From a bacterium (GTDB lineage Bacteria; UBP6; UBA1177; JAKLFG01), in assembly GCA_022709425.1 (NCBI GenBank), contig JAKLIW010000004.1, positions 191,630-255,629 of the forward strand: DNA of 64,000 bases, read 5' to 3'. Of the stretch, positions 1 through 64,000 are shown one piece after another. The position numbers and the translations under genes are program-made. Below the pieces are notes generated by a model that worked only from the letters and a program-made list of their open reading frames with translations, was not told the origin of the DNA and searched no databases. Within the stretch, counting starts at the first letter, position 1. Every line of letters starts with the position of its first letter.

Positions 1-144
1 GTGACGGCCGGTTTTATCGCCCAAGCCTTTGCTCAGTGGCGGTCGAAAAGGAAGTGGTTCATCACCCCACGGCATTATTTCTGGCATTCTTTTTGGTTCG
101 CATTGGGGTTTGCTTTGATAAGGTTTGCTTTCGCAGTTCGATAA
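1..144 (+). CDS. Possible 3' end of a membrane protein gene, cut by the window edge
   Basis: The first reading frame is open from base 1 to a TAA at 142-144, giving 47 residues. The last half is rich in Phe, Trp, Ala and Leu with scattered Arg and His (HYFWHSFWFALGFALIRF), which would suit a C-terminal membrane segment. I do not recognise a family. The piece is short, so it could also be chance. The spacing to the next gene is only 12 bases, which would fit an operon. Confidence 0.3.
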   Translation: MTAGFIAQAFAQWRSKRKWFITPRHYFWHSFWFALGFALIRFAFAVR

Positions 145-156
145 AGGCTGTCTGTC

Positions 157-522
157 ATGACCCGTATCTATAACAAGACCTCAGAACTTGATAAGCGCCG
201 AACCCTGCGCAAAAGTCAGACCGATGTAGAGGCGCTTCTCTGGGAAAAACTGCGGGCCCGTCAACTCGACGGGCACAAATTCAAGCGTCAATTCGGCATC
301 GGCCCTTATGTTGTCGACTTCTTCTGCGTGGAGAAGAAATTGGCCATCGAGTTGGACGGTGCGGCGCATTTTACCAAGGAGGGCGCTGCCTACGATAAAG
401 AACGCGAAGCCGCCATCGGCTCGCTCGATATCGCCTTTATCCGCTTCACCGATGCTGAAGTGCTCAAGAACCTCGACGGGGTCGTTGAGAAGATACGCCG
501 CAAGTTGCAAGAGACGCGGTAA
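157..522 (+). CDS. DUF559 family endonuclease-like protein
   Basis: The 121-residue protein matches DUF559, the small nuclease-fold family related to Vsr very-short-patch repair endonucleases. Seen in the sequence: an N-terminal basic stretch with LRKSQTDVEALLWEKLRARQ, then GHKFKRQFGIGPYVVDFFC and KLAIELDGAAH, then FIRFTDAEVLKNLDGVVEKI. The VVDF and ELDG acidic residues are the usual catalytic positions of this fold. Length is typical and it is complete. DUF559 genes are commonly scattered singly in genomes, often with mobile DNA, and their natural substrate is not settled. It converges on the peptidase gene across a repeat cluster. Confidence 0.85.
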   Translation: MTRIYNKTSELDKRRTLRKSQTDVEALLWEKLRARQLDGHKFKRQFGIGPYVVDFFCVEKKLAIELDGAAHFTKEGAAYDKEREAAIGSLDIAFIRFTDAEVLKNLDGVVEKIRRKLQETR

Positions 523-570
523 TAGCCTCATACTGACTTTCGTCGGATGCCTCATCTCGGTCTGTTAGAA

Positions 571-745
571 TACCTCACCCCAGCCCCTCTCCTTGAAAAA
601 AGGAGAGGGGATAATGACGGTTTTTCCCTATTTGCCCTCGCCTTTACAAGGAGAGGGCGGCCGTAGGGCGGGTGAGGTATGATTGGAGGAGTGGTCTTTT
701 TGTTTACCCTCGCCTTTACAAGGAGAGGGTGGCGAAGCCGGGTGA
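571..745. repeat. Cluster of three hairpin-forming CTCTCCTT/AAGGAGAG repeats
   Basis: Three related units lie between two convergent genes. Unit one has a perfect 10-bp stem at 584-593 and 601-610 with a 7-base A-rich loop. Units two (635-657) and three (707-729) share the 23-mer CCCTCGCCTT-TAC-AAGGAGAGGG exactly and are each followed by a GGGTGAGGTA tail (670-679 and 740-749). Unit one begins with the reverse complement of that tail (TACCTCACCC, 571-580). This is a non-coding dispersed repeat; unit one may also end transcription of the DUF559 gene, though no T-run follows. Confidence 0.8.
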
Positions 746-782
746 GGTAAGAAATGGAGCGGGGAGTCGCAAGCTGGGTGAG

Positions 783-2885
783 TTATTTCATCCCCAGCTG
801 ATCCATGAAGAAGGCCCACTCCATCGCCGCCTCCGCGATGCGTGCGTCGGTCCCTTTACCCTGACCGTGGCCCGCCTTGGTCTCGACGAAGAGCAGTATC
901 GGGTCGTGCGAGGTATTGGCCCACTGGAGCAGTGCCGCCATCTTCTTGGCGTGGAGCGGGTGGACGCGTGAATCTGATTCGCCGGCGGTCAGCAGGACGG
1001 CGGGATAGCGTTCCCCCTGTTTCACCTGATGGTAGGGCGAATAGCGGTAGAGCCACTTGAACTGCTCCGGGTCGTCGGCCGAGCCGTATTCGCTGACCCA
1101 GTAGCGGCCGATGAGGAACTTGTGGAACCGCAGCATGTCGAGGAGCGGCACGGCCGAAAGCGCCGCCTTGAAAAGTTGCGGTTCACGGGTGACCAGCGCC
1201 CCGGTCAGGAGCCCGCCGTTACTGCCGCCCATGATGCCGAGCGTCGCGGGGCTTGCATATTTTTCGGCGATGAGCCAGCGCATCGCGTCGGCGAAGTCGG
1301 TGAAGCAGGTCTCTTTCTTGTCGAGCATACCGGCGCGGTGCCACGCCTCGCCGTATTCGCCGCCGCCGCGGATATTGGCCACCGCCAGCACGCCGCCCCG
1401 TTCGACCCACGCCCAGTTGGCGGGCGAGAAGTGGAGCGGGTAGCTGACGTTGAAACCGCCGTACCCCACCAGCACCGTCGGGTTCATCCCGTTCTTTTCC
1501 AGCCCCTTTTTGTGGACGAGGAACATCGGTATCTTGGTGCCGTCGGCGGCGGGGTAGAAGACCTGCGTCGTTTCGACGGCCGACGGATCGACCGGGACAT
1601 TGGCGCGGAAGAATTCCTTAACGCCATCGGCCGGGGTCCAGCGCAGTATCGCCGGGGGATAGCCGTAGCTCGAGAAGCTCAGGTAGAGTTCCTGTTCGTT
1701 GGGGGCCCCTTCAAGGGCGTGGACCGACCCGAGCGCCGGGAGCGTCAGCGTCGATACCCGCTTGCCGGTCAGATCGAATATCGCCACCTGCGAGGCGACA
1801 TCATGCAGATAGTTCACCGCGATATGGTCGCCGGTGACGACCACCGTCTCCATGACATCCTTTTCGTGCGCCGGGATGAATTCCTCCCACGCAAGCGTCG
1901 CGGCGTCGACCCGGACTATCTTCCAGTTGAGCGCGCCGTCCTTGTCGGTCTTGAGATAGAGTTTGCCGCGGAAGACCATCCCCTCCCAGATGTTGTCGAA
2001 GTTGTCGACCACCGGGCGGAGGGCCTTATCCTGCGCATCGTAGAGAGTGAGGCGCGCCTTCCCCGACGACCCCTGATATTCGGCGATGAGGAGCCAGCGG
2101 CCCTCTTCACCGAGCGTCGAGACGATGATACCCTCCTTGAGCGTCGCCTTGGCGATGACGGTATCTTTCTCCGGGTCGTCGCCGATGCGGTGGAACCGTA
2201 CCGATTGATCGGTATCTATCTCGTTGGGGTTCGCGCCGTCGAGTTTACGGGAGTAGAAAAAGCCCGTTTCATCGGGCAGAAAACTCACCGACGCGTACCG
2301 ACAGCCGGTGATGGGGGTGTCGATATCCTTCTTCGCCGCGACATCGTAGAGGTGGAGCACCGACTGCTCCGAACCGTTCTCCGACAGGCCATAGGCGATA
2401 TACTTGCCGGTCGGCGAGGCGTACCACCAGTCCATCGCGGTGGTCCCTTCCTTTGATAGCGTATTGGGATCGACCAACGCCGTGTCGGCGCCGTTCTCGC
2501 GCAGATAAAGGACCGGCTGGTTCTGGAGCCCCGTCGTTTTGCGGAAGAAGAGTTTTCCCTTGCGCGCCGCCGGCGGCTGCATCTTGTCGAAATTCCATAT
2601 CTCGGTCAGCCGCTGTTTGATGGAAGGATACTGCGGAAGCGCCTCGATGTACTTCATCGTGAAAGCGTTCTGTGACTCGGTCCACGCCGCCACCGCCGGA
2701 TCTTCGGTATTTTCGAGCCACCGGTAGGGGTCGGCGACCTGAACGCCGTGGAGCGTCTCGACCAACGTCTCGCGCTTCGTTTCGGGGTAGGGGGGGAGCG
2801 GCTTTGCCTGATGACTGACCACCGGACCGCGCCAACATGCCGTGAACATTGATAAAACGATGATAAAAAACAAAAGCCGACGCAT
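783..2885 (-). CDS. Prolyl oligopeptidase family serine peptidase (S9A), lipoprotein
   Basis: This 700-residue protein is a full-length S9A prolyl oligopeptidase: an N-terminal seven-bladed propeller gating an alpha/beta-hydrolase domain that cuts short peptides after proline. The triad is visible as Ser555 in GGSNGG, Asp638 in GESDSRVHP and His673 in KAGHGQGK, close to the family's usual positions. The N-terminus MRRLLFFIIVLSMFTAC is a lipoprotein signal with Cys17, so it is probably membrane-anchored outside the cytoplasm. I chose the start at 2885 because a GGAGG site sits 7 bases upstream; a longer in-frame start at 2942 would bury the signal peptide. The gene stands alone and is convergent with DUF559. 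Confidence 0.93.
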   Translation of the reverse strand: MRRLLFFIIVLSMFTACWRGPVVSHQAKPLPPYPETKRETLVETLHGVQVADPYRWLENTEDPAVAAWTESQNAFTMKYIEALPQYPSIKQRLTEIWNFDKMQPPAARKGKLFFRKTTGLQNQPVLYLRENGADTALVDPNTLSKEGTTAMDWWYASPTGKYIAYGLSENGSEQSVLHLYDVAAKKDIDTPITGCRYASVSFLPDETGFFYSRKLDGANPNEIDTDQSVRFHRIGDDPEKDTVIAKATLKEGIIVSTLGEEGRWLLIAEYQGSSGKARLTLYDAQDKALRPVVDNFDNIWEGMVFRGKLYLKTDKDGALNWKIVRVDAATLAWEEFIPAHEKDVMETVVVTGDHIAVNYLHDVASQVAIFDLTGKRVSTLTLPALGSVHALEGAPNEQELYLSFSSYGYPPAILRWTPADGVKEFFRANVPVDPSAVETTQVFYPAADGTKIPMFLVHKKGLEKNGMNPTVLVGYGGFNVSYPLHFSPANWAWVERGGVLAVANIRGGGEYGEAWHRAGMLDKKETCFTDFADAMRWLIAEKYASPATLGIMGGSNGGLLTGALVTREPQLFKAALSAVPLLDMLRFHKFLIGRYWVSEYGSADDPEQFKWLYRYSPYHQVKQGERYPAVLLTAGESDSRVHPLHAKKMAALLQWANTSHDPILLFVETKAGHGQGKGTDARIAEAAMEWAFFMDQLGMK

Positions 2886-2976
2886 GGGGTACCTCCAAAT
2901 AACGGACGGGCCTACTTTACCCATTCCGTCCGGGTAATGCAAAAAAACTTATCGCGGCGGAAGTGCCGAAAATATC

Positions 2977-3004
2977 TTGACAGCGCGCCCGTTCTCCTTA
3001 CAAT
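2977..3004 (+). promoter_or_regulatory. Sigma-70-type promoter of rpsA
   Basis: TTGACA at 2977-2982, a 16-base spacer and TACAAT at 2999-3004. The start codon of rpsA is 48 bases further on. The same TTGACA-16-TACAAT layout recurs upstream of the gene at 20947. Confidence 0.75.
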
Positions 3005-3051
3005 GCCCCCGCTGTCGAAAGACGGCAAAAAAAATAGGAGGTATTCTAGGC

Positions 3052-4731
3052 ATGTCAAACGTGAACAACAACCCGAACCCGACCCCGAGTTTCGAGGAGC
3101 TTCTCAACGAGTTCCTCCCCAGTGAGAAATCGTTCTCCGGCGAAGAGATCATGAAAGGCGTCATCCGTGCCGTCGGCCGTGATTTCATTCTTGTCGATGT
3201 CGGCCGCAAGTCGGACGGCGTCATTCAGGTCGCCGAGTTCGAGCCCGCCGAGCTCAAGAGCCTAAAGATCGGCGACGAAGTGGAAGTGGTCATCGACCGT
3301 TGGGAAGATGAACGCGGCAACATCTGTCTGTCCCGTCAGAAAGCGACCATGCTCCGCATCTGGGAGACGGTCGGCAGAGCGTACGATACGGGCGAGTTGG
3401 TCCGCGGCACCATCGTGTCGCGCGTCAACGGCGGCCTGCAGGTCGATATCGGCGTCAAGGCGTTCCTGCCCAATTCGCAGGTGGCGCTCCGCCCGATAAA
3501 GAACATCGAGGAACTCATCGGCAAGACCTTCGATTTCAAGGTCATCAAGTACGATCAGAAACGCGGCAATATCGTTATCTCCCGCCGCGACCTGCTTGAA
3601 AAAGAGCGCGAAGAGCTCAAGGGCAAGACCCTCGAGCGGCTTCAGGAAGGGTCGGTGGTCAAGGGTCTGGTCAAGAACATCACCTACTACGGCGTCTTCA
3701 TAGACCTCGGCGGCATCGACGGCCTGCTCCATATCACCGATATGAGCTGGGGCCGCGTCAATCACCCCTCCGAGATGTTCAAGATCGGCGACGAGGTCGA
3801 GGTCAAGGTCCTCAAGTTCGACCGTGACGCCGAGCGCGTCAGCCTCGGTCTCAAGCAGATATCGGACGATCCGTGGCAGCAGGCGACCACCCGTTACAAT
3901 TCGGGCAAAGTGGTGCGCGGCAAGGTCGTGGCGCTGGAAGATTACGGCGCGTTCGTGGAACTGGAGCGCGGCATCGAAGGGCTCATCCACATCAGCGAGA
4001 TGAGCTGGACCCGCCGCATCAAGCATCCGTCCAAGATGGTCGCGATCGGCGACGAGATCGAGGTCAAGATCCTCGAGATCGATGTCGACAACCGCCGCAT
4101 CAGCCTCGGCATGAAGCAGACCGAACCCAACCCGTGGGAACAGCTCAAGGATAAGTATCCGCTCGGCACCACCGTCAAGGGCGTCATCCGCAACATCACC
4201 GACTTCGGCCTGTTCGTGGGCGTCGAAGAGGGGATCGACGGGCTGGTCCGCACCAGCGACATCACGTGGGACCGCAAACTCAAGCATCCCAGCGAGTATT
4301 ACAAGAAGGGCGACGAGGTCGAGGCGATCGTGCTCAATATCGATTCCGAGAAACAGCGTTTCAGCCTCGGGCTCAAACAGCTCTCCAACGACCCGTGGAA
4401 GATATTCCGCGATTCTTACAAGGAGAACGACAAGGTCGAGGCCGAGGTGGTCAAGGTCACCGATTTCGGCATCTTCGTGAAGGTGTTCGAAACGGTCGAA
4501 GGGCTCGTCCACAAAAGCGAGTTCGAGGACCCGAATAAGCAGTTCTCCATCGGCGACAAACTTGAGGTCATCATCAAGTCGGTCAGCGACACCGAACGCA
4601 AGGTCTCCCTTTCCATCAAGGCGATCGGCGATGCCGAGAGCCGCCGCAACATGGAAGAGGCCCGCGCCAAGACCGGCGAAGTACCGGAACGGCTCGGCAC
4701 CATCGGCGACGCGTTCAAGAATCAGCAGTAA
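3052..4731 (+). CDS. rpsA: 30S ribosomal protein S1
   Basis: The 559-residue product contains six S1 RNA-binding (OB-fold) repeats, at roughly 36-103, 121-185, 206-274, 291-359, 378-446 and 465-533. Repeats three to six show the typical G-x-V-x-x-x-x-x-F-G-x-F-V core and the closing SLGLKQ or SLGMKQ. S1 helps the 30S subunit bind structured mRNA leaders. Length fits the six-domain form. I start it at 3052 (MSNVNNN), 13 bases after an AGGAGG site; the in-frame ATG at 2977 overlaps the promoter. It appears monocistronic. Confidence 0.96.
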   Translation: MSNVNNNPNPTPSFEELLNEFLPSEKSFSGEEIMKGVIRAVGRDFILVDVGRKSDGVIQVAEFEPAELKSLKIGDEVEVVIDRWEDERGNICLSRQKATMLRIWETVGRAYDTGELVRGTIVSRVNGGLQVDIGVKAFLPNSQVALRPIKNIEELIGKTFDFKVIKYDQKRGNIVISRRDLLEKEREELKGKTLERLQEGSVVKGLVKNITYYGVFIDLGGIDGLLHITDMSWGRVNHPSEMFKIGDEVEVKVLKFDRDAERVSLGLKQISDDPWQQATTRYNSGKVVRGKVVALEDYGAFVELERGIEGLIHISEMSWTRRIKHPSKMVAIGDEIEVKILEIDVDNRRISLGMKQTEPNPWEQLKDKYPLGTTVKGVIRNITDFGLFVGVEEGIDGLVRTSDITWDRKLKHPSEYYKKGDEVEAIVLNIDSEKQRFSLGLKQLSNDPWKIFRDSYKENDKVEAEVVKVTDFGIFVKVFETVEGLVHKSEFEDPNKQFSIGDKLEVIIKSVSDTERKVSLSIKAIGDAESRRNMEEARAKTGEVPERLGTIGDAFKNQQ

Positions 4732-4750
4732 TCCGCACTTTTCTGAAAAT

Positions 4751-4778
4751 TTGATTTCCCCGGTGGGCACCATATAAT
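4751..4778 (+). promoter_or_regulatory. Promoter for the argF-trxB pair
   Basis: TTGATT at 4751-4756, 16-base spacer and a perfect TATAAT at 4773-4778, 46 bases before the start codon of the carbamoyltransferase gene. Confidence 0.7.
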
Positions 4779-4824
4779 CGGCGCGGCCTGTTCATTGAAC
4801 CCTTAACTATAAAAGGAGAACATC

Positions 4825-5823
4825 ATGCCCGTGAACCTGAAAGGAAGAAGCTTCTTGAGCCTGAAAGACTTCACCCCCGAAGAGATCCGCTACATGCTCG
4901 ACCTCTCGCACGACCTCAAGGCGAAGAAACGCGCCGGCATCAGAGGCGACCTGCTGGCGGGCAAGAATATCGTCCTGCTCTTCGAGAAGGCGTCGACCCG
5001 CACCCGCTGCGCTTTTGAAGTGGCGGTGATGGATGAGGGCGGCCATGTCACCTTCCTCGGCCAGAACGACAGCCAGATCGGCAAAAAGGAATCGATAGAG
5101 GATACCGCCAAGGTGCTCGGCCGCTTCTACGACGGCATCGAGTTCCGCGGCTTCAAGCAGGCGACCGTCGAAGCGCTCGCGAAATACAGCGGCGTCCCGG
5201 TGTGGAACGGACTCACCGACATCGAACACCCGACGCAGATACTGGCCGACTTCATGACCATCGAAGAGCATGTTGCCAAGCCGCTCAACAAAGTGAAACT
5301 CGTCTACATGGGCGACGCCCGCAACAACATGGGCAACTCGTTCGTCATCGCCTGCGCCAAGATGGGGATGCACTTCGTCGCCTGCGCGCCGAAAGAACTC
5401 TTCCCGGAGAAGAAGCTGGTCGATGAGATGAATAAGGTCGCGAAAGAGACCGGCGCCAAGATAGAACTCATCGACGACCCGGCCAAGGCGGTCAAGGGGG
5501 CCGATGTCATCTACACCGACGTGTGGGTATCGATGGGCGAAGAGCACCTCTTCGGCGAGCGGATCAAACAGCTCAAGAAGTATCAGGTCACCACCGATCT
5601 CATGAAGAAGACCGGTAACCCCGACGCGATATTCCTCCACTGCCTGCCGTCGTTCCACGATCTGGAGACGAAGGTCGGTAAAGAGGTCTACGAGAAATAC
5701 GGCGTCAAGGCGATGGAGGTGACCGACGAGGTCTTCCGCAGCAGCGCCTCCAAGGTCTTCGACGAGGCCGAGAACCGGCTTCACACCATCAAGGCGGTCA
5801 TGGTCGCCACCGCGGGCAGATAA
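4825..5823 (+). CDS. argF: Ornithine carbamoyltransferase
   Basis: Transfers the carbamoyl group of carbamoyl phosphate to ornithine, giving citrulline, in the cytoplasm. The 332-residue protein has the carbamoyl-phosphate site STRTR at 57-61, HPTQ at 135-138, the ornithine loop DVWVSMGEE at 232-240 and HCLPSFHD at 272-279 with the catalytic Cys273. The SMG loop and HCLP followed by FHD argue against a putrescine carbamoyltransferase. I cannot tell whether it works in arginine synthesis (ArgF) or in the reverse arginine deiminase direction (ArcB), because no arginine deiminase or carbamate kinase gene is nearby. AGGAGA precedes the ATG. Its stop overlaps the start of trxB. Confidence 0.94.
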
Positions 5824-6740
5824 TGAATAAGTACGATGTCGCGATAGTCGGCGGCGGCCCGGCGGGGATGACCGCCGCGATCTACACCGGCCGCGCGATG
5901 CTCAAGACCGTCATTATCGAGAAGGCGGTCGCGGGCGGCCTGATGGCGCTCACCGACAAACTGGAGAATGTCCCCGGCTTCGATTCCATCGGCGGCGGCG
6001 AATTGGCCGATAAGATGCTTCAGCAGGCGACCAAATTCGGCGCCGGGATCATGATGGCCGAGGTGGCGAAGGTCGAAAAGAAGGGCGATCTGTTCCTCCT
6101 CCACACCGATAACGGCGAAGTGACGGCGCGTACCGTCATCTGGGCCGCCGGCTCGTCGCCGCGTAAAGTGGGCGTGCCGGGCGAGATGGAATACATCGGC
6201 CGCGGCGTTTCCTACTGCGCCGTGTGCGACGCCGCGTTCTACCGCGATCTGCGGGTGGCGGTCATCGGCGGGGGCGATTCGTCGCTCAAGGAGGCGCTCT
6301 ACCTGACCCGTTTCGCCTCCGAAGTGCTCATCATTCACCGCCGCAACGAATTCCGCGCCGAGAAGATCATTCAGGACGAGGTGCGCAAGCATCCCAAGAT
6401 AAAACTCATCCTTGAATCGGTCGTCGAGAAGATAACGGGGAAGGATTTCGTCGAATCGGTCACGGTGAAGAATGTCAAAAGCGGCGTGCTTTCCGACCAT
6501 CCGGTCGACGGCGTGTTCGTCTTTGTCGGCTACACCCCCCATGTCGAGGCGGTCAAAGAGCTCGTGACGCTCGCTCCGACGGGCCGCATCCAGCTCCTTC
6601 CTGACGGCACCACCGGCACGCCGGGGCTCTTCGCGGCGGGCGATGTGGTGGAAAAACTGGTCTATCAGGTCGCGACGGCGATCGGCTGCGGCGCATCGGC
6701 CGCCACCGCCGTCGAGCACTACCTCTCAACGCATAAATAA
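5823..6740 (+). CDS. trxB: Thioredoxin-disulfide reductase
   Basis: NADPH-dependent flavoenzyme that reduces thioredoxin. In 305 residues it shows the FAD motif GGGPAGMTAAIY (10-21), the redox pair Cys132/Cys135 in CAVCD, the NADPH motif VIGGGDSSLKEALYL, and the second FAD motif TPGLFAAGDV. Length is normal for the low-molecular-weight class. The start codon shares a base with the preceding stop (TAATG), so translation is coupled to the carbamoyltransferase, an unusual partner. It ends only 7 bases from the convergent TolQ/ExbB-like gene. Confidence 0.95.
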   Translation: MNKYDVAIVGGGPAGMTAAIYTGRAMLKTVIIEKAVAGGLMALTDKLENVPGFDSIGGGELADKMLQQATKFGAGIMMAEVAKVEKKGDLFLLHTDNGEVTARTVIWAAGSSPRKVGVPGEMEYIGRGVSYCAVCDAAFYRDLRVAVIGGGDSSLKEALYLTRFASEVLIIHRRNEFRAEKIIQDEVRKHPKIKLILESVVEKITGKDFVESVTVKNVKSGVLSDHPVDGVFVFVGYTPHVEAVKELVTLAPTGRIQLLPDGTTGTPGLFAAGDVVEKLVYQVATAIGCGASAATAVEHYLSTHK

Positions 6741-6747
6741 TTCGGTA

Positions 6748-7356
6748 TTATTTCTTATCCAGATAGGCGAGCAACCGTTCGGTGGCGAACTCTATTTCCC
6801 CCGCCGCGCGGTCGGCCCGGTAGAGGACATAGCGGTAGACGATCAGCGACGGGATAGCCACCGACAATCCGGCGGCGGTGGTGAGGAGCGCCTCCCAGAT
6901 ACCCGACGCGAGTACCAGCGGGTTGCCCCCCATATCGGAGAAGCGGGTGAATATCTTGATCATCCCGAAGACGGTGCCGAGCAGTCCCAGCAGGGGCGAT
7001 ATCGTCGCCATGACGCCCGGTATCGTCACCCAGCGGTAGATCGAACCGCCCAGCCGTTTGGCATGGATGCCGGTCATCCGGGCGGTATCGGCCGCCGCGT
7101 CGTCGGAGAGCACCTGCCGCATGAGCTGTGAAAGGAAATCGTCCCGTTTCTGCGCCTCGGCCAGCATCGCCTCGCGGGTCCCGTTCTGGGCGATGTGGAG
7201 GTAGAGTTCGAGGCTCGGCGTCACCCGCGAACGGCGGAGCGCCCAGAGCCGCTCGAACAGGGCGGCCAGACTGATGATGGAACAGAGGAAGATGGGGTAC
7301 ATCAGTATCCCGCCTTTCTCCATGATCTCGGCGAATGTCATCGGCGCGCTCTCCAT
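6748..7356 (-). CDS. MotA/TolQ/ExbB proton channel family protein
   Basis: The 202-residue protein has three predicted membrane helices: about 18-38 (GILMYPIFLCSIISLAALFE), around 115-135 and around 155-175. The pair surrounds the family core with TPLLGLLGTVFGMIKIF and the GI-WEAL-TTAAGL-VAIP segment. Such proteins form proton-driven stators with an ExbD/TolR partner, energising outer-membrane transport or envelope constriction. No ExbD/TolR gene is adjacent, which is uncommon; it may use a partner encoded elsewhere, possibly for the TonB receptor at 55617. The start could also be Met6 at 7341. Confidence 0.9.
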   Translation of the reverse strand: MESAPMTFAEIMEKGGILMYPIFLCSIISLAALFERLWALRRSRVTPSLELYLHIAQNGTREAMLAEAQKRDDFLSQLMRQVLSDDAAADTARMTGIHAKRLGGSIYRWVTIPGVMATISPLLGLLGTVFGMIKIFTRFSDMGGNPLVLASGIWEALLTTAAGLSVAIPSLIVYRYVLYRADRAAGEIEFATERLLAYLDKK

Positions 7357-7419
7357 CGTAGTTCCGCCCCGTTATAGACCGAACGGGGGCGGAAGGCAAA
7401 AAAAATCAACATCCGCTCC

Positions 7420-7576
7420 GTAGGGGCGCGCCAACGGCACGCCCTAAAATCGACACCCCCGCACGCCCCCTGCATCAGGGGGCCTTCCGATCCCAGCCTC
7501 CCTGTCGCAGGGAGGTGGCGCGTAGCGACGGAGGGTGTTGAGATGGGTTCAGGGCGTCCCGTTGGGGCGCCCCTAC
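7420..7576. repeat. Dispersed inverted-repeat element, copy 1 (full)
   Basis: Two 25-base arms in inverted orientation: the left arm at 7420-7444 begins GTAGGGGCGCGCCAACGGCA, and the right arm at 7552-7576 is nearly its reverse complement, ending GGCGCCCCTAC. The 107 bases between hold a second small inverted repeat around CTCCCTGTCGCAGGGAG. After the right arm comes A/CAGTCGGT, also seen after copies 2 and 3. There is no coding capacity. This accounts for most of the gap 7357-7650. Confidence 0.8.
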
Positions 7577-7650
7577 CAGTCGGTGTTTTCTTGTGTTTGC
7601 CTTTGTATTTGGTTATTCTTTCTCCTCTATTTCGTTGACACGGGGGTCCC

Positions 7651-9237
7651 ATGCGTAACGCGCTTCTGGTGCTGATGATATTCCTCTTCGCCGTTCCGCT
7701 CGCCGCCGGGGAACAGAAGAAGAAGGTCGCCGTGATCGACCTCATCGACGATTCGGCCACCATCGACGCCGCGGTGCTCGACCGCGCCACCCAGTACCTC
7801 TGGGACCGCGTGGTGGCGTCCAACGCCTTCGTGGTCATCGCCCGCGACCGCCAGAAAGAGGCGGTGCTGGTCCTGCGGAAGGAATCGTTCAAGGAATGCT
7901 ACGACAAGACCTGCAACATACAACTGGCCCAGCGCCTCTCGGCCGACACCATGCTCGAAACGCGCGTATCCTATTTCGGCGGCCAGTACACCCTCTCGAT
8001 GAGTCTCACCGATCTGGCCAAAGTGGCGGCCGACCGCGGCCAGACCGCCCCGTTCGACGGCTCCGAGGCGGGACTCAAAGCGGCGATCGACGCGCTCGTC
8101 GCCAAACTGACCGGCTTTTCCGAAACGGCGGTGGGGGAGGCGAGCGACTGGCGCGCGGCGGGACAGGAACTGGTCATCGTCGAATTCAAAAGCGCCACCC
8201 CGCAGGCGGCGGTATCGGTCGACGGGAAACTCCTCTGCACCGCCCTCCCGTGCCGCAAGAACCTGACCAAAGGGAAACATACGGTGCTTTTACAGGCGCC
8301 TCACTATCTTGAGAACACCGAGGAACTGACCGTCGTCGGCCCTGTCACGCTGGAACGGGAACTCAATCCCGACTTCGCCCTCATCACCGTCGGCACCATC
8401 CCCGACGGCCTGTCGGTCGAAGTGGACCGCAAACCGGCCGGGGTGACCCCGATGACCATGCGGGTCCCGCCGGGACTCCACCGCGTCACCGTCAATTCGC
8501 CCTGCCACCTCCAGAAAGGGCTCGAATTCGCCGTGAAGCGCGGCGAAGAGCGGCGCGTGGACCTTGTCCCCGAAACGCGCAAAGCGGGGCTGTCGGTCAT
8601 ATCGGAGGACGCATCCGGCAACGCCGTCCCGGCTCCCGTCATCGTCGACGGCGTCGAAGTGGGCAAGGCCCCCGGCAGTTTCACCGTGCCGCTGTGCAGT
8701 AAAAAGATCGCCGTCATCATCTCGGAGAGCGATAAATACGAGGCCGACCTCAACCTTCAGGAGAATAAGACCGATCAGATACGGGCCACCCTCAGAGGGG
8801 AACTCGACGCCGTCGCGCAGGAGGGTCACGACAAGTCCAAAGAGTTCGCGGCCGACAAAAAAGCGCCCGAAATGCGCCGTCCCTACCTTTACCACGGGGC
8901 GGGGATACTCGGCGCCGGGATGCTGGTGGCCATCGGCGGCACCGGGTTGGTGGTCGCCGCCATCGATAAGTTCGACGACTACCAGACCATGACCGCGCCC
9001 TCGGCGGTGGCCAAAGAGATGGTGAAGCCCGGCTTCGACAGCGATGCCTACCAGCGGACGACCGACAAGGTCTACAAGGATGCCGAGACCCTTGAATACG
9101 GCGGCATCGCGATGTTCGCCGTGGGGGGCGCGGCGATAGTGACCGGCATCGTGCTGATGGCGCTCACCGAAGAGGTCCCCGTGCAGGCGGCCGTGACCCC
9201 GAATGGCGTCTATATCGGATGGAGGGGGGAATGGTGA
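7651..9237 (+). CDS. PEGA-domain membrane protein with CsgG/FlgT-like N-terminal domain
   Basis: The 528-residue protein has a signal peptide (1-20) and then an N-terminal alpha/beta domain with KKVAVIDL, ATQYLWDRVV, VVIARDR and a Cys pair in CYDKTCNIQLAQ. That arrangement resembles the CsgG/TolB-N-like domain seen in deltaproteobacterial envelope proteins. PEGA-like segments follow: a clear one at 245-283 (IPDGLSVEVDRKPAGVTPM) and weaker ones near 186 and 326, each with a Cys. Two hydrophobic segments lie at about 415-438 and 483-505. No enzyme motif is visible, so the function is unknown. The last bases overlap the start of the next gene, indicating coupling. Confidence 0.75.
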   Translation: MRNALLVLMIFLFAVPLAAGEQKKKVAVIDLIDDSATIDAAVLDRATQYLWDRVVASNAFVVIARDRQKEAVLVLRKESFKECYDKTCNIQLAQRLSADTMLETRVSYFGGQYTLSMSLTDLAKVAADRGQTAPFDGSEAGLKAAIDALVAKLTGFSETAVGEASDWRAAGQELVIVEFKSATPQAAVSVDGKLLCTALPCRKNLTKGKHTVLLQAPHYLENTEELTVVGPVTLERELNPDFALITVGTIPDGLSVEVDRKPAGVTPMTMRVPPGLHRVTVNSPCHLQKGLEFAVKRGEERRVDLVPETRKAGLSVISEDASGNAVPAPVIVDGVEVGKAPGSFTVPLCSKKIAVIISESDKYEADLNLQENKTDQIRATLRGELDAVAQEGHDKSKEFAADKKAPEMRRPYLYHGAGILGAGMLVAIGGTGLVVAAIDKFDDYQTMTAPSAVAKEMVKPGFDSDAYQRTTDKVYKDAETLEYGGIAMFAVGGAAIVTGIVLMALTEEVPVQAAVTPNGVYIGWRGEW

Positions 9238-11924
9238 TGAAACCGAATCGTAGGGGCGCGCCAACGGCACGCCCGGATTTCGATAACCGCACGGGCGTCC
9301 CGATGGGATCGCCCCTACAGGTCGGTTTGTTTTTCCTGTTTATTATATTCGCGTTCATCGGGTGTGATCATCCGGAGCGGGTGGATATCGGGGCGTTGGT
9401 CGAGGCGTTACAGTCGCTCGATCATGATGTGGCGGTGGATGGCGACGAGATAAATACCGATGATGATGGGGTTGTGTGCGAGGAGGGGGAGAAGGTCTGT
9501 GAGGGGAATTGGGTGATGCGGTGCGAGGGGGGCGGGTTCGTGCAGTTCGAGGAGTGTGTGGACTGCGGGGCGCTCTGTCAGTGTGCGGAGTCGGCGGGGA
9601 ATGCGTGGTGTGAGCACACCGATCCGGGCCCGGATGATGCGGATATGGCCGATAAGGATGTGGTTGAGGCGGAGGTGGACGAAGACTTGGTGGAGGCGGA
9701 CTTGTCAGCCGAAGCCGAAGCAGAAGTTGATGATGACTCGTCAGCCGAAGCCGAAGCGGAGGCTGATGTGGTGACGGATATCGATATTGTGATGCAGAGC
9801 AATGTGATTTGCTCGGGTCAAACGAAGTGTTATGATAACACTGCAGAAATAACCTGCCCGGCCGAAGGGAGTGATTATTACGGACAGGATGCGCAATACG
9901 TGACATTAGATTACTGTGTGTCGCGTGACTACACGGTCACGGGAACGATACCAGAAGAGATCGTGATAGACAATAACACCGGATTGGAGTGGCAGAGAAC
10001 GCTTCCGGCGACTTACGATGGGTGTACGGGCGGTGGTCCCGTTGGCAAACTTTGTGGTTTGCAGGAAGCACAGGATTATTGCGCAAACCTTTCTTATGGT
10101 AGCTTTAACGATTGGCGACTTCCGACAAGAAAAGAATTGACGACACTGGCTGACTATGGTCAAGATTCTCCTGCCATAGATTCTTCAGTATTTCCAAATA
10201 CTCCAGCAGAATATTTTTGGACTGACTCTTCGTTGGTGAGTGACTCTGTGGCGTGGTGGTTTGTTGTTTTTTCAGATGGGTATATTGGTACATTTGATAA
10301 GACGGGAAGCGTTGCCAGAGTACGATGCGTGAGAGGGGCCGCCCTGTCAGCTCATCTTTTTTCTGAATCTACTATCGAAGATAAAATTGCGGTTGTTGAT
10401 CATTCTGCTGGGCTGACATGGACAAAGGAAGAGAGTGCTACGGCACTTACATGGCAGGCGGCGCTTAGTTATTGCGAAGACCTTTCTTATGCAGGTAGCG
10501 CGAATTGGCGACTTCCCAACATAGAAGAGTTAATTTCGTTGGTGAATACCGATGTAAAAGAGCCTGCCAGCGATTTTCCCGGTATGGGCAGTTATTCTTT
10601 CTGGTCTTCAACATCTAAAGATGGCAGTTCAAGTGATGCGTGGATCATTTTCTTCAATACTGGCGGAGTGGCGGATGTCGCTAAAACGCAAGAACACGCG
10701 GTGCGATGTGTCCACAACGCAACTCTGACCCGCACGACCAAACAGTGGGGAAGGACGACAGGACAATATTACGGAACCGCGGTCGTCCTAGACGCTAACG
10801 GCAATATCTTTGTGGCGGGCACAGCTTCCGGGACCCTTGATGGCAGTACAACTTCGGGTCCGATTTTCCTAACCAAATTTACCCCTGATCTTACCAAGGA
10901 ATGGACGAAACAGTGGGGTTCCGGTGTGGAGGCGTGGAGCCATGGCGCGGCGGTTGACAGCGGTGGCAATATATATGTAACCGGCACTGCGCGGGGCGAT
11001 TTCGACGGCAACACTCAGATAGGCGGGGATGACATCTTCCTAACTAGATGGAATGCCAACGGTACCAAGGCGTGGAGCAAATTGTTGGGCACAACCTCTA
11101 CAAGTTCCATGTACGAAGAGGGATATGCTATTGCCATAAACAACAGCGATGAAATTTTCACCTCCGGCGATGTCGGAGCCTCCATTGACGGAGGCACTTA
11201 TATTGGCAACTACGATGTGTTTTTGGGCAAGTATCTGGGCGATGGCGAGAAGCAGTGGATAAAACAGTATGGGACCGATGATTGGGATATTACCTACTCG
11301 ATGGCGCAGGACAATGCTGGCAATCTCTATATGGTTGGGTCGACCAGAGGTTCGCTTTCCGGCTATACCAATGCCGGCGCCGATGATCTCTTCCTCATGA
11401 AAACCAGCGGCTCGGGAATCGAATCATGGCATCGAGAATGGGGAACCAGCGGCGTGGATAGAGCATGGGGTGTTGCCGTTGACAGCAACGACAACATCTA
11501 TGTGACCGGGGAAACCGGTGGCGATCTCGATGGGAACACCTCTGCCGGAAATAGCGACATCTTTTTAACCAAGTGGAATTCGGATGGTACGAAAGCGTGG
11601 ACAAAGCAGTGGGGCAACGACCAACCAGATACAGGCTCTGCCGTGGTCGTAGATAAAAATGGATTCATATTTGTGACCGGAGCGGCAAATGGTTCTCTTG
11701 ACGGGAACCCGGATGCCGGAGCAGGAGATGTTTTTCTCACAAAGTGGTCCCCCAGCGGAACGAAGATATGGACCAAACAGTGGGGATCGAGCGGCAACGA
11801 TTGGGGCAGGGCTATGGCTATAGACGATAATGGAAAGATTTTTATTACGGGTTCGTCCGGTGGGCTGATTGACGGGAACCTCGATTCGGACAACACAGAT
11901 ATTTTCTTGAGTGTCTTTGAATAA
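9237..11924 (+). CDS. Surface lipoprotein with two DUF1566 domains and a beta-propeller repeat region
   Basis: The 895-residue product has a long n-region, the hydrophobic core LFFLFIIFAFIG and a lipobox Cys at 43. A Cys-rich segment follows (about 75-125), then an Asp/Glu/Ala linker (126-185), two DUF1566 (Lcl) domains at about 238-370 and 375-500, each with DWRLPTRKEL or NWRLPNIEEL, and finally seven or so SBBP propeller repeats of the form TKQWG...DxxGNIYVTGxxxGxLDGN. It is probably exposed on the cell surface; its function is unknown. I start it at ATG 9237, after GGAGGGGG and overlapping the preceding stop; ATG 9231 is the alternative. The first 27 codons are built from the repeat at 9250-9318. 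From about 9800 the base composition falls below that of neighbouring genes. Confidence 0.85.
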   Translation: MKPNRRGAPTARPDFDNRTGVPMGSPLQVGLFFLFIIFAFIGCDHPERVDIGALVEALQSLDHDVAVDGDEINTDDDGVVCEEGEKVCEGNWVMRCEGGGFVQFEECVDCGALCQCAESAGNAWCEHTDPGPDDADMADKDVVEAEVDEDLVEADLSAEAEAEVDDDSSAEAEAEADVVTDIDIVMQSNVICSGQTKCYDNTAEITCPAEGSDYYGQDAQYVTLDYCVSRDYTVTGTIPEEIVIDNNTGLEWQRTLPATYDGCTGGGPVGKLCGLQEAQDYCANLSYGSFNDWRLPTRKELTTLADYGQDSPAIDSSVFPNTPAEYFWTDSSLVSDSVAWWFVVFSDGYIGTFDKTGSVARVRCVRGAALSAHLFSESTIEDKIAVVDHSAGLTWTKEESATALTWQAALSYCEDLSYAGSANWRLPNIEELISLVNTDVKEPASDFPGMGSYSFWSSTSKDGSSSDAWIIFFNTGGVADVAKTQEHAVRCVHNATLTRTTKQWGRTTGQYYGTAVVLDANGNIFVAGTASGTLDGSTTSGPIFLTKFTPDLTKEWTKQWGSGVEAWSHGAAVDSGGNIYVTGTARGDFDGNTQIGGDDIFLTRWNANGTKAWSKLLGTTSTSSMYEEGYAIAINNSDEIFTSGDVGASIDGGTYIGNYDVFLGKYLGDGEKQWIKQYGTDDWDITYSMAQDNAGNLYMVGSTRGSLSGYTNAGADDLFLMKTSGSGIESWHREWGTSGVDRAWGVAVDSNDNIYVTGETGGDLDGNTSAGNSDIFLTKWNSDGTKAWTKQWGNDQPDTGSAVVVDKNGFIFVTGAANGSLDGNPDAGAGDVFLTKWSPSGTKIWTKQWGSSGNDWGRAMAIDDNGKIFITGSSGGLIDGNLDSDNTDIFLSVFE
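9250..9318. repeat. Dispersed inverted-repeat element, copy 2 (short), inside a coding start
   Basis: The left arm 9250-9274 is identical to the left arm of copy 1 over all 25 bases. The right arm 9293-9318 ends GATCGCCCCTAC. Only 18 bases separate the arms, so the whole could fold into one long hairpin. It lies just after the start codon of the DUF1566 lipoprotein gene and is read in frame as about 23 residues. Confidence 0.8.
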
Positions 11925-11963
11925 AGAATGTGTGTTTTGAAGGGAAAGAGATAACGGTGTTTT

Positions 11964-12767
11964 ATGTCTATTAGCGATTTGAACTTTGCCCATCTTTCCT
12001 GCGCGGAATTCAAGAGACAACTAATAGAAATTGTTGACGAGCTAGACTTGATAACTCTTCAGGTAAGGCTTGTTAGAACAAAGAACGAAACTGATTTTTC
12101 TCCTAACGACATAAGAAGAACCACATACAGCAAATTAGAGCCAATATTGTCTTTTTCAAAAATAAGTCTTTACCACATACACAACGATTTGCTAGATGAT
12201 AACTATTGGGCAAAAATGTATCGCAACAATGATGACCTTGACGATGAGATTCGGAAAATGGCATTGCTTAGCTATTACAAGGTTGCTAAAAATGCGTTTG
12301 TTATATCTCTTTTTGCGAGTTTAGAGCACATGCTTCGAGCTGTATTTAAAGAGAGAAATGAAAAGAAGTATGAGAAGATAAAAAATATTGTGTCCTTGTG
12401 CGAACAGTTTCTTAAAGAGTTTGGCGTGTTGGAATTCGGGCCACTAAGGCGGGGCGCAGAAATACATAAGAATCAGAATGCGATTGAGTTTATAAGACTT
12501 CTATCTTTGTTAAGAAATCTTCAACACAACACAGGTGTTTATGCTCCCTTAAGGAGTGGTGAACCTCCTCAGAAAATTATTCATTGCGGCAGAGAGTATG
12601 ATTTTATCGAAGGCGTGGTGCCCAAATATGGTGGATGGTTTGACAACTGTCGCTACATGGAAGATGCTCTTGTTTTTATAGACACATTGATAGATGCCAC
12701 CCTTCGATTAGATATGAAAAAGCAAATAGTTGATCCAACATATAATGAGATGGCAACCACCCCATGA
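11964..12767 (+). CDS. Hypothetical protein of unknown function, AT-rich, likely acquired
   Basis: The 267-residue protein is mostly alpha-helical and has no signal peptide or membrane segment. I do not recognise a family with confidence. A central stretch reads VAKNAFVISLFASLEHMLRAVFKERNEKK in pieces, and a later one reads SLLRNLQHNTGVYAP, whose R-N-x-x-H spacing is reminiscent of, but not identical to, the HEPN ribonuclease motif (R-x4-6-H). Base composition is far more AT-rich than the rest of the window, which suggests recent transfer. The ribosome site is weak. It is followed by a 27-base tandem repeat. Confidence 0.65.
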   Translation: MSISDLNFAHLSCAEFKRQLIEIVDELDLITLQVRLVRTKNETDFSPNDIRRTTYSKLEPILSFSKISLYHIHNDLLDDNYWAKMYRNNDDLDDEIRKMALLSYYKVAKNAFVISLFASLEHMLRAVFKERNEKKYEKIKNIVSLCEQFLKEFGVLEFGPLRRGAEIHKNQNAIEFIRLLSLLRNLQHNTGVYAPLRSGEPPQKIIHCGREYDFIEGVVPKYGGWFDNCRYMEDALVFIDTLIDATLRLDMKKQIVDPTYNEMATTP

Positions 12768-12782
12768 CCGACTTAGTAAGAG

Positions 12783-12836
12783 TAAGAGGGGTCAGTCCTC
12801 GATATTCAATAAGAGGGGTCAGTCCTCGATATTCAA
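12783..12836. repeat. Perfect 27-base tandem duplication containing GGGGTCAG
   Basis: Two identical copies, 12783-12809 and 12810-12836, each starting TAAGAGGGGTCAGTCCTCGA and ending TATTCAA. The GGGGTCAG core also occurs in the palindrome at 57995-58023. GGGGTCAG-type elements are, from memory, commonly associated with REP/RAYT-mobilised repeats. Confidence 0.9.
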
Positions 12837-12923
12837 GATTTGACGGTTTGGATTGACAAAAAATTCTGCGAACAGTACCCTGACTCCGGCAACAGGTAGA
12901 AAATAGAATTGAAGGTGTGATCC

Positions 12924-13025
12924 ATGACCCGCGCACAATTCACCGACTTCAACGGCACCCGCCTGCTGATCACCGACCTCTCCGGCGCCCCCGACGAAGC
13001 AATGGAATGGATGAAGGAAGTATAA
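12924..13025 (+). CDS. Small open reading frame, 33 residues, possible gene remnant
   Basis: ATG to TAA encodes a 33-residue acidic peptide beginning MTRAQFTDFNGTRLLITDLS. Codon use is GC-rich like the cupin gene that follows after 12 bases and unlike the AT-rich gene before it. There is no strong ribosome site. It may be a short leader gene of the cupin operon or the truncated start of a lost gene. I recognise no family. Confidence 0.3.
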   Translation: MTRAQFTDFNGTRLLITDLSGAPDEAMEWMKEV

Positions 13026-13037
13026 CGGAGGACCCTC

Positions 13038-13388
13038 ATGCAGAAGAAAGCCGCAGTGAAAAGCAAAAAGAACCCGCTCATCGGCAAGGTGCTCAAGGCG
13101 GCCGACATCGTCGCCTACGGCATCGGTGCGGTATCGAGCCGCACCCTCATCGACCGCAAGACCGGCACGGTGACCTTCTTCGCCTTCGACAAAGGCGAGG
13201 GGCTGTCGGAACACGTCGCCCCGTTCGACGCGATGGTCCAGATCATCGACGGCGCGGCGCTCATCACCATCGAAGGGAAGCCCTTCACGGTGAAGAAAGG
13301 GGAATTCATCATCATGCCCGCCGGGAAGGTCCACGCCCTGCGCGCGGTGAAGAAGTTCAAGATGGCGCTCATCATGATACGGGGGTGA
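13038..13388 (+). CDS. Small cupin-domain protein
   Basis: A 116-residue single-domain cupin: a double-stranded beta-helix barrel that usually holds a metal. Visible motifs are LSEHVAPFDAMVQIIDG (motif 1 region) and the second motif FIIMPAGKVHALRAVKKFK. The first motif keeps only one His (in EHVAPFD), so metal binding is less certain than in classic cupins. Role unknown; proteins of this size are often sensors or small-molecule isomerases. A GGAGG site at 13027-13031 supports the start. The stop overlaps the next start (TGATG), so it is coupled to the rhodanese gene. Confidence 0.85.
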   Translation: MQKKAAVKSKKNPLIGKVLKAADIVAYGIGAVSSRTLIDRKTGTVTFFAFDKGEGLSEHVAPFDAMVQIIDGAALITIEGKPFTVKKGEFIIMPAGKVHALRAVKKFKMALIMIRG

Positions 13389-13816
13389 TGGGTATGTGTC
13401 GGCGCATTTTCCTCCTCTCCCTGTTCCTCTGCGGCTCCCTTGGGGCCGCCGAGCCGACGGTCATCACGGCGCAGGAGGCGAAGGAGAAGTTCTTCGGCAA
13501 GTCCGATGTGGTCTTCATCGACAACCGGCCCGACGCGAAATTCTGCGATGGCCGCATTCCGGGGGCGGTCAATCTGACCTACTTCGCCCCGGGCAACGCC
13601 GAGAACCGGCTGAGCAAGGAGTCGCTCAAACCGTTCGCGGGGAAGAAACTGGTGTTCTACTGCGGCGGCCATGACCGCGCGAAGCATGCGGTGGCGGCGG
13701 CCCGGTCGTGGGGGATCGACCCGAAACTGATATTCTGGCTCAAGGAGGGGTTCCCGGCGTGGGAGAAGAGGGGCTATCCGGTCCAGAAGACCGAGGATGC
13801 CTGCCCGATATTTTGA
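13388..13816 (+). CDS. Exported rhodanese-like sulfurtransferase
   Basis: The 142-residue protein has a signal peptide (to about residue 21, GSLGAAEP) and one rhodanese domain. VVFIDNRPDAKFCDGRIPGA is the typical entry motif, and the active-site loop is YCGGHDRAK with catalytic Cys92 in CGGHDR. Rhodaneses move sulfane sulfur via a Cys persulfide; single-domain exported forms handle sulfur compounds in the periplasm or serve as carriers. The start overlaps the cupin stop; Met3 at 13394 is an alternative. It lies in an apparent operon with the cupin and the ferritin-like protein. Confidence 0.9.
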   Translation: MGMCRRIFLLSLFLCGSLGAAEPTVITAQEAKEKFFGKSDVVFIDNRPDAKFCDGRIPGAVNLTYFAPGNAENRLSKESLKPFAGKKLVFYCGGHDRAKHAVAAARSWGIDPKLIFWLKEGFPAWEKRGYPVQKTEDACPIF

Positions 13817-13874
13817 CAACCGGCGACGCCGCGGATACGATATGGCGTCACCACGGATAGGGAGGATCGCACCG

Positions 13875-14381
13875 ATGCCCGACGACATCATCATCGATAT
13901 GGACGGGAACGATCAGGGGGCGGCGATGATCGCCATCCTGCAGAAACTGGGGGAGACCGAAGAGGCGGTCGCCGCGCTCTACCGCGCCTACGCAGAGGTC
14001 TGGCCGGCCGACGGTGCCTTCTGGCGGACGCTGGCCAAGACAGAGGATGGGCACCGCGCCTATATCGGCCATGTCATCGTCATGGTGCGCGAACGGCCCG
14101 ACGACTTCAGGCCGGTCCATTTCTTTTCGGTCGAGATGCTCGACACCTTCATCAAAAAGATACAGGGCCACGCGGTGATGGCCCGCGCGGGTCAGTTGAA
14201 CGAGAAGCAGGCGCTCTACGAGGCGCATCAGATAGAGAATATGGCGCTCGAATCGGAGCTGGCTCTGCTGTTCAAGAGCGGCAACGCCGAATTCCTGCGG
14301 TTCTCCGCGACGATCCTTTCGGAGGAAAAAGAGCACCGCGACGCCATCCACCGCCTTATTCAGGAACGGTACCCGAAATAG
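13875..14381 (+). CDS. Ferritin-like / rubrerythrin-type diiron protein
   Basis: The 168-residue protein is a predicted four-helix bundle with two E-x-x-H half-sites: EDGH in KTEDGHRAYI and EKEH in SEEKEHRDAI, plus Glu residues in TEEAVAALYRAY and ALESELALL. That E / ExxH / E / ExxH pattern is the diiron site of the ferritin-like superfamily. It lacks the C-terminal rubredoxin domain of classic rubrerythrin. A likely role is peroxide or oxygen detoxification or iron handling in an anaerobe. The start at 13875 follows GGGAGG; an upstream in-frame ATG at 13797 overlaps the rhodanese gene and lacks support. Confidence 0.8.
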   Translation: MPDDIIIDMDGNDQGAAMIAILQKLGETEEAVAALYRAYAEVWPADGAFWRTLAKTEDGHRAYIGHVIVMVRERPDDFRPVHFFSVEMLDTFIKKIQGHAVMARAGQLNEKQALYEAHQIENMALESELALLFKSGNAEFLRFSATILSEEKEHRDAIHRLIQERYPK

Positions 14382-14404
14382 ATGAAGAGGAACGGAGGCA
14401 TTCC

Positions 14405-15058
14405 ATGAAACAAATTCTTGTTCTCCTGACCGTTATTCTCTGCGCGACAGCGCTGTGGGGCGCCGCTCCGGCCAAGGAGAAGGCGGCCGCCGCGAAGTAT
14501 GTCTACATCGATACGGCCACGCCCAAGGAACTGGCGGCCGAGCTGATCGCGAAGGGGCTCAAGGTCGCGTTCCTGTTCGACCCGGCGCAGGGGGCGTGGC
14601 AGAAGGGGATGCTCCCGACCTTGAAGGGGACCAAGCCGCTGGTGTTCGTCCGGGGGAATCTTGCGCCGACCGAGACGGCGGAGCTCAAAAAGATGCTCGA
14701 ACTGTTCGAGTACGACGTGACGGTGCTCCATCTCAAGATGACCGCCGGCGACGCCATGGGGGTGGTGCCGGTGACCAGCCTGCTCACCATCGAACGGATC
14801 GAGGATTACGACAACAAGTGGGTCGATTTCGAACTGTACCGCGGCGCCGATAAGCCGGAACGGGCGGTCCTGCAGGACAAACGGCAGGACCCGCAGAATT
14901 TCGGGACGCCGTTCACCGTGGCGGGGGGAATACTCTTCAAACGGGCCGGTATCTGCCTGCTCAATCTCGACCGTCCCGGCGCGTCGGTGCCCAAGGGGAT
15001 GTCTCTGCTGGTCCTGTTCTCCACCAACGCCGACAAGCTCAAGGCGCTCCAGCCGTAA
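14405..15058 (+). CDS. Exported protein of unknown function
   Basis: The 217-residue protein has a clear signal peptide (MKQILVLLTVILCATALWGA) and no further membrane segment. The mature part alternates hydrophobic and charged stretches (VYIDTATPKELAAELIAKGL, FVRGNLAPTETAELKKML), suggesting a compact alpha/beta fold. No motif I can name. It follows the ferritin-like gene by 23 bases with an AACGGAGG ribosome site, so it is likely the last gene of the cupin-rhodanese-ferritin operon. Confidence 0.7.
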   Translation: MKQILVLLTVILCATALWGAAPAKEKAAAAKYVYIDTATPKELAAELIAKGLKVAFLFDPAQGAWQKGMLPTLKGTKPLVFVRGNLAPTETAELKKMLELFEYDVTVLHLKMTAGDAMGVVPVTSLLTIERIEDYDNKWVDFELYRGADKPERAVLQDKRQDPQNFGTPFTVAGGILFKRAGICLLNLDRPGASVPKGMSLLVLFSTNADKLKALQP

Positions 15059-15065
15059 CGTTCAT

Positions 15066-15094
15066 CCCGCCCTGTCAAGGGAGGGCAGGGTGGG
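15066..15094. terminator. Hairpin after the cupin-to-14405 operon
   Basis: CCCGCCCT at the left pairs imperfectly with AGGGCAGGGTGGG at the right, 8 bases after the stop at 15058, and is followed by TTTTCA. It could act as a terminator between the convergent operon and pyk. The stem is imperfect. Confidence 0.4.
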
Positions 15095-15223
15095 TTTTCA
15101 ACGCGTCGGAAAATGCAAAACCCCCTCAATCTTCCTCGCATGAATGCTCCGGCTTCCGGCCTGACGACACTCCGCCGGAGTTTCGTCCGAGACGGCCTAC
15201 AGTGACAGGGGGACGCAATATGT

Positions 15224-15249
15224 GGGCGTCCCGATGGGAACGCCCCTAC
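15224..15249. repeat. Dispersed inverted-repeat element, copy 3 (one arm only)
   Basis: GGGCGTCCCGATGGGA-ACGCCCCTAC matches the right arm of copy 2 (9293-9318) at 25 of 26 positions and is again followed by AG-TCGG. No matching left arm is evident upstream, so this is a half copy. It sits in the 206-base gap between two convergent genes, which otherwise contains a small palindrome near 15170 and nothing I can identify. Confidence 0.75.
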
Positions 15250-15264
15250 AGATCGGAAAGGGAT

Positions 15265-16680
15265 TTATACGTTCACGACCCGTATCGCGTTGGCGTGGCG
15301 TCGGGTGGTGGCGGTCGAACTGACATTGGCCGCGACGACCGTCTGTCCGGGGAGGATGAGTTCCCGCGCCAGCAGGAAGGGGAGCGCCGTGGCGATGAAG
15401 TCGTCGAAGGTGTCGGGGTCCTGTTCCAGCACCAAGCCGCGCACCCCGCGGAAGAGGTTCATCACCCGCGCCACATGGCCGTCGCCGGTGAAGGCGAAGA
15501 TCGGCGTGCTGGGGGCGAAATAGGCGGCGATGCGGGCGGTGTAGCCTGAGATCGAGTAGAGTATCAAGGCGTCGGCGTTGATGTTGTCGGCGAGTTTCAC
15601 CGCCGCGTAGGAAAGACCTTCGGAGAGCAGCATCCTGCCGTTCTGTTTGGCGATCTCCTTGAACGACGGCGGCAGGTGCCGTTCCGCCTCTTCGGCGACG
15701 GCGTCCATGGTCATCACCGCCTTGACCGGGTATTTGCCCGACGCCGTTTCGGCCGAGAGCATCACCGCGTCGGCGCCGTCGGCCACCGCGTGGGCCACAT
15801 CGGTCACTTCGGCGCGGGTCGGCCGGTTCTTCACGATCATCGATTCGAGCATCTCGGTGGCCACTATCGCCGGAATGCGTGCCGCGTGGGCCGCCGTCAC
15901 GATGGTCTTCTGGGCGTGGGGCAACTGCGCGATGGGCAGTTCCACCCCGAGGTCGCCGCGCGCCACCAAGAGGGCGTCGGCGATCGCCGCGATGTCGGCC
16001 AGTTCGTCGAGCGCCGAGGCGGTCTCTATCTTGGCGATGACCGGAAGCAGGAGGCCCTGCTCCTGCATGAGCCGGTGGAGATCGAGTATGTCTGCGCGGT
16101 GCTGGACGAACGAGAGCATGAACCCGTCCACCCCCTGTTCCATCCCGAAGCGGGCGTCCACTTTGTCCTTGTCGGTGAGCGCCGGGAGTTTCACCCGGAC
16201 GCCGGGGAGCGCCATCCCTTTATTCGATTTGAGCACGCCGCCCACGATGACGCGGCATTTCACGTCGTTTCCCGTCACGGCGAGGACCTTCAGCACGATC
16301 TGGCCGTCGTCGAGCAGGATGGTCGACTCCTCGTGGACATCGCCCGGCAGGTAGGGATAGTCGGTCGATACGAGCGCGGCGTTCCCGGCGACCGGCCGGG
16401 TGGTTATCGTGAATTCGCCCCCTTCGGCGAGCGTCGCCTCGTCCTTTTCCATCTTTCCGATGCGCAGTTTCGGGCCGCGCAGGTCCATGAACAGCGGGAT
16501 GAAACGGCCTTCGAGTTCGGCCGCCTGCCGGGCGTTCATGATGATGGCGGCCGCCTTCTCATGGTCGCCGTGGCTCATGTTGAGCCGGAAGATGTCGGCG
16601 CCCGCCGCGATGAGCGCCCGCATCATCTCGACCGTCGCGGTGGCGGGGCCGAGCGTGGTGATGATCTTTGTTTTGGTCAT
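15265..16680 (-). CDS. pyk: Pyruvate kinase
   Basis: Converts phosphoenolpyruvate and ADP to pyruvate and ATP, the last step of glycolysis. The 471-residue protein has the N-terminal motif TKIITTLGPAT, RLNMSHGDHEKAA, DLRGPKLRIG, then the catalytic-lysine signature IAKIETASALDEL, ARGDLGVELP and ATEMLESMI. The C-terminal domain (DALILYSISGYTAR) is present, without the extra PEP-utilising-like domain of some pyruvate kinases. The start at 16680 is preceded by GGGGGGAACT; a longer in-frame start lacks support. Gene and neighbour at 16781 are divergent. Confidence 0.95.
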   Translation of the reverse strand: MTKTKIITTLGPATATVEMMRALIAAGADIFRLNMSHGDHEKAAAIIMNARQAAELEGRFIPLFMDLRGPKLRIGKMEKDEATLAEGGEFTITTRPVAGNAALVSTDYPYLPGDVHEESTILLDDGQIVLKVLAVTGNDVKCRVIVGGVLKSNKGMALPGVRVKLPALTDKDKVDARFGMEQGVDGFMLSFVQHRADILDLHRLMQEQGLLLPVIAKIETASALDELADIAAIADALLVARGDLGVELPIAQLPHAQKTIVTAAHAARIPAIVATEMLESMIVKNRPTRAEVTDVAHAVADGADAVMLSAETASGKYPVKAVMTMDAVAEEAERHLPPSFKEIAKQNGRMLLSEGLSYAAVKLADNINADALILYSISGYTARIAAYFAPSTPIFAFTGDGHVARVMNLFRGVRGLVLEQDPDTFDDFIATALPFLLARELILPGQTVVAANVSSTATTRRHANAIRVVNV

Positions 16681-16745
16681 AGTTCCCCCCGTTGGATGAC
16701 GAACGACTATACGCCGGATGCGGTCGGAGGTCAAAAATACTTTAG

Positions 16746-16773
16746 TTGAAATCGGCGAAAGTTCCGGTACAAT
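16746..16773 (+). promoter_or_regulatory. Promoter placed directly at a start codon (likely leaderless mRNA)
   Basis: TTGAAA at 16746-16751, 16-base spacer, TACAAT at 16768-16773. The ATG of the next gene is at 16781, 7 bases after the -10 box and therefore about where transcription should begin. No ribosome site exists in that space. Confidence 0.6.
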
Positions 16774-16780
16774 GCCCTCC

Positions 16781-17449
16781 ATGAGACCGACACTCCGCGA
16801 GATAGTCGTCGCCTTCACGCGCCCCGCCGCGTTCCTGCCCTTTTTCGTACTGCTCTATCTTTTGGGCGCGCTCACCGGCCTGCTGGAGCGGACGGTGACC
16901 TGCTTCCCGATGTCGGTCATCACCACCAATAAGGCGATGGCCGAAAAACTGGCCGACCGGCCGGGGAACTGTTCCTCATCGGTGGAGGTCGAGAAATTCA
17001 TGATAGAGAGCGCGATATTCAACGACACCGATCTGCCGCCGGTGCGCGATATCTATCTGGTGTTCCTCGAGGCCGACTATGCCTCGTGGGAGGATATCCA
17101 GCGGATGGGCGATACGGTCGCCGAGATGAACCCGTTCCTGCGGCGGGTGGCCGATCTCTATCTCGCCGGGCGGCTCAAGATGATGGCGATCGCCTTCATC
17201 GTGGGGGTCATCGTCGCGGTGCTGAGTTTCCCCTTCGCTCTGCCGCGCCGCACCCCGTTCCGGCGGCTCGATATCGCCGCGAGCGTCGCGGGGTGGGGGA
17301 GCTTCGCCGCGCTTGCCGTGGGGGTCGCCTTCGCGGTCCATCCGGTCTTTCTGCCGACCTACGCGCTGACCACGGGAGCGGGGATGCTCTTCGCCCTCGT
17401 GTTCCGGATACTCTTGAAGAAACACGAGTCGAACGGAGGCTCCGCATGA
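16781..17449 (+). CDS. Membrane protein of unknown function
   Basis: The 222-residue protein has about four predicted membrane segments: around 15-37, 130-150, 163-185 and 190-212. A soluble loop lies between the first two (about 40-125) and contains two Cys. I recognise no family. The start at 16781 directly follows a -10 box, so the mRNA may have no leader. It overlaps the next gene by four bases (ATGA), so the two proteins are probably made together and may interact at the membrane. Confidence 0.7.
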   Translation: MRPTLREIVVAFTRPAAFLPFFVLLYLLGALTGLLERTVTCFPMSVITTNKAMAEKLADRPGNCSSSVEVEKFMIESAIFNDTDLPPVRDIYLVFLEADYASWEDIQRMGDTVAEMNPFLRRVADLYLAGRLKMMAIAFIVGVIVAVLSFPFALPRRTPFRRLDIAASVAGWGSFAALAVGVAFAVHPVFLPTYALTTGAGMLFALVFRILLKKHESNGGSA

Positions 17450-19245
17450 TCCCGCGCATTCTTTCAGCCCTACTGCTCCTGTTGGCCGCCGCCTGCGCCT
17501 CGACCGACGCCAAGCAGGAGGCGACGCCCGCCGTCGCCGCTCCGGCCCCCGCGCCGGTCGCCGACGCGGCGCTCATGGAAAAGAGCATGGAGACCCCGGC
17601 ATGGCGGGATCAGGGGCACCTCGAGGCCGACGGCCGCCACTATTTCGTCGGGAGCGCGGCGGGAATCGCCGACCGCGACGAGGCGAAGGGGAAGGCGCTT
17701 TCGAGCGCGCTTTCGAGCGTGAGCCGCTGGATACGGGTCGCCGTCAAGTCGGAGACAAAAAGTTATCAGGAACAGGTCGGCAACGCGGCGGACGGCGTCC
17801 TGATGGATACGTCGAAGGAGTCGGGGGCGCTCATCACGGTGCGCCAGTACGACGAGACGAACTATATCGAAACATGGAACCGGGGCGGCCGCATCGAATA
17901 CGACGCCTTCGTCCGCGTGGCGATAACGGCCGAGAATATGAAAAAACTCCAGATCGAGGCGGCCGGGATCACGGCGTGGGCCGTCGCGCCGGGAAACACC
18001 TGCGGCGTCATCCGCGAGGCCGACGGCTTCATCCGCGAGACCGCCGCGCGCAAAGGGTGGAAACTCGCCCCGACCCCCACGGCGCTTGCCGCCGAGGGCG
18101 ATATCGAGAAGCTGTTCGTTGAACCGAAGGATGCCTACTTTCTGCTGTTCCGGCCGCTCTGCACGACGGGGCAGGGAACAGTGACGGCCAAGATCGCCTT
18201 CGAGCACTATGCCCTCATCGAGCGGGCTACCGCCAATACCATCACGGCCGAGGCCACGGCGTCTACGCAGGCCGAGGCGCTGGGAAAGGCCGAAGAGGCG
18301 ATGCAGAAGGCGCTTTTCTCCTACAGCGGGGTCCTCTTCTCGCCGCAGATGCCGGCGGTCAGCGCGCAGACGACGCTGTCGGAACTCGATATCGAACTCC
18401 TGCAACTGTTCGAGAAGGCAAAAAAGGTCGAGGAGGAGGGGTGGTTGCTTCCCGCCGCGGCGATGGCCAAATGGCAGGAACTGGCCGACAAGCCCGATCC
18501 GAATCCCTATAAACAGACGGCGCTGGACCGCGTCGCGCTGTGGAAAAAATATGCCGACGACCGCGCGGCGCTCGGCGAAAAGCGGAAACTGGACCGCGAG
18601 AAACTGCAGAAGGCGCTTCCGCTTACCGTCATCTCATTCGACGAAAAGGTCCGCTATCTGCGCGAATATCTCTATGCCTACGGGACGCTGTTCGGCGCCG
18701 ACGAGAGCTTCGAACTGATCGATACCCTGCCCGATAAGGCGGCGGCGAAGAAACTGCGCGAGGCGGTGCTCGATCCGGCCATCGTCGGCGAATGGCAGAT
18801 CGCGTGCGACCGCAACGACGGCGCCGCCTGCTATTTCCTCGGCGTCGCGCAGGGAGCGTCGGGCGACAACGCCCTGCGGAAGGGGTGCGACGCGCAGGTC
18901 GGGATGGCGTGCCATGCCATCGCCAAGAAGGCGAAATCCGATACCCGCTACGGCAAGGCGGCCGAGGCGGCGAAAAAGGCGTGCCGGTACGGCGTCAGCA
19001 ATTCCTGTTTCCTCGCCGGTATGGTGTACTACGCCGGGGCGAGCGATGTGGCGGCCGATATCGTCGCGGCGCGCGGCCTTTTTGAAAAGGCGTGCGAGAC
19101 GGGGAACAACGGCGGTTGTGCCTACCTCGGCTGGATGTACGAGAACGGCGAAGGGGTCACCAAGGACCGCGACGCCGCCAAGCAGTACTATCTCAAGGCC
19201 TGCAACCTCGGCCACCAGAAATCGTGCGAACGGGCAGGCGACTGA
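17446..19245 (+). CDS. LPP20-like lipoprotein with C-terminal Cys-rich Sel1 repeats
   Basis: The 599-residue protein starts with a lipobox signal (LLLLLAAAC, Cys17) and a Pro/Ala linker. An LPP20/SLPTX-like domain follows (about 50-165: HYFVGSAAG, AKGKALSSALSSVSRWI, IEYDAFVRVAI), then a helical middle. At the C-terminus (about 450-599) are Sel1-like repeats with paired Cys, as in GACYFLG, MACHAIA, NSCFLAGMVYYAG, GGCAYLGWMYENGEG. Cys-rich Sel1 repeats fold as disulfide-linked helical pairs that bind other proteins. The N-terminal domain is related to that of the lipoprotein at 26578. It is coupled to the membrane protein before it. Function unknown. Confidence 0.75.
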   Translation: MIPRILSALLLLLAAACASTDAKQEATPAVAAPAPAPVADAALMEKSMETPAWRDQGHLEADGRHYFVGSAAGIADRDEAKGKALSSALSSVSRWIRVAVKSETKSYQEQVGNAADGVLMDTSKESGALITVRQYDETNYIETWNRGGRIEYDAFVRVAITAENMKKLQIEAAGITAWAVAPGNTCGVIREADGFIRETAARKGWKLAPTPTALAAEGDIEKLFVEPKDAYFLLFRPLCTTGQGTVTAKIAFEHYALIERATANTITAEATASTQAEALGKAEEAMQKALFSYSGVLFSPQMPAVSAQTTLSELDIELLQLFEKAKKVEEEGWLLPAAAMAKWQELADKPDPNPYKQTALDRVALWKKYADDRAALGEKRKLDREKLQKALPLTVISFDEKVRYLREYLYAYGTLFGADESFELIDTLPDKAAAKKLREAVLDPAIVGEWQIACDRNDGAACYFLGVAQGASGDNALRKGCDAQVGMACHAIAKKAKSDTRYGKAAEAAKKACRYGVSNSCFLAGMVYYAGASDVAADIVAARGLFEKACETGNNGGCAYLGWMYENGEGVTKDRDAAKQYYLKACNLGHQKSCERAGD

Positions 19246-19316
19246 AATAACTGCTTAAAATCATAAGGAATCACTTTTGCTTAAAAATTACGAGTGGTTT
19301 GGATAGGGAGTTCTTC

Positions 19317-20873
19317 ATGTACAAGAAACTGATGCTCATCGCGGTGCTCGTGTTCGCGTGCGGCCTGCTTGCCGCCGCTCCGAAAAAACCGCTCCCGGCG
19401 TGGGAAACGGCCGCAGAAAAAGCGGCGTCGAAAGGGACGAAGGTCCCCTTCAGCCTGCAACTGCGCGTCCCGCCGCAGGATATCCCGTACGGCCCGCCCG
19501 AATACGGCGCGATGGCGGGGGTGGTCATCCAGATACCGACCGGCTGGAACCAGCTGAACGCCTACTACGGCGAAATGGTGAAGGGGATCGTCGCGGCCAA
19601 GGCGAAGCCCTACATCATCGTGGCGAACACCAGCGAGAAGAACAGCGTCCTCACCGATGTGCTCACCCCGTACGGCGTGGCCGAGAGCGATGTCGAATTC
19701 TACTTGTATCCCTACGACGCCAACTGGACCCGCGATTACGGTCCATGGATGGTCTATACCAATGGCCGGACGACGCGCGCCCTAGTCGATCATCACTATT
19801 ACGACGAACGGAAAAACGACGACGCGGTGCCGGGGAAACTCGGGCTGGCGTGGGATGATGAGGTGTTCGTGAGCGGCTTCTACACCGAAGGGGGCAACTT
19901 CATGACCGACGGTCTGGGCACCTGCTGGATGTCGACCGGCGTGTACGACAAGAACAGTCTGGAGGACAACGAGACGAATCGCGCCACCGTCGCGCAACTG
20001 TTCAAGCAGTATCTCGGCTGCGACCGGGTGTTCCATCCCGTGTCGATACCGGGCGAAGGGACCACCCACATCGACATGTATTCGAAGATACTCGATCAGG
20101 ATACCATCATCGTGAGCTATTCGAGCGCCGAATGGGGCGCCGATACCGATGAGCTGGCGCAACTCGACACGGCGGCAGAACTCTACGGCTCCATCGACAA
20201 GCCGGGCGGCGGCAAGTACACCATCGTCCGCATCCCGATGACCTACGGCGGCAGCGGCTCCTTCTGGGATCCGCGGACCTATTTCACCCATACCAATTCG
20301 CTCATCGTCAACGATCATGTTCTTGTCCCGACCTACGGCCGTGGCACCGACGAGGAGGCGCTCCAGATCTACCGCGACCTGATGCCGGGCTACACCATCA
20401 TCGGCATCGATTCCAACGAGATCATCCCGCAGGGCGGATCGATCCACTGTACCACCATGCAGATACCGCCCGAACAGTACCAAGCGTGCGGCGACGGCGT
20501 CATCGCCGGTGAAGAAGAGTGCGAACCGCTCTACCTCGGCGGCGAGACCTGTATCACCAAGGGCTATGCCTCGGGCGCTCTGGCTTGCACCGACGCCTGC
20601 CTGTTCGACCTGTCGCAGTGTTCCCAAGAGCCTGCCGACGACGACATCGTACCCGACTATGCGCCCGATACCGACGATACCGCCAACGACGATACCGTCG
20701 GCGACGAGGTCGTCAACCCCGACGACACCCTGACCGATACGCCGGTGACCGCCGACGATATCGCGCCCGCCGACGACGAAGAGCCCGCCGATGAGGATGT
20801 CGCCGTCATCGTTCCCGACAGCGGCAAACGGGCCGTCACCAACGACGGCTGCGGTTGTTCGGTGTTGTTCTAG
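19317..20873 (+). CDS. Secreted agmatine/peptidyl-arginine deiminase family protein with Cys-rich and Asp-rich tail
   Basis: The 518-residue protein has a signal peptide (MYKKLMLIAVLVFACGLLAA) and a guanidino-modifying catalytic domain of the PAD_porph/agmatine deiminase family. The expected residues are present: DANWTRDYGPW, EGGNFMTDG, the H-x-D pair in THIDMYSK, and the catalytic Cys in GGSIHCTTMQ. It should hydrolyse a guanidinium group, of agmatine or of arginine in peptides, releasing ammonia. After the domain come a Cys-rich C-G-D-G-x-x-x-x-G-E-E-x-C-E module, an Asp/Thr-rich stretch and the terminal residues DGCGCSVLF. Agmatine deiminases are normally cytosolic, so export favours a peptidyl-arginine or surface role. 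The start at 19317 follows an AGGGAG site. Confidence 0.85.
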   Translation: MYKKLMLIAVLVFACGLLAAAPKKPLPAWETAAEKAASKGTKVPFSLQLRVPPQDIPYGPPEYGAMAGVVIQIPTGWNQLNAYYGEMVKGIVAAKAKPYIIVANTSEKNSVLTDVLTPYGVAESDVEFYLYPYDANWTRDYGPWMVYTNGRTTRALVDHHYYDERKNDDAVPGKLGLAWDDEVFVSGFYTEGGNFMTDGLGTCWMSTGVYDKNSLEDNETNRATVAQLFKQYLGCDRVFHPVSIPGEGTTHIDMYSKILDQDTIIVSYSSAEWGADTDELAQLDTAAELYGSIDKPGGGKYTIVRIPMTYGGSGSFWDPRTYFTHTNSLIVNDHVLVPTYGRGTDEEALQIYRDLMPGYTIIGIDSNEIIPQGGSIHCTTMQIPPEQYQACGDGVIAGEEECEPLYLGGETCITKGYASGALACTDACLFDLSQCSQEPADDDIVPDYAPDTDDTANDDTVGDEVVNPDDTLTDTPVTADDIAPADDEEPADEDVAVIVPDSGKRAVTNDGCGCSVLF

Positions 20874-20887
20874 GGCGCAATTTCTTT

Positions 20888-20915
20888 TTGACAATCATTC
20901 CCGCAGTGTTACAAT
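20888..20915 (+). promoter_or_regulatory. Sigma-70-type promoter of the AlbA_2 regulator gene
   Basis: TTGACA at 20888-20893, 16-base spacer, TACAAT at 20910-20915, 32 bases before the GTG start at 20947. Confidence 0.8.
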
Positions 20916-20946
20916 AGCGTCACTCTGATCTCCAAAGGGGGTAACT

Positions 20947-22293
20947 GTGTGGAAAGAGTCTGAAACACTCGAGCTCAAATCGTCATTCGCCGAATGGCGG
21001 GAGATTATCGTCTCGCTTGCCGCCTTCTCTAACAAAAGCGGCGGTACGGTGATCGTCGGTTTGAGCGATGAGGGTGAGCCTACCGGACTTTCAGTCGGCG
21101 GCACTACGCTGGAAGACATTGCGAACAAGATACGCCAGCACACCGATCCGATCCTGTATCCTTCCATAAACGTAAAAACGCACGGTCCCGGCGAGATAGT
21201 TGAGATCGCGATCCCCGGCTCCGACAACAAGCCGGTCTTTGCCTTTGACCGGGCCTATATCCGAGTAGGCAGAGCGAATCAGAAAATGAGCAACGAGGCG
21301 GTCCGCGCGCTGATTAAACGGTACGCGCTTCCGGCTTTCGACGAACAGGAGATGCCGGTCAATGCAACGGCGGTCATGTGGAACCGGGCGGTTCTCAAGC
21401 AGTTCGGCATCACCGGGAAAGATCCGCTTCCCGCGTTGAAAAAACAGGCACTCTTGAAAAATGGGCATCCGCTCAATGCGGCCTACCTTTGTTTCTGCGA
21501 GACACCCGGACTTGCATCCAACGCCATGGTGAAGGTGGCGCGCTTCAAGGGACGCGATATGGCGGTGTTCATCGACATGAAGGATATTCGTACCGCGCTG
21601 GTGCCGGCGGTCGATGAGACCATCGACTTCATCAAACGACACATCGGCATGGAGGTCGAGATCACCGGCAAGGCGCGCCGTACGGAACGGTGGGAATATC
21701 CGCTAGATGCCCTTCGGGAAGGGGTGATCAATGCGGTAGTTCACCGTGATTATACCGACCCCGGTACCGTGCAGATACGCATTTTTGACGACCGGTTGGA
21801 GATATGGAGTCCCGGTCTTCTGCCGAAAGAGCTTTCGGTGAAGAACTTGCCGCGCGAATCACGGTCGATACCGCGCAACAAGACGATCGCGCGTATTTTT
21901 CACGCCATTCGTCTTATCGAGAATTGGGGTTCCGGTTTTCAGCGGATCGCCGCCGCCTGCGAAGGTAACGGCAATCCGGCGCCGGTCTTTGAGGAGAAGG
22001 CGGGGGCCTTCGTCATCACCATACACCCCAAAGTAAATGGGGGAGTAAATGGCACATTAACCGGCACATCAAAAGGCACATTAACTGGCAAGTCAACTGG
22101 CATATTAACCGAAGGCCGTCGTTCGGTCTATGAGCTTATCATGCGGAAGCCCGGTATACAGGCAAAAGATATTCAAGCGGCGTCGAGCATACCGATAGAC
22201 ACTTTGAACAAGCATCTTCGTTATTTGATCGAAAAGAAATTCATTGAGCGACGCGGCGCTAAAAAGACCGGCGGGTACTTCGTTATAAAATAA
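20947..22293 (+). CDS. AlbA_2 (Schlafen-like) DNA-binding regulator with ATPase-like and winged-helix domains
   Basis: A 448-residue protein of the COG2865 type. Order of parts: AlbA_2 domain at about 1-110 (ETLELKSSFAEW, FSNKSGGTVIVGLSDEGEPTG), a middle region, an HATPase_c_4-like region at about 255-350 (LREGVINAVVHRDYT, ENWGSGFQRI), a Gly/Thr linker at about 358-388, and a C-terminal winged helix (MRKPGIQAKDIQAASSIPI...). Members are putative transcription regulators or belong to stress and defence loci; the ligand is unknown. The GTG start follows AAAGGGGG. The linker is encoded by five tandem 12-base repeats at 22051-22110. Confidence 0.88.
   Translation: MWKESETLELKSSFAEWREIIVSLAAFSNKSGGTVIVGLSDEGEPTGLSVGGTTLEDIANKIRQHTDPILYPSINVKTHGPGEIVEIAIPGSDNKPVFAFDRAYIRVGRANQKMSNEAVRALIKRYALPAFDEQEMPVNATAVMWNRAVLKQFGITGKDPLPALKKQALLKNGHPLNAAYLCFCETPGLASNAMVKVARFKGRDMAVFIDMKDIRTALVPAVDETIDFIKRHIGMEVEITGKARRTERWEYPLDALREGVINAVVHRDYTDPGTVQIRIFDDRLEIWSPGLLPKELSVKNLPRESRSIPRNKTIARIFHAIRLIENWGSGFQRIAAACEGNGNPAPVFEEKAGAFVITIHPKVNGGVNGTLTGTSKGTLTGKSTGILTEGRRSVYELIMRKPGIQAKDIQAASSIPIDTLNKHLRYLIEKKFIERRGAKKTGGYFVIK
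22051..22110 (+). repeat. Five tandem 12-base repeats inside a coding region
   Basis: Units are GGCACATTAACC, GGCACATCAAAA, GGCACATTAACT, GGCAAGTCAACT and GGCATATTAACC, read as Gly-x-x-x linkers (GTLT, GTSK, GTLT, GKST, GILT). Since each unit is four codons, copy-number change would keep the frame. Confidence 0.85.
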
Positions 22294-22318
22294 CTTTCAT
22301 TGAACCGGGGGCGGGGCC

Positions 22319-22909
22319 ATGCGTTACTTGTTTGCGGTCATTGCTTTGGCGGTGGCGGTCTTCGCGCTGATCTCGTGTGACAACGGTTCCTGCACTACCG
22401 CCACCGAAAAGACCTATACGCCGACGGCGTCGGTGTTCAAGGCGACCGAAACGCCATCGTGCCCGAAGGCCGACGACCGTTTCGATGTCGATACGGCGGC
22501 CATCATCGCAAAATTCGCGGGCGGCAGCGCCACCTATGCACCGACGGAGGGCGAGGTCGCCAAGCCCGACTACATCCCCGACACCATCACCATCGGCGAG
22601 TACACCAAATGCCTCATCCACACTGAAACGATCGACCCGAACACCGACTGTGAGGGCAATAACTATTTCAAGTTATTCTTTGCTATTTCGGAGGAACGGA
22701 TAGAGGAAATATCCTATACCAACGAACACGGGTATGGTTTCCTTCGCGCGAATATAGAAATCCCGCTGACCGATGGAACTATCTGCCATCTTGGAGTGGG
22801 CGAAGATCTCGCCGACAACGGCGAATGTCATGTCGGGTGTTCCAATCCTGAAGTGTTCGGCGGAGGAGATAAGCCCAGTTATTCCTTCGTCTGGCACGCG
22901 CCGCAATAG
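22319..22909 (+). CDS. Small lipoprotein of unknown function
   Basis: The 196-residue protein starts [20 protein letters not shown], a lipobox with Cys20. The mature part has five or so further Cys, likely in disulfides, and no known motif. CGGGGCC precedes the ATG in place of a good ribosome site. It lies 25 bases after the regulator gene and 10 bases before yjbQ. Residues after Cys20 (DNG) put Asp at +2, which in enterobacteria retains lipoproteins in the inner membrane; the rule may not hold here. Confidence 0.7.
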
Positions 22910-22919
22910 GAGGAACCCC

Positions 22920-23336
22920 ATGAAACACCACCGCAAAGAACTGTCGTTCACCACGCCGACGCGGCGCGCCTTCATCAATATCACCGCCGAGGTCGAACGG
23001 GCGGTCGCCGAAAGTGGCGTCAAAGAGGGCTTCGTGCTCGTCAACGCCATGCACATCACCGCGAGCGTCTTCATCAACGACGATGAGCGCGGCCTCCACC
23101 ACGACTTTGAGCAGTGGCTCGAAAAACTCGCCCCCGAAAAGCCGCACTCGCAATATCGCCACAACGGCGGCGAGGACAACGGCGACGCGCACCTCAAGCG
23201 GCAGGTGATGGGGCGCGAGGTAGTGGTCGCCATCACCGGCGGACGGCTCGATTTCGGCCCGTGGGAACAGATATTCTACGGCGAATTCGACGGCATGCGC
23301 CGCAAGCGCGTCCTTGTCAAGATCATCGGCGAGTAG
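22920..23336 (+). CDS. yjbQ: YjbQ/UPF0047 family protein
   Basis: The 138-residue protein matches the YjbQ (UPF0047, DUF191) family over its whole length: [20 protein letters not shown], a downstream His-containing segment ([11 protein letters not shown]) and a C-terminal [11 protein letters not shown] stretch. Some members show weak thiamine-phosphate synthase activity and complement thiE mutants, but the physiological role is not settled. AGGAGG stands 8 bases before the ATG at 22920. Confidence 0.92.
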
Positions 23337-23407
23337 CCGCCCCCTCTTTTCTTGTCTTTTCGGTTTTATTTTATTAGTATGAGCGCGCACTATTCGGCAG
23401 GGGTGCC

Positions 23408-26400
23408 ATGAAGCGTTATTCGCCGTTTCTTCTTTTCGTTCTGTTGTTCGCGTGCGAGGGACTCTTTGCGCTCAACCATGAACTTGGCCTGTCGCAGTTC
23501 ATGCTGGACAACTGGACCGCCAATCAGGGCCTACCGCAGAATTCGGTCCTGACGATGGTGCAGACCCGCAACGGCTACCTCTGGATGGGGACCGAAGAGG
23601 GGTTCGTCCGGTTCGACGGCATCTCCTTCACCGTATTCGACAAGGGCAATCTGCCGCTCGAGAACCATCACTCGATGGTGATGGTAGAGGATATCAGGGA
23701 TCCGGTCCTGTGGATAGGGACCGACGGCGGTGGCCTTGTCCGTTTCAATCACCGCACCACCGATACGAAGGTCTATTTGGAAAAGGACGGCCTGCCGCAC
23801 AATTCGGTGGTCCGTATCTTCCAGAACGCCGACGGATCGCTGTGGGTCGCCACCCGCAAGGGGCTGTGCCTCTTCGCCGACGGTAAGATCAAGCAGGTCA
23901 TCCAGAAAAAGGACGGTCTGCCGACCGACGATCTGCGCGCCATGGCGATGGATGCCGAAGGGCGGCTCTGGGTCGGTGGCCGCGCCGGCCGGGTCGGCTG
24001 GGTGAAGGACGGCAAGGCGCATGTGGTCGATTCGCTCGAGTCGCAGGTGTCGCATCTCTATGTCGACAGCGCCGGTCAGCTCTGGGCCGCGACCCAGCAG
24101 GGGCTTTTTACGCTGAACAAGGAAAAGAGCGGATTCCGCCCGGTACAGGCCGATATGCTGCAGAATTATTCGATATCCACGGTCTACGAGGATGCGGGCA
24201 AGAACATCTGGGTGGGCACCGAGGAGACGGGGCTGTTCCGGCTCCGCGACGGCGGCGGCAAGAGCATCACCCCCGACGATAAATTCTATTTCACCAACAT
24301 CGCCTCGGTCTTCGAGGACCGTGAAGGGTCGATATGGATAGGGACGCGCGGCGCCGGCATCTATCGGTTCCGCGAAGGTAAGTTCATGACCATCGGCGGC
24401 CCCGGCGTGTTCCGTAACGAGATCATCTTCTCCATCTACGAATCGAAGAGCGGCGGGATGTGGATCGGTTCGTTCGGCGGCGGGCTCTACCAGTATCAGG
24501 GCGGGAAGGTGTCGCCCTTCAACTATGAGGATATCCTCGTCAACGATTCGACGATACTCTCGCTTATCGAAGACCGCGACGGTGTCCTGTGGGCCGGTGT
24601 GTACGGCAAAGGTCTGTTCCGCTGGGACGGTGGGGCGGGGCGCCTCTATACCAAAGCCGACGGCCTTTCCAGCAACAATGTGTCGGCGGTCTACCGCGAT
24701 TCCAAGGGGCGCATATGGGTTGGTTCCAACGATGTGGGCATCGCCTACTACGATGGCGATACCTTCCGACGTCTCGACCCGGACGGCGATTATACGACCA
24801 AAGTATCCCATTTCTATGAGGCGAAGGATGGCGGCATCCTCATCGCCACCCGTAGCGGACTGACCCGTTGGGACGGCAAGGGGTTCTCGACCCCGTATGA
24901 AGCGCTGACGGGTGTCCAAATATTCTCGATGATCGAAGATGGCCGCGGATCGCTCTATGTGGCGACCGCCAATGGGCTGTTCATCATCCGCGGCGACAAG
25001 ACCAGCCAGATAACGATGCGCAAGGGCCTGCCCATCGAGAATATCTTCGATGTCCTGCTCGACGGCGACGAGAATCTCTGGATGACCTCCAACAAAGGGA
25101 TCATCTTCATCGACCGCAGTCAGATGGATCTGTTCGCCGAGGGGACCATCGAAAAGGTTTCGCCGAAACTGTACGGCGTCACCGACGGTATGCTGTCGGC
25201 CGAATGCAACGGCGGCTCTCAGGGGAACACCTATCGCGACAGGTCGGGACAGCTCTGGTTCGTCACCGCAAAAGGGGTTGCGGTCCTCGACCCGAAAAAG
25301 ATGGCCATCAATGAGGTCGCTCCGCCGGTGGATATTGCCGAGGTGATCGTCGACAAGAAAACGATGCCGTTCTCCGACACCGAGGACACGCCCGAGTTCG
25401 GTCCCGGGGTCACCACGGTCGAGTTCAACTACACCGCGCTGTCGTACCTGTTTTCCGATAAGATGCTTTTCAAATATAAGCTCGAGGGATTCGACAAGGA
25501 TTGGATAGAGGCGGGGAACCGCCGTACCGCCTTCTACAGCAACCTGCGCCCCGGCGCCTACGAATTCCGCGTCATCGCCGCCAACAACGACGGCGTCTGG
25601 AACAATCTCGGCTCCGCCTACCGTTTCTACCTCACGCCCTATTTCCATCAGACGTGGTGGTTCCGCATACTGCTCATACTGCTGGTGGCGGGGGGCGTGC
25701 TCGGCTATATCCGACTCAAGGCCCGCGAGATCAAGAACCGCGAGATAGAGATGGCGCGTATCATCGAATCGCGGACCAAGGACCTGCGCGACATCATCAT
25801 CCACGTGCAGAACATGTCGTCGCGGCTAACCGAGATATCGGACCTTCTGAGCCGTTCGACCGCTACCACCGCCGAACGGTCGAGCGACACCTACGCCAAG
25901 ATAGACCTCGTCTCTTCCACGCTCACCGATATCACGGCAAAACTCAGCGACACGCGCCAGCAGGTCGTGTCGATGAACGACGTGGTCACCAAGATATCGG
26001 ACAAGGCCGACGAATCGTCGACGGTGCTCATGCAGGCGGTCGGAGCGATGGAGCTCATCGCCACCTCGGCCGCCGAGATACGCAACATCATCGAGGTCGT
26101 GGGCGAGATCGCCTTCAAGACCAACCTGCTCTCGCTCAACGCCGCGATAGAGGCGGCGCGCGCCGGCGACGCCGGCAAGGGTTTCGCGGTGGTCGCCGAT
26201 TCGGTCCGCGAACTGTCCAACCAGACCGCCGGGTCGCTCAACTCCATCCGATCGCTGATCACCGACACCGGCGACAAGGTCGCATCCGGAAAGAGCTCGG
26301 TCGACAACAGCGCCCATTTCATCAGCGAAGTCATCAGCGAATTCAAGGGGATATCTGACCGGATGGGGCGCATCAACGCGATCATCGAAAAGCATGTGTC

Positions 26401-26554
26401 CGAGGTCGGGCGCATCGACATATCGCTCTACGAGATACGACGCCTGACGCAGGACAACACGGTGCTGGTCGAAGAGGTCCACCGCGCCGCGCAACAACTC
26501 AAAGACGAGACGGCGCGTCTTGTCCGCGAGGTGACCAAGATTCAGGAACTGTAA
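23408..26554 (+). CDS. Beta-propeller sensor (reg_prop, Y_Y_Y) fused to a methyl-accepting chemotaxis signalling domain
   Basis: The 1048-residue protein starts with a signal peptide (to about residue 22). About twelve to fourteen reg_prop blades follow (to about 600), each containing a motif such as [15 protein letters not shown] or [15 protein letters not shown]; then a Y_Y_Y domain (about 665-735, [16 protein letters not shown]), one membrane helix (751-770) and a cytoplasmic coiled coil. The chemoreceptor hairpin tip sits near residue 896 ([20 protein letters not shown], then [18 protein letters not shown]). In hybrid two-component sensors this propeller/Y_Y_Y region feeds a histidine kinase; here the output is a chemoreceptor domain, which should act through CheA/CheW. 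The ligand is likely an oligosaccharide or other polymer by analogy. No HAMP is evident. Confidence 0.9.
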
Positions 26555-26577
26555 AAACCATAGCAAGGAGACCATCC

Positions 26578-27465
26578 ATGAACCGTATCGTACTGCTTCT
26601 GACGGCGCTTTCGGCGCTGTTCATCCTTTCCTGCGCCACCGCCGGCGGCGGCGATGATGCCCCGGTCGCCGGACCCGGCAAGATGCTCGAGTCGAGCCCG
26701 GCGGCGAAGCCCGAATGGCTTTCGATCACCGGCTACGCTCAGAAGGGGGGCAACTGGTATTTCGTGGGCGAATCGTCCAAATCGCGCACCGAAGAGGATG
26801 CCCGCGCCAAGGCGCTGCTCAACGGCCTCGCCCAGATATCGAGCCAGTTCGGCGTAAAGGTGTCGAGCGAACTGGTCAGTAAGGAACAGGAATCGAACGG
26901 CAACTACTCCTACGATATCGGCGTCAAGAACAAGCTCACCGGCGCCCCGATACGGATCAAGGACTACAAACTCGACGGCTCCTACATCGAGAAATGGGAC
27001 CGCGGCGCGGTCGAATTCGACGCGAAGGTGCTGGTCAAGGTCCCCGACGAGGAGATCGCCCGCATCCGTAAAGAGATCGACGCCCTCTGCGGCTGGGCCG
27101 TCCTGACCCCGCGACCCGAACTGATGGGCGACGCGATGCGGCTCATGAAGGAGTTCGCGCAGGTCAAGAAGTTCAACCTCAAGCCCGATGCCGACCCGGT
27201 GGCCGACAATTACACCATCGAGACGCTCGCCGACAAGGCGGCCGATTCGGCCTTCTTCCTCGTCCTCAAGGTGAAACCGGCCGAACCGAAGAATGTGGAC
27301 GGCGAATGGTACGCCGATGTCGCGGTCGAGGCGGAATACATATCGCTGACCGAGAACAAGGTGATAAAGCCCTACAGCGGCTCGGCGCGCGGCGCCGCCT
27401 ACACCGACAAGGACGCGGTCAAGAACGGCTTCCTCAAGGCCTTCGACGAGATCATGGCGCAATAG
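26578..27465 (+). CDS. LPP20 family lipoprotein
   Basis: The 295-residue protein has a lipobox signal (ALFILSCAT, Cys19) and an LPP20-like domain (WYFVGESSKSRTEEDARAKALLNGLAQISSQFGVKV, seen in parts across about 57-100). YIEKWDRGAVEFDAKVLVKV and a C-terminal half that probably repeats the fold follow. It resembles the first domain of the protein at 17446, particularly the YFVG and IEK/ETW...R-G...EFDA/EYDA motifs. Such proteins sit at the outer membrane; function unknown. It is the first of a short run with the thioredoxin-like and CsgG-like genes. Confidence 0.8.
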   Translation: MNRIVLLLTALSALFILSCATAGGGDDAPVAGPGKMLESSPAAKPEWLSITGYAQKGGNWYFVGESSKSRTEEDARAKALLNGLAQISSQFGVKVSSELVSKEQESNGNYSYDIGVKNKLTGAPIRIKDYKLDGSYIEKWDRGAVEFDAKVLVKVPDEEIARIRKEIDALCGWAVLTPRPELMGDAMRLMKEFAQVKKFNLKPDADPVADNYTIETLADKAADSAFFLVLKVKPAEPKNVDGEWYADVAVEAEYISLTENKVIKPYSGSARGAAYTDKDAVKNGFLKAFDEIMAQ

Positions 27466-27480
27466 AATTAGGGGAGGGAT

Positions 27481-27990
27481 ATGATGAAGAAACTGTTATT
27501 TGTCCTGTGCTTCCTGTGGGTCGGCGCGTTCGCGGCCGATCAGAAGAAGGACTATGACTTCGAACTCTACGACATGGGCGACAAACTCTATAATACCAAG
27601 GCGATACGGGCCGAGGCGGGGGTGAAACTGCTCGCGGTCGACTTCTTCTCGATACACTGTGAACCCTGCAAAAAGGCGTTGCCGCTGTGGGCCGAACTCT
27701 ACAAGGGGTACAAGGCCAAGGGACTCGAGGTCATCCTTGTGGTCCTGCCGGTCGAGGACGACCGCGAAAAGGAACTGCAGAAGATAGAGTTCTTCTTCAA
27801 GAATAATCCGATACCCTTCGCGCTGGCCTACGACAAATACAAACTGACCGGCAAGAAGTACGGCGTGGTGACCGACAAGGGGTCGGCGCAGGTGCCGCAG
27901 GGATTCCTGCTCGACAGCGACGGGAAACTCATCTTCCAGTCGGAGGGCCACGACAAGGTGTTCGAGAAGATAAAGGCAACCTTGAAATAA
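27481..27990 (+). CDS. Exported TlpA-like thioredoxin-fold protein
   Basis: The 169-residue protein has a signal peptide (to about residue 20, GAFAADQ) and a thioredoxin fold with redox motif C-E-P-C in SIHCEPCKKALPLW, followed by EVILVVLPVEDDREKEL and the cis-Pro region QVPQGFLLDSDGK. It probably exchanges disulfides in the periplasm, perhaps for the Cys-rich surface proteins of this organism. GGGAGGG precedes the ATG; Met2 at 27484 is an equally good start. Confidence 0.88.
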   Translation: MMKKLLFVLCFLWVGAFAADQKKDYDFELYDMGDKLYNTKAIRAEAGVKLLAVDFFSIHCEPCKKALPLWAELYKGYKAKGLEVILVVLPVEDDREKELQKIEFFFKNNPIPFALAYDKYKLTGKKYGVVTDKGSAQVPQGFLLDSDGKLIFQSEGHDKVFEKIKATLK

Positions 27991-28013
27991 CACGCTTTGG
28001 AGGGAGGAATACG

Positions 28014-28751
28014 ATGAAGATCATGAAAGGTATGGCGACATTGGCGCTGTTCGCGGCGGTCATCGCCTTTGCGACGGTCGCGCAGGGACAAGAAAACACG
28101 ATGAAACCGCGCATCGCGGTGCTCGACATCGCCCCGACGGGGGTGCCGCAGACACTCGCCGTGTCGGTGACCGAACTGCTTTCGACCGAACTGGTCAACA
28201 CCAAGATGTTCGAGGTGATCGAACGGATGCAGGTGGCCAAGATACTTAACGAACAGGGCTTCCAGCAGACCGGCGTCACCGACAGTTCGGCGGCGGCCGA
28301 GGTCGGCAAACTGCTCAACACCAAGCGGGTCGTCATCGGCACACTCGGGAAACTGGGGCAGAAACTGGTGGTCACCCTCAAGATCGTCGATGTCGAAAAG
28401 GCATCCATCCTGTTCGCCGAGAAAGAGATGGCCAACGGCGAGGATGATCTGGTCGGCGCCTGCGAAGAACTGGCCAATAAACTGGTCTTCAATATCACCG
28501 GCATGAAGATAAAGAACCGCAAGACCGCCCGCGTCGGCGATCCCGCTCCGGCGGCGCAGCCCGCCCCGGCCGCGCAGCCCGCCCCGGCGGCCAAACCGGC
28601 TCCGGCGGCAAAACCGGCCCCGGCGGTCCAACCGGCCCCCGCCGAGGAAAAGAAAGAGGACCCGAAAAAGAAGAAGAAGTCCGAGAAAGAGGAAAAGGAT
28701 CCGGTCCGCAAGCATTCCAAGGATTCGATGAAAGAACTCGATAATATGTAA
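28014..28751 (+). CDS. CsgG-like periplasmic protein with Pro-Ala repeat linker
   Basis: The 245-residue protein has a signal peptide (to about residue 25) and a CsgG/TolB-N-like domain (PRIAVLDIAPTGVPQTLA, LSTELVNTKMFEVIERMQV, LLNTKRVVIGTLGKLG). A low-complexity PAPAAQ/PAPAAK linker (about 177-210) and a strongly basic Lys/Glu tail follow. CsgG-family proteins build or regulate outer-membrane assemblies. The PAPAA repeats are also DNA repeats (28545-28640). The next gene starts directly after its stop codon. Confidence 0.8.
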   Translation: MKIMKGMATLALFAAVIAFATVAQGQENTMKPRIAVLDIAPTGVPQTLAVSVTELLSTELVNTKMFEVIERMQVAKILNEQGFQQTGVTDSSAAAEVGKLLNTKRVVIGTLGKLGQKLVVTLKIVDVEKASILFAEKEMANGEDDLVGACEELANKLVFNITGMKIKNRKTARVGDPAPAAQPAPAAQPAPAAKPAPAAKPAPAVQPAPAEEKKEDPKKKKKSEKEEKDPVRKHSKDSMKELDNM

Positions 28752-29165
28752 GTGGAAAAGAAACGCTGTGTCCGTTGCGGCCGCTGTCTGGCGGTCTGCC
28801 CCTTTTATCGCATCACCCGCCGCGAAGAGTTCTCGCCGCGCGGCCGGGTGGTGTTGACCGAGGCGCATGATACTCCCGATACGGTGCGCTGTTTTGCCTG
28901 TCTGAAATGCGTTGATGCCTGTCCCTACGAACTTTCGCCGCTCGACCGGCCGGGACAGCGCTGGGAAGGCGACGGGGCGGCGCTCTGCGACTTCATCTAC
29001 CACGGCGCGCCCCTGCCGCCCGGGACGATGACCGATCCGCTCGCCCCTGCTTGGCGTGCGGCACGGGGGCTGACCGACGATCCTGCGGCGCTCGAGGCGG
29101 CTCCGCGGTTCATCAACGGCGAACTCTACCACCCCTTTCTGCAGATAGACCTTGCGAGGAGATGA
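28752..29165 (+). CDS. Ferredoxin-type protein with two [4Fe-4S] motifs
   Basis: The 137-residue protein has CVRCGRCLAVCP near the N-terminus and CFACLKCVDACP about 37 residues later, each a complete C-x2-C-x2-C-x3-C(P) site. The spacing resembles the GlpC/HdrC/LutA-type ferredoxin domains of electron-transfer subunits. The C-terminal 75 residues have no motif I recognise. The GTG start follows the preceding TAA with no gap, and it ends at the ribosome site of the next gene, so its production is coupled to envelope-protein genes. The partner enzyme is not in the window. Confidence 0.85.
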   Translation: MEKKRCVRCGRCLAVCPFYRITRREEFSPRGRVVLTEAHDTPDTVRCFACLKCVDACPYELSPLDRPGQRWEGDGAALCDFIYHGAPLPPGTMTDPLAPAWRAARGLTDDPAALEAAPRFINGELYHPFLQIDLARR

Positions 29166-29166
29166 C

Positions 29167-30096
29167 ATGATCTTCAGGACGATCATCGCGACGCTCGTGT
29201 TCCTTTTTACGATGATGGCTTCCGGCGCGCCGACCGGCCCCGCCGTTCCTGCGCCCAAAGCGGTTCCCGGTCCCGCGCCCGCGGCCGACGAGCCGGCCGT
29301 CCCGGCCGACTTCGACGCGCAGTTGAAGGGCAAGGGGCTCAACTGGTTCCAGACGCGGGTCAATCAGTCGATCGCTCGCGCCGTCCGCGAACGGAAAGTG
29401 GCGCTCGAGAGCCTCAACGAATACCTGTTCCTCATGACGGTTCCCAACTTCGCCTACCGCGGCGACGCCGGCGAGGAAAAGTTGGGCGAGGACATGATGG
29501 GCCTGCTGGGCACCATCAAGACGGGCGAAGAGGCGGTCATTATGGAACTCCAGTGGGCCGAACTGGTCGGGATGGGCCTGCCCTTCAAGAAGAAACTGAC
29601 CGATGCGCTCGTTTTCCCGGCGAGCTACTTTAAGAACGAGATAGATATGACCTTCTTCGTCGATGTGAACACCTTCACCGCGCGGCTCGGCGCGGCGCTC
29701 GGGGTGAATCCGAAGGCGAAGGCGGTCTACAACAGTCAGCAGAAGTTCTATCGTCTCAAACGGGACGATCTGCAGGTCATCTACATCGTCAACATCCCCA
29801 ACATCGCCTACGAGATGGTCTACACCGGCGAACCGTTCGAGAACGTTATCAAGCAGTATCTCAAGGAGGCGGAGTTCCTCTTCGCGCTCATGGAAAAATA
29901 CGAAAAGAAACTGACGGCCGACAAGGCGCTCACCTACGATGGCCGCTACATAAAAGGGAAGGAGATATTCATCGATCTCTGGTTCCTGTACGGCAAGGTG
30001 AAGGGCGACCGCGCGGCGGCCGAGTCGTTCATCGCGGCGGCGCTCCAGCACAAACCGGTGACCGTCAGCGGTTCGGAGAAGGGCGGGGGACAATGA
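29167..30096 (+). CDS. Exported protein of unknown function
   Basis: The 309-residue protein has a signal peptide (MIFRTIIATLVFLFTMMASG) and a Pro/Ala linker (about 20-45). The helical mature domain (LNWFQTRVNQSIARAVRERK, YEKKLTADKALTYDG) resembles no family I know. The start at 29167 follows GAGGAGATGAC. The four-base ATGA overlap with the next gene indicates coupling with the zinc-ribbon membrane protein. Confidence 0.7.
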   Translation: MIFRTIIATLVFLFTMMASGAPTGPAVPAPKAVPGPAPAADEPAVPADFDAQLKGKGLNWFQTRVNQSIARAVRERKVALESLNEYLFLMTVPNFAYRGDAGEEKLGEDMMGLLGTIKTGEEAVIMELQWAELVGMGLPFKKKLTDALVFPASYFKNEIDMTFFVDVNTFTARLGAALGVNPKAKAVYNSQQKFYRLKRDDLQVIYIVNIPNIAYEMVYTGEPFENVIKQYLKEAEFLFALMEKYEKKLTADKALTYDGRYIKGKEIFIDLWFLYGKVKGDRAAAESFIAAALQHKPVTVSGSEKGGGQ

Positions 30097-30788
30097 ATCG
30101 CTGCACCCACTGCGGCTATCGCAACGATAATCGTTTCTACTGCGCCGGTTGCGGCCGCAGGATGATCCCGCCGCAACAGACCCTCTCACGCGGCGCGGCG
30201 GGCGGCGTTCCTCCGCTGTTGACCGAACTGACCGCTGCGGTCGAGCGCATCTTCCCCTCTGCGGGACAGGAGGATCCGGCGATCATATCCTATCCCGTGA
30301 TGTCGGGGATCGATCTGAACCGTATCGCTGCCGAAAGCGGCGTGGTGCTCGCGGCCGGCGGTACGTGGCGGCCGATCGAAGGTCGCGCCACCGCCAAGAT
30401 GTATTTCTCCGAGATGTTGTTCGTGTTCGGAATATCGTTCCTGATCGCCGTTGGCGCCCATGTCTTGGGCGACGTCCCTTTCCTCGCGGCGGTCAAACTC
30501 TATTTCACGATGTTCATAGCCTTTTCCCTGCTCTGTTGGACCCTTGCGCCGTACCTTTTCGGATCGTCTCCCATCGCGCTGGCATTTTTTCATGCGTTCC
30601 TCGTCAAGGATTCTCATGAACCGGCGCGCGGCGACGGCATGACGGCGCTTCTGCTGTGGCTCGTCTCGCTCTGTTATTCCCTCCCGCCGCTCCTCATTGC
30701 CGAATATCTTTACCTGATACTGGTGCGGGAACACTACCAGCCGCTGCCCTTCCAGCTGGCGGCGATCCGCTATATGAAGGCCATGTAA
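30093..30788 (+). CDS. Zinc-ribbon membrane protein of unknown function
   Basis: The 231-residue protein begins with a treble-clef-like zinc ribbon, CTHCGYRNDNRFYCAGCG, with four Cys as C-x2-C and C-x2-C. Four predicted membrane segments follow, at about 108-128, 134-158, 180-200 and 203-222. The ribbon should face the cytoplasm. No transport or enzyme motif is visible. Confidence 0.75.
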   Translation: MNRCTHCGYRNDNRFYCAGCGRRMIPPQQTLSRGAAGGVPPLLTELTAAVERIFPSAGQEDPAIISYPVMSGIDLNRIAAESGVVLAAGGTWRPIEGRATAKMYFSEMLFVFGISFLIAVGAHVLGDVPFLAAVKLYFTMFIAFSLLCWTLAPYLFGSSPIALAFFHAFLVKDSHEPARGDGMTALLLWLVSLCYSLPPLLIAEYLYLILVREHYQPLPFQLAAIRYMKAM

Positions 30789-30800
30789 GAGGAGGACGAA

Positions 30801-31139
30801 ATGACCGATTGTATCTTCTGCAAGATCGCGAGCGGCCTTATCCCGGCAAAGATTGTGTACGAGGACGACCGCTTCGTCGTGTTTCCCGATATCAGCCCGC
30901 TCTATAAGACCCATCTGCTCATCGTCCCCAAGCGGCACATCGCCTCGGTGAACGAGGTGGACGCGGCGGGCGACGCGGCGCTGGCGGGGATATTCGCCGT
31001 CGCCAAAGCGGCGGCCGAAAAGGTCGGCGTCGCCGCGGGCGGCTACCGGCTGACGGTCAACACCGGTCTCCACGCGGGGCAGGTGGTCATGCATTTTCAC
31101 ATGCACCTCCTTGCCGGCGAGCCGCTCAAGCCGCTCTGA
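30801..31139 (+). CDS. HIT family nucleotide hydrolase/transferase (HinT-like)
   Basis: The 112-residue protein has the complete HIT signature HFHMHLL with the nucleophilic middle His100, plus CIFCKI at the N-terminus and FPDISPLYKTHLLIVPKRH. The two N-terminal Cys could bind zinc with His residues. HinT-type proteins hydrolyse adenosine phosphoramidates and related AMP adducts. Length is typical. GAGGAGG precedes the ATG. Confidence 0.95.
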   Translation: MTDCIFCKIASGLIPAKIVYEDDRFVVFPDISPLYKTHLLIVPKRHIASVNEVDAAGDAALAGIFAVAKAAAEKVGVAAGGYRLTVNTGLHAGQVVMHFHMHLLAGEPLKPL

Positions 31140-31209
31140 GCCGTCGGCGGAATAAGAGCGGAGGTTTTCCTGTTGTTGCCAAGGTCGTGGATGTTATGAG
31201 AGGTCGAAG

Positions 31210-32544
31210 ATGAGAAAAATCGCCGGTATCCTGACGGTACTATTGTTCTGCGGGACGCTTGCCGCCGCCGCGATACAGGATCTCGAACGCGAGATAACGC
31301 AGATAAGCGAAAAGGCGCAGAAGAGCGTCGCCTTCATCAAGGTGAGCAAGACCATGCGCGGTCCCGGTCCCGGCATGGACCCCTTCTGGGATATGCTGCG
31401 CGATTTCGGTTTCCGCGGCAATGGGCCGCAGTTCAACCCGAAGCAAGAGGGGCTCGGCACCGGTTTTGTCATCGACGCGGCCGAGGGCTACCTCGTCACC
31501 AACAACCACGTCATCGACGGCGCCGACAAACTGGAGGTCACGATAAATAAAAAGACCTTCGCCGCCAAGGTGATCGGCACCGATCCGAAGACCGACATCG
31601 GTCTGATCCGGTTGGAGAAGTTCGCGAAGGGCGACATCGAACAGTTGCCGCTCGCCGATTCGGATGCGGTGAAGGTGGGAAGTTTCGCCATTGCCGTGGG
31701 CAATCCGTTCGGCCTGTCGCAGTCGGTATCGTTCGGTATCGTGTCGGCCACGGGGCGTTCGAATGTCAACATCACCGAATACGAGGACTTCATCCAGACC
31801 GATGCGGCGATAAACCCCGGTAATTCGGGCGGTCCGCTACTGAATATTCAAGGGCAGGTCATCGGGATGAACAGCGCCATCTTCTCGAAATCGGGCGGCT
31901 ACATGGGGATCGGGTTCGCGGTCCCGTCGAACATGATAAAAAGCATCACCGACCAGTTGCGCGGCGGCAAAAAGATCAAGCGGGCGCTCATGGGGGTGAA
32001 CATTCAGGACCTCACTCCCGAACTGGCGAAACATCTGGGCATGCGCGAGGATCAGGCGGGGGTTCTGATATCCTCCGTCGCGAAGGGGAGTCCGGCCGAA
32101 AAGGCGGGGATGAAAAAAGGCGATGTGGTGACGCTGTTCGACGGCAAACCGGTCGAATCGTCGGCGCAGTTGCGCAACCTTGTGGCCTTCAGTCCCTTCA
32201 ACAAGAAAATAGCGCTCACGGTGGTGCGTGACGGCAAACAGTTGACGCTGATGCTTTCTCTTTCGGAGAAGTTCGAGTTCGAGGGGGCGGGTGATGGCGA
32301 GGGGGTGTCGAACGATTTCGGTTTCGGCGTGATGGAGCAGAACGGCAAGGTGGTGGTACAGCAGGTCGATCCGCAGTCGCTCGCCGCGATGGCGGGCCTC
32401 CGCGAAGGCGACATCGTCGAAGAGGTCAACAAGAAGCCGGTCAGGAACCTCCGCGAATTCAACGCCGCCGCCGGCGCGGCAAAATCGCTCCTGCTCCTTA
32501 TCGAACGCAAAGGGCGCGAATTCTTCGTCGTCATCAATCGCTAG
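31210..32544 (+). CDS. HtrA/DegP family periplasmic serine protease with two PDZ domains
   Basis: The 444-residue protein has a signal peptide (to about residue 20), a trypsin-like domain with triad His100 (TNNHVIDGA), Asp129 (KTDIGLIRL) and Ser206 (NPGNSGGPL), and two PDZ domains (about 255-345 and 355-440). The PDZ domains contain MGVNIQDLTPELAKHLGM and VQQVDPQSLAAMAGLREGD. It degrades or refolds damaged envelope proteins. Size matches DegQ/DegP. The ribosome site GAGGTCG is moderate. Confidence 0.95.
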   Translation: MRKIAGILTVLLFCGTLAAAAIQDLEREITQISEKAQKSVAFIKVSKTMRGPGPGMDPFWDMLRDFGFRGNGPQFNPKQEGLGTGFVIDAAEGYLVTNNHVIDGADKLEVTINKKTFAAKVIGTDPKTDIGLIRLEKFAKGDIEQLPLADSDAVKVGSFAIAVGNPFGLSQSVSFGIVSATGRSNVNITEYEDFIQTDAAINPGNSGGPLLNIQGQVIGMNSAIFSKSGGYMGIGFAVPSNMIKSITDQLRGGKKIKRALMGVNIQDLTPELAKHLGMREDQAGVLISSVAKGSPAEKAGMKKGDVVTLFDGKPVESSAQLRNLVAFSPFNKKIALTVVRDGKQLTLMLSLSEKFEFEGAGDGEGVSNDFGFGVMEQNGKVVVQQVDPQSLAAMAGLREGDIVEEVNKKPVRNLREFNAAAGAAKSLLLLIERKGREFFVVINR

Positions 32545-32559
32545 GATATGCCGTTTCCC

Positions 32560-32588
32560 TTGAAATCTCGTTAATTTTAAGGTAAAGT
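32560..32588 (+). promoter_or_regulatory. Possible promoter of the repeat lipoprotein gene
   Basis: TTGAAA at 32560-32565, 17-base spacer, TAAAGT at 32583-32588; 42 bases before the ATG at 32631. The -10 match is partial. Confidence 0.45.
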
Positions 32589-32630
32589 CCTCCGTCTTGG
32601 GTCCCTGAACCAATATCCGGAGGAAACATC

Positions 32631-35435
32631 ATGCAAAGATCTTTGGTGTGCGTCGTGCTGGCGCTCGGACTCCTGTTCGTCGTTGCCTGCGATGACGGCA
32701 AGAAGACCGACACGGGCGATAGTGCCTGCGGCAACAACAAAATAGAGACGGGTGAGCTGTGTGACGGTTCCGCTCTGGGGAGCGCGACCTGCGTAGTGCT
32801 CGGTTTCGGGGCGGGAACGCTCGCCTGTAAGACCGATTGCAGCGCCTTTGACACGAGCCTGTGCGGCGCTTCGGCGACCTGCGGCGACAACATAAAGAAC
32901 GGCACCGATCTGTGCGACGGGACCGATCTTGGCGGGAAAAGTTGTCAGACAGAGGGGTTTGCGTCGGGCACCTTGACCTGTCTGGCGAACTGCACCGGCT
33001 TCAATACCGCCGCGTGCGCCGGTCAGATCGTCTGCGGCAACAATACGGTGGAGGGTGTTGAGGTCTGTGACGGTACCCAACTGAATGACCAGACCTGCCA
33101 GACGCAGGGGTTTGGCCCCGGGACGCTTGCCTGCAAAAGCGATTGTTCCGGTTACGATACCACCGGCTGCGGTGAAGAGTGCCAACCCGACTGCGGGACG
33201 CGGGTCTGCGGCCCCGATCCGGTCTGCAATGAGTCGTGCGGCGACTGCGGCGCTTTCGAGGAATGCACCGATGCGGGGCAGTGCCTCAAGACCTGTGATC
33301 TCGACGAGATAACGGCCGATACGGTGGTCAACATCGATCTTTTCACGGCGACCGTCAGCGGGCAGATAAAGCTGAACAACGCCGTGATGCCCGATAACAC
33401 GCTCAATGAGTACAATGATCGCGGCTGGGTCCGCTTTGTCCATAAAAAAAGCGGCGCCACGCTTTCCTTTTCGATCGGTATGACCGGCATCGCCCAATTC
33501 AGCGGCGCAGTGTTCGAGGGAGCGTACGATATCATCTACGATCCCAACAGCGCCGACTACCAGAACGTGACCCCCACGACGCGCTATGTGCTTGCCGAGG
33601 ATGTGGCCATAACGGGGGCATGGCAGCAGAACTACAACCTGCCGACCGTGGCGGTCAGCGGCGCGGTGACGCTCAACGGCGCCGCGATGCCGGCCAACAC
33701 GCTGAGCGAGTACAACGACCGCGCCTCTATCCGTTTCACCGACAACAAAAGCGGCGATTCTTTCTCGGTACCGCTCGGCATCACCGGTCCCGCCGCTTTT
33801 TCGACGACGCTTTTCGGCGGCGACTACAAGGTCATGCTTGCTCCCAATAGCCGAGATTATCAGAATGTCCTGCCGGCGACCGATCTGCTCCTTTCCTCGG
33901 GCGAGAACATTACCGCGACCAAGGCGCTTTCGTACGATGTGGGCACCCTCACCGTTTCGGGCGTCGTCGAGCTCAACGCCGCCCAGATGCCCCCCAACAC
34001 CCTGAGTGAGTACAACGACCGCGCCTCCATCCGTTTCACCGACACCCTGTCGGGGTCCTCCGCCAGCTATCCGCTGGGCATCACCGGTCCGGCCGCCTAC
34101 AGCGGCGAGCTGTTCAAAGGAACTTACCGGGTGACGATCGTTCCCAACGGCGCCGACTACCAGAATGTCCTGCCCTATCTGCAGCACGAACTCGAGGCGG
34201 GGCTTTCGCTCGCCGCCGATACGACGCGCGACTTCGATGTCGCCACCGCCGAGGTCACGGGGGTCATCACGCTCGACGGAGCGCAGATGCCCGCCAATAC
34301 CCTTAACGAGTACAATGATCGCGGCGGGGTCCGTTTTACCGACAGCGTGACCGGCGATCGCATCAGTTTCCCGCTGGGGATCACCGGCATCGCCCAATAC
34401 ACCGCTAAGATATTTACCGGTATCTACAAGGTCGAACTGGTCCCCAACGGCGTCGACTACCAGAATGTCCTTCCCGACATGGATAAAAAACTCGACGATG
34501 CCTTGGCGGTCACGGGCGACCTGACCAAGCACTATCCGGTCGATACGGTGTCGCTTACGGCCACCGTGACGCTCAACGGCATGCAGATGCCCGCCAACAC
34601 ACTGAATGAATACAACGACCGCGGCCATCTGCGCTTCGGTAACACCGCGAGCGGCGACAGTCTTTCGTTCCCCCTCGGCATCAGCGGTGCGGCGACCGCA
34701 TCGGTCACGGTGTGGAAAGACGACTACCAGATAGCGCTCGTTCCGAGCGGTGTCGACTACCAGAATGTCATGCCCGACCTCAAGTACATACTCGAGAAAC
34801 GGCTCTCCCTGACCGGCGCCGCGCCGCTTTCGTGGGATGTCAAGACGGCGACGGTGAGCGGTACGGTGACGCTCAACGGGTTGCCGATGCCTGCCAATAC
34901 GCTCAATGAGTACAACGATCGCGGCTGGCTCCGTTTCATCAGCAAGCGTTCGTACGATTACCTGTCGACGACCTTCGGCATCACCGGTGCGGCGACCTAT
35001 GCGTTGGAACTTTGGACCGGTCCTTACGACGTGTCGCTCGATCCCAACAGCGCCGATTACCAGAATGTCCTGCCCGCGCTTGAGATACCGCTCAAGACCG
35101 GCTGTTACGAACTCGGCGCCGACTGTACGATCGACAAGGCCGATGTGAGCGGTGTGTGGGAGATCATCGCGGAGGATGTGAACTGGGGAACGTGGATATT
35201 TACCTTCACGCAAGAGGGGGATGCGGTGACCGGCAACGGCTCGAACAACTTCGGTCAGACGGCCGCCGTTCAGGGTGGTACGCGTAGCGGCGACACCATC
35301 ACCTTCACGATGCAACCCTACGGCAAGATAGCGGTCGAAGGGAAACTTATCAACGGCTGTGCGATGACCGGCACCTTCGAAGACCTCTCCTACGGGCAGG
35401 GCATCATCAAGTGGGTCGGTGAACGGATCCAATAG
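32631..35435 (+). CDS. Surface lipoprotein with three Cys-rich modules and six 100-residue repeats
   Basis: The 934-residue protein has a lipobox signal (LFVVAC, Cys21). Three Cys-rich modules of about 48 residues come next (CGNNKIETGELCDG, CGDNIKNGTDLCDG, CGNNTVEGVEVCDG, each ending in a GTLxC...C segment), then a denser Cys region (about 185-225). Six tandem repeats of about 100 residues follow (about 230-820). Each carries MPxNTLxEYNDR, a G-I/M-T/S-G segment and DYQNV-x-P. A C-terminal lipocalin-like beta domain ends the protein (SGVWEIIAEDVNWGTWIFTF...). It is probably a surface-exposed adhesive or binding protein; I know no family for the 100-residue repeat. Confidence 0.85.
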   Translation: MQRSLVCVVLALGLLFVVACDDGKKTDTGDSACGNNKIETGELCDGSALGSATCVVLGFGAGTLACKTDCSAFDTSLCGASATCGDNIKNGTDLCDGTDLGGKSCQTEGFASGTLTCLANCTGFNTAACAGQIVCGNNTVEGVEVCDGTQLNDQTCQTQGFGPGTLACKSDCSGYDTTGCGEECQPDCGTRVCGPDPVCNESCGDCGAFEECTDAGQCLKTCDLDEITADTVVNIDLFTATVSGQIKLNNAVMPDNTLNEYNDRGWVRFVHKKSGATLSFSIGMTGIAQFSGAVFEGAYDIIYDPNSADYQNVTPTTRYVLAEDVAITGAWQQNYNLPTVAVSGAVTLNGAAMPANTLSEYNDRASIRFTDNKSGDSFSVPLGITGPAAFSTTLFGGDYKVMLAPNSRDYQNVLPATDLLLSSGENITATKALSYDVGTLTVSGVVELNAAQMPPNTLSEYNDRASIRFTDTLSGSSASYPLGITGPAAYSGELFKGTYRVTIVPNGADYQNVLPYLQHELEAGLSLAADTTRDFDVATAEVTGVITLDGAQMPANTLNEYNDRGGVRFTDSVTGDRISFPLGITGIAQYTAKIFTGIYKVELVPNGVDYQNVLPDMDKKLDDALAVTGDLTKHYPVDTVSLTATVTLNGMQMPANTLNEYNDRGHLRFGNTASGDSLSFPLGISGAATASVTVWKDDYQIALVPSGVDYQNVMPDLKYILEKRLSLTGAAPLSWDVKTATVSGTVTLNGLPMPANTLNEYNDRGWLRFISKRSYDYLSTTFGITGAATYALELWTGPYDVSLDPNSADYQNVLPALEIPLKTGCYELGADCTIDKADVSGVWEIIAEDVNWGTWIFTFTQEGDAVTGNGSNNFGQTAAVQGGTRSGDTITFTMQPYGKIAVEGKLINGCAMTGTFEDLSYGQGIIKWVGERIQ

Positions 35436-35457
35436 CTCCATAACGGGGAGGGGGGAG

Positions 35458-36630
35458 ATGCAGAAGACTTTTTTCCGGTTCATGGTCGCGGCACTTGGTT
35501 TCTTTCTCGCCTCGGGGTGCGCCGTCGAGGCGACCAAGTACGGCGTTATCTATGACGACTATGTGCCCGCCGACGAGGATGCGGCTACGGATGATCAGTC
35601 GGATCAGACGGACGAAGAAAAGGACGAAAAGGACATAAGCGACATAAAGGACGAAGAGGTCGATCAGGATGCCGCCGTGTCTGACGAGGACACCGTCGTT
35701 TCCGACGACGATGCGGCGGTCGACACCGGTTTTTTCCCCGCCGGGGCGGTATGGTATCAGGATATCTCGCAGGCGCCCAAGGATAGTGAATCCGACACCG
35801 TCATTTCCAATCTTGAGGCCGACGGCGGCTGGGGGAACGGCAATACCTTCCAGATGGATTTCTCGATAGAGGTGCTCTACGCCCACAGCGCCACGCCGCG
35901 CCGGACCTTCACCCCGACCGACGAAATCTACAGTCCCGACTGCGACGAGGCGCCGGTGCCGGTGCCCGACGGCGGCGTGCTCGAAGGGGAGGAGGGCTAC
36001 CGCTGTCTTTCCGACGGCGACTGTCACCTCATCGTGGTGGAGCGCGACGAAAAGAAACTCTACGAGATGTGGCGCGCCGACATCGACGGATCGACCTTCA
36101 ACGGCGGTTGTATGGCGGTGTGGGACCTGACGCGGCTCTACGGCCCCGACGGCCGCGGCGACCAGTGCACGAGCGCCGACGCGGCGGGCTATCCCATAGC
36201 GCCGCTCCTGTTCACCGCCGACGAGGTGGCGGCCGGTTCCATCGACCATGCGATACGGTTCATTCTGCCCAACGCCCGCATTCGCAACGGCGTCTTCGTT
36301 CATCCGGCGACCCATTCGACCAACGCGACCGAAGGCGGGGAAGGAACGATACCCTACGGTGCGCGGCTCCGGCTGAAAAGCTCATTCAATGTCGATGGTC
36401 TGCCCTCGGAAGGGGCGAAGGTGGTGGCGCGGGCTCTGCAAAAGTACGGCATGTTCCTCGCCGACGGCGGCCAGATAGCGCTCACCGGCCGTTCCGACCG
36501 CACCACGACGGCGAAGTGGGACGGCCTTCTCGACGCCCACGACCTTTCGTCACTCGCGGTGACCGACTTCGAGATGATCGACGGCGGTGAGCGTATTCCC
36601 TACACCGGCGACTGCGTCCGGATACCGTAA
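35458..36630 (+). CDS. Lipoprotein with Asp/Glu-rich stalk, function unknown
   Basis: The 390-residue protein starts with a lipobox signal (FFLASGC, Cys21). A strongly acidic Asp/Glu/Thr/Val stretch (about 35-100) acts as a spacer from the membrane. A mostly beta C-terminal domain with several Cys follows (SPDCDEAP, YRCLSDGDC, GDQCTSAD). I recognise no family. The start at 35458 is supported by GGAGGGGGGAG. It follows the repeat lipoprotein by 22 bases, so the two are likely co-expressed surface proteins. Confidence 0.75.
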   Translation: MQKTFFRFMVAALGFFLASGCAVEATKYGVIYDDYVPADEDAATDDQSDQTDEEKDEKDISDIKDEEVDQDAAVSDEDTVVSDDDAAVDTGFFPAGAVWYQDISQAPKDSESDTVISNLEADGGWGNGNTFQMDFSIEVLYAHSATPRRTFTPTDEIYSPDCDEAPVPVPDGGVLEGEEGYRCLSDGDCHLIVVERDEKKLYEMWRADIDGSTFNGGCMAVWDLTRLYGPDGRGDQCTSADAAGYPIAPLLFTADEVAAGSIDHAIRFILPNARIRNGVFVHPATHSTNATEGGEGTIPYGARLRLKSSFNVDGLPSEGAKVVARALQKYGMFLADGGQIALTGRSDRTTTAKWDGLLDAHDLSSLAVTDFEMIDGGERIPYTGDCVRIP

Positions 36631-36705
36631 GTTATTCAACCGATTTTTTTTGTTCTTCGGGTGCTTTTCTGCTAGGCTGACCCGTCACCACTTAAGGGGG
36701 ATTCG

Positions 36706-38175
36706 ATGTTGGGACATCCGAAGGGCTTGTATGTGCTGTTCATGACCGAGATGTGGGAACGGTTTTCGTTCTACACGATGCGGGCGATACTGGTGCTGTA
36801 TCTCACCGGCGTCATCTTCGTCGGCCTTTCGAACGATCCGCAGGTCATCCGCGACCGGGCGCTCGAGGTCTACGGCATGTACCTTCTGCTGGTCTATATC
36901 TCGGGTCTCGCGGGGGGCTTTTTCGCCGACAAGGTGCTGGGCTCGCGCAAGGCGATATTCGTGGGCGGCCTCGTGATGGGGACCGGCCTGTTCGTGATGT
37001 CGTCGCCCGATCTCATCTATTACGGCCTCGGCCTCATCATCGTCGGCAACGGCTTTTTCAAGCCCAACATCTCGACGATAGTCAGCGGCCTCTACGCCGA
37101 GAACGACGCGCGGCGCGACGGCGCCTTCACCATTTTCTACATGGGGATCAACATCGGCGCGTTCGTCGCGATATTCAGCGCCGGGTACGCCGAAAGCATA
37201 CAGAACTGGAACATCGGCTTTGTCATCGCCGGTATCGGCATGATCATCAGTCTCATCATATTCCACATGGGGCAAAAGCACCTCGGGACCGCCGGTTTCC
37301 CGCCGAGCCGCCGCGAAGTGACCGCCGATACCCGCCTTGTGGCGACCGATCTGCGCGATATCCTCGTCTGGGCCGCCGGCATGGTGGCCGCGGTGCTGGG
37401 AGTCGTCTTCCTGTGGAACAACGGTCTTTCGCCGCTTTGGGACATGGTTCCCGGCATGGTGAAACTGATAGGCGGCGTCGCCCTTATCTTCGTCGCCCTC
37501 GGCGGTTTTGTCGCCACCAACCGCGACAACTCGCGCGAGGAGTGGGAACGCATTATATCCATCATCATCCTGTCGGTCTTCGTCATCTTCTTCTGGGCCG
37601 GTTTTGAGCAGGCGGGCGGCACGATGAACCTCTTTGCCTACGAACAGACCGACCGCGTCATCTTCGGCTGGGAGATGCCGGCGACCTGGTTCCAGGGGAT
37701 AAATCCGCTCTTCATCGTCATCCTCGCGCCGCTTTTCTCGATGCTGTGGGGCCGGTTCGACCGCAGCAAATACCCGCTCTCGACTCCGGCCAAGATGGGG
37801 ATCGGCATGATCATTCTCGGACTCGGCTTCGTGGTGATGTACTTCGGCGAAGGGGTCGCCGCGCAGTACGGCAAGGCGGGGATGGGGTGGCTGGTCGCGG
37901 TCTATTTCCTCCACACGATGGGCGAACTCTGCCTCTCGCCGATAGGGCTTTCGATGGTGACCAAGCTTTCGCCGACCCGGCGCGTGTCGCTGATGATGGG
38001 GGTCTGGTTCGCCTGCACCGCCATCGCCGACTACCTGTCGGGCCGCATGGAGGCGATCGTTCACGCCTTCGGCATCAACCTTTGGGCGACGCTCATCGCC
38101 ACCTCCATCGGCGCGGGCGTACTGCTCCTCTTCCTTACCCCGATGCTCAAGAAATGGATGCACGGTAAGGCCTGA
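36706..38175 (+). CDS. Proton-dependent oligopeptide transporter (POT/PTR2 family)
   Basis: The 489-residue protein is a major-facilitator protein of the POT family that imports di- and tripeptides with protons. Family signatures are MTEMWERFSFYTMRAILVLYL at the N-terminus (the ExxER region is represented by MWERF), GNGFFKPNIST, and a C-terminal transmembrane segment with GELCLSPIGLSMVTKLSP. About 12-14 membrane helices are evident. It heads a short operon with the HAD and sigma-54 activator genes; the stop overlaps the next start (TGATG). Confidence 0.93.
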   Translation: MLGHPKGLYVLFMTEMWERFSFYTMRAILVLYLTGVIFVGLSNDPQVIRDRALEVYGMYLLLVYISGLAGGFFADKVLGSRKAIFVGGLVMGTGLFVMSSPDLIYYGLGLIIVGNGFFKPNISTIVSGLYAENDARRDGAFTIFYMGINIGAFVAIFSAGYAESIQNWNIGFVIAGIGMIISLIIFHMGQKHLGTAGFPPSRREVTADTRLVATDLRDILVWAAGMVAAVLGVVFLWNNGLSPLWDMVPGMVKLIGGVALIFVALGGFVATNRDNSREEWERIISIIILSVFVIFFWAGFEQAGGTMNLFAYEQTDRVIFGWEMPATWFQGINPLFIVILAPLFSMLWGRFDRSKYPLSTPAKMGIGMIILGLGFVVMYFGEGVAAQYGKAGMGWLVAVYFLHTMGELCLSPIGLSMVTKLSPTRRVSLMMGVWFACTAIADYLSGRMEAIVHAFGINLWATLIATSIGAGVLLLFLTPMLKKWMHGKA

Positions 38176-38816
38176 TGTCACGCTATTCGCATATCCTCTG
38201 GGACTGGAACGGGACGCTCATCGACGATGCGTGGCTCGGCGTGGCGGTGATGAACGAGATGCTCGAAAAAAAGAGCCTTCCCACCATCACCGTCGAATAC
38301 TATCGTGCCGTCTTCGGCTTCCCGGTGCGCGACTACTACCGCCAGCTCGGCTTTGCGATAGACGAGGACCCGGTGTGGGAAGAGGTCGCCAACGACTTCA
38401 TCGGCGGCTACCACCGGCGAATGCACGAGGTGCGGCTCTTCGCCGATGTCGAGGCGACGCTCGGCGCCTTCCGGGAACGGGGCCTCACGCAGATCATCCT
38501 TTCGGCGATGGAACAGCGAACCCTCACGCGCCATGTCGCGGCGCTCGGCATCGCCGACTATTTCAGCCATGTGCAGGGTATCGACAATCACTACGCCGAC
38601 GGCAAAGGGCACATGGCGCAGGCGATGGGGGAACGGCTCGGCGTCGCGCCGGATAAGATACTGTTCGTCGGCGACACCCTGCACGACATCGAGGCGGCGC
38701 GCCGTATCGGGTGCGACTGCTGTCTGTGCTCGCGCGGCCACCAATCCAAAGAGCGGCTCCTCGCCGCCGGGGTTCCCGTTGTCGATTCGTTCCAAGAACT
38801 CAACTCCATGCTGTAG
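38175..38816 (+). CDS. HAD-superfamily phosphatase (phosphoglycolate phosphatase-like)
   Basis: The 213-residue protein has HAD motif I as ILWDWNGTLIDD, where the second position is Asn in place of the usual Asp, a known variation in this subgroup. A helical cap, motif II in IILSAMEQ, the Lys-containing region (GKGHMAQAM) and motif IV in ILFVGDTLHDIEAARRIGCD follow. It should hydrolyse a small phosphate ester; the substrate cannot be read from sequence. It is translationally coupled to the peptide transporter. Confidence 0.88.
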   Translation: MSRYSHILWDWNGTLIDDAWLGVAVMNEMLEKKSLPTITVEYYRAVFGFPVRDYYRQLGFAIDEDPVWEEVANDFIGGYHRRMHEVRLFADVEATLGAFRERGLTQIILSAMEQRTLTRHVAALGIADYFSHVQGIDNHYADGKGHMAQAMGERLGVAPDKILFVGDTLHDIEAARRIGCDCCLCSRGHQSKERLLAAGVPVVDSFQELNSML

Positions 38817-38826
38817 AGGCGCACGC

Positions 38827-40794
38827 ATGATCGACCTCGAACGCCGCCATATCATCCGCCAGCAATGGGACCGTTTCTGGAACGGCGAAGCGGTCGATAC
38901 CACGGTCGTCCACCCGTATCTGATCGCCTCGTGGGAGCGGAGCCGCGCGTTCGGCGTCCCGCGCCGCATCGAAAAACTGCCGACCGCCTCATCGGGCGAA
39001 CTCATCAACCGCATCCACGAAAGCCGCCGGATGCTCGGCGTCGCGGTGCCGTACATGAAGAAGATCATCTCCTTCATGAACGATCCCGAGAGCATCATCA
39101 TGATCACCAACGGACAGGGGATCGTGCTGGAACTGTTCGGTTCCCCCGAGATGCTGGCGCTCGACACGGCGCCGAAACTGGGGAGTCGCCTGCGCGAAGA
39201 GGATATCGGGACCAACGGGGTCGGCACGGCGCTTATCGAGGATCGGACGCTCGACATCTGGGCGGGAGAACACTACCTCGAGGCGCTCCATTACTGGTAC
39301 GCGAGCGGCGACACCATCCACGACAAGGAGGGGAAGATACTCGGCTGTCTGTGCCTTTTGTGCCGCTGGGATCTGGTCAACGCCCATTCGCTGGGGCTGG
39401 TCGGAGCGGTCGCCGGCGCGATAGAACGGCAACTCCACATCGAGGATGCGCTCGCCGAAAAGACGGTGGCGATGCAGAAACAGCAGGCGATCGTCGGGTC
39501 GATAACCGAAGGGATCGTCGTCATCGACGGCGACGAGAAGATACGGGAGATCAATCCGTCGGCGCGGCGAATGCTCGGGCTCGGGCCGGAGGATCATGTC
39601 GGCCGCTCGGTCTACACCGTCATCCCCGACGGCATCAACTTCTTCAAGATCATGGCCGACGGCGCGAACATCCACGACCGCGAGGCGGTCCTCTCCCTGC
39701 GCGACCGGAAGCTCCACTGTTCGGTCTCGGCCGCGCTGATAGAGAGCGAAGGGGCGGTCGGCGGCATGGTGGTCACCCTCAAGGAGGCAAAATCGCTCCA
39801 CCAGTTGGCGGGCAAGATCGCCGGTTCGCGCGCCTACCTGAGTTTTTCCGACATCATCGGCGCCTCGCAGTCGTTGCAGGAGGCGGTGAAATTGGCCCGG
39901 ACGGCGGCCAAAAGCCGGTCGAATGTGCTCCTGCTGGGCGAAAGCGGCACCGGCAAGGAACTCTTCGCCCAGTCGATACACAATTTCAGCGACCGGGCAC
40001 AGCATTCGTTCGTCGCGGTCAACTGCGGCGCACTGCCGCGCGATCTGGTCGAGAGTGAACTGTTCGGCTACGAAGGGGGCGCCTTCACCGGCTCGAAGAA
40101 AGAGGGGCGGCCGGGGAAGTTCGAACTGGCCGACGAGGGGACCATCTTCCTCGACGAGATCGGCGACATGCCGCTCGAAGCGCAGGTGAACCTCCTGCGG
40201 GTCCTCCAGAGTTCCGAGGTGGTCCGCGTGGGCGGCACCTATCCGAAGAAGATCGATGTCCGCGTCATCGCCGCCACCAACCACGACCTGAAAAAAGCGG
40301 TCGAACAGAAGGCGTTCCGCGACGATCTCTACTACCGGCTCAATGTCCTCGCCATCACCATCCCGCCGCTGCGCGAACGGGTGGAGGATATCGAGGCGCT
40401 CGCGCTCCATTTCGCCAAACGGTCGGCCAACGCCATGAATAAGCCCGCCCCCGTCATAACTCCCGAGGCGATGCGCCTCCTCAAGTCCTATCCGTGGCCC
40501 GGCAACATCCGCGAACTGGAAAATGTGCTGGAACGGGCGGTCAACATCATGGAACGACCCGAGATAACGCCCGCCGAACTGCCCGACCACCTGCGGGGCG
40601 CGAGCGGCGGGGAGCCGCTTCCCGAAGGACCGTCCCTCAAAGCGCGCGAGTACGAGACGATACTGCGGATGCTCGAAGAGACCGGAGGCAATCTGCGGGC
40701 CGCCGCCGGGCGGTTGGGCGTCGCGCGCGGCACCCTTTATAATAAGGTAGTGAAGTACCGGATCGACCTCGAAAAGTTCCGCCGCAACGGCTGA
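38827..40794 (+). CDS. Sigma-54-dependent transcription activator (GAF-PAS-AAA-Fis)
   Basis: The 655-residue protein has an N-terminal GAF-like region (about 70-205, FMNDPESIIMITN, EEDIGTNGVGTALIEDRTL) and a PAS domain (about 218-320). The AAA+ domain (about 343-575) has Walker A GESGTGKE (371-378), the sigma-54 loop as GAFTGS (418-423) and Walker B GTIFLDEIGD. A Fis-type helix-turn-helix (NLRAAAGRLGVARGTLYNKV) ends the protein. It has no receiver domain, so it probably responds to a small molecule or redox signal. The domain order resembles AcoR-type activators. Palindromic sites and a sigma-54 promoter lie immediately downstream, before the hydrogenase operon, its likely target. Confidence 0.93.
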   Translation: MIDLERRHIIRQQWDRFWNGEAVDTTVVHPYLIASWERSRAFGVPRRIEKLPTASSGELINRIHESRRMLGVAVPYMKKIISFMNDPESIIMITNGQGIVLELFGSPEMLALDTAPKLGSRLREEDIGTNGVGTALIEDRTLDIWAGEHYLEALHYWYASGDTIHDKEGKILGCLCLLCRWDLVNAHSLGLVGAVAGAIERQLHIEDALAEKTVAMQKQQAIVGSITEGIVVIDGDEKIREINPSARRMLGLGPEDHVGRSVYTVIPDGINFFKIMADGANIHDREAVLSLRDRKLHCSVSAALIESEGAVGGMVVTLKEAKSLHQLAGKIAGSRAYLSFSDIIGASQSLQEAVKLARTAAKSRSNVLLLGESGTGKELFAQSIHNFSDRAQHSFVAVNCGALPRDLVESELFGYEGGAFTGSKKEGRPGKFELADEGTIFLDEIGDMPLEAQVNLLRVLQSSEVVRVGGTYPKKIDVRVIAATNHDLKKAVEQKAFRDDLYYRLNVLAITIPPLRERVEDIEALALHFAKRSANAMNKPAPVITPEAMRLLKSYPWPGNIRELENVLERAVNIMERPEITPAELPDHLRGASGGEPLPEGPSLKAREYETILRMLEETGGNLRAAAGRLGVARGTLYNKVVKYRIDLEKFRRNG

Positions 40795-40803
40795 TCGCCG
40801 AAC

Positions 40804-40832
40804 GTTCAATTTCTGAACATGTTCAATTGAAC
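40804..40832. promoter_or_regulatory. Cluster of GTTCA/TGAAC half-sites, probable activator binding site
   Basis: Four half-sites in alternating orientation: GTTCA 40804-40808, TGAAC 40814-40818, GTTCA 40821-40825, TGAAC 40828-40832. They create overlapping perfect palindromes TGAACATGTTCA and TGTTCAATTGAACA. The cluster lies about 120-150 bp upstream of the sigma-54 promoter, the usual enhancer distance. Confidence 0.7.
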
Positions 40833-40949
40833 ATGCGCATATCGGATACAATATGAAGATGGTCGTTCTTTAGGCAACATCTCCGCTCGAAAAAAATATA
40901 ATTCAATAGTTCTATATAGTTGCAAAACTGAAATCGTCATTCAGGTCTC

Positions 40950-40966
40950 TGGCACGGGTTTTGTGC
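40950..40966 (+). promoter_or_regulatory. Sigma-54 (RpoN) promoter of the hydrogenase operon
   Basis: TGGCAC at 40950-40955, five bases, then TTGTGC at 40961-40966, against the consensus TGGCAC-N5-TTGCA. The -24 GG is perfect; the -12 element reads GT where GC is expected. It is 32 bases before the ATG of the first gene. The AT-rich stretch 40889-40927 between it and the half-sites could help DNA bending. Confidence 0.7.
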
Positions 40967-40997
40967 TATGTATCATGTTTTTTGACGAGGTGATGCG

Positions 40998-42905
40998 ATG
41001 CGGCTCCTGACCAAGTTCGTCCTGACGACGGTAGCGATCTTCCTGATGCTCGCCGTCGTACTCTCCACGGTCAGTACCCTCTGGATAAATCAGAATACGA
41101 TACGCGACGCCCAGCACCGCGTCGAGGTGGCGATCCGCTGGGCGCGCGAGGCGTTCAACCAGAAGAACCGCGACGCTCATCAGGTGCTCGCGGTGGTGGC
41201 GCAGAACGAACTGCTCCGCGATTTTCTCGATAACCCCCGTGACCCGAAACTGACCGCTGCGGTGCAGGAGAAATTCAACAACTTCCGTCTCCAGCACCAC
41301 ATGGACCTGCTCAACATCATATCGGCCGACGGCACGGTGCTCCTGCGGACGCGGCCGCCGTTCAACCGCGGCGACGACATGTCGGACAACCCCTTCATCC
41401 GCCACGCGCTCCTCACCGGGAAGAGCATCGAGGGGACGATCGTGATCGGGCGGTCGGCGCTGGTGCGCGAAGGGGAGAGCCTGCTGGAACGGGCGGTCGA
41501 CGCCACCGGCGAACCCAACGGGATGTTCACCGGCACGGCGGTCCCGGTGATGCGGGGCGGGAAACTCATCGGGATCATCTCGTCGGGGATACTGATCAAC
41601 GGCAATAACGATTTCATCGACACGGTCCGCGACGCGGTCTCCTACGGCGACTACTACAAGGGTCGTTCGGTCGGCACCGCGACCATCTTCATGGGCGACA
41701 AACGGATCGCCACCAATGTGGTGGGGAATAAGGCGGGGCGGGCGACCGGCACCGCGGCGGCGACCGATGTGGCCGATATGGTGCTCCTGCGGGGCGAAGC
41801 GTGGTCGGGACGGGCCTGGGTGGTCGACGCGTGGTACCTTTCCTACTACGAACCGATCCGCGATCCCGACAACAACATCATCGGCATGCTCTATGTCGGC
41901 GAACTGGAACAGAAGTACCGCGATATCCGCTTCAAGGCGGTGGCGAGCGTGGTGTCGGTCATCTTCGTCGCGATGCTCTTCAGTATCGCCATGTTCATCC
42001 TGATCGCGCACTCCATCCTTGAGCCGGTCCGGAAGCTGCGCGACGCCACGGCCCGCCTGATAAAAGGGGAGCGGTCGGCGCGGGTGACCGAGCAGTTCGG
42101 CGGCGAAATGGGCGACCTGACCCGGTCGTTCAACAACATGGCCGACGATATCGAGAAGCATACCGCCGAGATCGAACGGAAACAGCGCGAACTGGGCGCG
42201 CTCAACAACGAACTCGAGATGACCAACCGGAACTACATCGACATGCTCGGGTTCATCAGCCACGAACTCAAGAACCCGCTCGCCAGCGCGGTCCTGAGCC
42301 TTCATACGGTCAAGGACGGGTATCTGGGCGAACTCAACGACAAGCAGAAGCGGGGGCTGGAATCGGTGGCCGAGAGTCTCGACTACTTCAAGGAACTGAT
42401 CCGCAGTTACCTCGACCTGTCGAAACTCGAAAAGGGCGACTATGTCATCAACCGTCGCAACACCGCGCTCAAACGCGAGGTGATAGACCCGGCGATACAG
42501 GGACTGACCGAAGAGATCCGCCGGCAGCACATGACGCTCGATATCGGCGTCCACGATGAAACGATGGTCGACGCCGACCCCGATCTGCTCCGCATCGTCT
42601 ACGACAACCTGATCGGCAACGCGGTCAAATATGGCCGCGAGGGCGGGGCGATCCGTCTGCGCGAGAAGGTGCGCGACGGCCGGCGGGTGTTCACCGTCTA
42701 CAACGAAGGGGCCGGGATACCGCGCGAGAAGATGGATATGCTCTTCAAGAAATTCTCGCGCATCTATTCGCAGGATACCGCCGGGAAACGCGGTTCGGGA
42801 CTCGGGCTGTACGCCTGCCGCGAGATCGTCCGCAAGCACGGCGGCGAGGTGTGGGCCGAATCGGAGCCCGGCAAGTGGGTCGAATTCAGTTTCGAGATAG
42901 GATAA
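40998..42905 (+). CDS. Membrane histidine kinase with Cache-type sensor
   Basis: The 635-residue protein has membrane helix 1 (about 8-28), a large extracytoplasmic Cache-like sensor (about 30-310, with DLLNIISADGTVLLRTRPPF and DPDNNIIGMLYVGE), helix 2 (about 315-338) and HAMP (340-392). The HisKA H-box is FISHELKNPLAS with His422, followed by an HATPase domain (DNLIGNAVKYG, GSGLGLYACREIV). In the G1 box the usual D-x-G-x-G reads N-E-G-A-G at residue 569. It opens the hydrogenase operon and probably feeds the receiver proteins encoded with it. Confidence 0.92.
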   Translation: MRLLTKFVLTTVAIFLMLAVVLSTVSTLWINQNTIRDAQHRVEVAIRWAREAFNQKNRDAHQVLAVVAQNELLRDFLDNPRDPKLTAAVQEKFNNFRLQHHMDLLNIISADGTVLLRTRPPFNRGDDMSDNPFIRHALLTGKSIEGTIVIGRSALVREGESLLERAVDATGEPNGMFTGTAVPVMRGGKLIGIISSGILINGNNDFIDTVRDAVSYGDYYKGRSVGTATIFMGDKRIATNVVGNKAGRATGTAAATDVADMVLLRGEAWSGRAWVVDAWYLSYYEPIRDPDNNIIGMLYVGELEQKYRDIRFKAVASVVSVIFVAMLFSIAMFILIAHSILEPVRKLRDATARLIKGERSARVTEQFGGEMGDLTRSFNNMADDIEKHTAEIERKQRELGALNNELEMTNRNYIDMLGFISHELKNPLASAVLSLHTVKDGYLGELNDKQKRGLESVAESLDYFKELIRSYLDLSKLEKGDYVINRRNTALKREVIDPAIQGLTEEIRRQHMTLDIGVHDETMVDADPDLLRIVYDNLIGNAVKYGREGGAIRLREKVRDGRRVFTVYNEGAGIPREKMDMLFKKFSRIYSQDTAGKRGSGLGLYACREIVRKHGGEVWAESEPGKWVEFSFEIG

Positions 42906-42915
42906 GGAGAACGAT

Positions 42916-43320
42916 ATGCCCAGAAAGATCCTCATCGCCGACGACGATGTCCAGATGGTGAATGCCCTGCGCACCCTGCTGGAGAATGTCGGGTTCGTTG
43001 TGACGGTGACGCACCATTCCAAAGAGGTGGTGGAACTGACCCGGCGCGAGCGGCCCGACCTGATACTGCTGGATGTCCTTTTCGCCGGGATGCCGGGGCC
43101 GGACGGGTTCGAGATATCACGGAAGATCGCCAAGGACGCCGAACTGCGGACCACCCCGGTCATCATCTTGAGCGGCGTGAAACGGGTCATCGCGAGCGAT
43201 TTCGCGGTGGAGCCCGACCCGGAGTGGCTGCCGGTCGCCGCGTTCCTCGACAAGCCGGTCCGCCCCGACCAACTGCTCAAAGAGATAGAACGGTTACTTT
43301 CCGATAGGAGTCACTCATGA
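42916..43320 (+). CDS. Receiver-only response regulator (first of three)
   Basis: The 134-residue protein is a single receiver domain: acidic pocket DDD near residue 10 (LIADDDVQMV), phospho-acceptor Asp in LILLDVLF, and the conserved Lys in FLDKPVRP. There is no output domain, so it acts by protein contact or as a relay. It follows the kinase by 10 bases and overlaps hydC by four bases (ATGA). Confidence 0.92.
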   Translation: MPRKILIADDDVQMVNALRTLLENVGFVVTVTHHSKEVVELTRRERPDLILLDVLFAGMPGPDGFEISRKIAKDAELRTTPVIILSGVKRVIASDFAVEPDPEWLPVAAFLDKPVRPDQLLKEIERLLSDRSHS

Positions 43321-43793
43321 ACACGATGACCGAACAGGTGCTGACGAGGTATCCGGGCGCGGGACGGGACAAACTCATCCCGATCCTGCAGGAGGTACAG
43401 GAGGCCGACGGCTACATCTCCAAGGAGGCGGTCGCGCTTATCGGCCGTCACCTCGGGGTGCCCGCCTCGAAGATTTACGGCGTGGCGACCTTCTACAACC
43501 AGTTCCGCTTCACGCCCAAGGGCAAGTACCACATCATGGTGTGCCGCGGCACCGCCTGCCATGTCAAAGGGTCGGCCGATATACTCGAACGGATCGAGCG
43601 GGCGCTCAAGATCACGGCGGGCGAAACGAGCCGCGACGGCCTGTTCTCGATAGAGGTGGTCGCCTGCATCGGCGCCTGCGGACTGGCACCGGTCATCTGC
43701 GTGAACGGCGAATACCACGGCAAACTGACCGGCGACGCGGCCGAAAAGATCGTGAAGAGTTACCAGCAACGGGAGGCGACACATGGCAACTGA
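43317..43793 (+). CDS. hydC: [FeFe]-hydrogenase subunit, NuoE-like [2Fe-2S] protein
   Basis: The 158-residue protein matches the NuoE/HndA/HydC family. A helical N-terminal part contains ISKEAVALIGRHLGVPASKI and GVATFYNQFRF. A thioredoxin-like domain follows, with [2Fe-2S] ligands in CRGTAC and VACIGACGLAP (C-x4-C and C-x3-C). In NAD-linked hydrogenases it transfers electrons next to the flavin subunit. It overlaps the following gene by 11 bases and is the first of the contiguous hydCBA set. Confidence 0.93.
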   Translation: MNTMTEQVLTRYPGAGRDKLIPILQEVQEADGYISKEAVALIGRHLGVPASKIYGVATFYNQFRFTPKGKYHIMVCRGTACHVKGSADILERIERALKITAGETSRDGLFSIEVVACIGACGLAPVICVNGEYHGKLTGDAAEKIVKSYQQREATHGN

Positions 43794-45675
43794 CACTCTC
43801 TTCACCCGCGGCGCCGAGGCGCTGAAGAAGATCCGCCGCGAAACGGTCGACCGGCCGGTCGTCTTCGTCGGCGCGGGGACCTGCGGACTGGGGGCGGGGG
43901 CGGCCCAGACGCTCGCCGCGGTCCGGGAATGGATCGCCGCGCACCATATCGACGCCGACATCGTCGAGACCGGCTGTATCGGGCTGTGCGCCGAAGAACC
44001 GCTCATGGATGTCCAGCTCCCCGGCCGGGCGCGGATCAGTTTCAAAAAGGTCACCGGCGAAAAGGCGTCGAAGATACTGGATTCGGTATTCAAGGGGGCG
44101 GTCGATACGAAGACGGCGCTGGTCCAGTTCGATGCGGGCGACAACAAAGGCTGGGACGGCGTCCCGACCTTCGCCGAACATCCCTTCTTCCGGCGGCAGA
44201 CCCGTTGGGTGTTGGGCAACTGCGGCGTGATAGATCCCGAAAGCATCGACGAATACTGCGCCCGCGGCGGCTATGAAGCGCTCCGCGACACCCTCTCGTG
44301 GCTGACCCCCGACGAAGCGGTCGAGACGGCGGTAAAAAGCGGCCTGCGCGGTCGCGGCGGCGGCGGGTTTCCGACCGGCAAGAAATGGCGGTTCGCCCGC
44401 GCCGAGAAGGGCGAGCTCAAATATCTCGTCTGCAACGCCGACGAGGGCGATCCGGGGGCGTTCATGGACCGCGCCGTCATCGAGGGCGATCCCTACCGGC
44501 TCCTTGAAGGGATGACCATCGCCGCCTACGCCATCGGGGCGCGCGAAGCCTACATCTACATCCGGGCCGAATATCCGCTGGCGATCAAACGGCTCGAACG
44601 GGCCATCGCGGTGGCCGAACGGGAGAATCTGCTGGGCGATAAGATACTGGGAAGCGAGCTGTCGCTTCACATGCACATAAAAATGGGGGCCGGCGCATTC
44701 GTCTGCGGCGAAGAAACGGCGCTCATCCACAGCATCGAAGGAAAACGCGGGATGCCGCGTCCTCGCCCGCCGTTCCCGGCGGTGAAGGGGCTCTTCGGCA
44801 AGCCGACCGTCATCAACAATGTCGAGACCTTCGCCAATGTCCCGGAGATATTCCGCCACGGCGCGGAACGCTTTGCGGCGGTCGGGACCGGGACGAGCAC
44901 CGGGACCAAGGTATTCGCCCTGTCGGGGAAGGTGGTCAACACCGGGCTGGTCGAGGTGGCGATGGGGACCTCCATCCGCGAGATCGTTTTCGACATCGGC
45001 GGCGGCATCGAACATGGCGCGGCCTTCAAGGCGGTGCAGATCGGCGGCCCGAGCGGCGGTTGTATCCCCGACGCGAATCTCGACACCAAGATCGATTACG
45101 AGGAACTCAAGAAGGTCGGCGCGATGATGGGGAGCGGCGGACTGGTGGTGATGGATGAACACACCTGCATGGTCGATGTCGCCAAATTCTTCATGGACTT
45201 CATCCAGCGCGAATCGTGCGGGAAATGCATTCCGTGCCGCGAAGGGACGCGCCGGATGCTCGAGATACTGCAGTCGATCACCCGGTCGCGCCGCAACGAA
45301 ACGGGCGAACAGGCGCTCCAGCGCTTTCAGGGGATCATGCAGCTGACCGAACTGGCCGAGGTGATCCGCTCGACGAGTCTGTGCGGGCTGGGCCAGACGG
45401 CGCCCAATCCGGTCCTCTCGACCCTCAAGTGGTTCCGTCACGAATACGACGCCCATGTCTACGACCGGAAATGTCCGGCCGGCGCCTGCAAGGACCTGAT
45501 CACCTACCGGATCGTCGAGGAGCAGTGCAAGGGATGCACCCTCTGCGCGAAAAAATGTCCGGTCGGCGCGATCAAGGGGGCGCCCAAGTCGCCGCACTAC
45601 ATCATCGACGAAAAATGCATCCGGTGCGGCGCGTGTATCGTCGCCTGCCCCTTCAAAGCGATAGAAACGGAATAG
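43783..45675 (+). CDS. hydB: [FeFe]-hydrogenase NADH/FMN subunit, NuoF-like
   Basis: The 630-residue protein carries an N-terminal thioredoxin-like [2Fe-2S] region (GTCGLGAGA, ETGCIGLCAEEP) and the NuoF core. The core includes the FMN/NADH motif GLRGRGGGGFPTGKKW, NADEGDPGAFMDR and GAGAFVCGEETALIHSIEG. The [4Fe-4S] motif SCGKCIPCREGTRRM comes next, and two C-terminal [4Fe-4S] clusters end the protein (CKGCTLCAKKCP, CIRCGACIVACP). This domain set is that of HydB/HndC of trimeric, electron-bifurcating or NAD-reducing hydrogenases. It should exchange electrons with NAD(H) and possibly ferredoxin. A GGGAGG site precedes the start. Confidence 0.94.
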   Translation: MATDTLFTRGAEALKKIRRETVDRPVVFVGAGTCGLGAGAAQTLAAVREWIAAHHIDADIVETGCIGLCAEEPLMDVQLPGRARISFKKVTGEKASKILDSVFKGAVDTKTALVQFDAGDNKGWDGVPTFAEHPFFRRQTRWVLGNCGVIDPESIDEYCARGGYEALRDTLSWLTPDEAVETAVKSGLRGRGGGGFPTGKKWRFARAEKGELKYLVCNADEGDPGAFMDRAVIEGDPYRLLEGMTIAAYAIGAREAYIYIRAEYPLAIKRLERAIAVAERENLLGDKILGSELSLHMHIKMGAGAFVCGEETALIHSIEGKRGMPRPRPPFPAVKGLFGKPTVINNVETFANVPEIFRHGAERFAAVGTGTSTGTKVFALSGKVVNTGLVEVAMGTSIREIVFDIGGGIEHGAAFKAVQIGGPSGGCIPDANLDTKIDYEELKKVGAMMGSGGLVVMDEHTCMVDVAKFFMDFIQRESCGKCIPCREGTRRMLEILQSITRSRRNETGEQALQRFQGIMQLTELAEVIRSTSLCGLGQTAPNPVLSTLKWFRHEYDAHVYDRKCPAGACKDLITYRIVEEQCKGCTLCAKKCPVGAIKGAPKSPHYIIDEKCIRCGACIVACPFKAIETE

Positions 45676-45685
45676 GGGATATGTC

Positions 45686-47407
45686 ATGGAACAGATGATC
45701 GCAAATGGGAATATGATCCCGTTCGAGAAGGGGGAAACGGTGCTGACGGCTCTCAAACGGGCCGGCATCCGGGTGCCGACCCTCTGCCACATCGACTGTC
45801 TGCCGCCGGTCGGCGCCTGCCGCATTTGCGTGGTGGAGGATACGGCGACCGGGCAACTGATCCCGTCGTGCAGTTTCCCCGCGGCGCCGGGGCTGTCGGT
45901 GGCGACCCACAGCGTAAAGGCGCTTAAAGCGCGCAAGACCATCGTCGAACTCCTGCTGGCCAACCATCCCGACGACTGCCTCTACTGCGACCGCAATCTT
46001 AACTGCGACCTGCAGAAACTGGCCGAAGAACTCGGCGTGCGTCAGCGCCGCATCAGCGGGGAACGGATCGCGCAGTTCGTCGACAACTCCAGCCCCGCCA
46101 TCATGCGCGACCCGGAGAAATGCATCCTCTGCGGCAAATGCGTCCGCACCTGCGAAGAGATACAGGGGGTGTCGGCGCTCGATTTCAGCGGCCGCGGCTC
46201 GAAATGCAAGATATCGACCGCCTTCGACCAGAGCCTCAACCTCTCGACCTGCGTATCGTGCGGCCAGTGCGTCATGGCCTGCCCGACCGGCGCGCTGACC
46301 GAACGCTCCAGCCTCCGCGAGGTGATGAACGCCCTGCAGGACCCGAAGAAAACGGTCGTTATCCAGCACGCCCCGGCCATCAGCGTGTCGCTTGCCGAGG
46401 AATTCGGTCTCCCCGCCGGGAGCGACATCATGGGGCTCATGACCGCGGCGCTGAAGAAAATAGGCTTCAAGGCGGTCTTCGACACCTCCTTCTCGGCCGA
46501 TCTGACCATTATGGAGGAGGCGACCGAACTGGTGGAGCGGGTGACCAAGAAAGGAGTGCTCCCGATGATCACCTCGTGCAGTCCGGCGTGGATAAAATTC
46601 GCCGAGACCTTCTACCCGACGGTACTGCCGCACCTTTCGACCTGCAAGAGCCCCCAGCAGATGCTCGGCGCGGTCATCCGCCACTACTGGGCCGGCACGC
46701 AGGGGATCGATAAAAAGGCGGTCTATTCGGTCAGCGCCATGCCCTGCACCGCCAAGAAATTCGAGGCGGAGCGCGAAGAGATGCTGGTCAAGGGGGCGCC
46801 CGACATCGACGCGGTCCTCACGACCCGCGAACTGGCCAAACTCATCCGGATGTATTCGATAGAGCTCGACAAACTCGAACCGGCCGCCTGCGACCTGCCC
46901 TTCGGCGAGAGGTCGAGCGCCGGGAAACTCTTCGGCGCGAGCGGCGGGGTGATGGAGGCGGCGATCCGGACGGCCCACTACCTCATCACCGGCCGCGAAC
47001 TGGGGAACCTCGTCGTCGCGGCGGTGCGCAGCGGCGTCGGTCTGCGTGAAACGGCCCTCACGCTCAACGGGCTGACGCTCAAAGCGGCGGTCGTGAGCGG
47101 CCTCGGGAACGCGCGGAAGGTGCTCGACGAGGTGGCGGCCGGGACGAGTCCCTACCACTTCATCGAGATCATGTCCTGCCCCGGCGGCTGTATCAACGGC
47201 GGCGGACAGCCGCGCGGCATCGACCGGGAGAATGTCAAGCGGCGGCTGGCGGCGCTCTACGCGATAGACGCGGCGGCGACCCTGCGGGTGAGCCATAAGA
47301 ACCGCGCGGTGGCCGAACTCTACGAGAAGTTCCTCGGCAAACCGGGCGGCCATACGAGCCACGAACTGCTCCATACGACCTATCAGGCGCGGACCGATCT
47401 GTTATAA
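45686..47407 (+). CDS. hydA: [FeFe]-hydrogenase catalytic subunit
   Basis: Catalyses reversible H2 formation at the H-cluster. The 573-residue protein has an N-terminal [2Fe-2S] site (Cys34, 45, 48, 62), a His-ligated [4Fe-4S] site (His94, Cys98, 101, 107) and two ferredoxin clusters (Cys146-156 and Cys189-199). The H-domain motifs are L1 TSCSPAW (296-302), L2 MPCTAKKFE (352-360) and L3 EIMSCPGGCINGGGQP (494-509). L1 reads Ser299 where the textbook motif TSCCPxW has a second Cys. Together with HydB and HydC it forms a trimeric NAD-linked enzyme. No HydEFG maturase genes are in the window. Confidence 0.95.
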   Translation: MEQMIANGNMIPFEKGETVLTALKRAGIRVPTLCHIDCLPPVGACRICVVEDTATGQLIPSCSFPAAPGLSVATHSVKALKARKTIVELLLANHPDDCLYCDRNLNCDLQKLAEELGVRQRRISGERIAQFVDNSSPAIMRDPEKCILCGKCVRTCEEIQGVSALDFSGRGSKCKISTAFDQSLNLSTCVSCGQCVMACPTGALTERSSLREVMNALQDPKKTVVIQHAPAISVSLAEEFGLPAGSDIMGLMTAALKKIGFKAVFDTSFSADLTIMEEATELVERVTKKGVLPMITSCSPAWIKFAETFYPTVLPHLSTCKSPQQMLGAVIRHYWAGTQGIDKKAVYSVSAMPCTAKKFEAEREEMLVKGAPDIDAVLTTRELAKLIRMYSIELDKLEPAACDLPFGERSSAGKLFGASGGVMEAAIRTAHYLITGRELGNLVVAAVRSGVGLRETALTLNGLTLKAAVVSGLGNARKVLDEVAAGTSPYHFIEIMSCPGGCINGGGQPRGIDRENVKRRLAALYAIDAAATLRVSHKNRAVAELYEKFLGKPGGHTSHELLHTTYQARTDLL

Positions 47408-47418
47408 AGGAGACGACG

Positions 47419-47814
47419 ATGAACGAAGAGAAACGGAACATACTGCTGGTCGACGACGACCCCGATTTCCTCGAACCGGTCAGAATGCTGCTGGACGCCC
47501 ACGGCTACAAGGTCGAGTCGGCCCATAGCGAAGAGGGGGCGCTCAAGTGTCTCGAGACCTTCAAGCCCGATCTGGCGATACTCGACCTGATGATGGACCA
47601 CTACGACAGCGGTTTCATCGTCGGCCACAAACTCAAAGGGCGCTACCCCGATGCCAAGGTCATCATCGCGACCGGCGTCACCGGCGAGACCGGCTACCGT
47701 TTCGCGGCCGATTCGGAATACGGCGCCAACTGGACCGGCGCCGATCTGATCATGGACAAGGGAATACGGCCCGACCAGATACTCAGAGAGATCAAGAGAC
47801 TGTTGGGAGAATGA
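47419..47814 (+). CDS. Receiver-only response regulator (second of three)
   Basis: A 131-residue single receiver domain with LLVDDDPDF, phospho-acceptor Asp in LAILDLMMDH, and IIATGVTGE. The conserved Lys is in IMDKGIRPDQ, where Gly replaces the usual Pro after Lys. It has no output domain. It starts 11 bases after hydA with an AAAGGAG site. Confidence 0.9.
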   Translation: MNEEKRNILLVDDDPDFLEPVRMLLDAHGYKVESAHSEEGALKCLETFKPDLAILDLMMDHYDSGFIVGHKLKGRYPDAKVIIATGVTGETGYRFAADSEYGANWTGADLIMDKGIRPDQILREIKRLLGE

Positions 47815-47816
47815 CC

Positions 47817-48941
47817 ATGAACGCCCTGAGACTCCTCATCGTCGACGACGACCCGCGGATGCGCGAAAGCTGTTCACTGGTGCTCGACGGCCTGCGGATA
47901 CAGATGCCGTGGCTTCCCGACGAGTACGCGCTGAAGGTCCTCTTCGCGGGGAGCGCCGAGGAGGCGAAGGGTATCATCGAGACGGGGTCGGTCGATCTGC
48001 TCCTGCTCGACCAGCGTCTGCCCGGCATGCAGGGGACCGACCTGCTCGCCTACATCGTCGAGAAGGAGCTCGACCTGCAGACGGTCATGATCACCGGCAA
48101 TGCCTCGCTCGACACCGCCGTGAACGCTACCCGCAACGGCGCGAGCGAGATACTCGCCAAGCCCTTCACCCCCGAAGAGCTGCGCCTGAGCGTCACCAAG
48201 GCGGCGCGGTTCCTGATACTCCAGCGGATCGCGGCGAAACTCGACGAAGAGCGCAAAAAGACGCGGTTCGAGTTCATCAGCGTCCTTTCGCACGAACTCA
48301 AAAGCCCGCTCGCGGCGGTGACCGGCTATCTCGACATGCTCCGCAACCGGACGCTCGGCGACGATATGGCGGCCTACGACGCCTGCGTCGAGAGGTCGCT
48401 CCTGCGGCTGGAAGGTATGCGGCGGCTCATCATCGACATGCTCGACCTCACCCGCATCGAATCAGGGGTGAAGGTGCGCGCCATCGCCGAACATACCCTC
48501 GCCGATATCGCCGCCGACATGATCGACGGGGTCCGGGCGCAGGCGGCCAAACGGGGCATCACCCTGACGCAGGACCTGCCCGATGTCGCCGTGAAGGTCG
48601 ACCGGATGGAACTGGAGATAGTGCTCAATAACCTGCTCACCAACGCGATAAAATACAATAAGGAGGGCGGAACGGTCGCCCTCACCGGACAGCGGATCGG
48701 ACACGCGCTCAAACTGCAGTGCCGCGACACCGGCATCGGCATGACCCCCGAGGAGACCGAGAAGCTGTTCAAGGAATTCACCCGCATCCGCAACGAGAAC
48801 ACGAAGAACATTCTGGGCAACGGTCTGGGTCTGTCGATAGTCAAGAAGATCGTCGCCCTGTACGATGGAGAGGTATCCGTGGAGTCACGGTACGGGGAAG
48901 GTTCGGTCTTTACCGTCATCCTTCCCGGCATAGTAACTTAA
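47817..48941 (+). CDS. Receiver-histidine kinase hybrid, cytoplasmic
   Basis: The 374-residue protein has an N-terminal receiver (LLIVDDDPRM, Asp in LLLLDQRLPGM, Lys in ILAKPFTPEEL), a HisKA domain (FISVLSHELKSPLAAV) and an HATPase domain (LNNLLTNAIKYNKEG, CRDTGIGMTPEE, GNGLGLSIVKKIV). It has no membrane segment. A receiver placed before the kinase implies that phosphorylation of the receiver controls its own kinase. The ATG at 47817 is spaced properly from GGGAGA; the ATG at 47811 overlaps the previous stop and is the alternative. Confidence 0.92.
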   Translation: MNALRLLIVDDDPRMRESCSLVLDGLRIQMPWLPDEYALKVLFAGSAEEAKGIIETGSVDLLLLDQRLPGMQGTDLLAYIVEKELDLQTVMITGNASLDTAVNATRNGASEILAKPFTPEELRLSVTKAARFLILQRIAAKLDEERKKTRFEFISVLSHELKSPLAAVTGYLDMLRNRTLGDDMAAYDACVERSLLRLEGMRRLIIDMLDLTRIESGVKVRAIAEHTLADIAADMIDGVRAQAAKRGITLTQDLPDVAVKVDRMELEIVLNNLLTNAIKYNKEGGTVALTGQRIGHALKLQCRDTGIGMTPEETEKLFKEFTRIRNENTKNILGNGLGLSIVKKIVALYDGEVSVESRYGEGSVFTVILPGIVT

Positions 48942-48956
48942 CAGAGGGAGTGTGTC

Positions 48957-49340
48957 ATGACGAAAAAGGTTTTCCTTGTAGACGATGATCAGGACATCAT
49001 CGTGCAGAACAAACTGGCCCTTACGGCCAAGGGTTTCACCGTGGAGGACGCGGGGAGCGCCAAAGAGGCGACCGAGAAGATCAACAAATTCCATCCCGAT
49101 GTCATCGTCCTCGATGTCATGATGGAAAATCCGCGGGCGGGTCTGGAATTCGCGGGCAAGATGGCGACCGATCCGGCCATGCCTAAGATCCCGATCATCC
49201 TGCTGACCAGCGACGGCCAGAACCCCGGCTGGCTCGCCGAAGGGGCCTTCACGTGGGCCCGCGTCGCCAAGATCCTCGACAAGCCGGTCACCCCGGAGAA
49301 ACTGGTCGACACCGTCAAGTCGGTGCTCGGCAAGAAGTAA
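48957..49340 (+). CDS. Receiver-only response regulator (third of three)
   Basis: A 127-residue single receiver with FLVDDDQDI, phospho-acceptor Asp in VIVLDVMMEN and Lys in ILDKPVTPEK. It is 15 bases after the hybrid kinase and the last gene of the hydrogenase operon. It keeps all expected catalytic residues and no output domain. Confidence 0.92.
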   Translation: MTKKVFLVDDDQDIIVQNKLALTAKGFTVEDAGSAKEATEKINKFHPDVIVLDVMMENPRAGLEFAGKMATDPAMPKIPIILLTSDGQNPGWLAEGAFTWARVAKILDKPVTPEKLVDTVKSVLGKK

Positions 49341-49356
49341 CAGCGGCATCCCTCTG

Positions 49357-49392
49357 CCGTCCCTCCCCCGATTTCGGCCGGGGGAGGGACGG
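49357..49392. terminator. Strong hairpin between the convergent hydrogenase operon and the gene at 49398
   Basis: A perfect 13-bp stem, CCGTCCCTCCCCC (49357-49369) with GGGGGAGGGACGG (49380-49392), and a 10-base loop. It begins 16 bases after the last receiver stop. No clear T-run follows on either strand, so if it ends transcription it does so by its stem strength, possibly for both strands. Confidence 0.55.
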
Positions 49393-49397
49393 GTTAT

Positions 49398-50696
49398 TCA
49401 CCATACCTTTATGATGCTGGCCAGCGCTGCGGTCGATCTCCAGAATCTGTCGGAGCCGCTGTCGGAAACATCGGTGAAATAGAGGTACGAATTGTGATAT
49501 ATCAGGTCCTTGATGCCGCCGCCGGTGGTGTCCGACAGGATGCGGACGGGCGCCGCGCCGATCGTTTTCCAGAGTTCATCCTGCCCCTGTGCGGTAAAGT
49601 AGATCGTGCCGGGGCCCGTCTGGTTGGTCGATATCATCTCGTAGACGCCGGAGAATTCGCCCAGCGTATTGACATAGGAATCGGTGATCTTATAGAGCAT
49701 GTTCTCCGCGACGAAATAGAGGGAATTGTACATCACCGCGAAAACGGCGCTGGAGACGTTGCCGGAAAAGGTCATGACGGGTGCGGTGCCGGCCTCGGTG
49801 CCGTTGGTTTTATAGAGTTTGTTCTCCGCGATGAAATAGGCGTTGTTGCCCGCCTTTGCCAGAGGGAAGAAGGTCGATGCGTCGTAACTGCCGATAAAAA
49901 CGGGAGTGTTCGCGGCGTACTTGAAGTAGTAGATATCCTCTTTGACGTTGTTCCCGTACGGGTCGATCTGATCATAATTATAGGTCCTGATGAAAAAGCC
50001 GTCGGCGGTCTTATGCAGGTCGGTGAAGGAGTCGCCAAAATAGTGATCGCAGCGGTTGCCGACGTATCCCTGCTTGGTGTTGTATATGCAGAGATAGAAA
50101 CTGCCCATTCCCGCAGGGGCGAGGTTGGCTATGTAGTAGAACTTCTCGTTGTTCGCCAGCGCGCCGACACTCATCTGTCCCGGTATCTCGCCCATGAGCG
50201 TGGTCGTCCCGGTCGCGGCGGATGCCTTGTAGAGCAGGCTGTTCCCGCCATCGGGCGACAGCAGTTCGACGTAGGCATAGGCGCTGTCGGCGGCGGGGAT
50301 GAAGAAATAGGCGTCGCTGCCGTCGGGGGTGAAGTCTTTGGCGATCCGGGTGCCCGACAGCGTGCCGTTGGTGACCCAGAGGCTGAGTCCGTTCACCCCG
50401 TCGGTGGCCATGAAGAAGGTCTTCGCGTTCGCGACGTTCCGCACGGCATACCATTCGAAGAACATCGGTATGGAGGAGTTCTCTCCGGCATTGATGTCCT
50501 TCAGGATGGCGGTCGTCGCGGTGGAGCCTCCGGAAGACCACAGTTCCGTCCCTTTATCGGGGGTCGTCGCCACAAAAGTGAGCTTTGAGCCGGTCCGGGT
50601 GAACAGGTCCGGGGACGCATTGCTCTGTGCAAGCAGGGAAAAAGAGGAGAACAGAACAAGTACCGAAAGGGTGATCGAAAGATAGAACCTCTCCAT
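49398..50696 (-). CDS. Exported protein with ELW-type repeat segments
   Basis: The 432-residue protein has a signal peptide (MERFYLSITLSVLVLFSSFS, cleavage near LLAQS). The mature part is made of repeated beta segments of the kind seen in bacterial ELWxxDGT repeat proteins: GTELWSSGGSTATTAILKDI, GLSLWVTNGTLSGTRIAKDF in parts, and YKTNGTEAGTAPVMTFSG. It is probably a propeller on the cell surface or released. A GGAGG site supports the start at 50696. Function unknown. Confidence 0.75.
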   Translation of the reverse strand: MERFYLSITLSVLVLFSSFSLLAQSNASPDLFTRTGSKLTFVATTPDKGTELWSSGGSTATTAILKDINAGENSSIPMFFEWYAVRNVANAKTFFMATDGVNGLSLWVTNGTLSGTRIAKDFTPDGSDAYFFIPAADSAYAYVELLSPDGGNSLLYKASAATGTTTLMGEIPGQMSVGALANNEKFYYIANLAPAGMGSFYLCIYNTKQGYVGNRCDHYFGDSFTDLHKTADGFFIRTYNYDQIDPYGNNVKEDIYYFKYAANTPVFIGSYDASTFFPLAKAGNNAYFIAENKLYKTNGTEAGTAPVMTFSGNVSSAVFAVMYNSLYFVAENMLYKITDSYVNTLGEFSGVYEMISTNQTGPGTIYFTAQGQDELWKTIGAAPVRILSDTTGGGIKDLIYHNSYLYFTDVSDSGSDRFWRSTAALASIIKVW

Positions 50697-50790
50697 GGTG
50701 CAGCCTCCGCTGTTGACGATAAAAACATATCGCAATAAAGCAACCTGAGGCGTGGTTACCGTGCGTGAGGATGTTTGTCAAATAATATCT

Positions 50791-50814
50791 GAAGAAAGAT
50801 CGGGCCCGCCGACC
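50791..50814 (-). terminator. Terminator of gpmA
   Basis: On the minus strand a stem GGTCGG/CCGATC (one G-T pair) with loop CGGGC is followed by TTTCTTC, about 48 bases after the gpmA stop. Confidence 0.5.
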
Positions 50815-50861
50815 GTTATCACGACCTTGTTTTTCCCGTTAATCTTGCCTGCGTCGCGCTG

Positions 50862-51608
50862 CTACTTGGCCTTGCCTTGGTTTTTCACGGCATCCATCGC
50901 CGCCTTCACCGAGGCCTCGTCGCCGAGGTAGTAGTGCTTCAGCGGCTTCAGATCCTTGTCGAGCTCATAGACCAGCGGAACGCCGGTCGGGATGTTGAGG
51001 GCGACGATCTCGTCGTTGGGGACGTTGTCGAGATACTTCACCAGCGACCGCAGGCTGTTCCCGTGCGCCGCGATGAGCACCTTCTTCCCGGTGCGGATGT
51101 CGGGCGCGATGGTTTTTTCCCAGTAGGGGACGAAGCGGGCGACGGTGTCGGCGAGGCATTCGGTCAGCGGCAGTTCCTCCTTCTTGAGCGACGCGTAGCG
51201 GCGGTCGCGGCCGGGGAACCGATCGTCGTCGACGGTGAGCGCCGGCGGCTGAATATTGTAGGAACGGCGCCAGACGAGCACCTGCTCTTCGCCGAACTTC
51301 TGCGCCATCTCGGCCTTGTTGAGCCCCTGCAGCGCGCCGTAGTGCCGTTCGTTGAGCCGCCAGTTGCGGACGACCGGCAGCCACATCAGGTCCATCTCGT
51401 CGAGCGTTATCCACAGCGTTCGTATCGCCCGTTTGAGCACCGAGGTGTAGGCGATGTCGAAGGCGTAGCCCTCCTTTTTCAGCAGCTGCCCCGCCGCGTG
51501 GGCCTCCTGCACACCTTTCTCCGACAGGTCGACATCGGTCCAGCCGGTGAAACGATTCTCTTTGTTCCAGACGCTTTCGCCGTGGCGCAACAATACGACC
51601 TTGTACAT
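50862..51608 (-). CDS. gpmA: 2,3-bisphosphoglycerate-dependent phosphoglycerate mutase
   Basis: Interconverts 3- and 2-phosphoglycerate in glycolysis. The 248-residue protein has the phospho-His motif [10 protein letters not shown] (His8), [12 protein letters not shown], the segment [15 protein letters not shown], and the second His in [12 protein letters not shown]. Length fits the dPGM class. The start at 51608 follows GCGGAGGT. The gene is alone and divergent from the sirtuin gene. Confidence 0.96.
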
Positions 51609-51703
51609 CGGGACCTCCGCAATAGAAGTAACGTTCGTCAACGGGGTGATGATACACGAAAACTATCCAAAAACAAAAAAATCGACCGCCGATCATCCCT
51701 TCA

Positions 51704-51732
51704 TTGACAAATGGAACGCGCTCGGCGATAAT
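51704..51732 (+). promoter_or_regulatory. Promoter of the sirtuin gene
   Basis: TTGACA at 51704-51709, 17-base spacer, GATAAT at 51727-51732, 33 bases before the ATG at 51765. Confidence 0.8.
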
Positions 51733-51764
51733 GGGGCATCTGCGACGGAACGGTGGGGGTGATC

Positions 51765-52499
51765 ATGCCGCGACGGGTCGTCTTCTTGAGCGGGGCGGGG
51801 CTTTCGGCCGAATCGGGTATCCGGACCTTCCGCGATTCGGGGGGGCTCTGGGAGGAATTCAACATCATGGAGGTCTGTTCGGCCGAAGGGTTCCAGAAGG
51901 ACCGCCGCAAGGTGCTCGATTTCTACGACCGCCGTCGCGCCGATCTTGCCGATAAGAGACCCAACACCGCCCACGCGATGATCGCCGACCTCAAGAAACG
52001 GTTCCCCGACGATATCGCGGTGGTGACGCAGAATGTCGACGATCTGCTCGAACGGGCGGGCTGTCCCGATGTCATCCATCTGCACGGCACCCTGCGCGAT
52101 CTGCGGTGCGAAGAGTGCACTACGGTCTGGGACATCGGCTACGAAGGGATCGCCGGGAAACGCTGTCCCGCCTGTTCCTCCGACCGGGTGCGGCACAATA
52201 TCGTGATGTTCCACGAAGAGGCGCCCGGCTATCAGACGCTCTACGATCTCATCGGCGAGACGCGCGGCAAACTGCTGGTGGTCATCGGGACCTCCGGGCA
52301 GGTGCTCGATGTGGGCGGTATGGCGCGGTACTACGGCTGTTCGGTGCTCAACAATCTCCATCCCGAACCGATGATAGACAGCCACTTCACGAAGGTCTTC
52401 AACGAGGCGGCGACCTCTGCGGCGCCCAAGATAGCGATGCTGGTCGAGGAATATCTGACCACCGGGAAACTCTGCGAAGAGAAGGGGACGCGGCGGTGA
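51765..52499 (+). CDS. cobB: Sir2 family NAD-dependent protein deacylase
   Basis: Removes acyl groups from lysines using NAD. The 244-residue protein shows GAGLSAESGIRTFRDSGGLW (NAD site), TQNVDDLLERAG, the catalytic His in HLHGTL, a zinc module with CEEC and CPAC, and VVIGTSGQV. Length is normal for the class III/U type. I prefer the ATG at 51765 after GGGGGTGAT; a GTG at 51753 is in frame. The next gene starts within its stop codon. Confidence 0.93.
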   Translation: MPRRVVFLSGAGLSAESGIRTFRDSGGLWEEFNIMEVCSAEGFQKDRRKVLDFYDRRRADLADKRPNTAHAMIADLKKRFPDDIAVVTQNVDDLLERAGCPDVIHLHGTLRDLRCEECTTVWDIGYEGIAGKRCPACSSDRVRHNIVMFHEEAPGYQTLYDLIGETRGKLLVVIGTSGQVLDVGGMARYYGCSVLNNLHPEPMIDSHFTKVFNEAATSAAPKIAMLVEEYLTTGKLCEEKGTRR

Positions 52500-52975
52500 A
52501 ACGACTCCTCTGCGTGCTGCTGTTCCTCCTTTTTGCCGCCGGTTGTGTCACCGAGGGGAAGCCGGCTCAGTGTCCGCCGCCGAAGGTGGTCAAGCCGTTC
52601 ACGGAGATATCGGACGACACGGTGGCGTTGCTCCTTCAGCTTTTCTCGCTTGCGCCGGAGATACGGGAGAATATGTACAACGGTCAGCCGATGCCGTTCG
52701 ACCGCGAGAAGATACGCGGCGAGTTCTTCAACTATGCGGCCAACGCGCAGATGGATGAGAGCGACCGGAAGCAACTGTTCATGGTGCTCGCCTACATTTT
52801 CAGCGACCGGTTGCTGTCGGACCGCGAGGAATCGATCATGCGCGACATGGTGACTTATTTCAGGGCGCTTTGCATCGCGTTGCCGGTGCATGAGCGGTTG
52901 CAGGTGGAGAAAGTGATCAAAGTGACCGAGGCGCGCCTCGCCCTCGATGTGCAGGACAGGGAACGCCGCCGGTAG
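52496..52975 (+). CDS. Small lipoprotein of unknown function
   Basis: The 159-residue protein begins with a lipobox signal (LFLLFAAGC, Cys17). The mature part is all-helical with charged residues and no recognised motif (ISDDTVALLLQLFSLAPEIR, ESDRKQLFMVLAYIFSDRLL). The GTG start overlaps the sirtuin stop (GTGA), so the two are coupled. It ends 4 bases before the direct repeat that marks the AbiE islet. Confidence 0.7.
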   Translation: MKRLLCVLLFLLFAAGCVTEGKPAQCPPPKVVKPFTEISDDTVALLLQLFSLAPEIRENMYNGQPMPFDREKIRGEFFNYAANAQMDESDRKQLFMVLAYIFSDRLLSDREESIMRDMVTYFRALCIALPVHERLQVEKVIKVTEARLALDVQDRERRR

Positions 52976-52979
52976 CGAT

Positions 52980-53042
52980 TCAGGGCCTCTTGAGGACGAG
53001 TTTCATCGTGGTGAAGTCCATGCCGAAGCGGGTGTCTTCGAG
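52980..53042. repeat. 63-base direct repeat, left copy (islet border)
   Basis: Identical to 54676-54738 at 61 of 63 positions (differences at 53011 and 53035). Its minus strand still reads as the last 20 codons plus stop of the lipoprotein gene at 54676-55617, but nothing continues it upstream; at 53043 similarity stops abruptly. Confidence 0.95.
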
Positions 53043-53083
53043 AATGGTCTAAGTGCTATCTTGCTGAGTTTCATAAAAAATAC

Positions 53084-53111
53084 TTGCATTCCGGTCAACA
53101 TTGCGGATAAT
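53084..53111 (+). promoter_or_regulatory. Promoter of the abiEi-abiEii pair, with possible operator
   Basis: TTGCAT at 53084-53089, 16-base spacer, GATAAT at 53106-53111. The spacer and -10 contain an imperfect inverted repeat (ATTCCG ... CGGATAAT), where the antitoxin could bind to repress the operon, as known for AbiEi proteins. The region is AT-rich. Confidence 0.6.
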
Positions 53112-53167
53112 ATCGCATGTAGATGTTCATAAATATATTCATTATTATCCATCGAGGCGAACGAAGA

Positions 53168-53767
53168 ATGCGTAGCGACCAGCAGGCCATTAAGATCATC
53201 GAGAGCAGCGGCGGTATCATCCACACCACCAGCGCTATGAAAAAAGGCATTCATCCGCGAACACTCTATTCCCTTCGCGACACTGGGCGAGTGGCGACCG
53301 TCTCTCGGGGCATATTCCGGCTCGCCGATCTACCGGAACTTTCCCAGCCGGACATCGCGACCGTCGCCGCGCGAGTGCCGCGTGCCGTTATCTGTCTTGT
53401 TTCGGCGCTCTCTTTTCATAACCTTACCACACAGCGGTCCTCTTCTATTTCTATAGCCATCGCTTCATCGGCGCGGAGTCCGCGCATTGACTTTCCGCCG
53501 CTGTCGGTTTTCCGTTTCTCGGAAAAAAGTCTTTCGGCGGGAGTGGAGGAGCATCTGTTCGACGGTATCACCGTGCGCATATTCAGCCCGGAGAAAACGA
53601 TCGCCGACTGCTTCAAGTTCCGCAACAAGATCGGTCCCGACATATTCGCCGAAGCGCTGAAACTCTATCGGATGCGGCGTCGTTTCGATGTCGATGCGCT
53701 TCTGAAATACGCGCAGGTCTGCCGGGTGGAACGGCTTATGATACCGTATCTGGAGGCGTATCTATGA
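53168..53767 (+). CDS. abiEi: AbiEi-type antitoxin / transcription regulator
   Basis: The 199-residue protein has an N-terminal winged helix typical of type IV antitoxins (IKIIESSGGIIHTTSAMKKG, LYSLRDTGRVATVSRGIFRL). The AbiEi C-terminal domain follows (VPRAVICLVSALSFHNLTTQ, FDGITVRIFSPEKTIADCFKFRNKIG). It neutralises AbiEii activity without stable complex formation and represses its own promoter. The start at 53168 has only a weak ribosome site. It overlaps abiEii by four bases. Confidence 0.92.
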   Translation: MRSDQQAIKIIESSGGIIHTTSAMKKGIHPRTLYSLRDTGRVATVSRGIFRLADLPELSQPDIATVAARVPRAVICLVSALSFHNLTTQRSSSISIAIASSARSPRIDFPPLSVFRFSEKSLSAGVEEHLFDGITVRIFSPEKTIADCFKFRNKIGPDIFAEALKLYRMRRRFDVDALLKYAQVCRVERLMIPYLEAYL

Positions 53768-54666
53768 AAACGGTCAGAAATGTGGCGGGGTCGATCCGCC
53801 AGCGGCTTCTCAATAAGGCGCATGAAGAAAAGCGTTCTTTTCAGGAGATCGCGCAGAGTTTCCTCATGGAGCGTTTTCTCTACCGCCTTTCGCGCTCGAT
53901 ACACAAAGAGCATTTCGTTCTGAAGGGTGCGCTTTTGCTGCGGGTCTGGCAAGCGCCCGAAGCGCGAACGACTATGGATGTCGACCTTCTTGGCCGGATG
54001 ACGAACGAAGAGACGGCGGTCGCCGCGACGATGCGGGAGATAGTGACGGTCGAGGTCGAGCCGGACGGACTTTCTTTTCTTGTCGACGGCATTTCGATAG
54101 AGCGGATAACCGAAGGGGCGGAATATCGGGGTCTGCGTGTTCAAGTACCGGCGCGCCTCGATACGATGCGTCTCTATCTTCAGGTCGATATCGGTTTCGG
54201 GGATAAGGTCTATCCGTCGCCGTGCGACATGGAATACCCGACGATACTGGATCTCCCGGCTCCCGTCGTTCCCTGTTACAGCAGGGAAAGCGCCATAGCC
54301 GAAAAGCTTCATGCCATGTTGACGCATGGTCATCTGAACAGTCGCATGAAAGATTTTCACGATATCTGGTGGCTTTCCCGTTATTTCGATTTTGACGGAG
54401 CCGTTCTTCATGAAGCGATAGTGCGCACGCTGTCGGAACGGGGAGCCGTCATGCCCGAAACGATAGCGGCATTTTCTCCGCGGTTCGTGGAGATGCACCG
54501 GACTCAGTGGCTCGCGTTCCGCAAGCGGATAGCGCCTGCCGAAACGCTCGAAGATCTTTCACAGGTCGTACGATCGGTCGATGCTTTCATCGGGCCGCTC
54601 TTGGAAGCGTGGTCCCGAAAAAGGTCGTTCGTCATGCGTTGGAAGGCGCCCGGTCCTTGGGGGTGA
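53764..54666 (+). CDS. abiEii: AbiEii-type nucleotidyltransferase toxin
   Basis: The 300-residue protein has the AbiEii/MenA nucleotidyltransferase motifs: FVLKGALLLRVW with the following TTMDVDLLG (the D-x-D metal site), and EKLHAMLTHGHLNSRMKDFHDIWWL (the K and D motifs). In type IV systems such enzymes modify tRNA or other targets and stop growth, for example during phage infection. The gene is complete. With abiEi it fills the space between the two 63-base repeats. Confidence 0.93.
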   Translation: MKTVRNVAGSIRQRLLNKAHEEKRSFQEIAQSFLMERFLYRLSRSIHKEHFVLKGALLLRVWQAPEARTTMDVDLLGRMTNEETAVAATMREIVTVEVEPDGLSFLVDGISIERITEGAEYRGLRVQVPARLDTMRLYLQVDIGFGDKVYPSPCDMEYPTILDLPAPVVPCYSRESAIAEKLHAMLTHGHLNSRMKDFHDIWWLSRYFDFDGAVLHEAIVRTLSERGAVMPETIAAFSPRFVEMHRTQWLAFRKRIAPAETLEDLSQVVRSVDAFIGPLLEAWSRKRSFVMRWKAPGPWG

Positions 54667-54675
54667 CCCAAATGA

Positions 54676-54738
54676 TCAGGGCCTCTTGAGGACGAGTTTC
54701 ATCGTCGTGAAGTCCATGCCGAAGCGGGTATCTTCGAG
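54676..54738. repeat. 63-base direct repeat, right copy (islet border)
   Basis: Starts exactly at the stop codon of the minus-strand lipoprotein gene and covers its last 20 codons. It matches 52980-53042 at 61 of 63 positions. The two copies enclose abiEi-abiEii (1.63 kb) and nothing else. Confidence 0.95.
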
Positions 54739-55617
54739 CGAGGTCGAATCGCCCGCCTTATCGCGCACCACCAGATAGAAATTAAGGACGATATCTTTTT
54801 CGTACGGCTTTTCCTTTAATCTTTCAGATATCTTGTGGAGGTCCACCATGATCTCCTTGGTCGCCGGGGTGACGCGGTCGACGCCGAGGTATTCATCGCT
54901 CGGGCAGTCGGCGTCGCAGAACCGGAGGTTGGTCGCCGTGTCGGGGTCCTCGGCGAACTGCCAGCGGTAGACGAGCACATCGTTGCCGTGAGTTTCCGGA
55001 TCGTCCATCTGGGGATCGAGGCCGATATATTCCGGTATCGCATCCTGCGGCAGTTCGAGCATCCCGTCGCGGTCGACGAAGGTCTGCGTCGGCACGCCGT
55101 TGAGCGCATAGACCGCCCGGATACGGATGATATTGGGGTTGAAGTGGGTCGGTGTCTTGGTCACCCGGACCCGTTTGATGATGGAGACCGGCCGTTCATC
55201 GATGGTGACCGACGCGTACATCGGCAGGTCGACCCATCCCTGTTCATCGTACTGCGCCTGCAATTCGGGACTCTGCGCGAGTATCATGCCGACCGTCATC
55301 CCGACGGGGAAGGTGAAGGAGGAGCTGTAGGGGATCCGCAACTGCTCAAGCACCTCGGCCGGTATCTGCGCGAGCGCCGCCTCATCGTTCGGGACGAGCC
55401 AGAGCACGGTGAGATCGCTCGCCTGATCGAATCCCTCGCCGCCGATGAGGAGCCGCGCCGTCGGCCGCGAGTCGAGCGTCAGTTCCGGTTCGCTGACCCG
55501 CATCGCGATGATGCGCGGATCAGGACCGATCTGGTGGTCGGGGAACATCTTCATCGGGTCGTCGCACGCCGCCGTGAAGAACAGAACGACCGGAATAATG
55601 AACCACGCGCACCGCAT
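54676..55617 (-). CDS. Lipoprotein coupled to the TonB-dependent receptor
   Basis: The 313-residue protein has a lipobox signal (LFFTAAC, Cys18) and a beta-rich mature part with early lines such as RPTARLLIGGEGFDQASDLT. I recognise no family. The start shares a base with the receptor stop (TGATG), so the two are made together; it may be a surface-exposed partner of the receptor. Its last 20 codons and stop (54676-54738) are duplicated at 52980-53042 beyond the AbiE pair, meaning the islet was inserted exactly at its 3' end without breaking it. Confidence 0.8.
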   Translation of the reverse strand: MRCAWFIIPVVLFFTAACDDPMKMFPDHQIGPDPRIIAMRVSEPELTLDSRPTARLLIGGEGFDQASDLTVLWLVPNDEAALAQIPAEVLEQLRIPYSSSFTFPVGMTVGMILAQSPELQAQYDEQGWVDLPMYASVTIDERPVSIIKRVRVTKTPTHFNPNIIRIRAVYALNGVPTQTFVDRDGMLELPQDAIPEYIGLDPQMDDPETHGNDVLVYRWQFAEDPDTATNLRFCDADCPSDEYLGVDRVTPATKEIMVDLHKISERLKEKPYEKDIVLNFYLVVRDKAGDSTSLEDTRFGMDFTTMKLVLKRP

Positions 55618-57977
55618 CAGAAATCTCCCTTGAAGCCGATGAACACCATGATGGGAAGGAGTGATACCTTCTCTTTTTGGGTGTAGTCCTTGTTGTAGGC
55701 CCACCCGACGGCGTTCTCCTGATAATAGACATTCTGCACGTCGATGTAGGTCGACAGTATCCACGAATCGAAGAGCCAGTATTTGTCGAGCCGCAGGTCG
55801 AGCTGGTGGCGCAGCGGCATCCGGTCGGGGTTGACCGGGCCGTCGTACTGGGCGATGTACATATCGTTCTCGGCGTCATACATGGTCGGCACGTTGAGCA
55901 GATCGGTGTAGGGGACGCCGGTCTGAAAGTTGAAGCGGCCGCCGAGTTGCCAGTATTTGTTGAATTTGTACGAGGCGACCAGCGTGATGTTGTGGTTGAT
56001 GTCCATGTCGAAGGGGCGCCACGCCGCCGGTCCGCCGTCGGGTCCCATCGCGTCCTTGCGGCGGCTCACCGCGAAACTGTAGGAGACCCAGCCGAAGAAG
56101 TTGTCGGTCATCTTGTGGCGCAGGAGCACCTCGGCGCCGGTCGCGTAGCCGATACCTTTGTTGGCGTAGACGGTCGGATCGGTCGTATCGGTGCGGACGA
56201 TGAGGTCCCAGAACCATTTATAGTAGCCCTGCACGTCGAGGTCGATATTGTCGGTCACCTTGAATTCGACACCGCCGATAAGGTGCATCGAATGTTCGGG
56301 GCTGAGCCCCGGCGTGCCGAACTTCTCGTGCGTCTCGTCGCCGTTGGGAAGCTGTGAATAGACACCGACGGCCCCTTTGAGCGTCCAACGGTCGGCAAGC
56401 TTGTAGCGCAGCATGAAGCGCGGATCGACGAACCCGTGGCCGTTCTGCTGGTCCCACATCGCGGCGATGCCGGGCGACATGATGAGGTTCCCCGCCGTGA
56501 TGGTCTGCATGACCCAGATCGACGGCGCGAAGTAGCCCCGCAGTTTGTCGTCGGTGATCTCGACGCCGAAGGGATTGTAGCTGACCTCGCCCTCCTTGGG
56601 CGGCGCGAAGAAGTCGGCGTTCATGTCGTACAGCCCGCCCGAAAGGCGCAGTCCGGCATGGATGGTGTTCATCTCGTTCAGCCGCCAGCTGATCTTCTCG
56701 TAGAGGCCGAACTGGTAGTTGACGATGCCGAGATGGGCGCGCGGTCCCATGCCGCCGTCGAAGCTGTTGCGGACAAACAGCGGCGAGAGGAGCGAGGTGA
56801 AATTCTCGGTCTTGTAGGTCCACTCGGCAAGCAGTTCGTAGAAACTGAGATCGAGGTTGAAATAGTTGCTGAAGCGGGCCGAAACGCCGTCGTCCTTGGT
56901 GGTCAGCCGCGTTCCGTCTATCGATGAGATATGCATGATCTTCAGTTTATTGTTCTTCGAGAACTGGTGGACCCACTGCACCGACCAGTCGTAGTAGAAC
57001 GGGTAGGTGACGAAGTTCGCCGCCTCGAAGATACCGAGTTTCTGGGCGAGCATGAGGTAGAGATCGATGAAGCCGCGCTTGAAGGATATCGCGATGCTGT
57101 CCTTGTCGCCGATGGGCCCTTCGGCCATCGCCGATGTGGAAAAGAGGCTCAGGTTGGCGTAGCCGCCCCAGCGGTCGGTGCGCGGGTCGCGGAGATTGAG
57201 TTTCACCACGCCGCCCAGTCCGCTCACAAATTCCGGGGCGTAGCCGCCGGCGTAGAAATCGACCGATTCGACCAGCTCCGGATCGATGACCGATTCGAGC
57301 CCGCCGAAGTGATACATGAAGGGTATCCACTGGTCGTTGACGCGGTAGATGCTGTCCTCCGGGGCCGACCCGCGGATGACCAGACCCGAGCCGAAGCCGT
57401 TGAAGACCGACAGACTGTTGACCCCCGGCAGGTTGGTTATGACGCGCAGGACATCGCGGTTGGTCCCCGGCACGGCGGTCGCTTCCTGTACCGTGATGCG
57501 CTGGGCCGACACATCGCCGGTGACGCGCTTCTCGCGCACCACGACCTGATAGGGGTTGATGACGATGGGCTCGACGCGGAAGGTGAGTTCCAGTTTCTCG
57601 TTCGCGTTGACCGTTATCTTCGTCTCGAACCGTTCGTAGCCGACCACCGCGACGATGACGCTATATTCGCCCGGCGCGAGTTCGGTGGAGAATTCGCCCT
57701 GCTTGTTGGTGCGGACCTCCTGCTGGGTCTCACCCAATACGATAAAGAATGTCGCGCGCGAGAGGGGCTTGCGGGTGCCGCGCTCCAGCACCAGTCCTGA
57801 CACCGCGGACAGCTGCGGCGCCGCTTCGGCGGGAGCCGCTTCGACCGCTTCGGCCGGCTTCTCGATGACGATCTCGTTCACGATGGTCTGCCCGCTCTGC
57901 GGATCCGCGGGGGCCTCCTGTGCCGACAGCGTAAGGACAACGAACAGCAGCGTCAGGATGGTGAAAGGGCTCCGCAT
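55617..57977 (-). CDS. TonB-dependent outer-membrane receptor with carboxypeptidase-like N-terminal domain
   Basis: The 786-residue protein has a signal peptide (to about residue 20, LTLSAQ). A carboxypeptidase-regulatory-like domain follows (about 50-135, VSGLVLERGTRKPLSRATFF, ELAPGEYSVIVAVVGYERFE). The plug region (about 145-270, TVQEATAVPGTNRDVLRVI, GSGLVIRGSAPEDSIYRVND) and a 22-strand-type barrel complete it. It should import a substrate across the outer membrane with TonB energy. The C-terminal residue is Phe, as usual for barrel proteins (GFKGDF). GGAGGACG precedes the start. Confidence 0.93.
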   Translation of the reverse strand: MRSPFTILTLLFVVLTLSAQEAPADPQSGQTIVNEIVIEKPAEAVEAAPAEAAPQLSAVSGLVLERGTRKPLSRATFFIVLGETQQEVRTNKQGEFSTELAPGEYSVIVAVVGYERFETKITVNANEKLELTFRVEPIVINPYQVVVREKRVTGDVSAQRITVQEATAVPGTNRDVLRVITNLPGVNSLSVFNGFGSGLVIRGSAPEDSIYRVNDQWIPFMYHFGGLESVIDPELVESVDFYAGGYAPEFVSGLGGVVKLNLRDPRTDRWGGYANLSLFSTSAMAEGPIGDKDSIAISFKRGFIDLYLMLAQKLGIFEAANFVTYPFYYDWSVQWVHQFSKNNKLKIMHISSIDGTRLTTKDDGVSARFSNYFNLDLSFYELLAEWTYKTENFTSLLSPLFVRNSFDGGMGPRAHLGIVNYQFGLYEKISWRLNEMNTIHAGLRLSGGLYDMNADFFAPPKEGEVSYNPFGVEITDDKLRGYFAPSIWVMQTITAGNLIMSPGIAAMWDQQNGHGFVDPRFMLRYKLADRWTLKGAVGVYSQLPNGDETHEKFGTPGLSPEHSMHLIGGVEFKVTDNIDLDVQGYYKWFWDLIVRTDTTDPTVYANKGIGYATGAEVLLRHKMTDNFFGWVSYSFAVSRRKDAMGPDGGPAAWRPFDMDINHNITLVASYKFNKYWQLGGRFNFQTGVPYTDLLNVPTMYDAENDMYIAQYDGPVNPDRMPLRHQLDLRLDKYWLFDSWILSTYIDVQNVYYQENAVGWAYNKDYTQKEKVSLLPIMVFIGFKGDF

Positions 57978-57994
57978 CGTCCTCCGGCCGTGGT

Positions 57995-58023
57995 GGGGTC
58001 AGGCGCACTAGTTGCCTGACCCC
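57995..58023. repeat. GGGGTCAGGC palindrome upstream of rpsT
   Basis: Perfect 10-bp arms GGGGTCAGGC (57995-58004) and GCCTGACCCC (58014-58023) with a 9-base loop, lying between the divergent receptor and rpsT genes. The GGGGTCAG core is shared with the tandem repeat at 12783-12836. It resembles a REP-type element more than an operator. Confidence 0.8.
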
Positions 58024-58065
58024 TTTAGCATGAATCGTGGCGCGAATCAAGAGGTGTGATAAAAC

Positions 58066-58093
58066 TTGACAGTGTCCGGTTTTTACATATAAA
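58066..58093 (+). promoter_or_regulatory. Promoter of rpsT
   Basis: TTGACA at 58066-58071, 16-base spacer, TATAAA at 58088-58093; 50 bases before the TTG start. Confidence 0.8.
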
Positions 58094-58143
58094 AGGGACT
58101 GTTTTTGGGCTTTTTGAAGATAAGAGTTTAGAAGGAGGACATT

Positions 58144-58440
58144 TTGGCTCACCACAAGTCTGCGAAAAAACGGATCAAAACCAACGAGAAACGGAGACTC
58201 TATAACCGCTCGGTGAAGTCCCGCGTCAAGACCTACATCCGTCATTTCTCCGAGATAGTCGAGATGGCGGCCGACGACTTGCAGAACCTCGACAAGTACA
58301 AAGCGGACGCGCAGGCGAAGCTTCGCACCGCCGTTTCCGAACTGCAGAAGGCGGTCTCCAAGGGGATCCTGAACCGCAACACCGCGGGCCGCAAGGTCGG
58401 CAGACTCACGGTCCACTTCGGCAAGCTTTTCAAAGCCTGA
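58144..58440 (+). CDS. rpsT: 30S ribosomal protein S20
   Basis: The 98-residue protein is a complete S20, a basic helical protein bound deep in 16S rRNA: HHKSAKKRIKTNEKRRLYNR at the N-terminus, SRVKTYIRHF in the middle, and the C-terminal KGILNRNTAGRKVGRLT. The start is TTG at 58144, six bases after AAGGAGG. A TTG start is typical of S20 in enterobacteria, where it limits and autoregulates synthesis. hutI starts 3 bases after its stop. Confidence 0.96.
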   Translation: MAHHKSAKKRIKTNEKRRLYNRSVKSRVKTYIRHFSEIVEMAADDLQNLDKYKADAQAKLRTAVSELQKAVSKGILNRNTAGRKVGRLTVHFGKLFKA

Positions 58441-58442
58441 AA

Positions 58443-59720
58443 GTGCACGCGACCCGGGCATATTCCCTCATCCTCACCGACATCGGTCAGATATTCACGG
58501 CACCGCTCAATGATCCCGTCCGTACGGGCACTGGTCTGTGCATAGCGGCCGATGAACAGGGGACCATCGCCTTTGTCGGCACGATGGCCGACTTTGCCAA
58601 GAGCGAGCCGGGTTACGAGACGCGGCACAAGAATGCCGTTGTCAGCGCCGAAGGGCGCGCCGTCTGGCCGGGACTCGTCGATAGCCACACCCATATCGTC
58701 TATGCCGGTACCCGCGAAGAGGAATTCGCGCAGAAGTCGCGCGGCGCCTCGTATGCCGAGATAGCGGCGGCGGGCGGCGGGATACTGAATTCGGCGGCGA
58801 AGACCCGCGCGGCCTCTGCCGACGAACTGTACCGCGACGCGAAGAAGCGCCTGCTCCAAGTTGCCGCCTACGGCATCACCACCGTCGAGATAAAGTCGGG
58901 CTACGCGCTCGATACGGCGGGGGAGCTCAAGATACTCGAGGTCGTCGCGCGGCTGAAGAAAGAACTGCCTATCGAGATAGTGCCCACCTTCCTCGGGGCG
59001 CACGCCTATCCGGCGCAGTTCAAAAGCGATCACGACGGCTATTTGTCGGTTCTGTGCGACGAGATGCTGCCGGAGGTGAGGCGGCGCGGACTTGCCGAAT
59101 TCGTCGATGTATTCTGCGAGGAGGGTTTCTTCTCGCTGGCGGAGACCGAACGGGTCCTGCGGCGGGCGCACGATCTGGGGCTTGGCCTTAAACTGCACGC
59201 CGATCAGTTCCACGCGCTCGGCGGCACCGAGCTTGCGGCGCGGATGGGGGCGGCGTCGGTCGATCATCTCGAAGAGGTGACCGACGAAGCGATAGCGCTC
59301 ATGGCGCGGCACGGCACCGTCGCGGGCGTTCTGCCGATAACCTCGGTCTTTTCGCGTCTGCCGTTCGCTCCGGCCAAGAAGATGATCGATGCCGGGGTGC
59401 GGGTGGCGCTCGCCACCGATTTCAATCCCGGTTCCTGCATGTGCGGATTCCTGCCGCTCGCGGCGAGTCTCGGGGCGACCCAGCTCGTTCTGCCGGTGGA
59501 AGATGCCCTGCGCGGCGTGACGCTTCACGGCGCCGCGTCGGTGCGGCGCGAAGCACGGAAGGGGAGTATCGAGGTGGGCAAGGATGCCGATATCGTCGTC
59601 ATGGAAAGTTCTTCGTGGATATATCCGCTTTATCACTTCGCCCACAACCATGTGCGGCAGATATTCATCGGCGGCCGTCCTTTCGATCCGGCGGCCCTGC
59701 TCGCGGAGGGAACGGTATGA
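58443..59720 (+). CDS. hutI: Imidazolonepropionase
   Basis: Hydrolyses imidazolonepropionate to formiminoglutamate in histidine breakdown. The 425-residue amidohydrolase has the metal motif GLVDSHTHIVYAG, TREEEFAQKSRGASYAEIAA, EIKSGYAL, HADQFHALGG, and ATDFNPGSCMCG. Length matches HutI. The GTG start lacks its own ribosome site and lies 2 bases after the rpsT stop, so translation may depend on ribosomes ending there. No hutH, hutU or hutG is nearby. Confidence 0.95.
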   Translation: MHATRAYSLILTDIGQIFTAPLNDPVRTGTGLCIAADEQGTIAFVGTMADFAKSEPGYETRHKNAVVSAEGRAVWPGLVDSHTHIVYAGTREEEFAQKSRGASYAEIAAAGGGILNSAAKTRAASADELYRDAKKRLLQVAAYGITTVEIKSGYALDTAGELKILEVVARLKKELPIEIVPTFLGAHAYPAQFKSDHDGYLSVLCDEMLPEVRRRGLAEFVDVFCEEGFFSLAETERVLRRAHDLGLGLKLHADQFHALGGTELAARMGAASVDHLEEVTDEAIALMARHGTVAGVLPITSVFSRLPFAPAKKMIDAGVRVALATDFNPGSCMCGFLPLAASLGATQLVLPVEDALRGVTLHGAASVRREARKGSIEVGKDADIVVMESSSWIYPLYHFAHNHVRQIFIGGRPFDPAALLAEGTV

Positions 59721-60634
59721 AACGGCTTTTACTCACGCTCCTTGCGCTTGCCCTGTTCCTGCTCGGCTGTTCCGGCAAGGGAGATAAGCCGGTAGAGAGC
59801 CGGTGGCGCGTCCTTGATACGGTCGAATACCAGCCCGACATCGACGAAGGGAAGCTCTACGTCTCGCTCGACGAGTTCGAGAAGTTGCTCTTCGCGCCGC
59901 TGTTCTACTTCGAGAAGGATGCGGCGGTGCGTGGCTTTTCGCAGGAGCTGACCTACAATACCGAAAGCGTGGTTGATACGGTGCCGCGTAAGCTGGAACT
60001 GGCCGAGAAGGTGACCTACGGTCGTGACGACAAGAACGATTTCCATCTCGCCTATATCAACGAGCGCAACGAAGGGTGGAACCTCCTCTGGAAAGAGGGC
60101 TTCCTTTACAAGAAACTGCTCGGTGGCGACTATGTCCGCACCTACAGCACCGGCGAACATACTTTTTATAAAGAGACGCTGTTCCGGTCGATACCCGACC
60201 TCTACGCGATATTCCGCACCCATGCCGAGATATCGTCGTCCGGCGGCGGCGACCGCCATGTGGTGGTCCGCTTCTCCGACAAAGAGGTGCCGCGCGGCGC
60301 CCTGCCGCCCAAACGTTATCTGCAGAGCAGTTACGGCGTGGAGGAGATGAACAACGACAAGCTCATCCAGACGCTCGCCGGTAAGAAATTCAAGAATATC
60401 GGCGGTACGCTCGATGCCGTGGTGACGCCCGATCTGAAGGTGAAGCGGCTGACGCTCGACCTCAAGTTCACCATTGCCGATCAAGAGGTGTCGTTCACGG
60501 TGCGCGGCGAAAGAAGCCTTTCCGACAAACCGCTCCTTGAGGTCGCGATACCCGCATTCTCGCGCGAATACCATCGTCGCTCGTTCGACGCAGGGAAGAA
60601 TATAATGGAGGAGAAATCGAATGACCCTAAATGA
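59717..60634 (+). CDS. Lipoprotein of unknown function
   Basis: The 305-residue protein begins MKRLLLTLLALALFLLGCSG (lipobox Cys18). The mature part, beta-rich with FEKLLFAPLFYFEKDAAVRG and TPDLKVKRLTLDLKFTIADQ, resembles a periplasmic lipid- or protein-binding fold, but I can name no family. It is coupled at both ends: ATGA overlap with hutI and a 14-base overlap with rsfS. Confidence 0.75.
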   Translation: MKRLLLTLLALALFLLGCSGKGDKPVESRWRVLDTVEYQPDIDEGKLYVSLDEFEKLLFAPLFYFEKDAAVRGFSQELTYNTESVVDTVPRKLELAEKVTYGRDDKNDFHLAYINERNEGWNLLWKEGFLYKKLLGGDYVRTYSTGEHTFYKETLFRSIPDLYAIFRTHAEISSSGGGDRHVVVRFSDKEVPRGALPPKRYLQSSYGVEEMNNDKLIQTLAGKKFKNIGGTLDAVVTPDLKVKRLTLDLKFTIADQEVSFTVRGERSLSDKPLLEVAIPAFSREYHRRSFDAGKNIMEEKSNDPK

Positions 60635-60989
60635 TGTGGCCCGCAAACTGCACACCGTGGTGACGGCGCTTGATGAAAAGAAAGCGGTGAACATGGCGGT
60701 ACTGCACATCGACAGTCCATCGGGCTACACCGACTATATGATCTTCGTCACCGGCACCTCCATCCAGCACAACAAAACGCTGGCCGACAACACCCTGCGT
60801 CTGCTCAAGGACGAGGGGTTCGGCCGCTACTATGCCGAGGGTGAGCAGAACGCCCGCTGGATATTGCTCGACGCCGGGAGCGTCATCGTCCAGATCATGC
60901 TCGACGAGATGCGCGACTACTATGACCTTGAATCGATCTGGGGAGACGCCCCGCGTCTGGACATCAAGGAGATACTGAAAAACAAATGA
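60621..60989 (+). CDS. rsfS: Ribosome silencing factor
   Basis: The 122-residue protein is RsfS (YbeB/Iojap), which binds ribosomal protein L14 and blocks subunit joining in poor growth. Signs are DSPSGYTDYMIFVTGTS, the segment GEQNARWILLDAGSVIVQIM, and YYDLESIWGDAPRLD. Length is typical. It overlaps rlmH by four bases; the rsfS-rlmH pair is a common order in bacteria. Confidence 0.96.
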   Translation: MTLNDVARKLHTVVTALDEKKAVNMAVLHIDSPSGYTDYMIFVTGTSIQHNKTLADNTLRLLKDEGFGRYYAEGEQNARWILLDAGSVIVQIMLDEMRDYYDLESIWGDAPRLDIKEILKNK

Positions 60990-61423
60990 AGATATCCATC
61001 GTCGCGGTCGGCAGGCTCAAGGAGGCCGGCGGCTTCCGCGAGATGGAGCAGTTCTACCGCGGCCGCATAGAGCCTTTCTCAAAACTTGCTATCATCGAAC
61101 TGAAAGAGGGGAAGAGCGTCGCCGAGGATACCGCGCAGCTGGTAAAGCGCCTCCCCGCCGGAGCGTTCGTTGTCGCGCTGCGGGAAGAGGGGAAACGGCT
61201 TGACAGCAAAGCCTTCGCCGAACTTCTGCGCAAACAGCGCGACGCCGCGCGCGAGGTGACGCTGGTCATCGGCGGCGCCTACGGTTTCCATGATGTCGGC
61301 GAACAGGTCGCCCTTTCCATCGCGCCGTGGACCCTCAACCATATGCTGGCGCGGGTCGTCCTGCTGGAACAGATATATCGCGGCCTTTCCCTCCTGTCGG
61401 GAGGCAAGTATCACCATGAGTGA
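60986..61423 (+). CDS. rlmH: 23S rRNA (pseudouridine1915-N3)-methyltransferase RlmH
   Basis: The 145-residue SPOUT methyltransferase methylates pseudouridine 1915 of 23S rRNA in assembled ribosomes. VIGGAYGFHD and the C-terminal VVLLEQIYRGLSLLSGGKYHH form the knotted SAM site, with the terminal Y-H-x characteristic of RlmH. It overlaps the following ligase gene by 8 bases. Confidence 0.97.
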   Translation: MKISIVAVGRLKEAGGFREMEQFYRGRIEPFSKLAIIELKEGKSVAEDTAQLVKRLPAGAFVVALREEGKRLDSKAFAELLRKQRDAAREVTLVIGGAYGFHDVGEQVALSIAPWTLNHMLARVVLLEQIYRGLSLLSGGKYHHE

Positions 61424-63902
61424 CCATGTCTTCCTGCGGGAGTATCCCAAGGCGGCCATCGAGGCGAAGGGGCTGACGCTCTCCTACCGGCGGCTGATGA
61501 ACGAGACCGAACGCTACGCGGCGCAGATCGGCGTCGCGCCGGGCGACCGGGTGGCGATCTATGCCGAGAATTCGGCGCAGTGGGCCGTCGCCCTCTACGG
61601 CGCGTGGCGTATCGGCGCGGTGCCGGTGCCGATAGACGCCCTCGCGGTCGCCGACGAGGCCGCCTATATCCTTGCCGACTGCCGTCCGGCGGTCCTTTTC
61701 TGTTCGCATAAGACCGCCGAAAAAGCGGCCGAGGCGCAGCGGCTCTCGGGCCACACGCCGAAGATACTCAACCTCGACGAACTGGGGTTCACCGAACGCG
61801 AGGCACGCGAACCGGCGCCGTTCCCGGCGGCCGACCCCGATGCGCTCGCCCTCATCCTCTATACCTCCGGCACCACCGGCAGTCCCAAGGGGGTGATGCT
61901 CACCTTCGGCAATCTCATCGCCAATATCCGGGCGGTCACCGAGGAGGTGCCGTTCTACAACCGCGAAGAGCGGGTCATGGTGCTCCTGCCGCTCCACCAC
62001 ATCTTCCCGATCATGGGAACGCTCGTCGCGCCGCTGTATGTCGGGGCGACGCTGGTCTACTGTCCGTCGCTTGCGCCGACCGACATCATGGACACCCTTT
62101 CGGTGGGACGCATCACCATCATCATCGGCGTACCCCGTTTCTACGCGATGATCGTCAAAGGGATACGCGACAAACTGCGGGCATCGCTCCCGGTGTGGCT
62201 CATCTTCAGACTCTGCCGCCTGCTCCTCTGGCGCCGCCTCTCCAAGATCATATTCAAAGAGGTGCAGATGCGGTTCGGCGGCACGGTGAAGCATCTCATC
62301 GCGGGCGGCGCGGCGCTGGGGATCGAAACGGCGCGCGATCTGGCGGCGCTCGGGTTCGATGTCTACGAAGGCTACGGGATGACCGAGACGGCCCCGATAA
62401 TCACCTTCCCGCGCATCGGCCGGATGCGGCTCGGCTCGACCGGGCAGACGCTGTTCCCCGGCGGAGTGCGCATCGAGGACGGCGAGATACTGGCGAGCGG
62501 CCCCAATGTCATGCGCGGTTACTGGAACCGCCCCGAAGAGACCGCCGCGATCATCCGCGACGGCTGGCTCCACACCGGCGATGCCGGGTACCTCGACCGC
62601 GACGGGTACCTCTTCATCACCGGCCGGGTCAAGGAGATCATCGTCCTGCCCAACGGCAAGAATGTCAATCCCGACGAGGTGGAGGAGAAACTGCGCCGCG
62701 ACTTCCCGGCGGTGTCCGAAGCGGGGGTATACCTTAAAAATGGGGGACTCGCCGCCATCTTCGTTCCCGATCCGTCGAAGATACCGGCCGGCGCCCACCG
62801 CGATCTGCGCGAATACTTCCGCTATGAGGTCGTCCAGCGCTACAACGATAAGGCGACTCCCTACAAACGACTGCTCCACTTCACGCTGTCGAGCGAGCCG
62901 CTGCCGCGTACCCGTCTGGGGAAACTGCGCCGGTTCCAGCTCCCGGAACTGGGCGTCGAGGCGCGCCGCCCGCGCGACAAGGCGGTGGAGCCCGACACCG
63001 CGGAATACGGCGCGATAAAACGGTTCATCGTCGACGAAACGGGCAAAGATCCGCACCCCGACGACCATATCGAGATAGACCTCGGGCTCGATTCGCTTTC
63101 GCGCCTCAAACTGCAGGAATTCATCCGCGTCTCGTGCGGCGTCGCCCTGCGCGACGGCGAGATCGCGGGGACGGTGCGAACACTCGCCGAACGGGTGGCG
63201 GCATCGCGCGGAACGGTGACCGAGCAGACGGTCGGCTGGCGCGAACTGCTCCTGCGCGACGAGGATATCGACCTGCCGCGCAGTGCATGGTTCCACGCTT
63301 TCCTCAAGAATATGTTCCGGCTGTGGCTCTACACCTATTTCCGGTTCCGCGCCAACGGGCGCGACAATGTGCCCGAACCGCCCTTCATACTCGCGGCGAA
63401 CCACCAGTCGTTCATCGACGGGCTGTTCGTGGTGACGCCGCTTGCGGACCGTCTGGTGCGCGAGACCTTCTTCTTCGCCAAGGGGAAGCATTTCAAGGCG
63501 TGGTGGCGGCGCTATCTGGCGCGGCGCGACAACATCATCATCATGGAGGAGGGGGGCGACCTGCGCGACGCGATAGCGCGGATGGCGGCGGTCCTCAAGA
63601 AGAAAAAGTCGATCATCATCTTCCCCGAAGGGACGCGTACCCGCGACGGTCATATCGGTAACTTTAGAGAAACATTCGCGATACTTGCGGCCGAACTCAA
63701 AGTGCCGGTGGTGCCGGTGGCCATTCGCGGCGCGTTCGAGGCGTTCCCGCGCGGCCGGTTCATCCCGCGTCCGTGGCGCTCCATATCGGTGACCTACCTG
63801 CCCCAGATAACGCCCGACGGCCGCACCTATCAGGCGCTCGCCGCCGAGGTGCGCGACGCCATCGCCGCCGAACTCGGTAAGACCGCACCGACCGTCCGGT
63901 AA
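61416..63902 (+). CDS. Fusion of acyl-CoA/ACP ligase, acyl carrier domain and PlsC-type acyltransferase
   Basis: The 828-residue protein has three parts. The AMP-forming ligase (about 1-520) shows LILYTSGTTGSPKGVML, EGYGMTETAPIITFPR, WLHTGDAGYLDRDGYLFITG and the Lys-containing GRVKEIIVLPNGKNVNPDE. The carrier domain (about 535-605) has its phosphopantetheine Ser in IDLGLDSLSRLK. A PlsC acyltransferase (about 640-828) shows NHQSFIDG (H-x4-D) and FPEGTRTRDG. It could activate a fatty acid, hold it on the carrier and place it on a lysophospholipid or glycerol phosphate, much as Aas does in E. coli with separate carriers. The ATG at 61416 follows GGGAGGC. Confidence 0.93.
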   Translation: MSDHVFLREYPKAAIEAKGLTLSYRRLMNETERYAAQIGVAPGDRVAIYAENSAQWAVALYGAWRIGAVPVPIDALAVADEAAYILADCRPAVLFCSHKTAEKAAEAQRLSGHTPKILNLDELGFTEREAREPAPFPAADPDALALILYTSGTTGSPKGVMLTFGNLIANIRAVTEEVPFYNREERVMVLLPLHHIFPIMGTLVAPLYVGATLVYCPSLAPTDIMDTLSVGRITIIIGVPRFYAMIVKGIRDKLRASLPVWLIFRLCRLLLWRRLSKIIFKEVQMRFGGTVKHLIAGGAALGIETARDLAALGFDVYEGYGMTETAPIITFPRIGRMRLGSTGQTLFPGGVRIEDGEILASGPNVMRGYWNRPEETAAIIRDGWLHTGDAGYLDRDGYLFITGRVKEIIVLPNGKNVNPDEVEEKLRRDFPAVSEAGVYLKNGGLAAIFVPDPSKIPAGAHRDLREYFRYEVVQRYNDKATPYKRLLHFTLSSEPLPRTRLGKLRRFQLPELGVEARRPRDKAVEPDTAEYGAIKRFIVDETGKDPHPDDHIEIDLGLDSLSRLKLQEFIRVSCGVALRDGEIAGTVRTLAERVAASRGTVTEQTVGWRELLLRDEDIDLPRSAWFHAFLKNMFRLWLYTYFRFRANGRDNVPEPPFILAANHQSFIDGLFVVTPLADRLVRETFFFAKGKHFKAWWRRYLARRDNIIIMEEGGDLRDAIARMAAVLKKKKSIIIFPEGTRTRDGHIGNFRETFAILAAELKVPVVPVAIRGAFEAFPRGRFIPRPWRSISVTYLPQITPDGRTYQALAAEVRDAIAAELGKTAPTVR

Positions 63903-63957
63903 AAGAATTCTGGCCGCTCTCAACCTGTCAAGACATTTGCTAACCTTACCAAAGGAA

Positions 63958-64000
63958 TGATCGTCACGCCATTTACTATCTTACCGAACGGGGGCATGGG
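63958..64000 (+). CDS. Possible start of a gene cut by the window edge
   Basis: ATG at 63958 follows AAAGGA and stays open to the end of the window (MIVTPFTILPNGGMG). Only 14 codons are visible, so neither coding nor family can be judged. The 55 bases before it hold a weak CTGTCA-16-TACCAA promoter-like pair and nothing else I can identify. Confidence 0.35.

Follow-up and report, generated by a model that had tools for sequence, protein, structure and literature searches.

Eight genes lie on the forward strand of the window, the 64,000-nucleotide stretch of bacterial DNA analysed in this work, in the order K1-R1-HydC-HydB-HydA-R2-HK2-R3, exactly as the initial annotation had placed them. The first gene, K1 (40998-42905), encodes a membrane histidine kinase (Pfam sCache_3/HAMP/HisKA/HATPase) whose Cache region is flanked by predicted transmembrane segments at residues 7-25 and 318-336. 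It is followed by the gene for a single-domain receiver, R1 (42916-43320), whose 3′ end shares 4 bases with hydC, and then by genes for the thioredoxin-like [2Fe-2S] subunit HydC (43317-43793; Pfam 2Fe-2S thioredoxin), the FMN/NADH subunit HydB (43783-45675; Pfam Complex1_51K, NADH_4Fe-4S and a C-terminal Fer4) and the [FeFe] catalytic subunit HydA (45686-47407; Pfam Fe_hyd_lg_C and Fe_hyd_SSU). Downstream are R2 (47419-47814), a conserved single-domain receiver with an unusual loop in the alpha4 region, HK2 (47811-48941), a receiver-kinase with the Pfam arrangement Response_reg-HisKA-HATPase, and another single-domain receiver, R3 (48957-49340). Response_reg is the sole Pfam domain in R1, R2 and R3, and thus the earlier description of three single receivers lacking an output domain holds.

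Successive genes are spaced by 10, -4, -11, 10, 11, -4 and 15 bases, and a GC-rich inverted repeat 3′ of R3 (49357-49392, forward strand), recognized by eye, resembles a terminator at the end of the operon. No tRNA genes or Rfam families were detected at threshold in the window. All eight operon genes are under purifying selection relative to near relatives, as evident from dN/dS values of 0.05 to 0.16 across 22 pairings with the L034, L035 and L036 orthologues, a count that omits K1 and R1 versus L036 (two rows that matched paralogous domains) and eight rows versus L037 (dS saturated). R3 occupies the same place in near relatives L034 through L037, and the receiver tree gave no resolved origin for R1 or R3.

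HydA scores 781.7 bits with NCBIfam model NF040763 (group A6), above the cut-off of 765, and carries the H-cluster motifs ITSCSPAW, MPCTAKKFE and EIMSCPGGCINGGGQP. Co-encoded with it are HydB (FMN/NADH, 4Fe-4S), which has a pair of [4Fe-4S] motifs at its C-terminus, and HydC ([2Fe-2S]). The host genome also has a HydF maturation gene (494.2 bits, above the cut-off), and a search with HydA as the query recovered no second full-length HydA match in that genome.

The arrangement of these genes is not peculiar to one organism. R2 and HK2 are co-conserved with a clade of HydABC enzymes in several phyla, which excludes the possibility that the pairing occurs in this genome only, and the window operon is a variant of a cross-phylum operon consisting of HydC-HydB-HydA, a sensory hydrogenase-kinase (HydS-HK), R2 and HK2. 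R2 and HK2 are each orthologous across these loci: 74 of 76 R2 rows form one set (support 95), and all 69 HK2 receiver rows lie together to one side of a branch with support 99. In a FastTree phylogeny of 173 HydA rows, the smallest clade with the receiver-linked rows, defined with L070 left out, comprises 84 rows (support 99). R2 lies no more than 4 kb downstream in 75 of these, seven end too near a contig edge, and two are without R2. Within this single tree the HydA of the window belongs to a six-row group (99) nested in a 68-row set (97) inside the 84-row clade, and therefore among bearers of HydS-HK. A Fisher test of R2 occurrence inside versus outside the HydA clade was discarded as circular, because the labelled rows themselves had defined the clade, as the smallest that contains them. 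The contigs of two Acidobacteriota loci (L039 and L040) end after hydA.

When the R2 profile alone was used to search 386 genomes, strong matches were found in 16, eight of them outside the phylum of the window. Seven of these eight places directly follow HydA plus HydS-HK, and the eighth, at the start of a contig, adjoins HydS-HK. Among 24 weaker R2-like places examined, 12 had no HydA or HydS nearby, and a kinase was present at nine of those 12. At one locus (L223), R2 is accompanied by HK2 and the 9 kb upstream contain neither HydA nor HydS, and 12 of 120 Bacteroidales genomes with a HydA match gave no R2 match.

The sensor differs among these operons. Pfam finds no HydS-HK in the window operon, where the membrane Cache kinase K1 stands in its place at the 5′ end and carries a Cache domain rather than a hydrogenase-type sensor. 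The relatives encode 63 HydS-HK proteins, 45 of which have all three cysteine motifs under a strict pattern. The initial annotation had proposed that the hydrogenase might act as a redox sensor, and relatives do realize this idea in another form, as a separate sensory hydrogenase domain fused to a kinase. In Sumerlaeota-type loci the kinase core of K1 is far from that of HydS-HK, and a separate swap is seen in a Bacteroidales locus, with L161 joining a Cache sensor to a core of the HydS-HK type (63% identical to that of L184). Sensors thus vary while HydABC, R2 and HK2 stay constant, which suggests a modular control unit. Neither a sensor domain nor a transmembrane segment was found in HK2, and Pfam reports no Hpt domain in any operon protein; the HisKA domain of HK2 could serve as the phosphotransfer step of a His-Asp-His-Asp phosphorelay.

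We considered whether the receivers might simply hitchhike with a mobile hydrogenase cluster, in which case linkage would carry no function. Movement of HydABC (Bfu) clusters between phyla has been reported (PMC11406978). However, the purifying selection on all eight genes and the repeated cases in which R2 was kept while other parts were lost or exchanged led us to reject this explanation, to which we assign very little probability.

A stronger competitor places the output at transcription. The initial annotation noted that no DNA-binding protein is encoded in the operon, and this is correct between the start of K1 and the end of R3, but only 203 bases separate K1 from the end of a preceding same-strand gene for a sigma-54-dependent activator (38827-40794, forward strand, start codon inferred; PAS, AAA+ and Fis-type HTH by Pfam). 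In L034, L035 and L203, too, such an activator gene lies upstream of K1, and in L038 one lies upstream of R1. The sequence TGGCACGGGTTTTGT at 40950-40964 (forward strand), located 48 bases 5′ of the K1 start in aligned upstream regions, is a putative near-consensus sigma-54 -24/-12 site with one mismatch in the GC element, and TGGCACGCACTTTGCT before K1 in L037 matches the consensus exactly. In an ordinary transcriptional two-component network, R1 through R3 and HK2 would be shuttles or phosphate sinks, and hyd expression would be controlled through a DNA-binding protein, be it the conserved upstream activator with its adjacent site, a receiver-LuxR protein present in some Bacteroidales, or a protein encoded elsewhere in the genome. 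Transcription may indeed be the output, since a receiver-LuxR gene lies upstream in 11 of the 84 clade loci; this is only a minority, although some loci are short. H2-sensing hydrogenases linked to histidine kinases (group 2b) that control hydrogenase expression are included in HydDB (PMC5037454). However, Pfam detects no receiver domain in the activator, and a phosphate shuttle would not need the retention of damaged R2 proteins described below. On balance we regard control through transcription as a possibility to be taken seriously, albeit a doubtful one.

Several features of R2 bear on whether it has a protein partner. Its predicted model has a receiver fold (pLDDT 85) in which the loop of the alpha4 region is poorly predicted, and a Foldseek search with this model returned generic receivers, RR468 and Spo0F among them, with no match that suggested a partner. 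Residues F95, W105, A108 and D109 are invariant in 53 aligned sequences. With the phosphorylation pocket scored on the basis of the acidic pair D12 and D13, the pocket is intact in 90 of 90 rows in which R2 is beside HydA and adjoined by HK2. In contrast, where R2 is beside HydA and no kinase directly adjoins it, the pocket is damaged in four of 13 whole rows (L122, L179, L231 and L255) and intact in nine, which include, of the R2-like rows, L232 and L289. Most of the damage consists of the loss of one acidic residue, and the phospho-acceptor Asp is gone in L122 only. All four damaged proteins nevertheless keep G65, F66, F95, W105, A108 and D109, and no kinase was found in their loci beside the R2-hydA pair. 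The HydA motifs are standard in L122 and L179. L231 and L255 resemble one another, and decay may be affecting these two loci in their entirety, since the HydA motifs are altered in both. A search of 363 candidates for longer proteins that contain an R2-like receiver yielded three matches; each had PAS and kinase domains and none a hydrogenase domain, so that no fusion of a receiver to a hydrogenase subunit came to light.

An unchanged conserved surface accompanied by a damaged pocket in loci where no kinase was found favours binding of R2 to the enzyme. The same loci weigh against the proposal that R2 feeds back on a kinase (K1/HydS-HK or HK2) and is linked to hydCBA only because control genes are co-transcribed, since R2 persists where the locus shows no kinase. 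A precedent for feedback is FixT, which consists of a single receiver and inhibits FixL, its kinase (PMC7078487), and R2 is directly 5′ of HK2, with a 4-base overlap in the window. The iron-sulphur version of FixT is inapplicable, given one cysteine in R2 and none in R1 or R3, and we consider feedback of this kind unlikely.

The best explanation of the operon, in our estimation close to an even prospect, is that R2 makes direct contact with the hydrogenase and, once phosphorylated, would change the activity of the enzyme. Docking is likely, given that R2 relatives neighbour this type of hydrogenase across many groups of bacteria. K1 would sense a ligand outside the cytoplasm, whereas HydS-HK would sense H2 in most relatives. 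The kinases, including the sensor-less HK2, which may be switchable through its own receiver domain, would set the phosphorylation of R2. R2 would then dock on HydABC through the loop carrying F95, W105 and D109 and alter electron exchange between H2, NADH and ferredoxin, and R1 and R3 would be side branches of the same circuit. We infer the kinase activity, phosphotransfer routes, docking and effect on the enzyme in this scheme, whose starting points are the observed gene order, R2 and HK2 orthology, linkage to one HydABC clade, sensor exchange and kinase-less R2 beside hydA. The earlier suggestion that a receiver gates the enzyme itself therefore gains some evidence from these R2 proteins, with docking as its conjectural element. 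More tentatively, R2 might be a fourth, regulatory HydABC subunit that is switched by phosphorylation, is served by interchangeable H2 and Cache sensors, and has become blind to phosphorylation in some lineages.

HydABC enzymes stand at a branch point of anaerobic metabolism, where electrons pass among H2, NADH and ferredoxin. Were a receiver to switch these enzymes, the electrons could be redirected rapidly in response to H2 or an outside signal, and the switch would be common to numerous bacteria of the Bacteroidales and of candidate phyla. The loci in which the receiver is damaged and no kinase was found offer a direct test case for docking without phosphorylation, and a modular control unit would help in engineering hydrogenases that respond to H2 or to a ligand.

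The window enzyme has the same subunit set, domains and catalytic motifs as HydABC of group A3/A6, of which 8a6t and 7q4v hold the closest solved HydA chains; unlike the window operon, these database entries name no receivers or kinases. The system had been proposed as a candidate for an undescribed one, which is true only in part, because HydABC with a linked HydS-HK was reported in 2024 (PMC11406978). In the sub-type V of that report, BfuABC plus BfuT, a group A3 [FeFe] hydrogenase is linked to a sensory hydrogenase of group C3 that carries a histidine kinase domain. Relatives of the window resemble sub-type V by gene order and by the shared genus Tenuifilum (PMC11406978 and R2 matches), whereas sub-type V has HydS-HK beside hydA and the window has instead a Cache kinase at the 5′ end. 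The main text of PMC11406978 contains neither ‘response regulator’ nor ‘receiver’ and does not name R2, HK2, R1 or R3. Receivers beside HydABC are described nowhere in the literature searched, including the available parts of PMC11406978, PMC5037454, PMC8542988, PMC8163306, PMC4374699, PMC7078487 and PMC9304861 (subscription journals were mostly outside its scope).

Other known systems share particular features with this locus. In a Cloacimonadota metagenome-assembled genome, a group C1 gene neighbours those for a histidine kinase and bifurcation-type subunits; this genome thus, like the window, has signalling genes beside a HydABC-type hydrogenase, but the available text mentions no single-domain receiver (PMC8542988). 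H2-sensing kinase systems, which include group 2b [NiFe] sensors and putative group C1 [FeFe] sensors, likewise couple a set of hydrogenase genes to a two-component sensor of its own, and relatives of the window share with them an [FeFe] sensor domain on the kinase; in the window, by contrast, the receivers lack output domains and the sensor is Cache rather than hydrogenase (PMC5037454). FixT acts on a kinase, and Caulobacter FixT binds Fe-S via four cysteines where R2 has one, yet FixT is an output-less receiver that acts by protein contact (PMC7078487), and R2 is likewise output-less, with contact as its proposed mode of action.

All eight genes described in the initial annotation are present in the window, on one strand with gaps of -11 to +15 bases, and encode the expected domains: a Cache kinase (K1), a single-domain receiver (R1), the HydC, HydB and HydA subunits of a three-subunit [FeFe] hydrogenase, a second receiver (R2), a receiver-kinase (HK2, whose start at 47811 lies within the 3′ end of R2) and a third receiver (R3). 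By eye and by motif position, all four receiver domains retain the acidic residues, the phospho-acceptor aspartate, the Ser/Thr and the Lys, and K1 and HK2 retain their H, N and G boxes; we assume the roles usually given to these pocket residues and boxes. Two predicted transmembrane segments flank the Cache region of K1. HydA carries the H-cluster motifs, with TSCSP identical to that of the solved chain 7q4v, and HydF is encoded in the same 3.0 Mb draft genome, which yields 39 receiver matches above the Pfam cut-off. Values of dN/dS are 0.05-0.16 for all eight genes in 22 orthologue comparisons with near relatives (L034-L036), a set that excludes the saturated L037 rows and two L036 rows matching paralogous domains.

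Related loci were taken from the best 80 of 481 places in a genome scan and from HydA searches of Bacteroidales (120 of 393 genomes at E<=1e-175, the 393 being sampled evenly from a larger group), of the phylum of the HGW-Deltaproteobacteria-22 record (12 of 188 genomes) and of the phylum of locus L041 (1 of 10). Surroundings were fetched for 100 regions, including one each from 60 of the 120 Bacteroidales genomes. The operon that recurs in these neighbourhoods encodes HydC, HydB, HydA, a sensory hydrogenase fused to a histidine kinase (HydS-HK), R2 and HK2. A HydA tree of 173 rows places the receiver-linked rows in a clade of 84 members (support 99), the smallest that holds them: receivers accompany HydS-HK in 62 rows and a Cache kinase in 5, occur alone in 11, and 6 rows are labelled none. 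One further labelled row, L070, with a distant kinase and a 530-residue receiver protein, was left out of the clade definition. A receiver matching the R2 profile lies within 4 kb downstream of hydA in 75 of the 84 rows; seven stretches end too near, and two (L177 and L192) lack R2 there despite ample room. R2 is followed by HK2 in 69 rows, each protein being orthologous across the related loci, and a receiver lies immediately 5′ of HydC in 34. Outside the clade, none of the 64 rows with room carries R2 (25 are too short), a contrast that arises partly by construction of the clade.

Within the window's phylum, HydA was found at E<=1e-140 in 22 of 28 genomes searched, and seven (G000, G001, G002, G004, G015, G018 and G022) carry the window type. 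A second HydA type is 43-48% identical, and the R2-HK2 pair is absent beside those phylum copies whose surroundings were read. In G002 (L203), a second-type hydB-hydA pair stands directly 5′ of a sigma-54 activator, K1 and R1, and the contig stops within R1; two hydrogenase loci may lie in tandem here. In G025, a distant relative in the window's group, Sumerlaeota, a MASE6-kinase-receiver hybrid follows second-type hydA (L206).

Searches with the R2 profile do not depend on HydA. In the 393 Bacteroidales genomes sampled above, the profile matched 135. Comparison of the two lists gives 108 genomes with HydA and R2, 12 with HydA without R2 and 27 with R2 but no HydA at threshold. When all 27 were fetched, HydA, often divergent, adjoined R2 in 21; five have HydS-HK alone (L225, L234, L237, L243 and L245), and one (L223) has neither beside R2. 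Across 386 domain-wide genomes the profile found 66 places in 44 genomes. Strong matches (at least 146 bits) fall in 16 genomes, eight from Sumerlaeota kin and eight from other families; at seven of the latter places HydA and HydS-HK immediately precede R2, and the eighth, L288, lies at the start of a contig and adjoins HydS-HK. (L281 is apparently the same record as L041.) Among the 24 of 50 weaker places that were read, 10 are near HydA, two near HydS-HK only and 12 near neither, nine of these with a kinase. These searches identify the R2 subfamily as a partner of HydABC; the wider receiver family also occurs away from it. The search of hydCBA neighbourhoods for co-conserved receiver-only genes, as the initial annotation had proposed, recovers R2, in a system wider and better conserved than could be seen from the window.

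Two further places combine HydS-HK, an R2-type receiver and a receiver-kinase: L291, a short stretch with no hydA adjoining, and L256, with hydA ~14 kb off on the same contig. A single-domain receiver directly 5′ of hydC, like R1, occurs at other HydABC-type loci (L262, L264, L265, L268, L271, L275 and L277), in most of which no kinase was seen beside it.

The kinase core of K1 diverges widely from those of HydS-HK and HK2, and the Sumerlaeota rows are nested within the clade of HydS-HK bearers in the HydA tree. In L161 (Bacteroidales), the core of a Cache kinase is of the HydS-HK type, and a Cache_3-Cache_2 sensor replaces the hydrogenase domain. In five clade loci (L145, L163, L166, L180 and L182) R2 and HK2 follow HydA and HydS-HK is absent, and in L038, a Sumerlaeota relative, R1 follows the activator with no K1 between. 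As evident from these swaps and losses, inputs change while HydABC, R2 and HK2 remain in place. Because K1 has a Cache domain, we infer that the input of the window's operon would be an outside ligand. A Fibrobacterota locus (L060:6019-9809) encodes a Cache kinase and a run of receivers ~4 kb after a HydA outside the clade.

In the five HydS-HK proteins examined, a ferredoxin domain, an [FeFe] hydrogenase domain and an FeS domain accompany the histidine kinase. Across 63 HydS-HK proteins, cysteine is the majority residue at the cysteine positions of the hydrogenase motifs, and a strict pattern finds all three motifs in 45; many of these proteins are therefore predicted H2 sensors with a bound H-cluster. 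Some Bacteroidales HydA proteins (L172, L182, L188, L190 and some of L227-L241) have lost the usual H-cluster motifs, with for example SGDCPAW, SSDCPAF or STLCPSW instead of TSC[SC]P[AG]W, nearing the sensory HydS motif; such HydABC enzymes may be slow, sensory or inactive.

The signal could have a transcriptional output, carried by a sigma-54 activator or a receiver-LuxR protein. A gene for an activator lacking a receiver domain stops 203 bases 5′ of K1 and recurs in L034, L035, L038 and L203, and the sigma-54 site before K1 is near-consensus in the window and exact in L037, judged by what we take to be the consensus; a receiver-LuxR gene lies upstream in 11 of the 84 clade loci, all Bacteroidales. 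However, R2 stays with hydA at loci in which no kinase and none of these genes was found, and for this reason direct action of R2 on the hydrogenase seems somewhat more likely.

R2 orthologues have ~131 residues, and invariants among 53 aligned include D12-D14, D51, D56, G65, F66, K73, F95, W105, A108, D109, K114 and R117. The predicted fold is that of a receiver, with the alpha4 region largely a low-confidence loop (about residues 92-109). Since the alpha4 face binds partners in other receivers, R2 could plausibly dock through this conserved loop.

The phosphorylation pocket (D12, D13, D56, T85 and K114, R2 numbering) was scored in receivers after HydA. It is intact in 90 of 90 with HK2 adjoining and damaged in 4 of 15 without HK2 that have room to see one, or 4 of 13 after removal of L230 and L242, both with HydS-HK (Fisher 1.6e-4 versus 0/90, the rows not being independent). 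Five R3 rows, all intact, were kept apart, as were seven contig-edge rows, two of which scored damaged: L247, which has D13Y and no visible kinase, and L115, which is simply truncated. The damaged receivers are L122 (phylum of the HGW-Deltaproteobacteria record; D13T, D56E, K114R) and L179 (Bacteroidales; D12G, D13S), both with standard HydA motifs, and L231 and L255 (both D13Y), with altered ones. All four keep G65, F66, F95, W105, A108 and D109, and a phmmer scan, which distant kinases can escape, found no kinase anywhere in the fetched stretches around them. Of the 13 rows, the nine with intact pockets are L232, whose hydA is fragmented, L289, and seven receivers with lower scores, most of which accompany other HydABC types; in L278 a Cache kinase is encoded further upstream. 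Damaged pockets with a kept surface, where no kinase was found, are as expected, in these few cases, if R2 also binds something besides a kinase, for which the hydrogenase is the obvious candidate.

The initial annotation's proposal of an undescribed system holds in part. For a receiver-only partner, a sensor-less receiver-kinase and a sensor swap at HydABC, no description was found in the literature searched, and the terms 'response regulator' and 'receiver' are absent from the main text of PMC11406978. However, the sensory hydrogenase-kinase beside HydABC is already in print, and the system is thus partly known: the paper reports a gene of this kind as BfuT in Hydrogenedentota, Calditrichota and three Bacteroidota. 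At most of L168-L190, the opposite strand upstream of hydC also encodes a second HydS-like protein (~620-660 residues) that lacks a kinase domain. The gene for this second protein, divergently oriented relative to hydC in many Bacteroidales loci, resembles the two bfuT genes noted in that paper.
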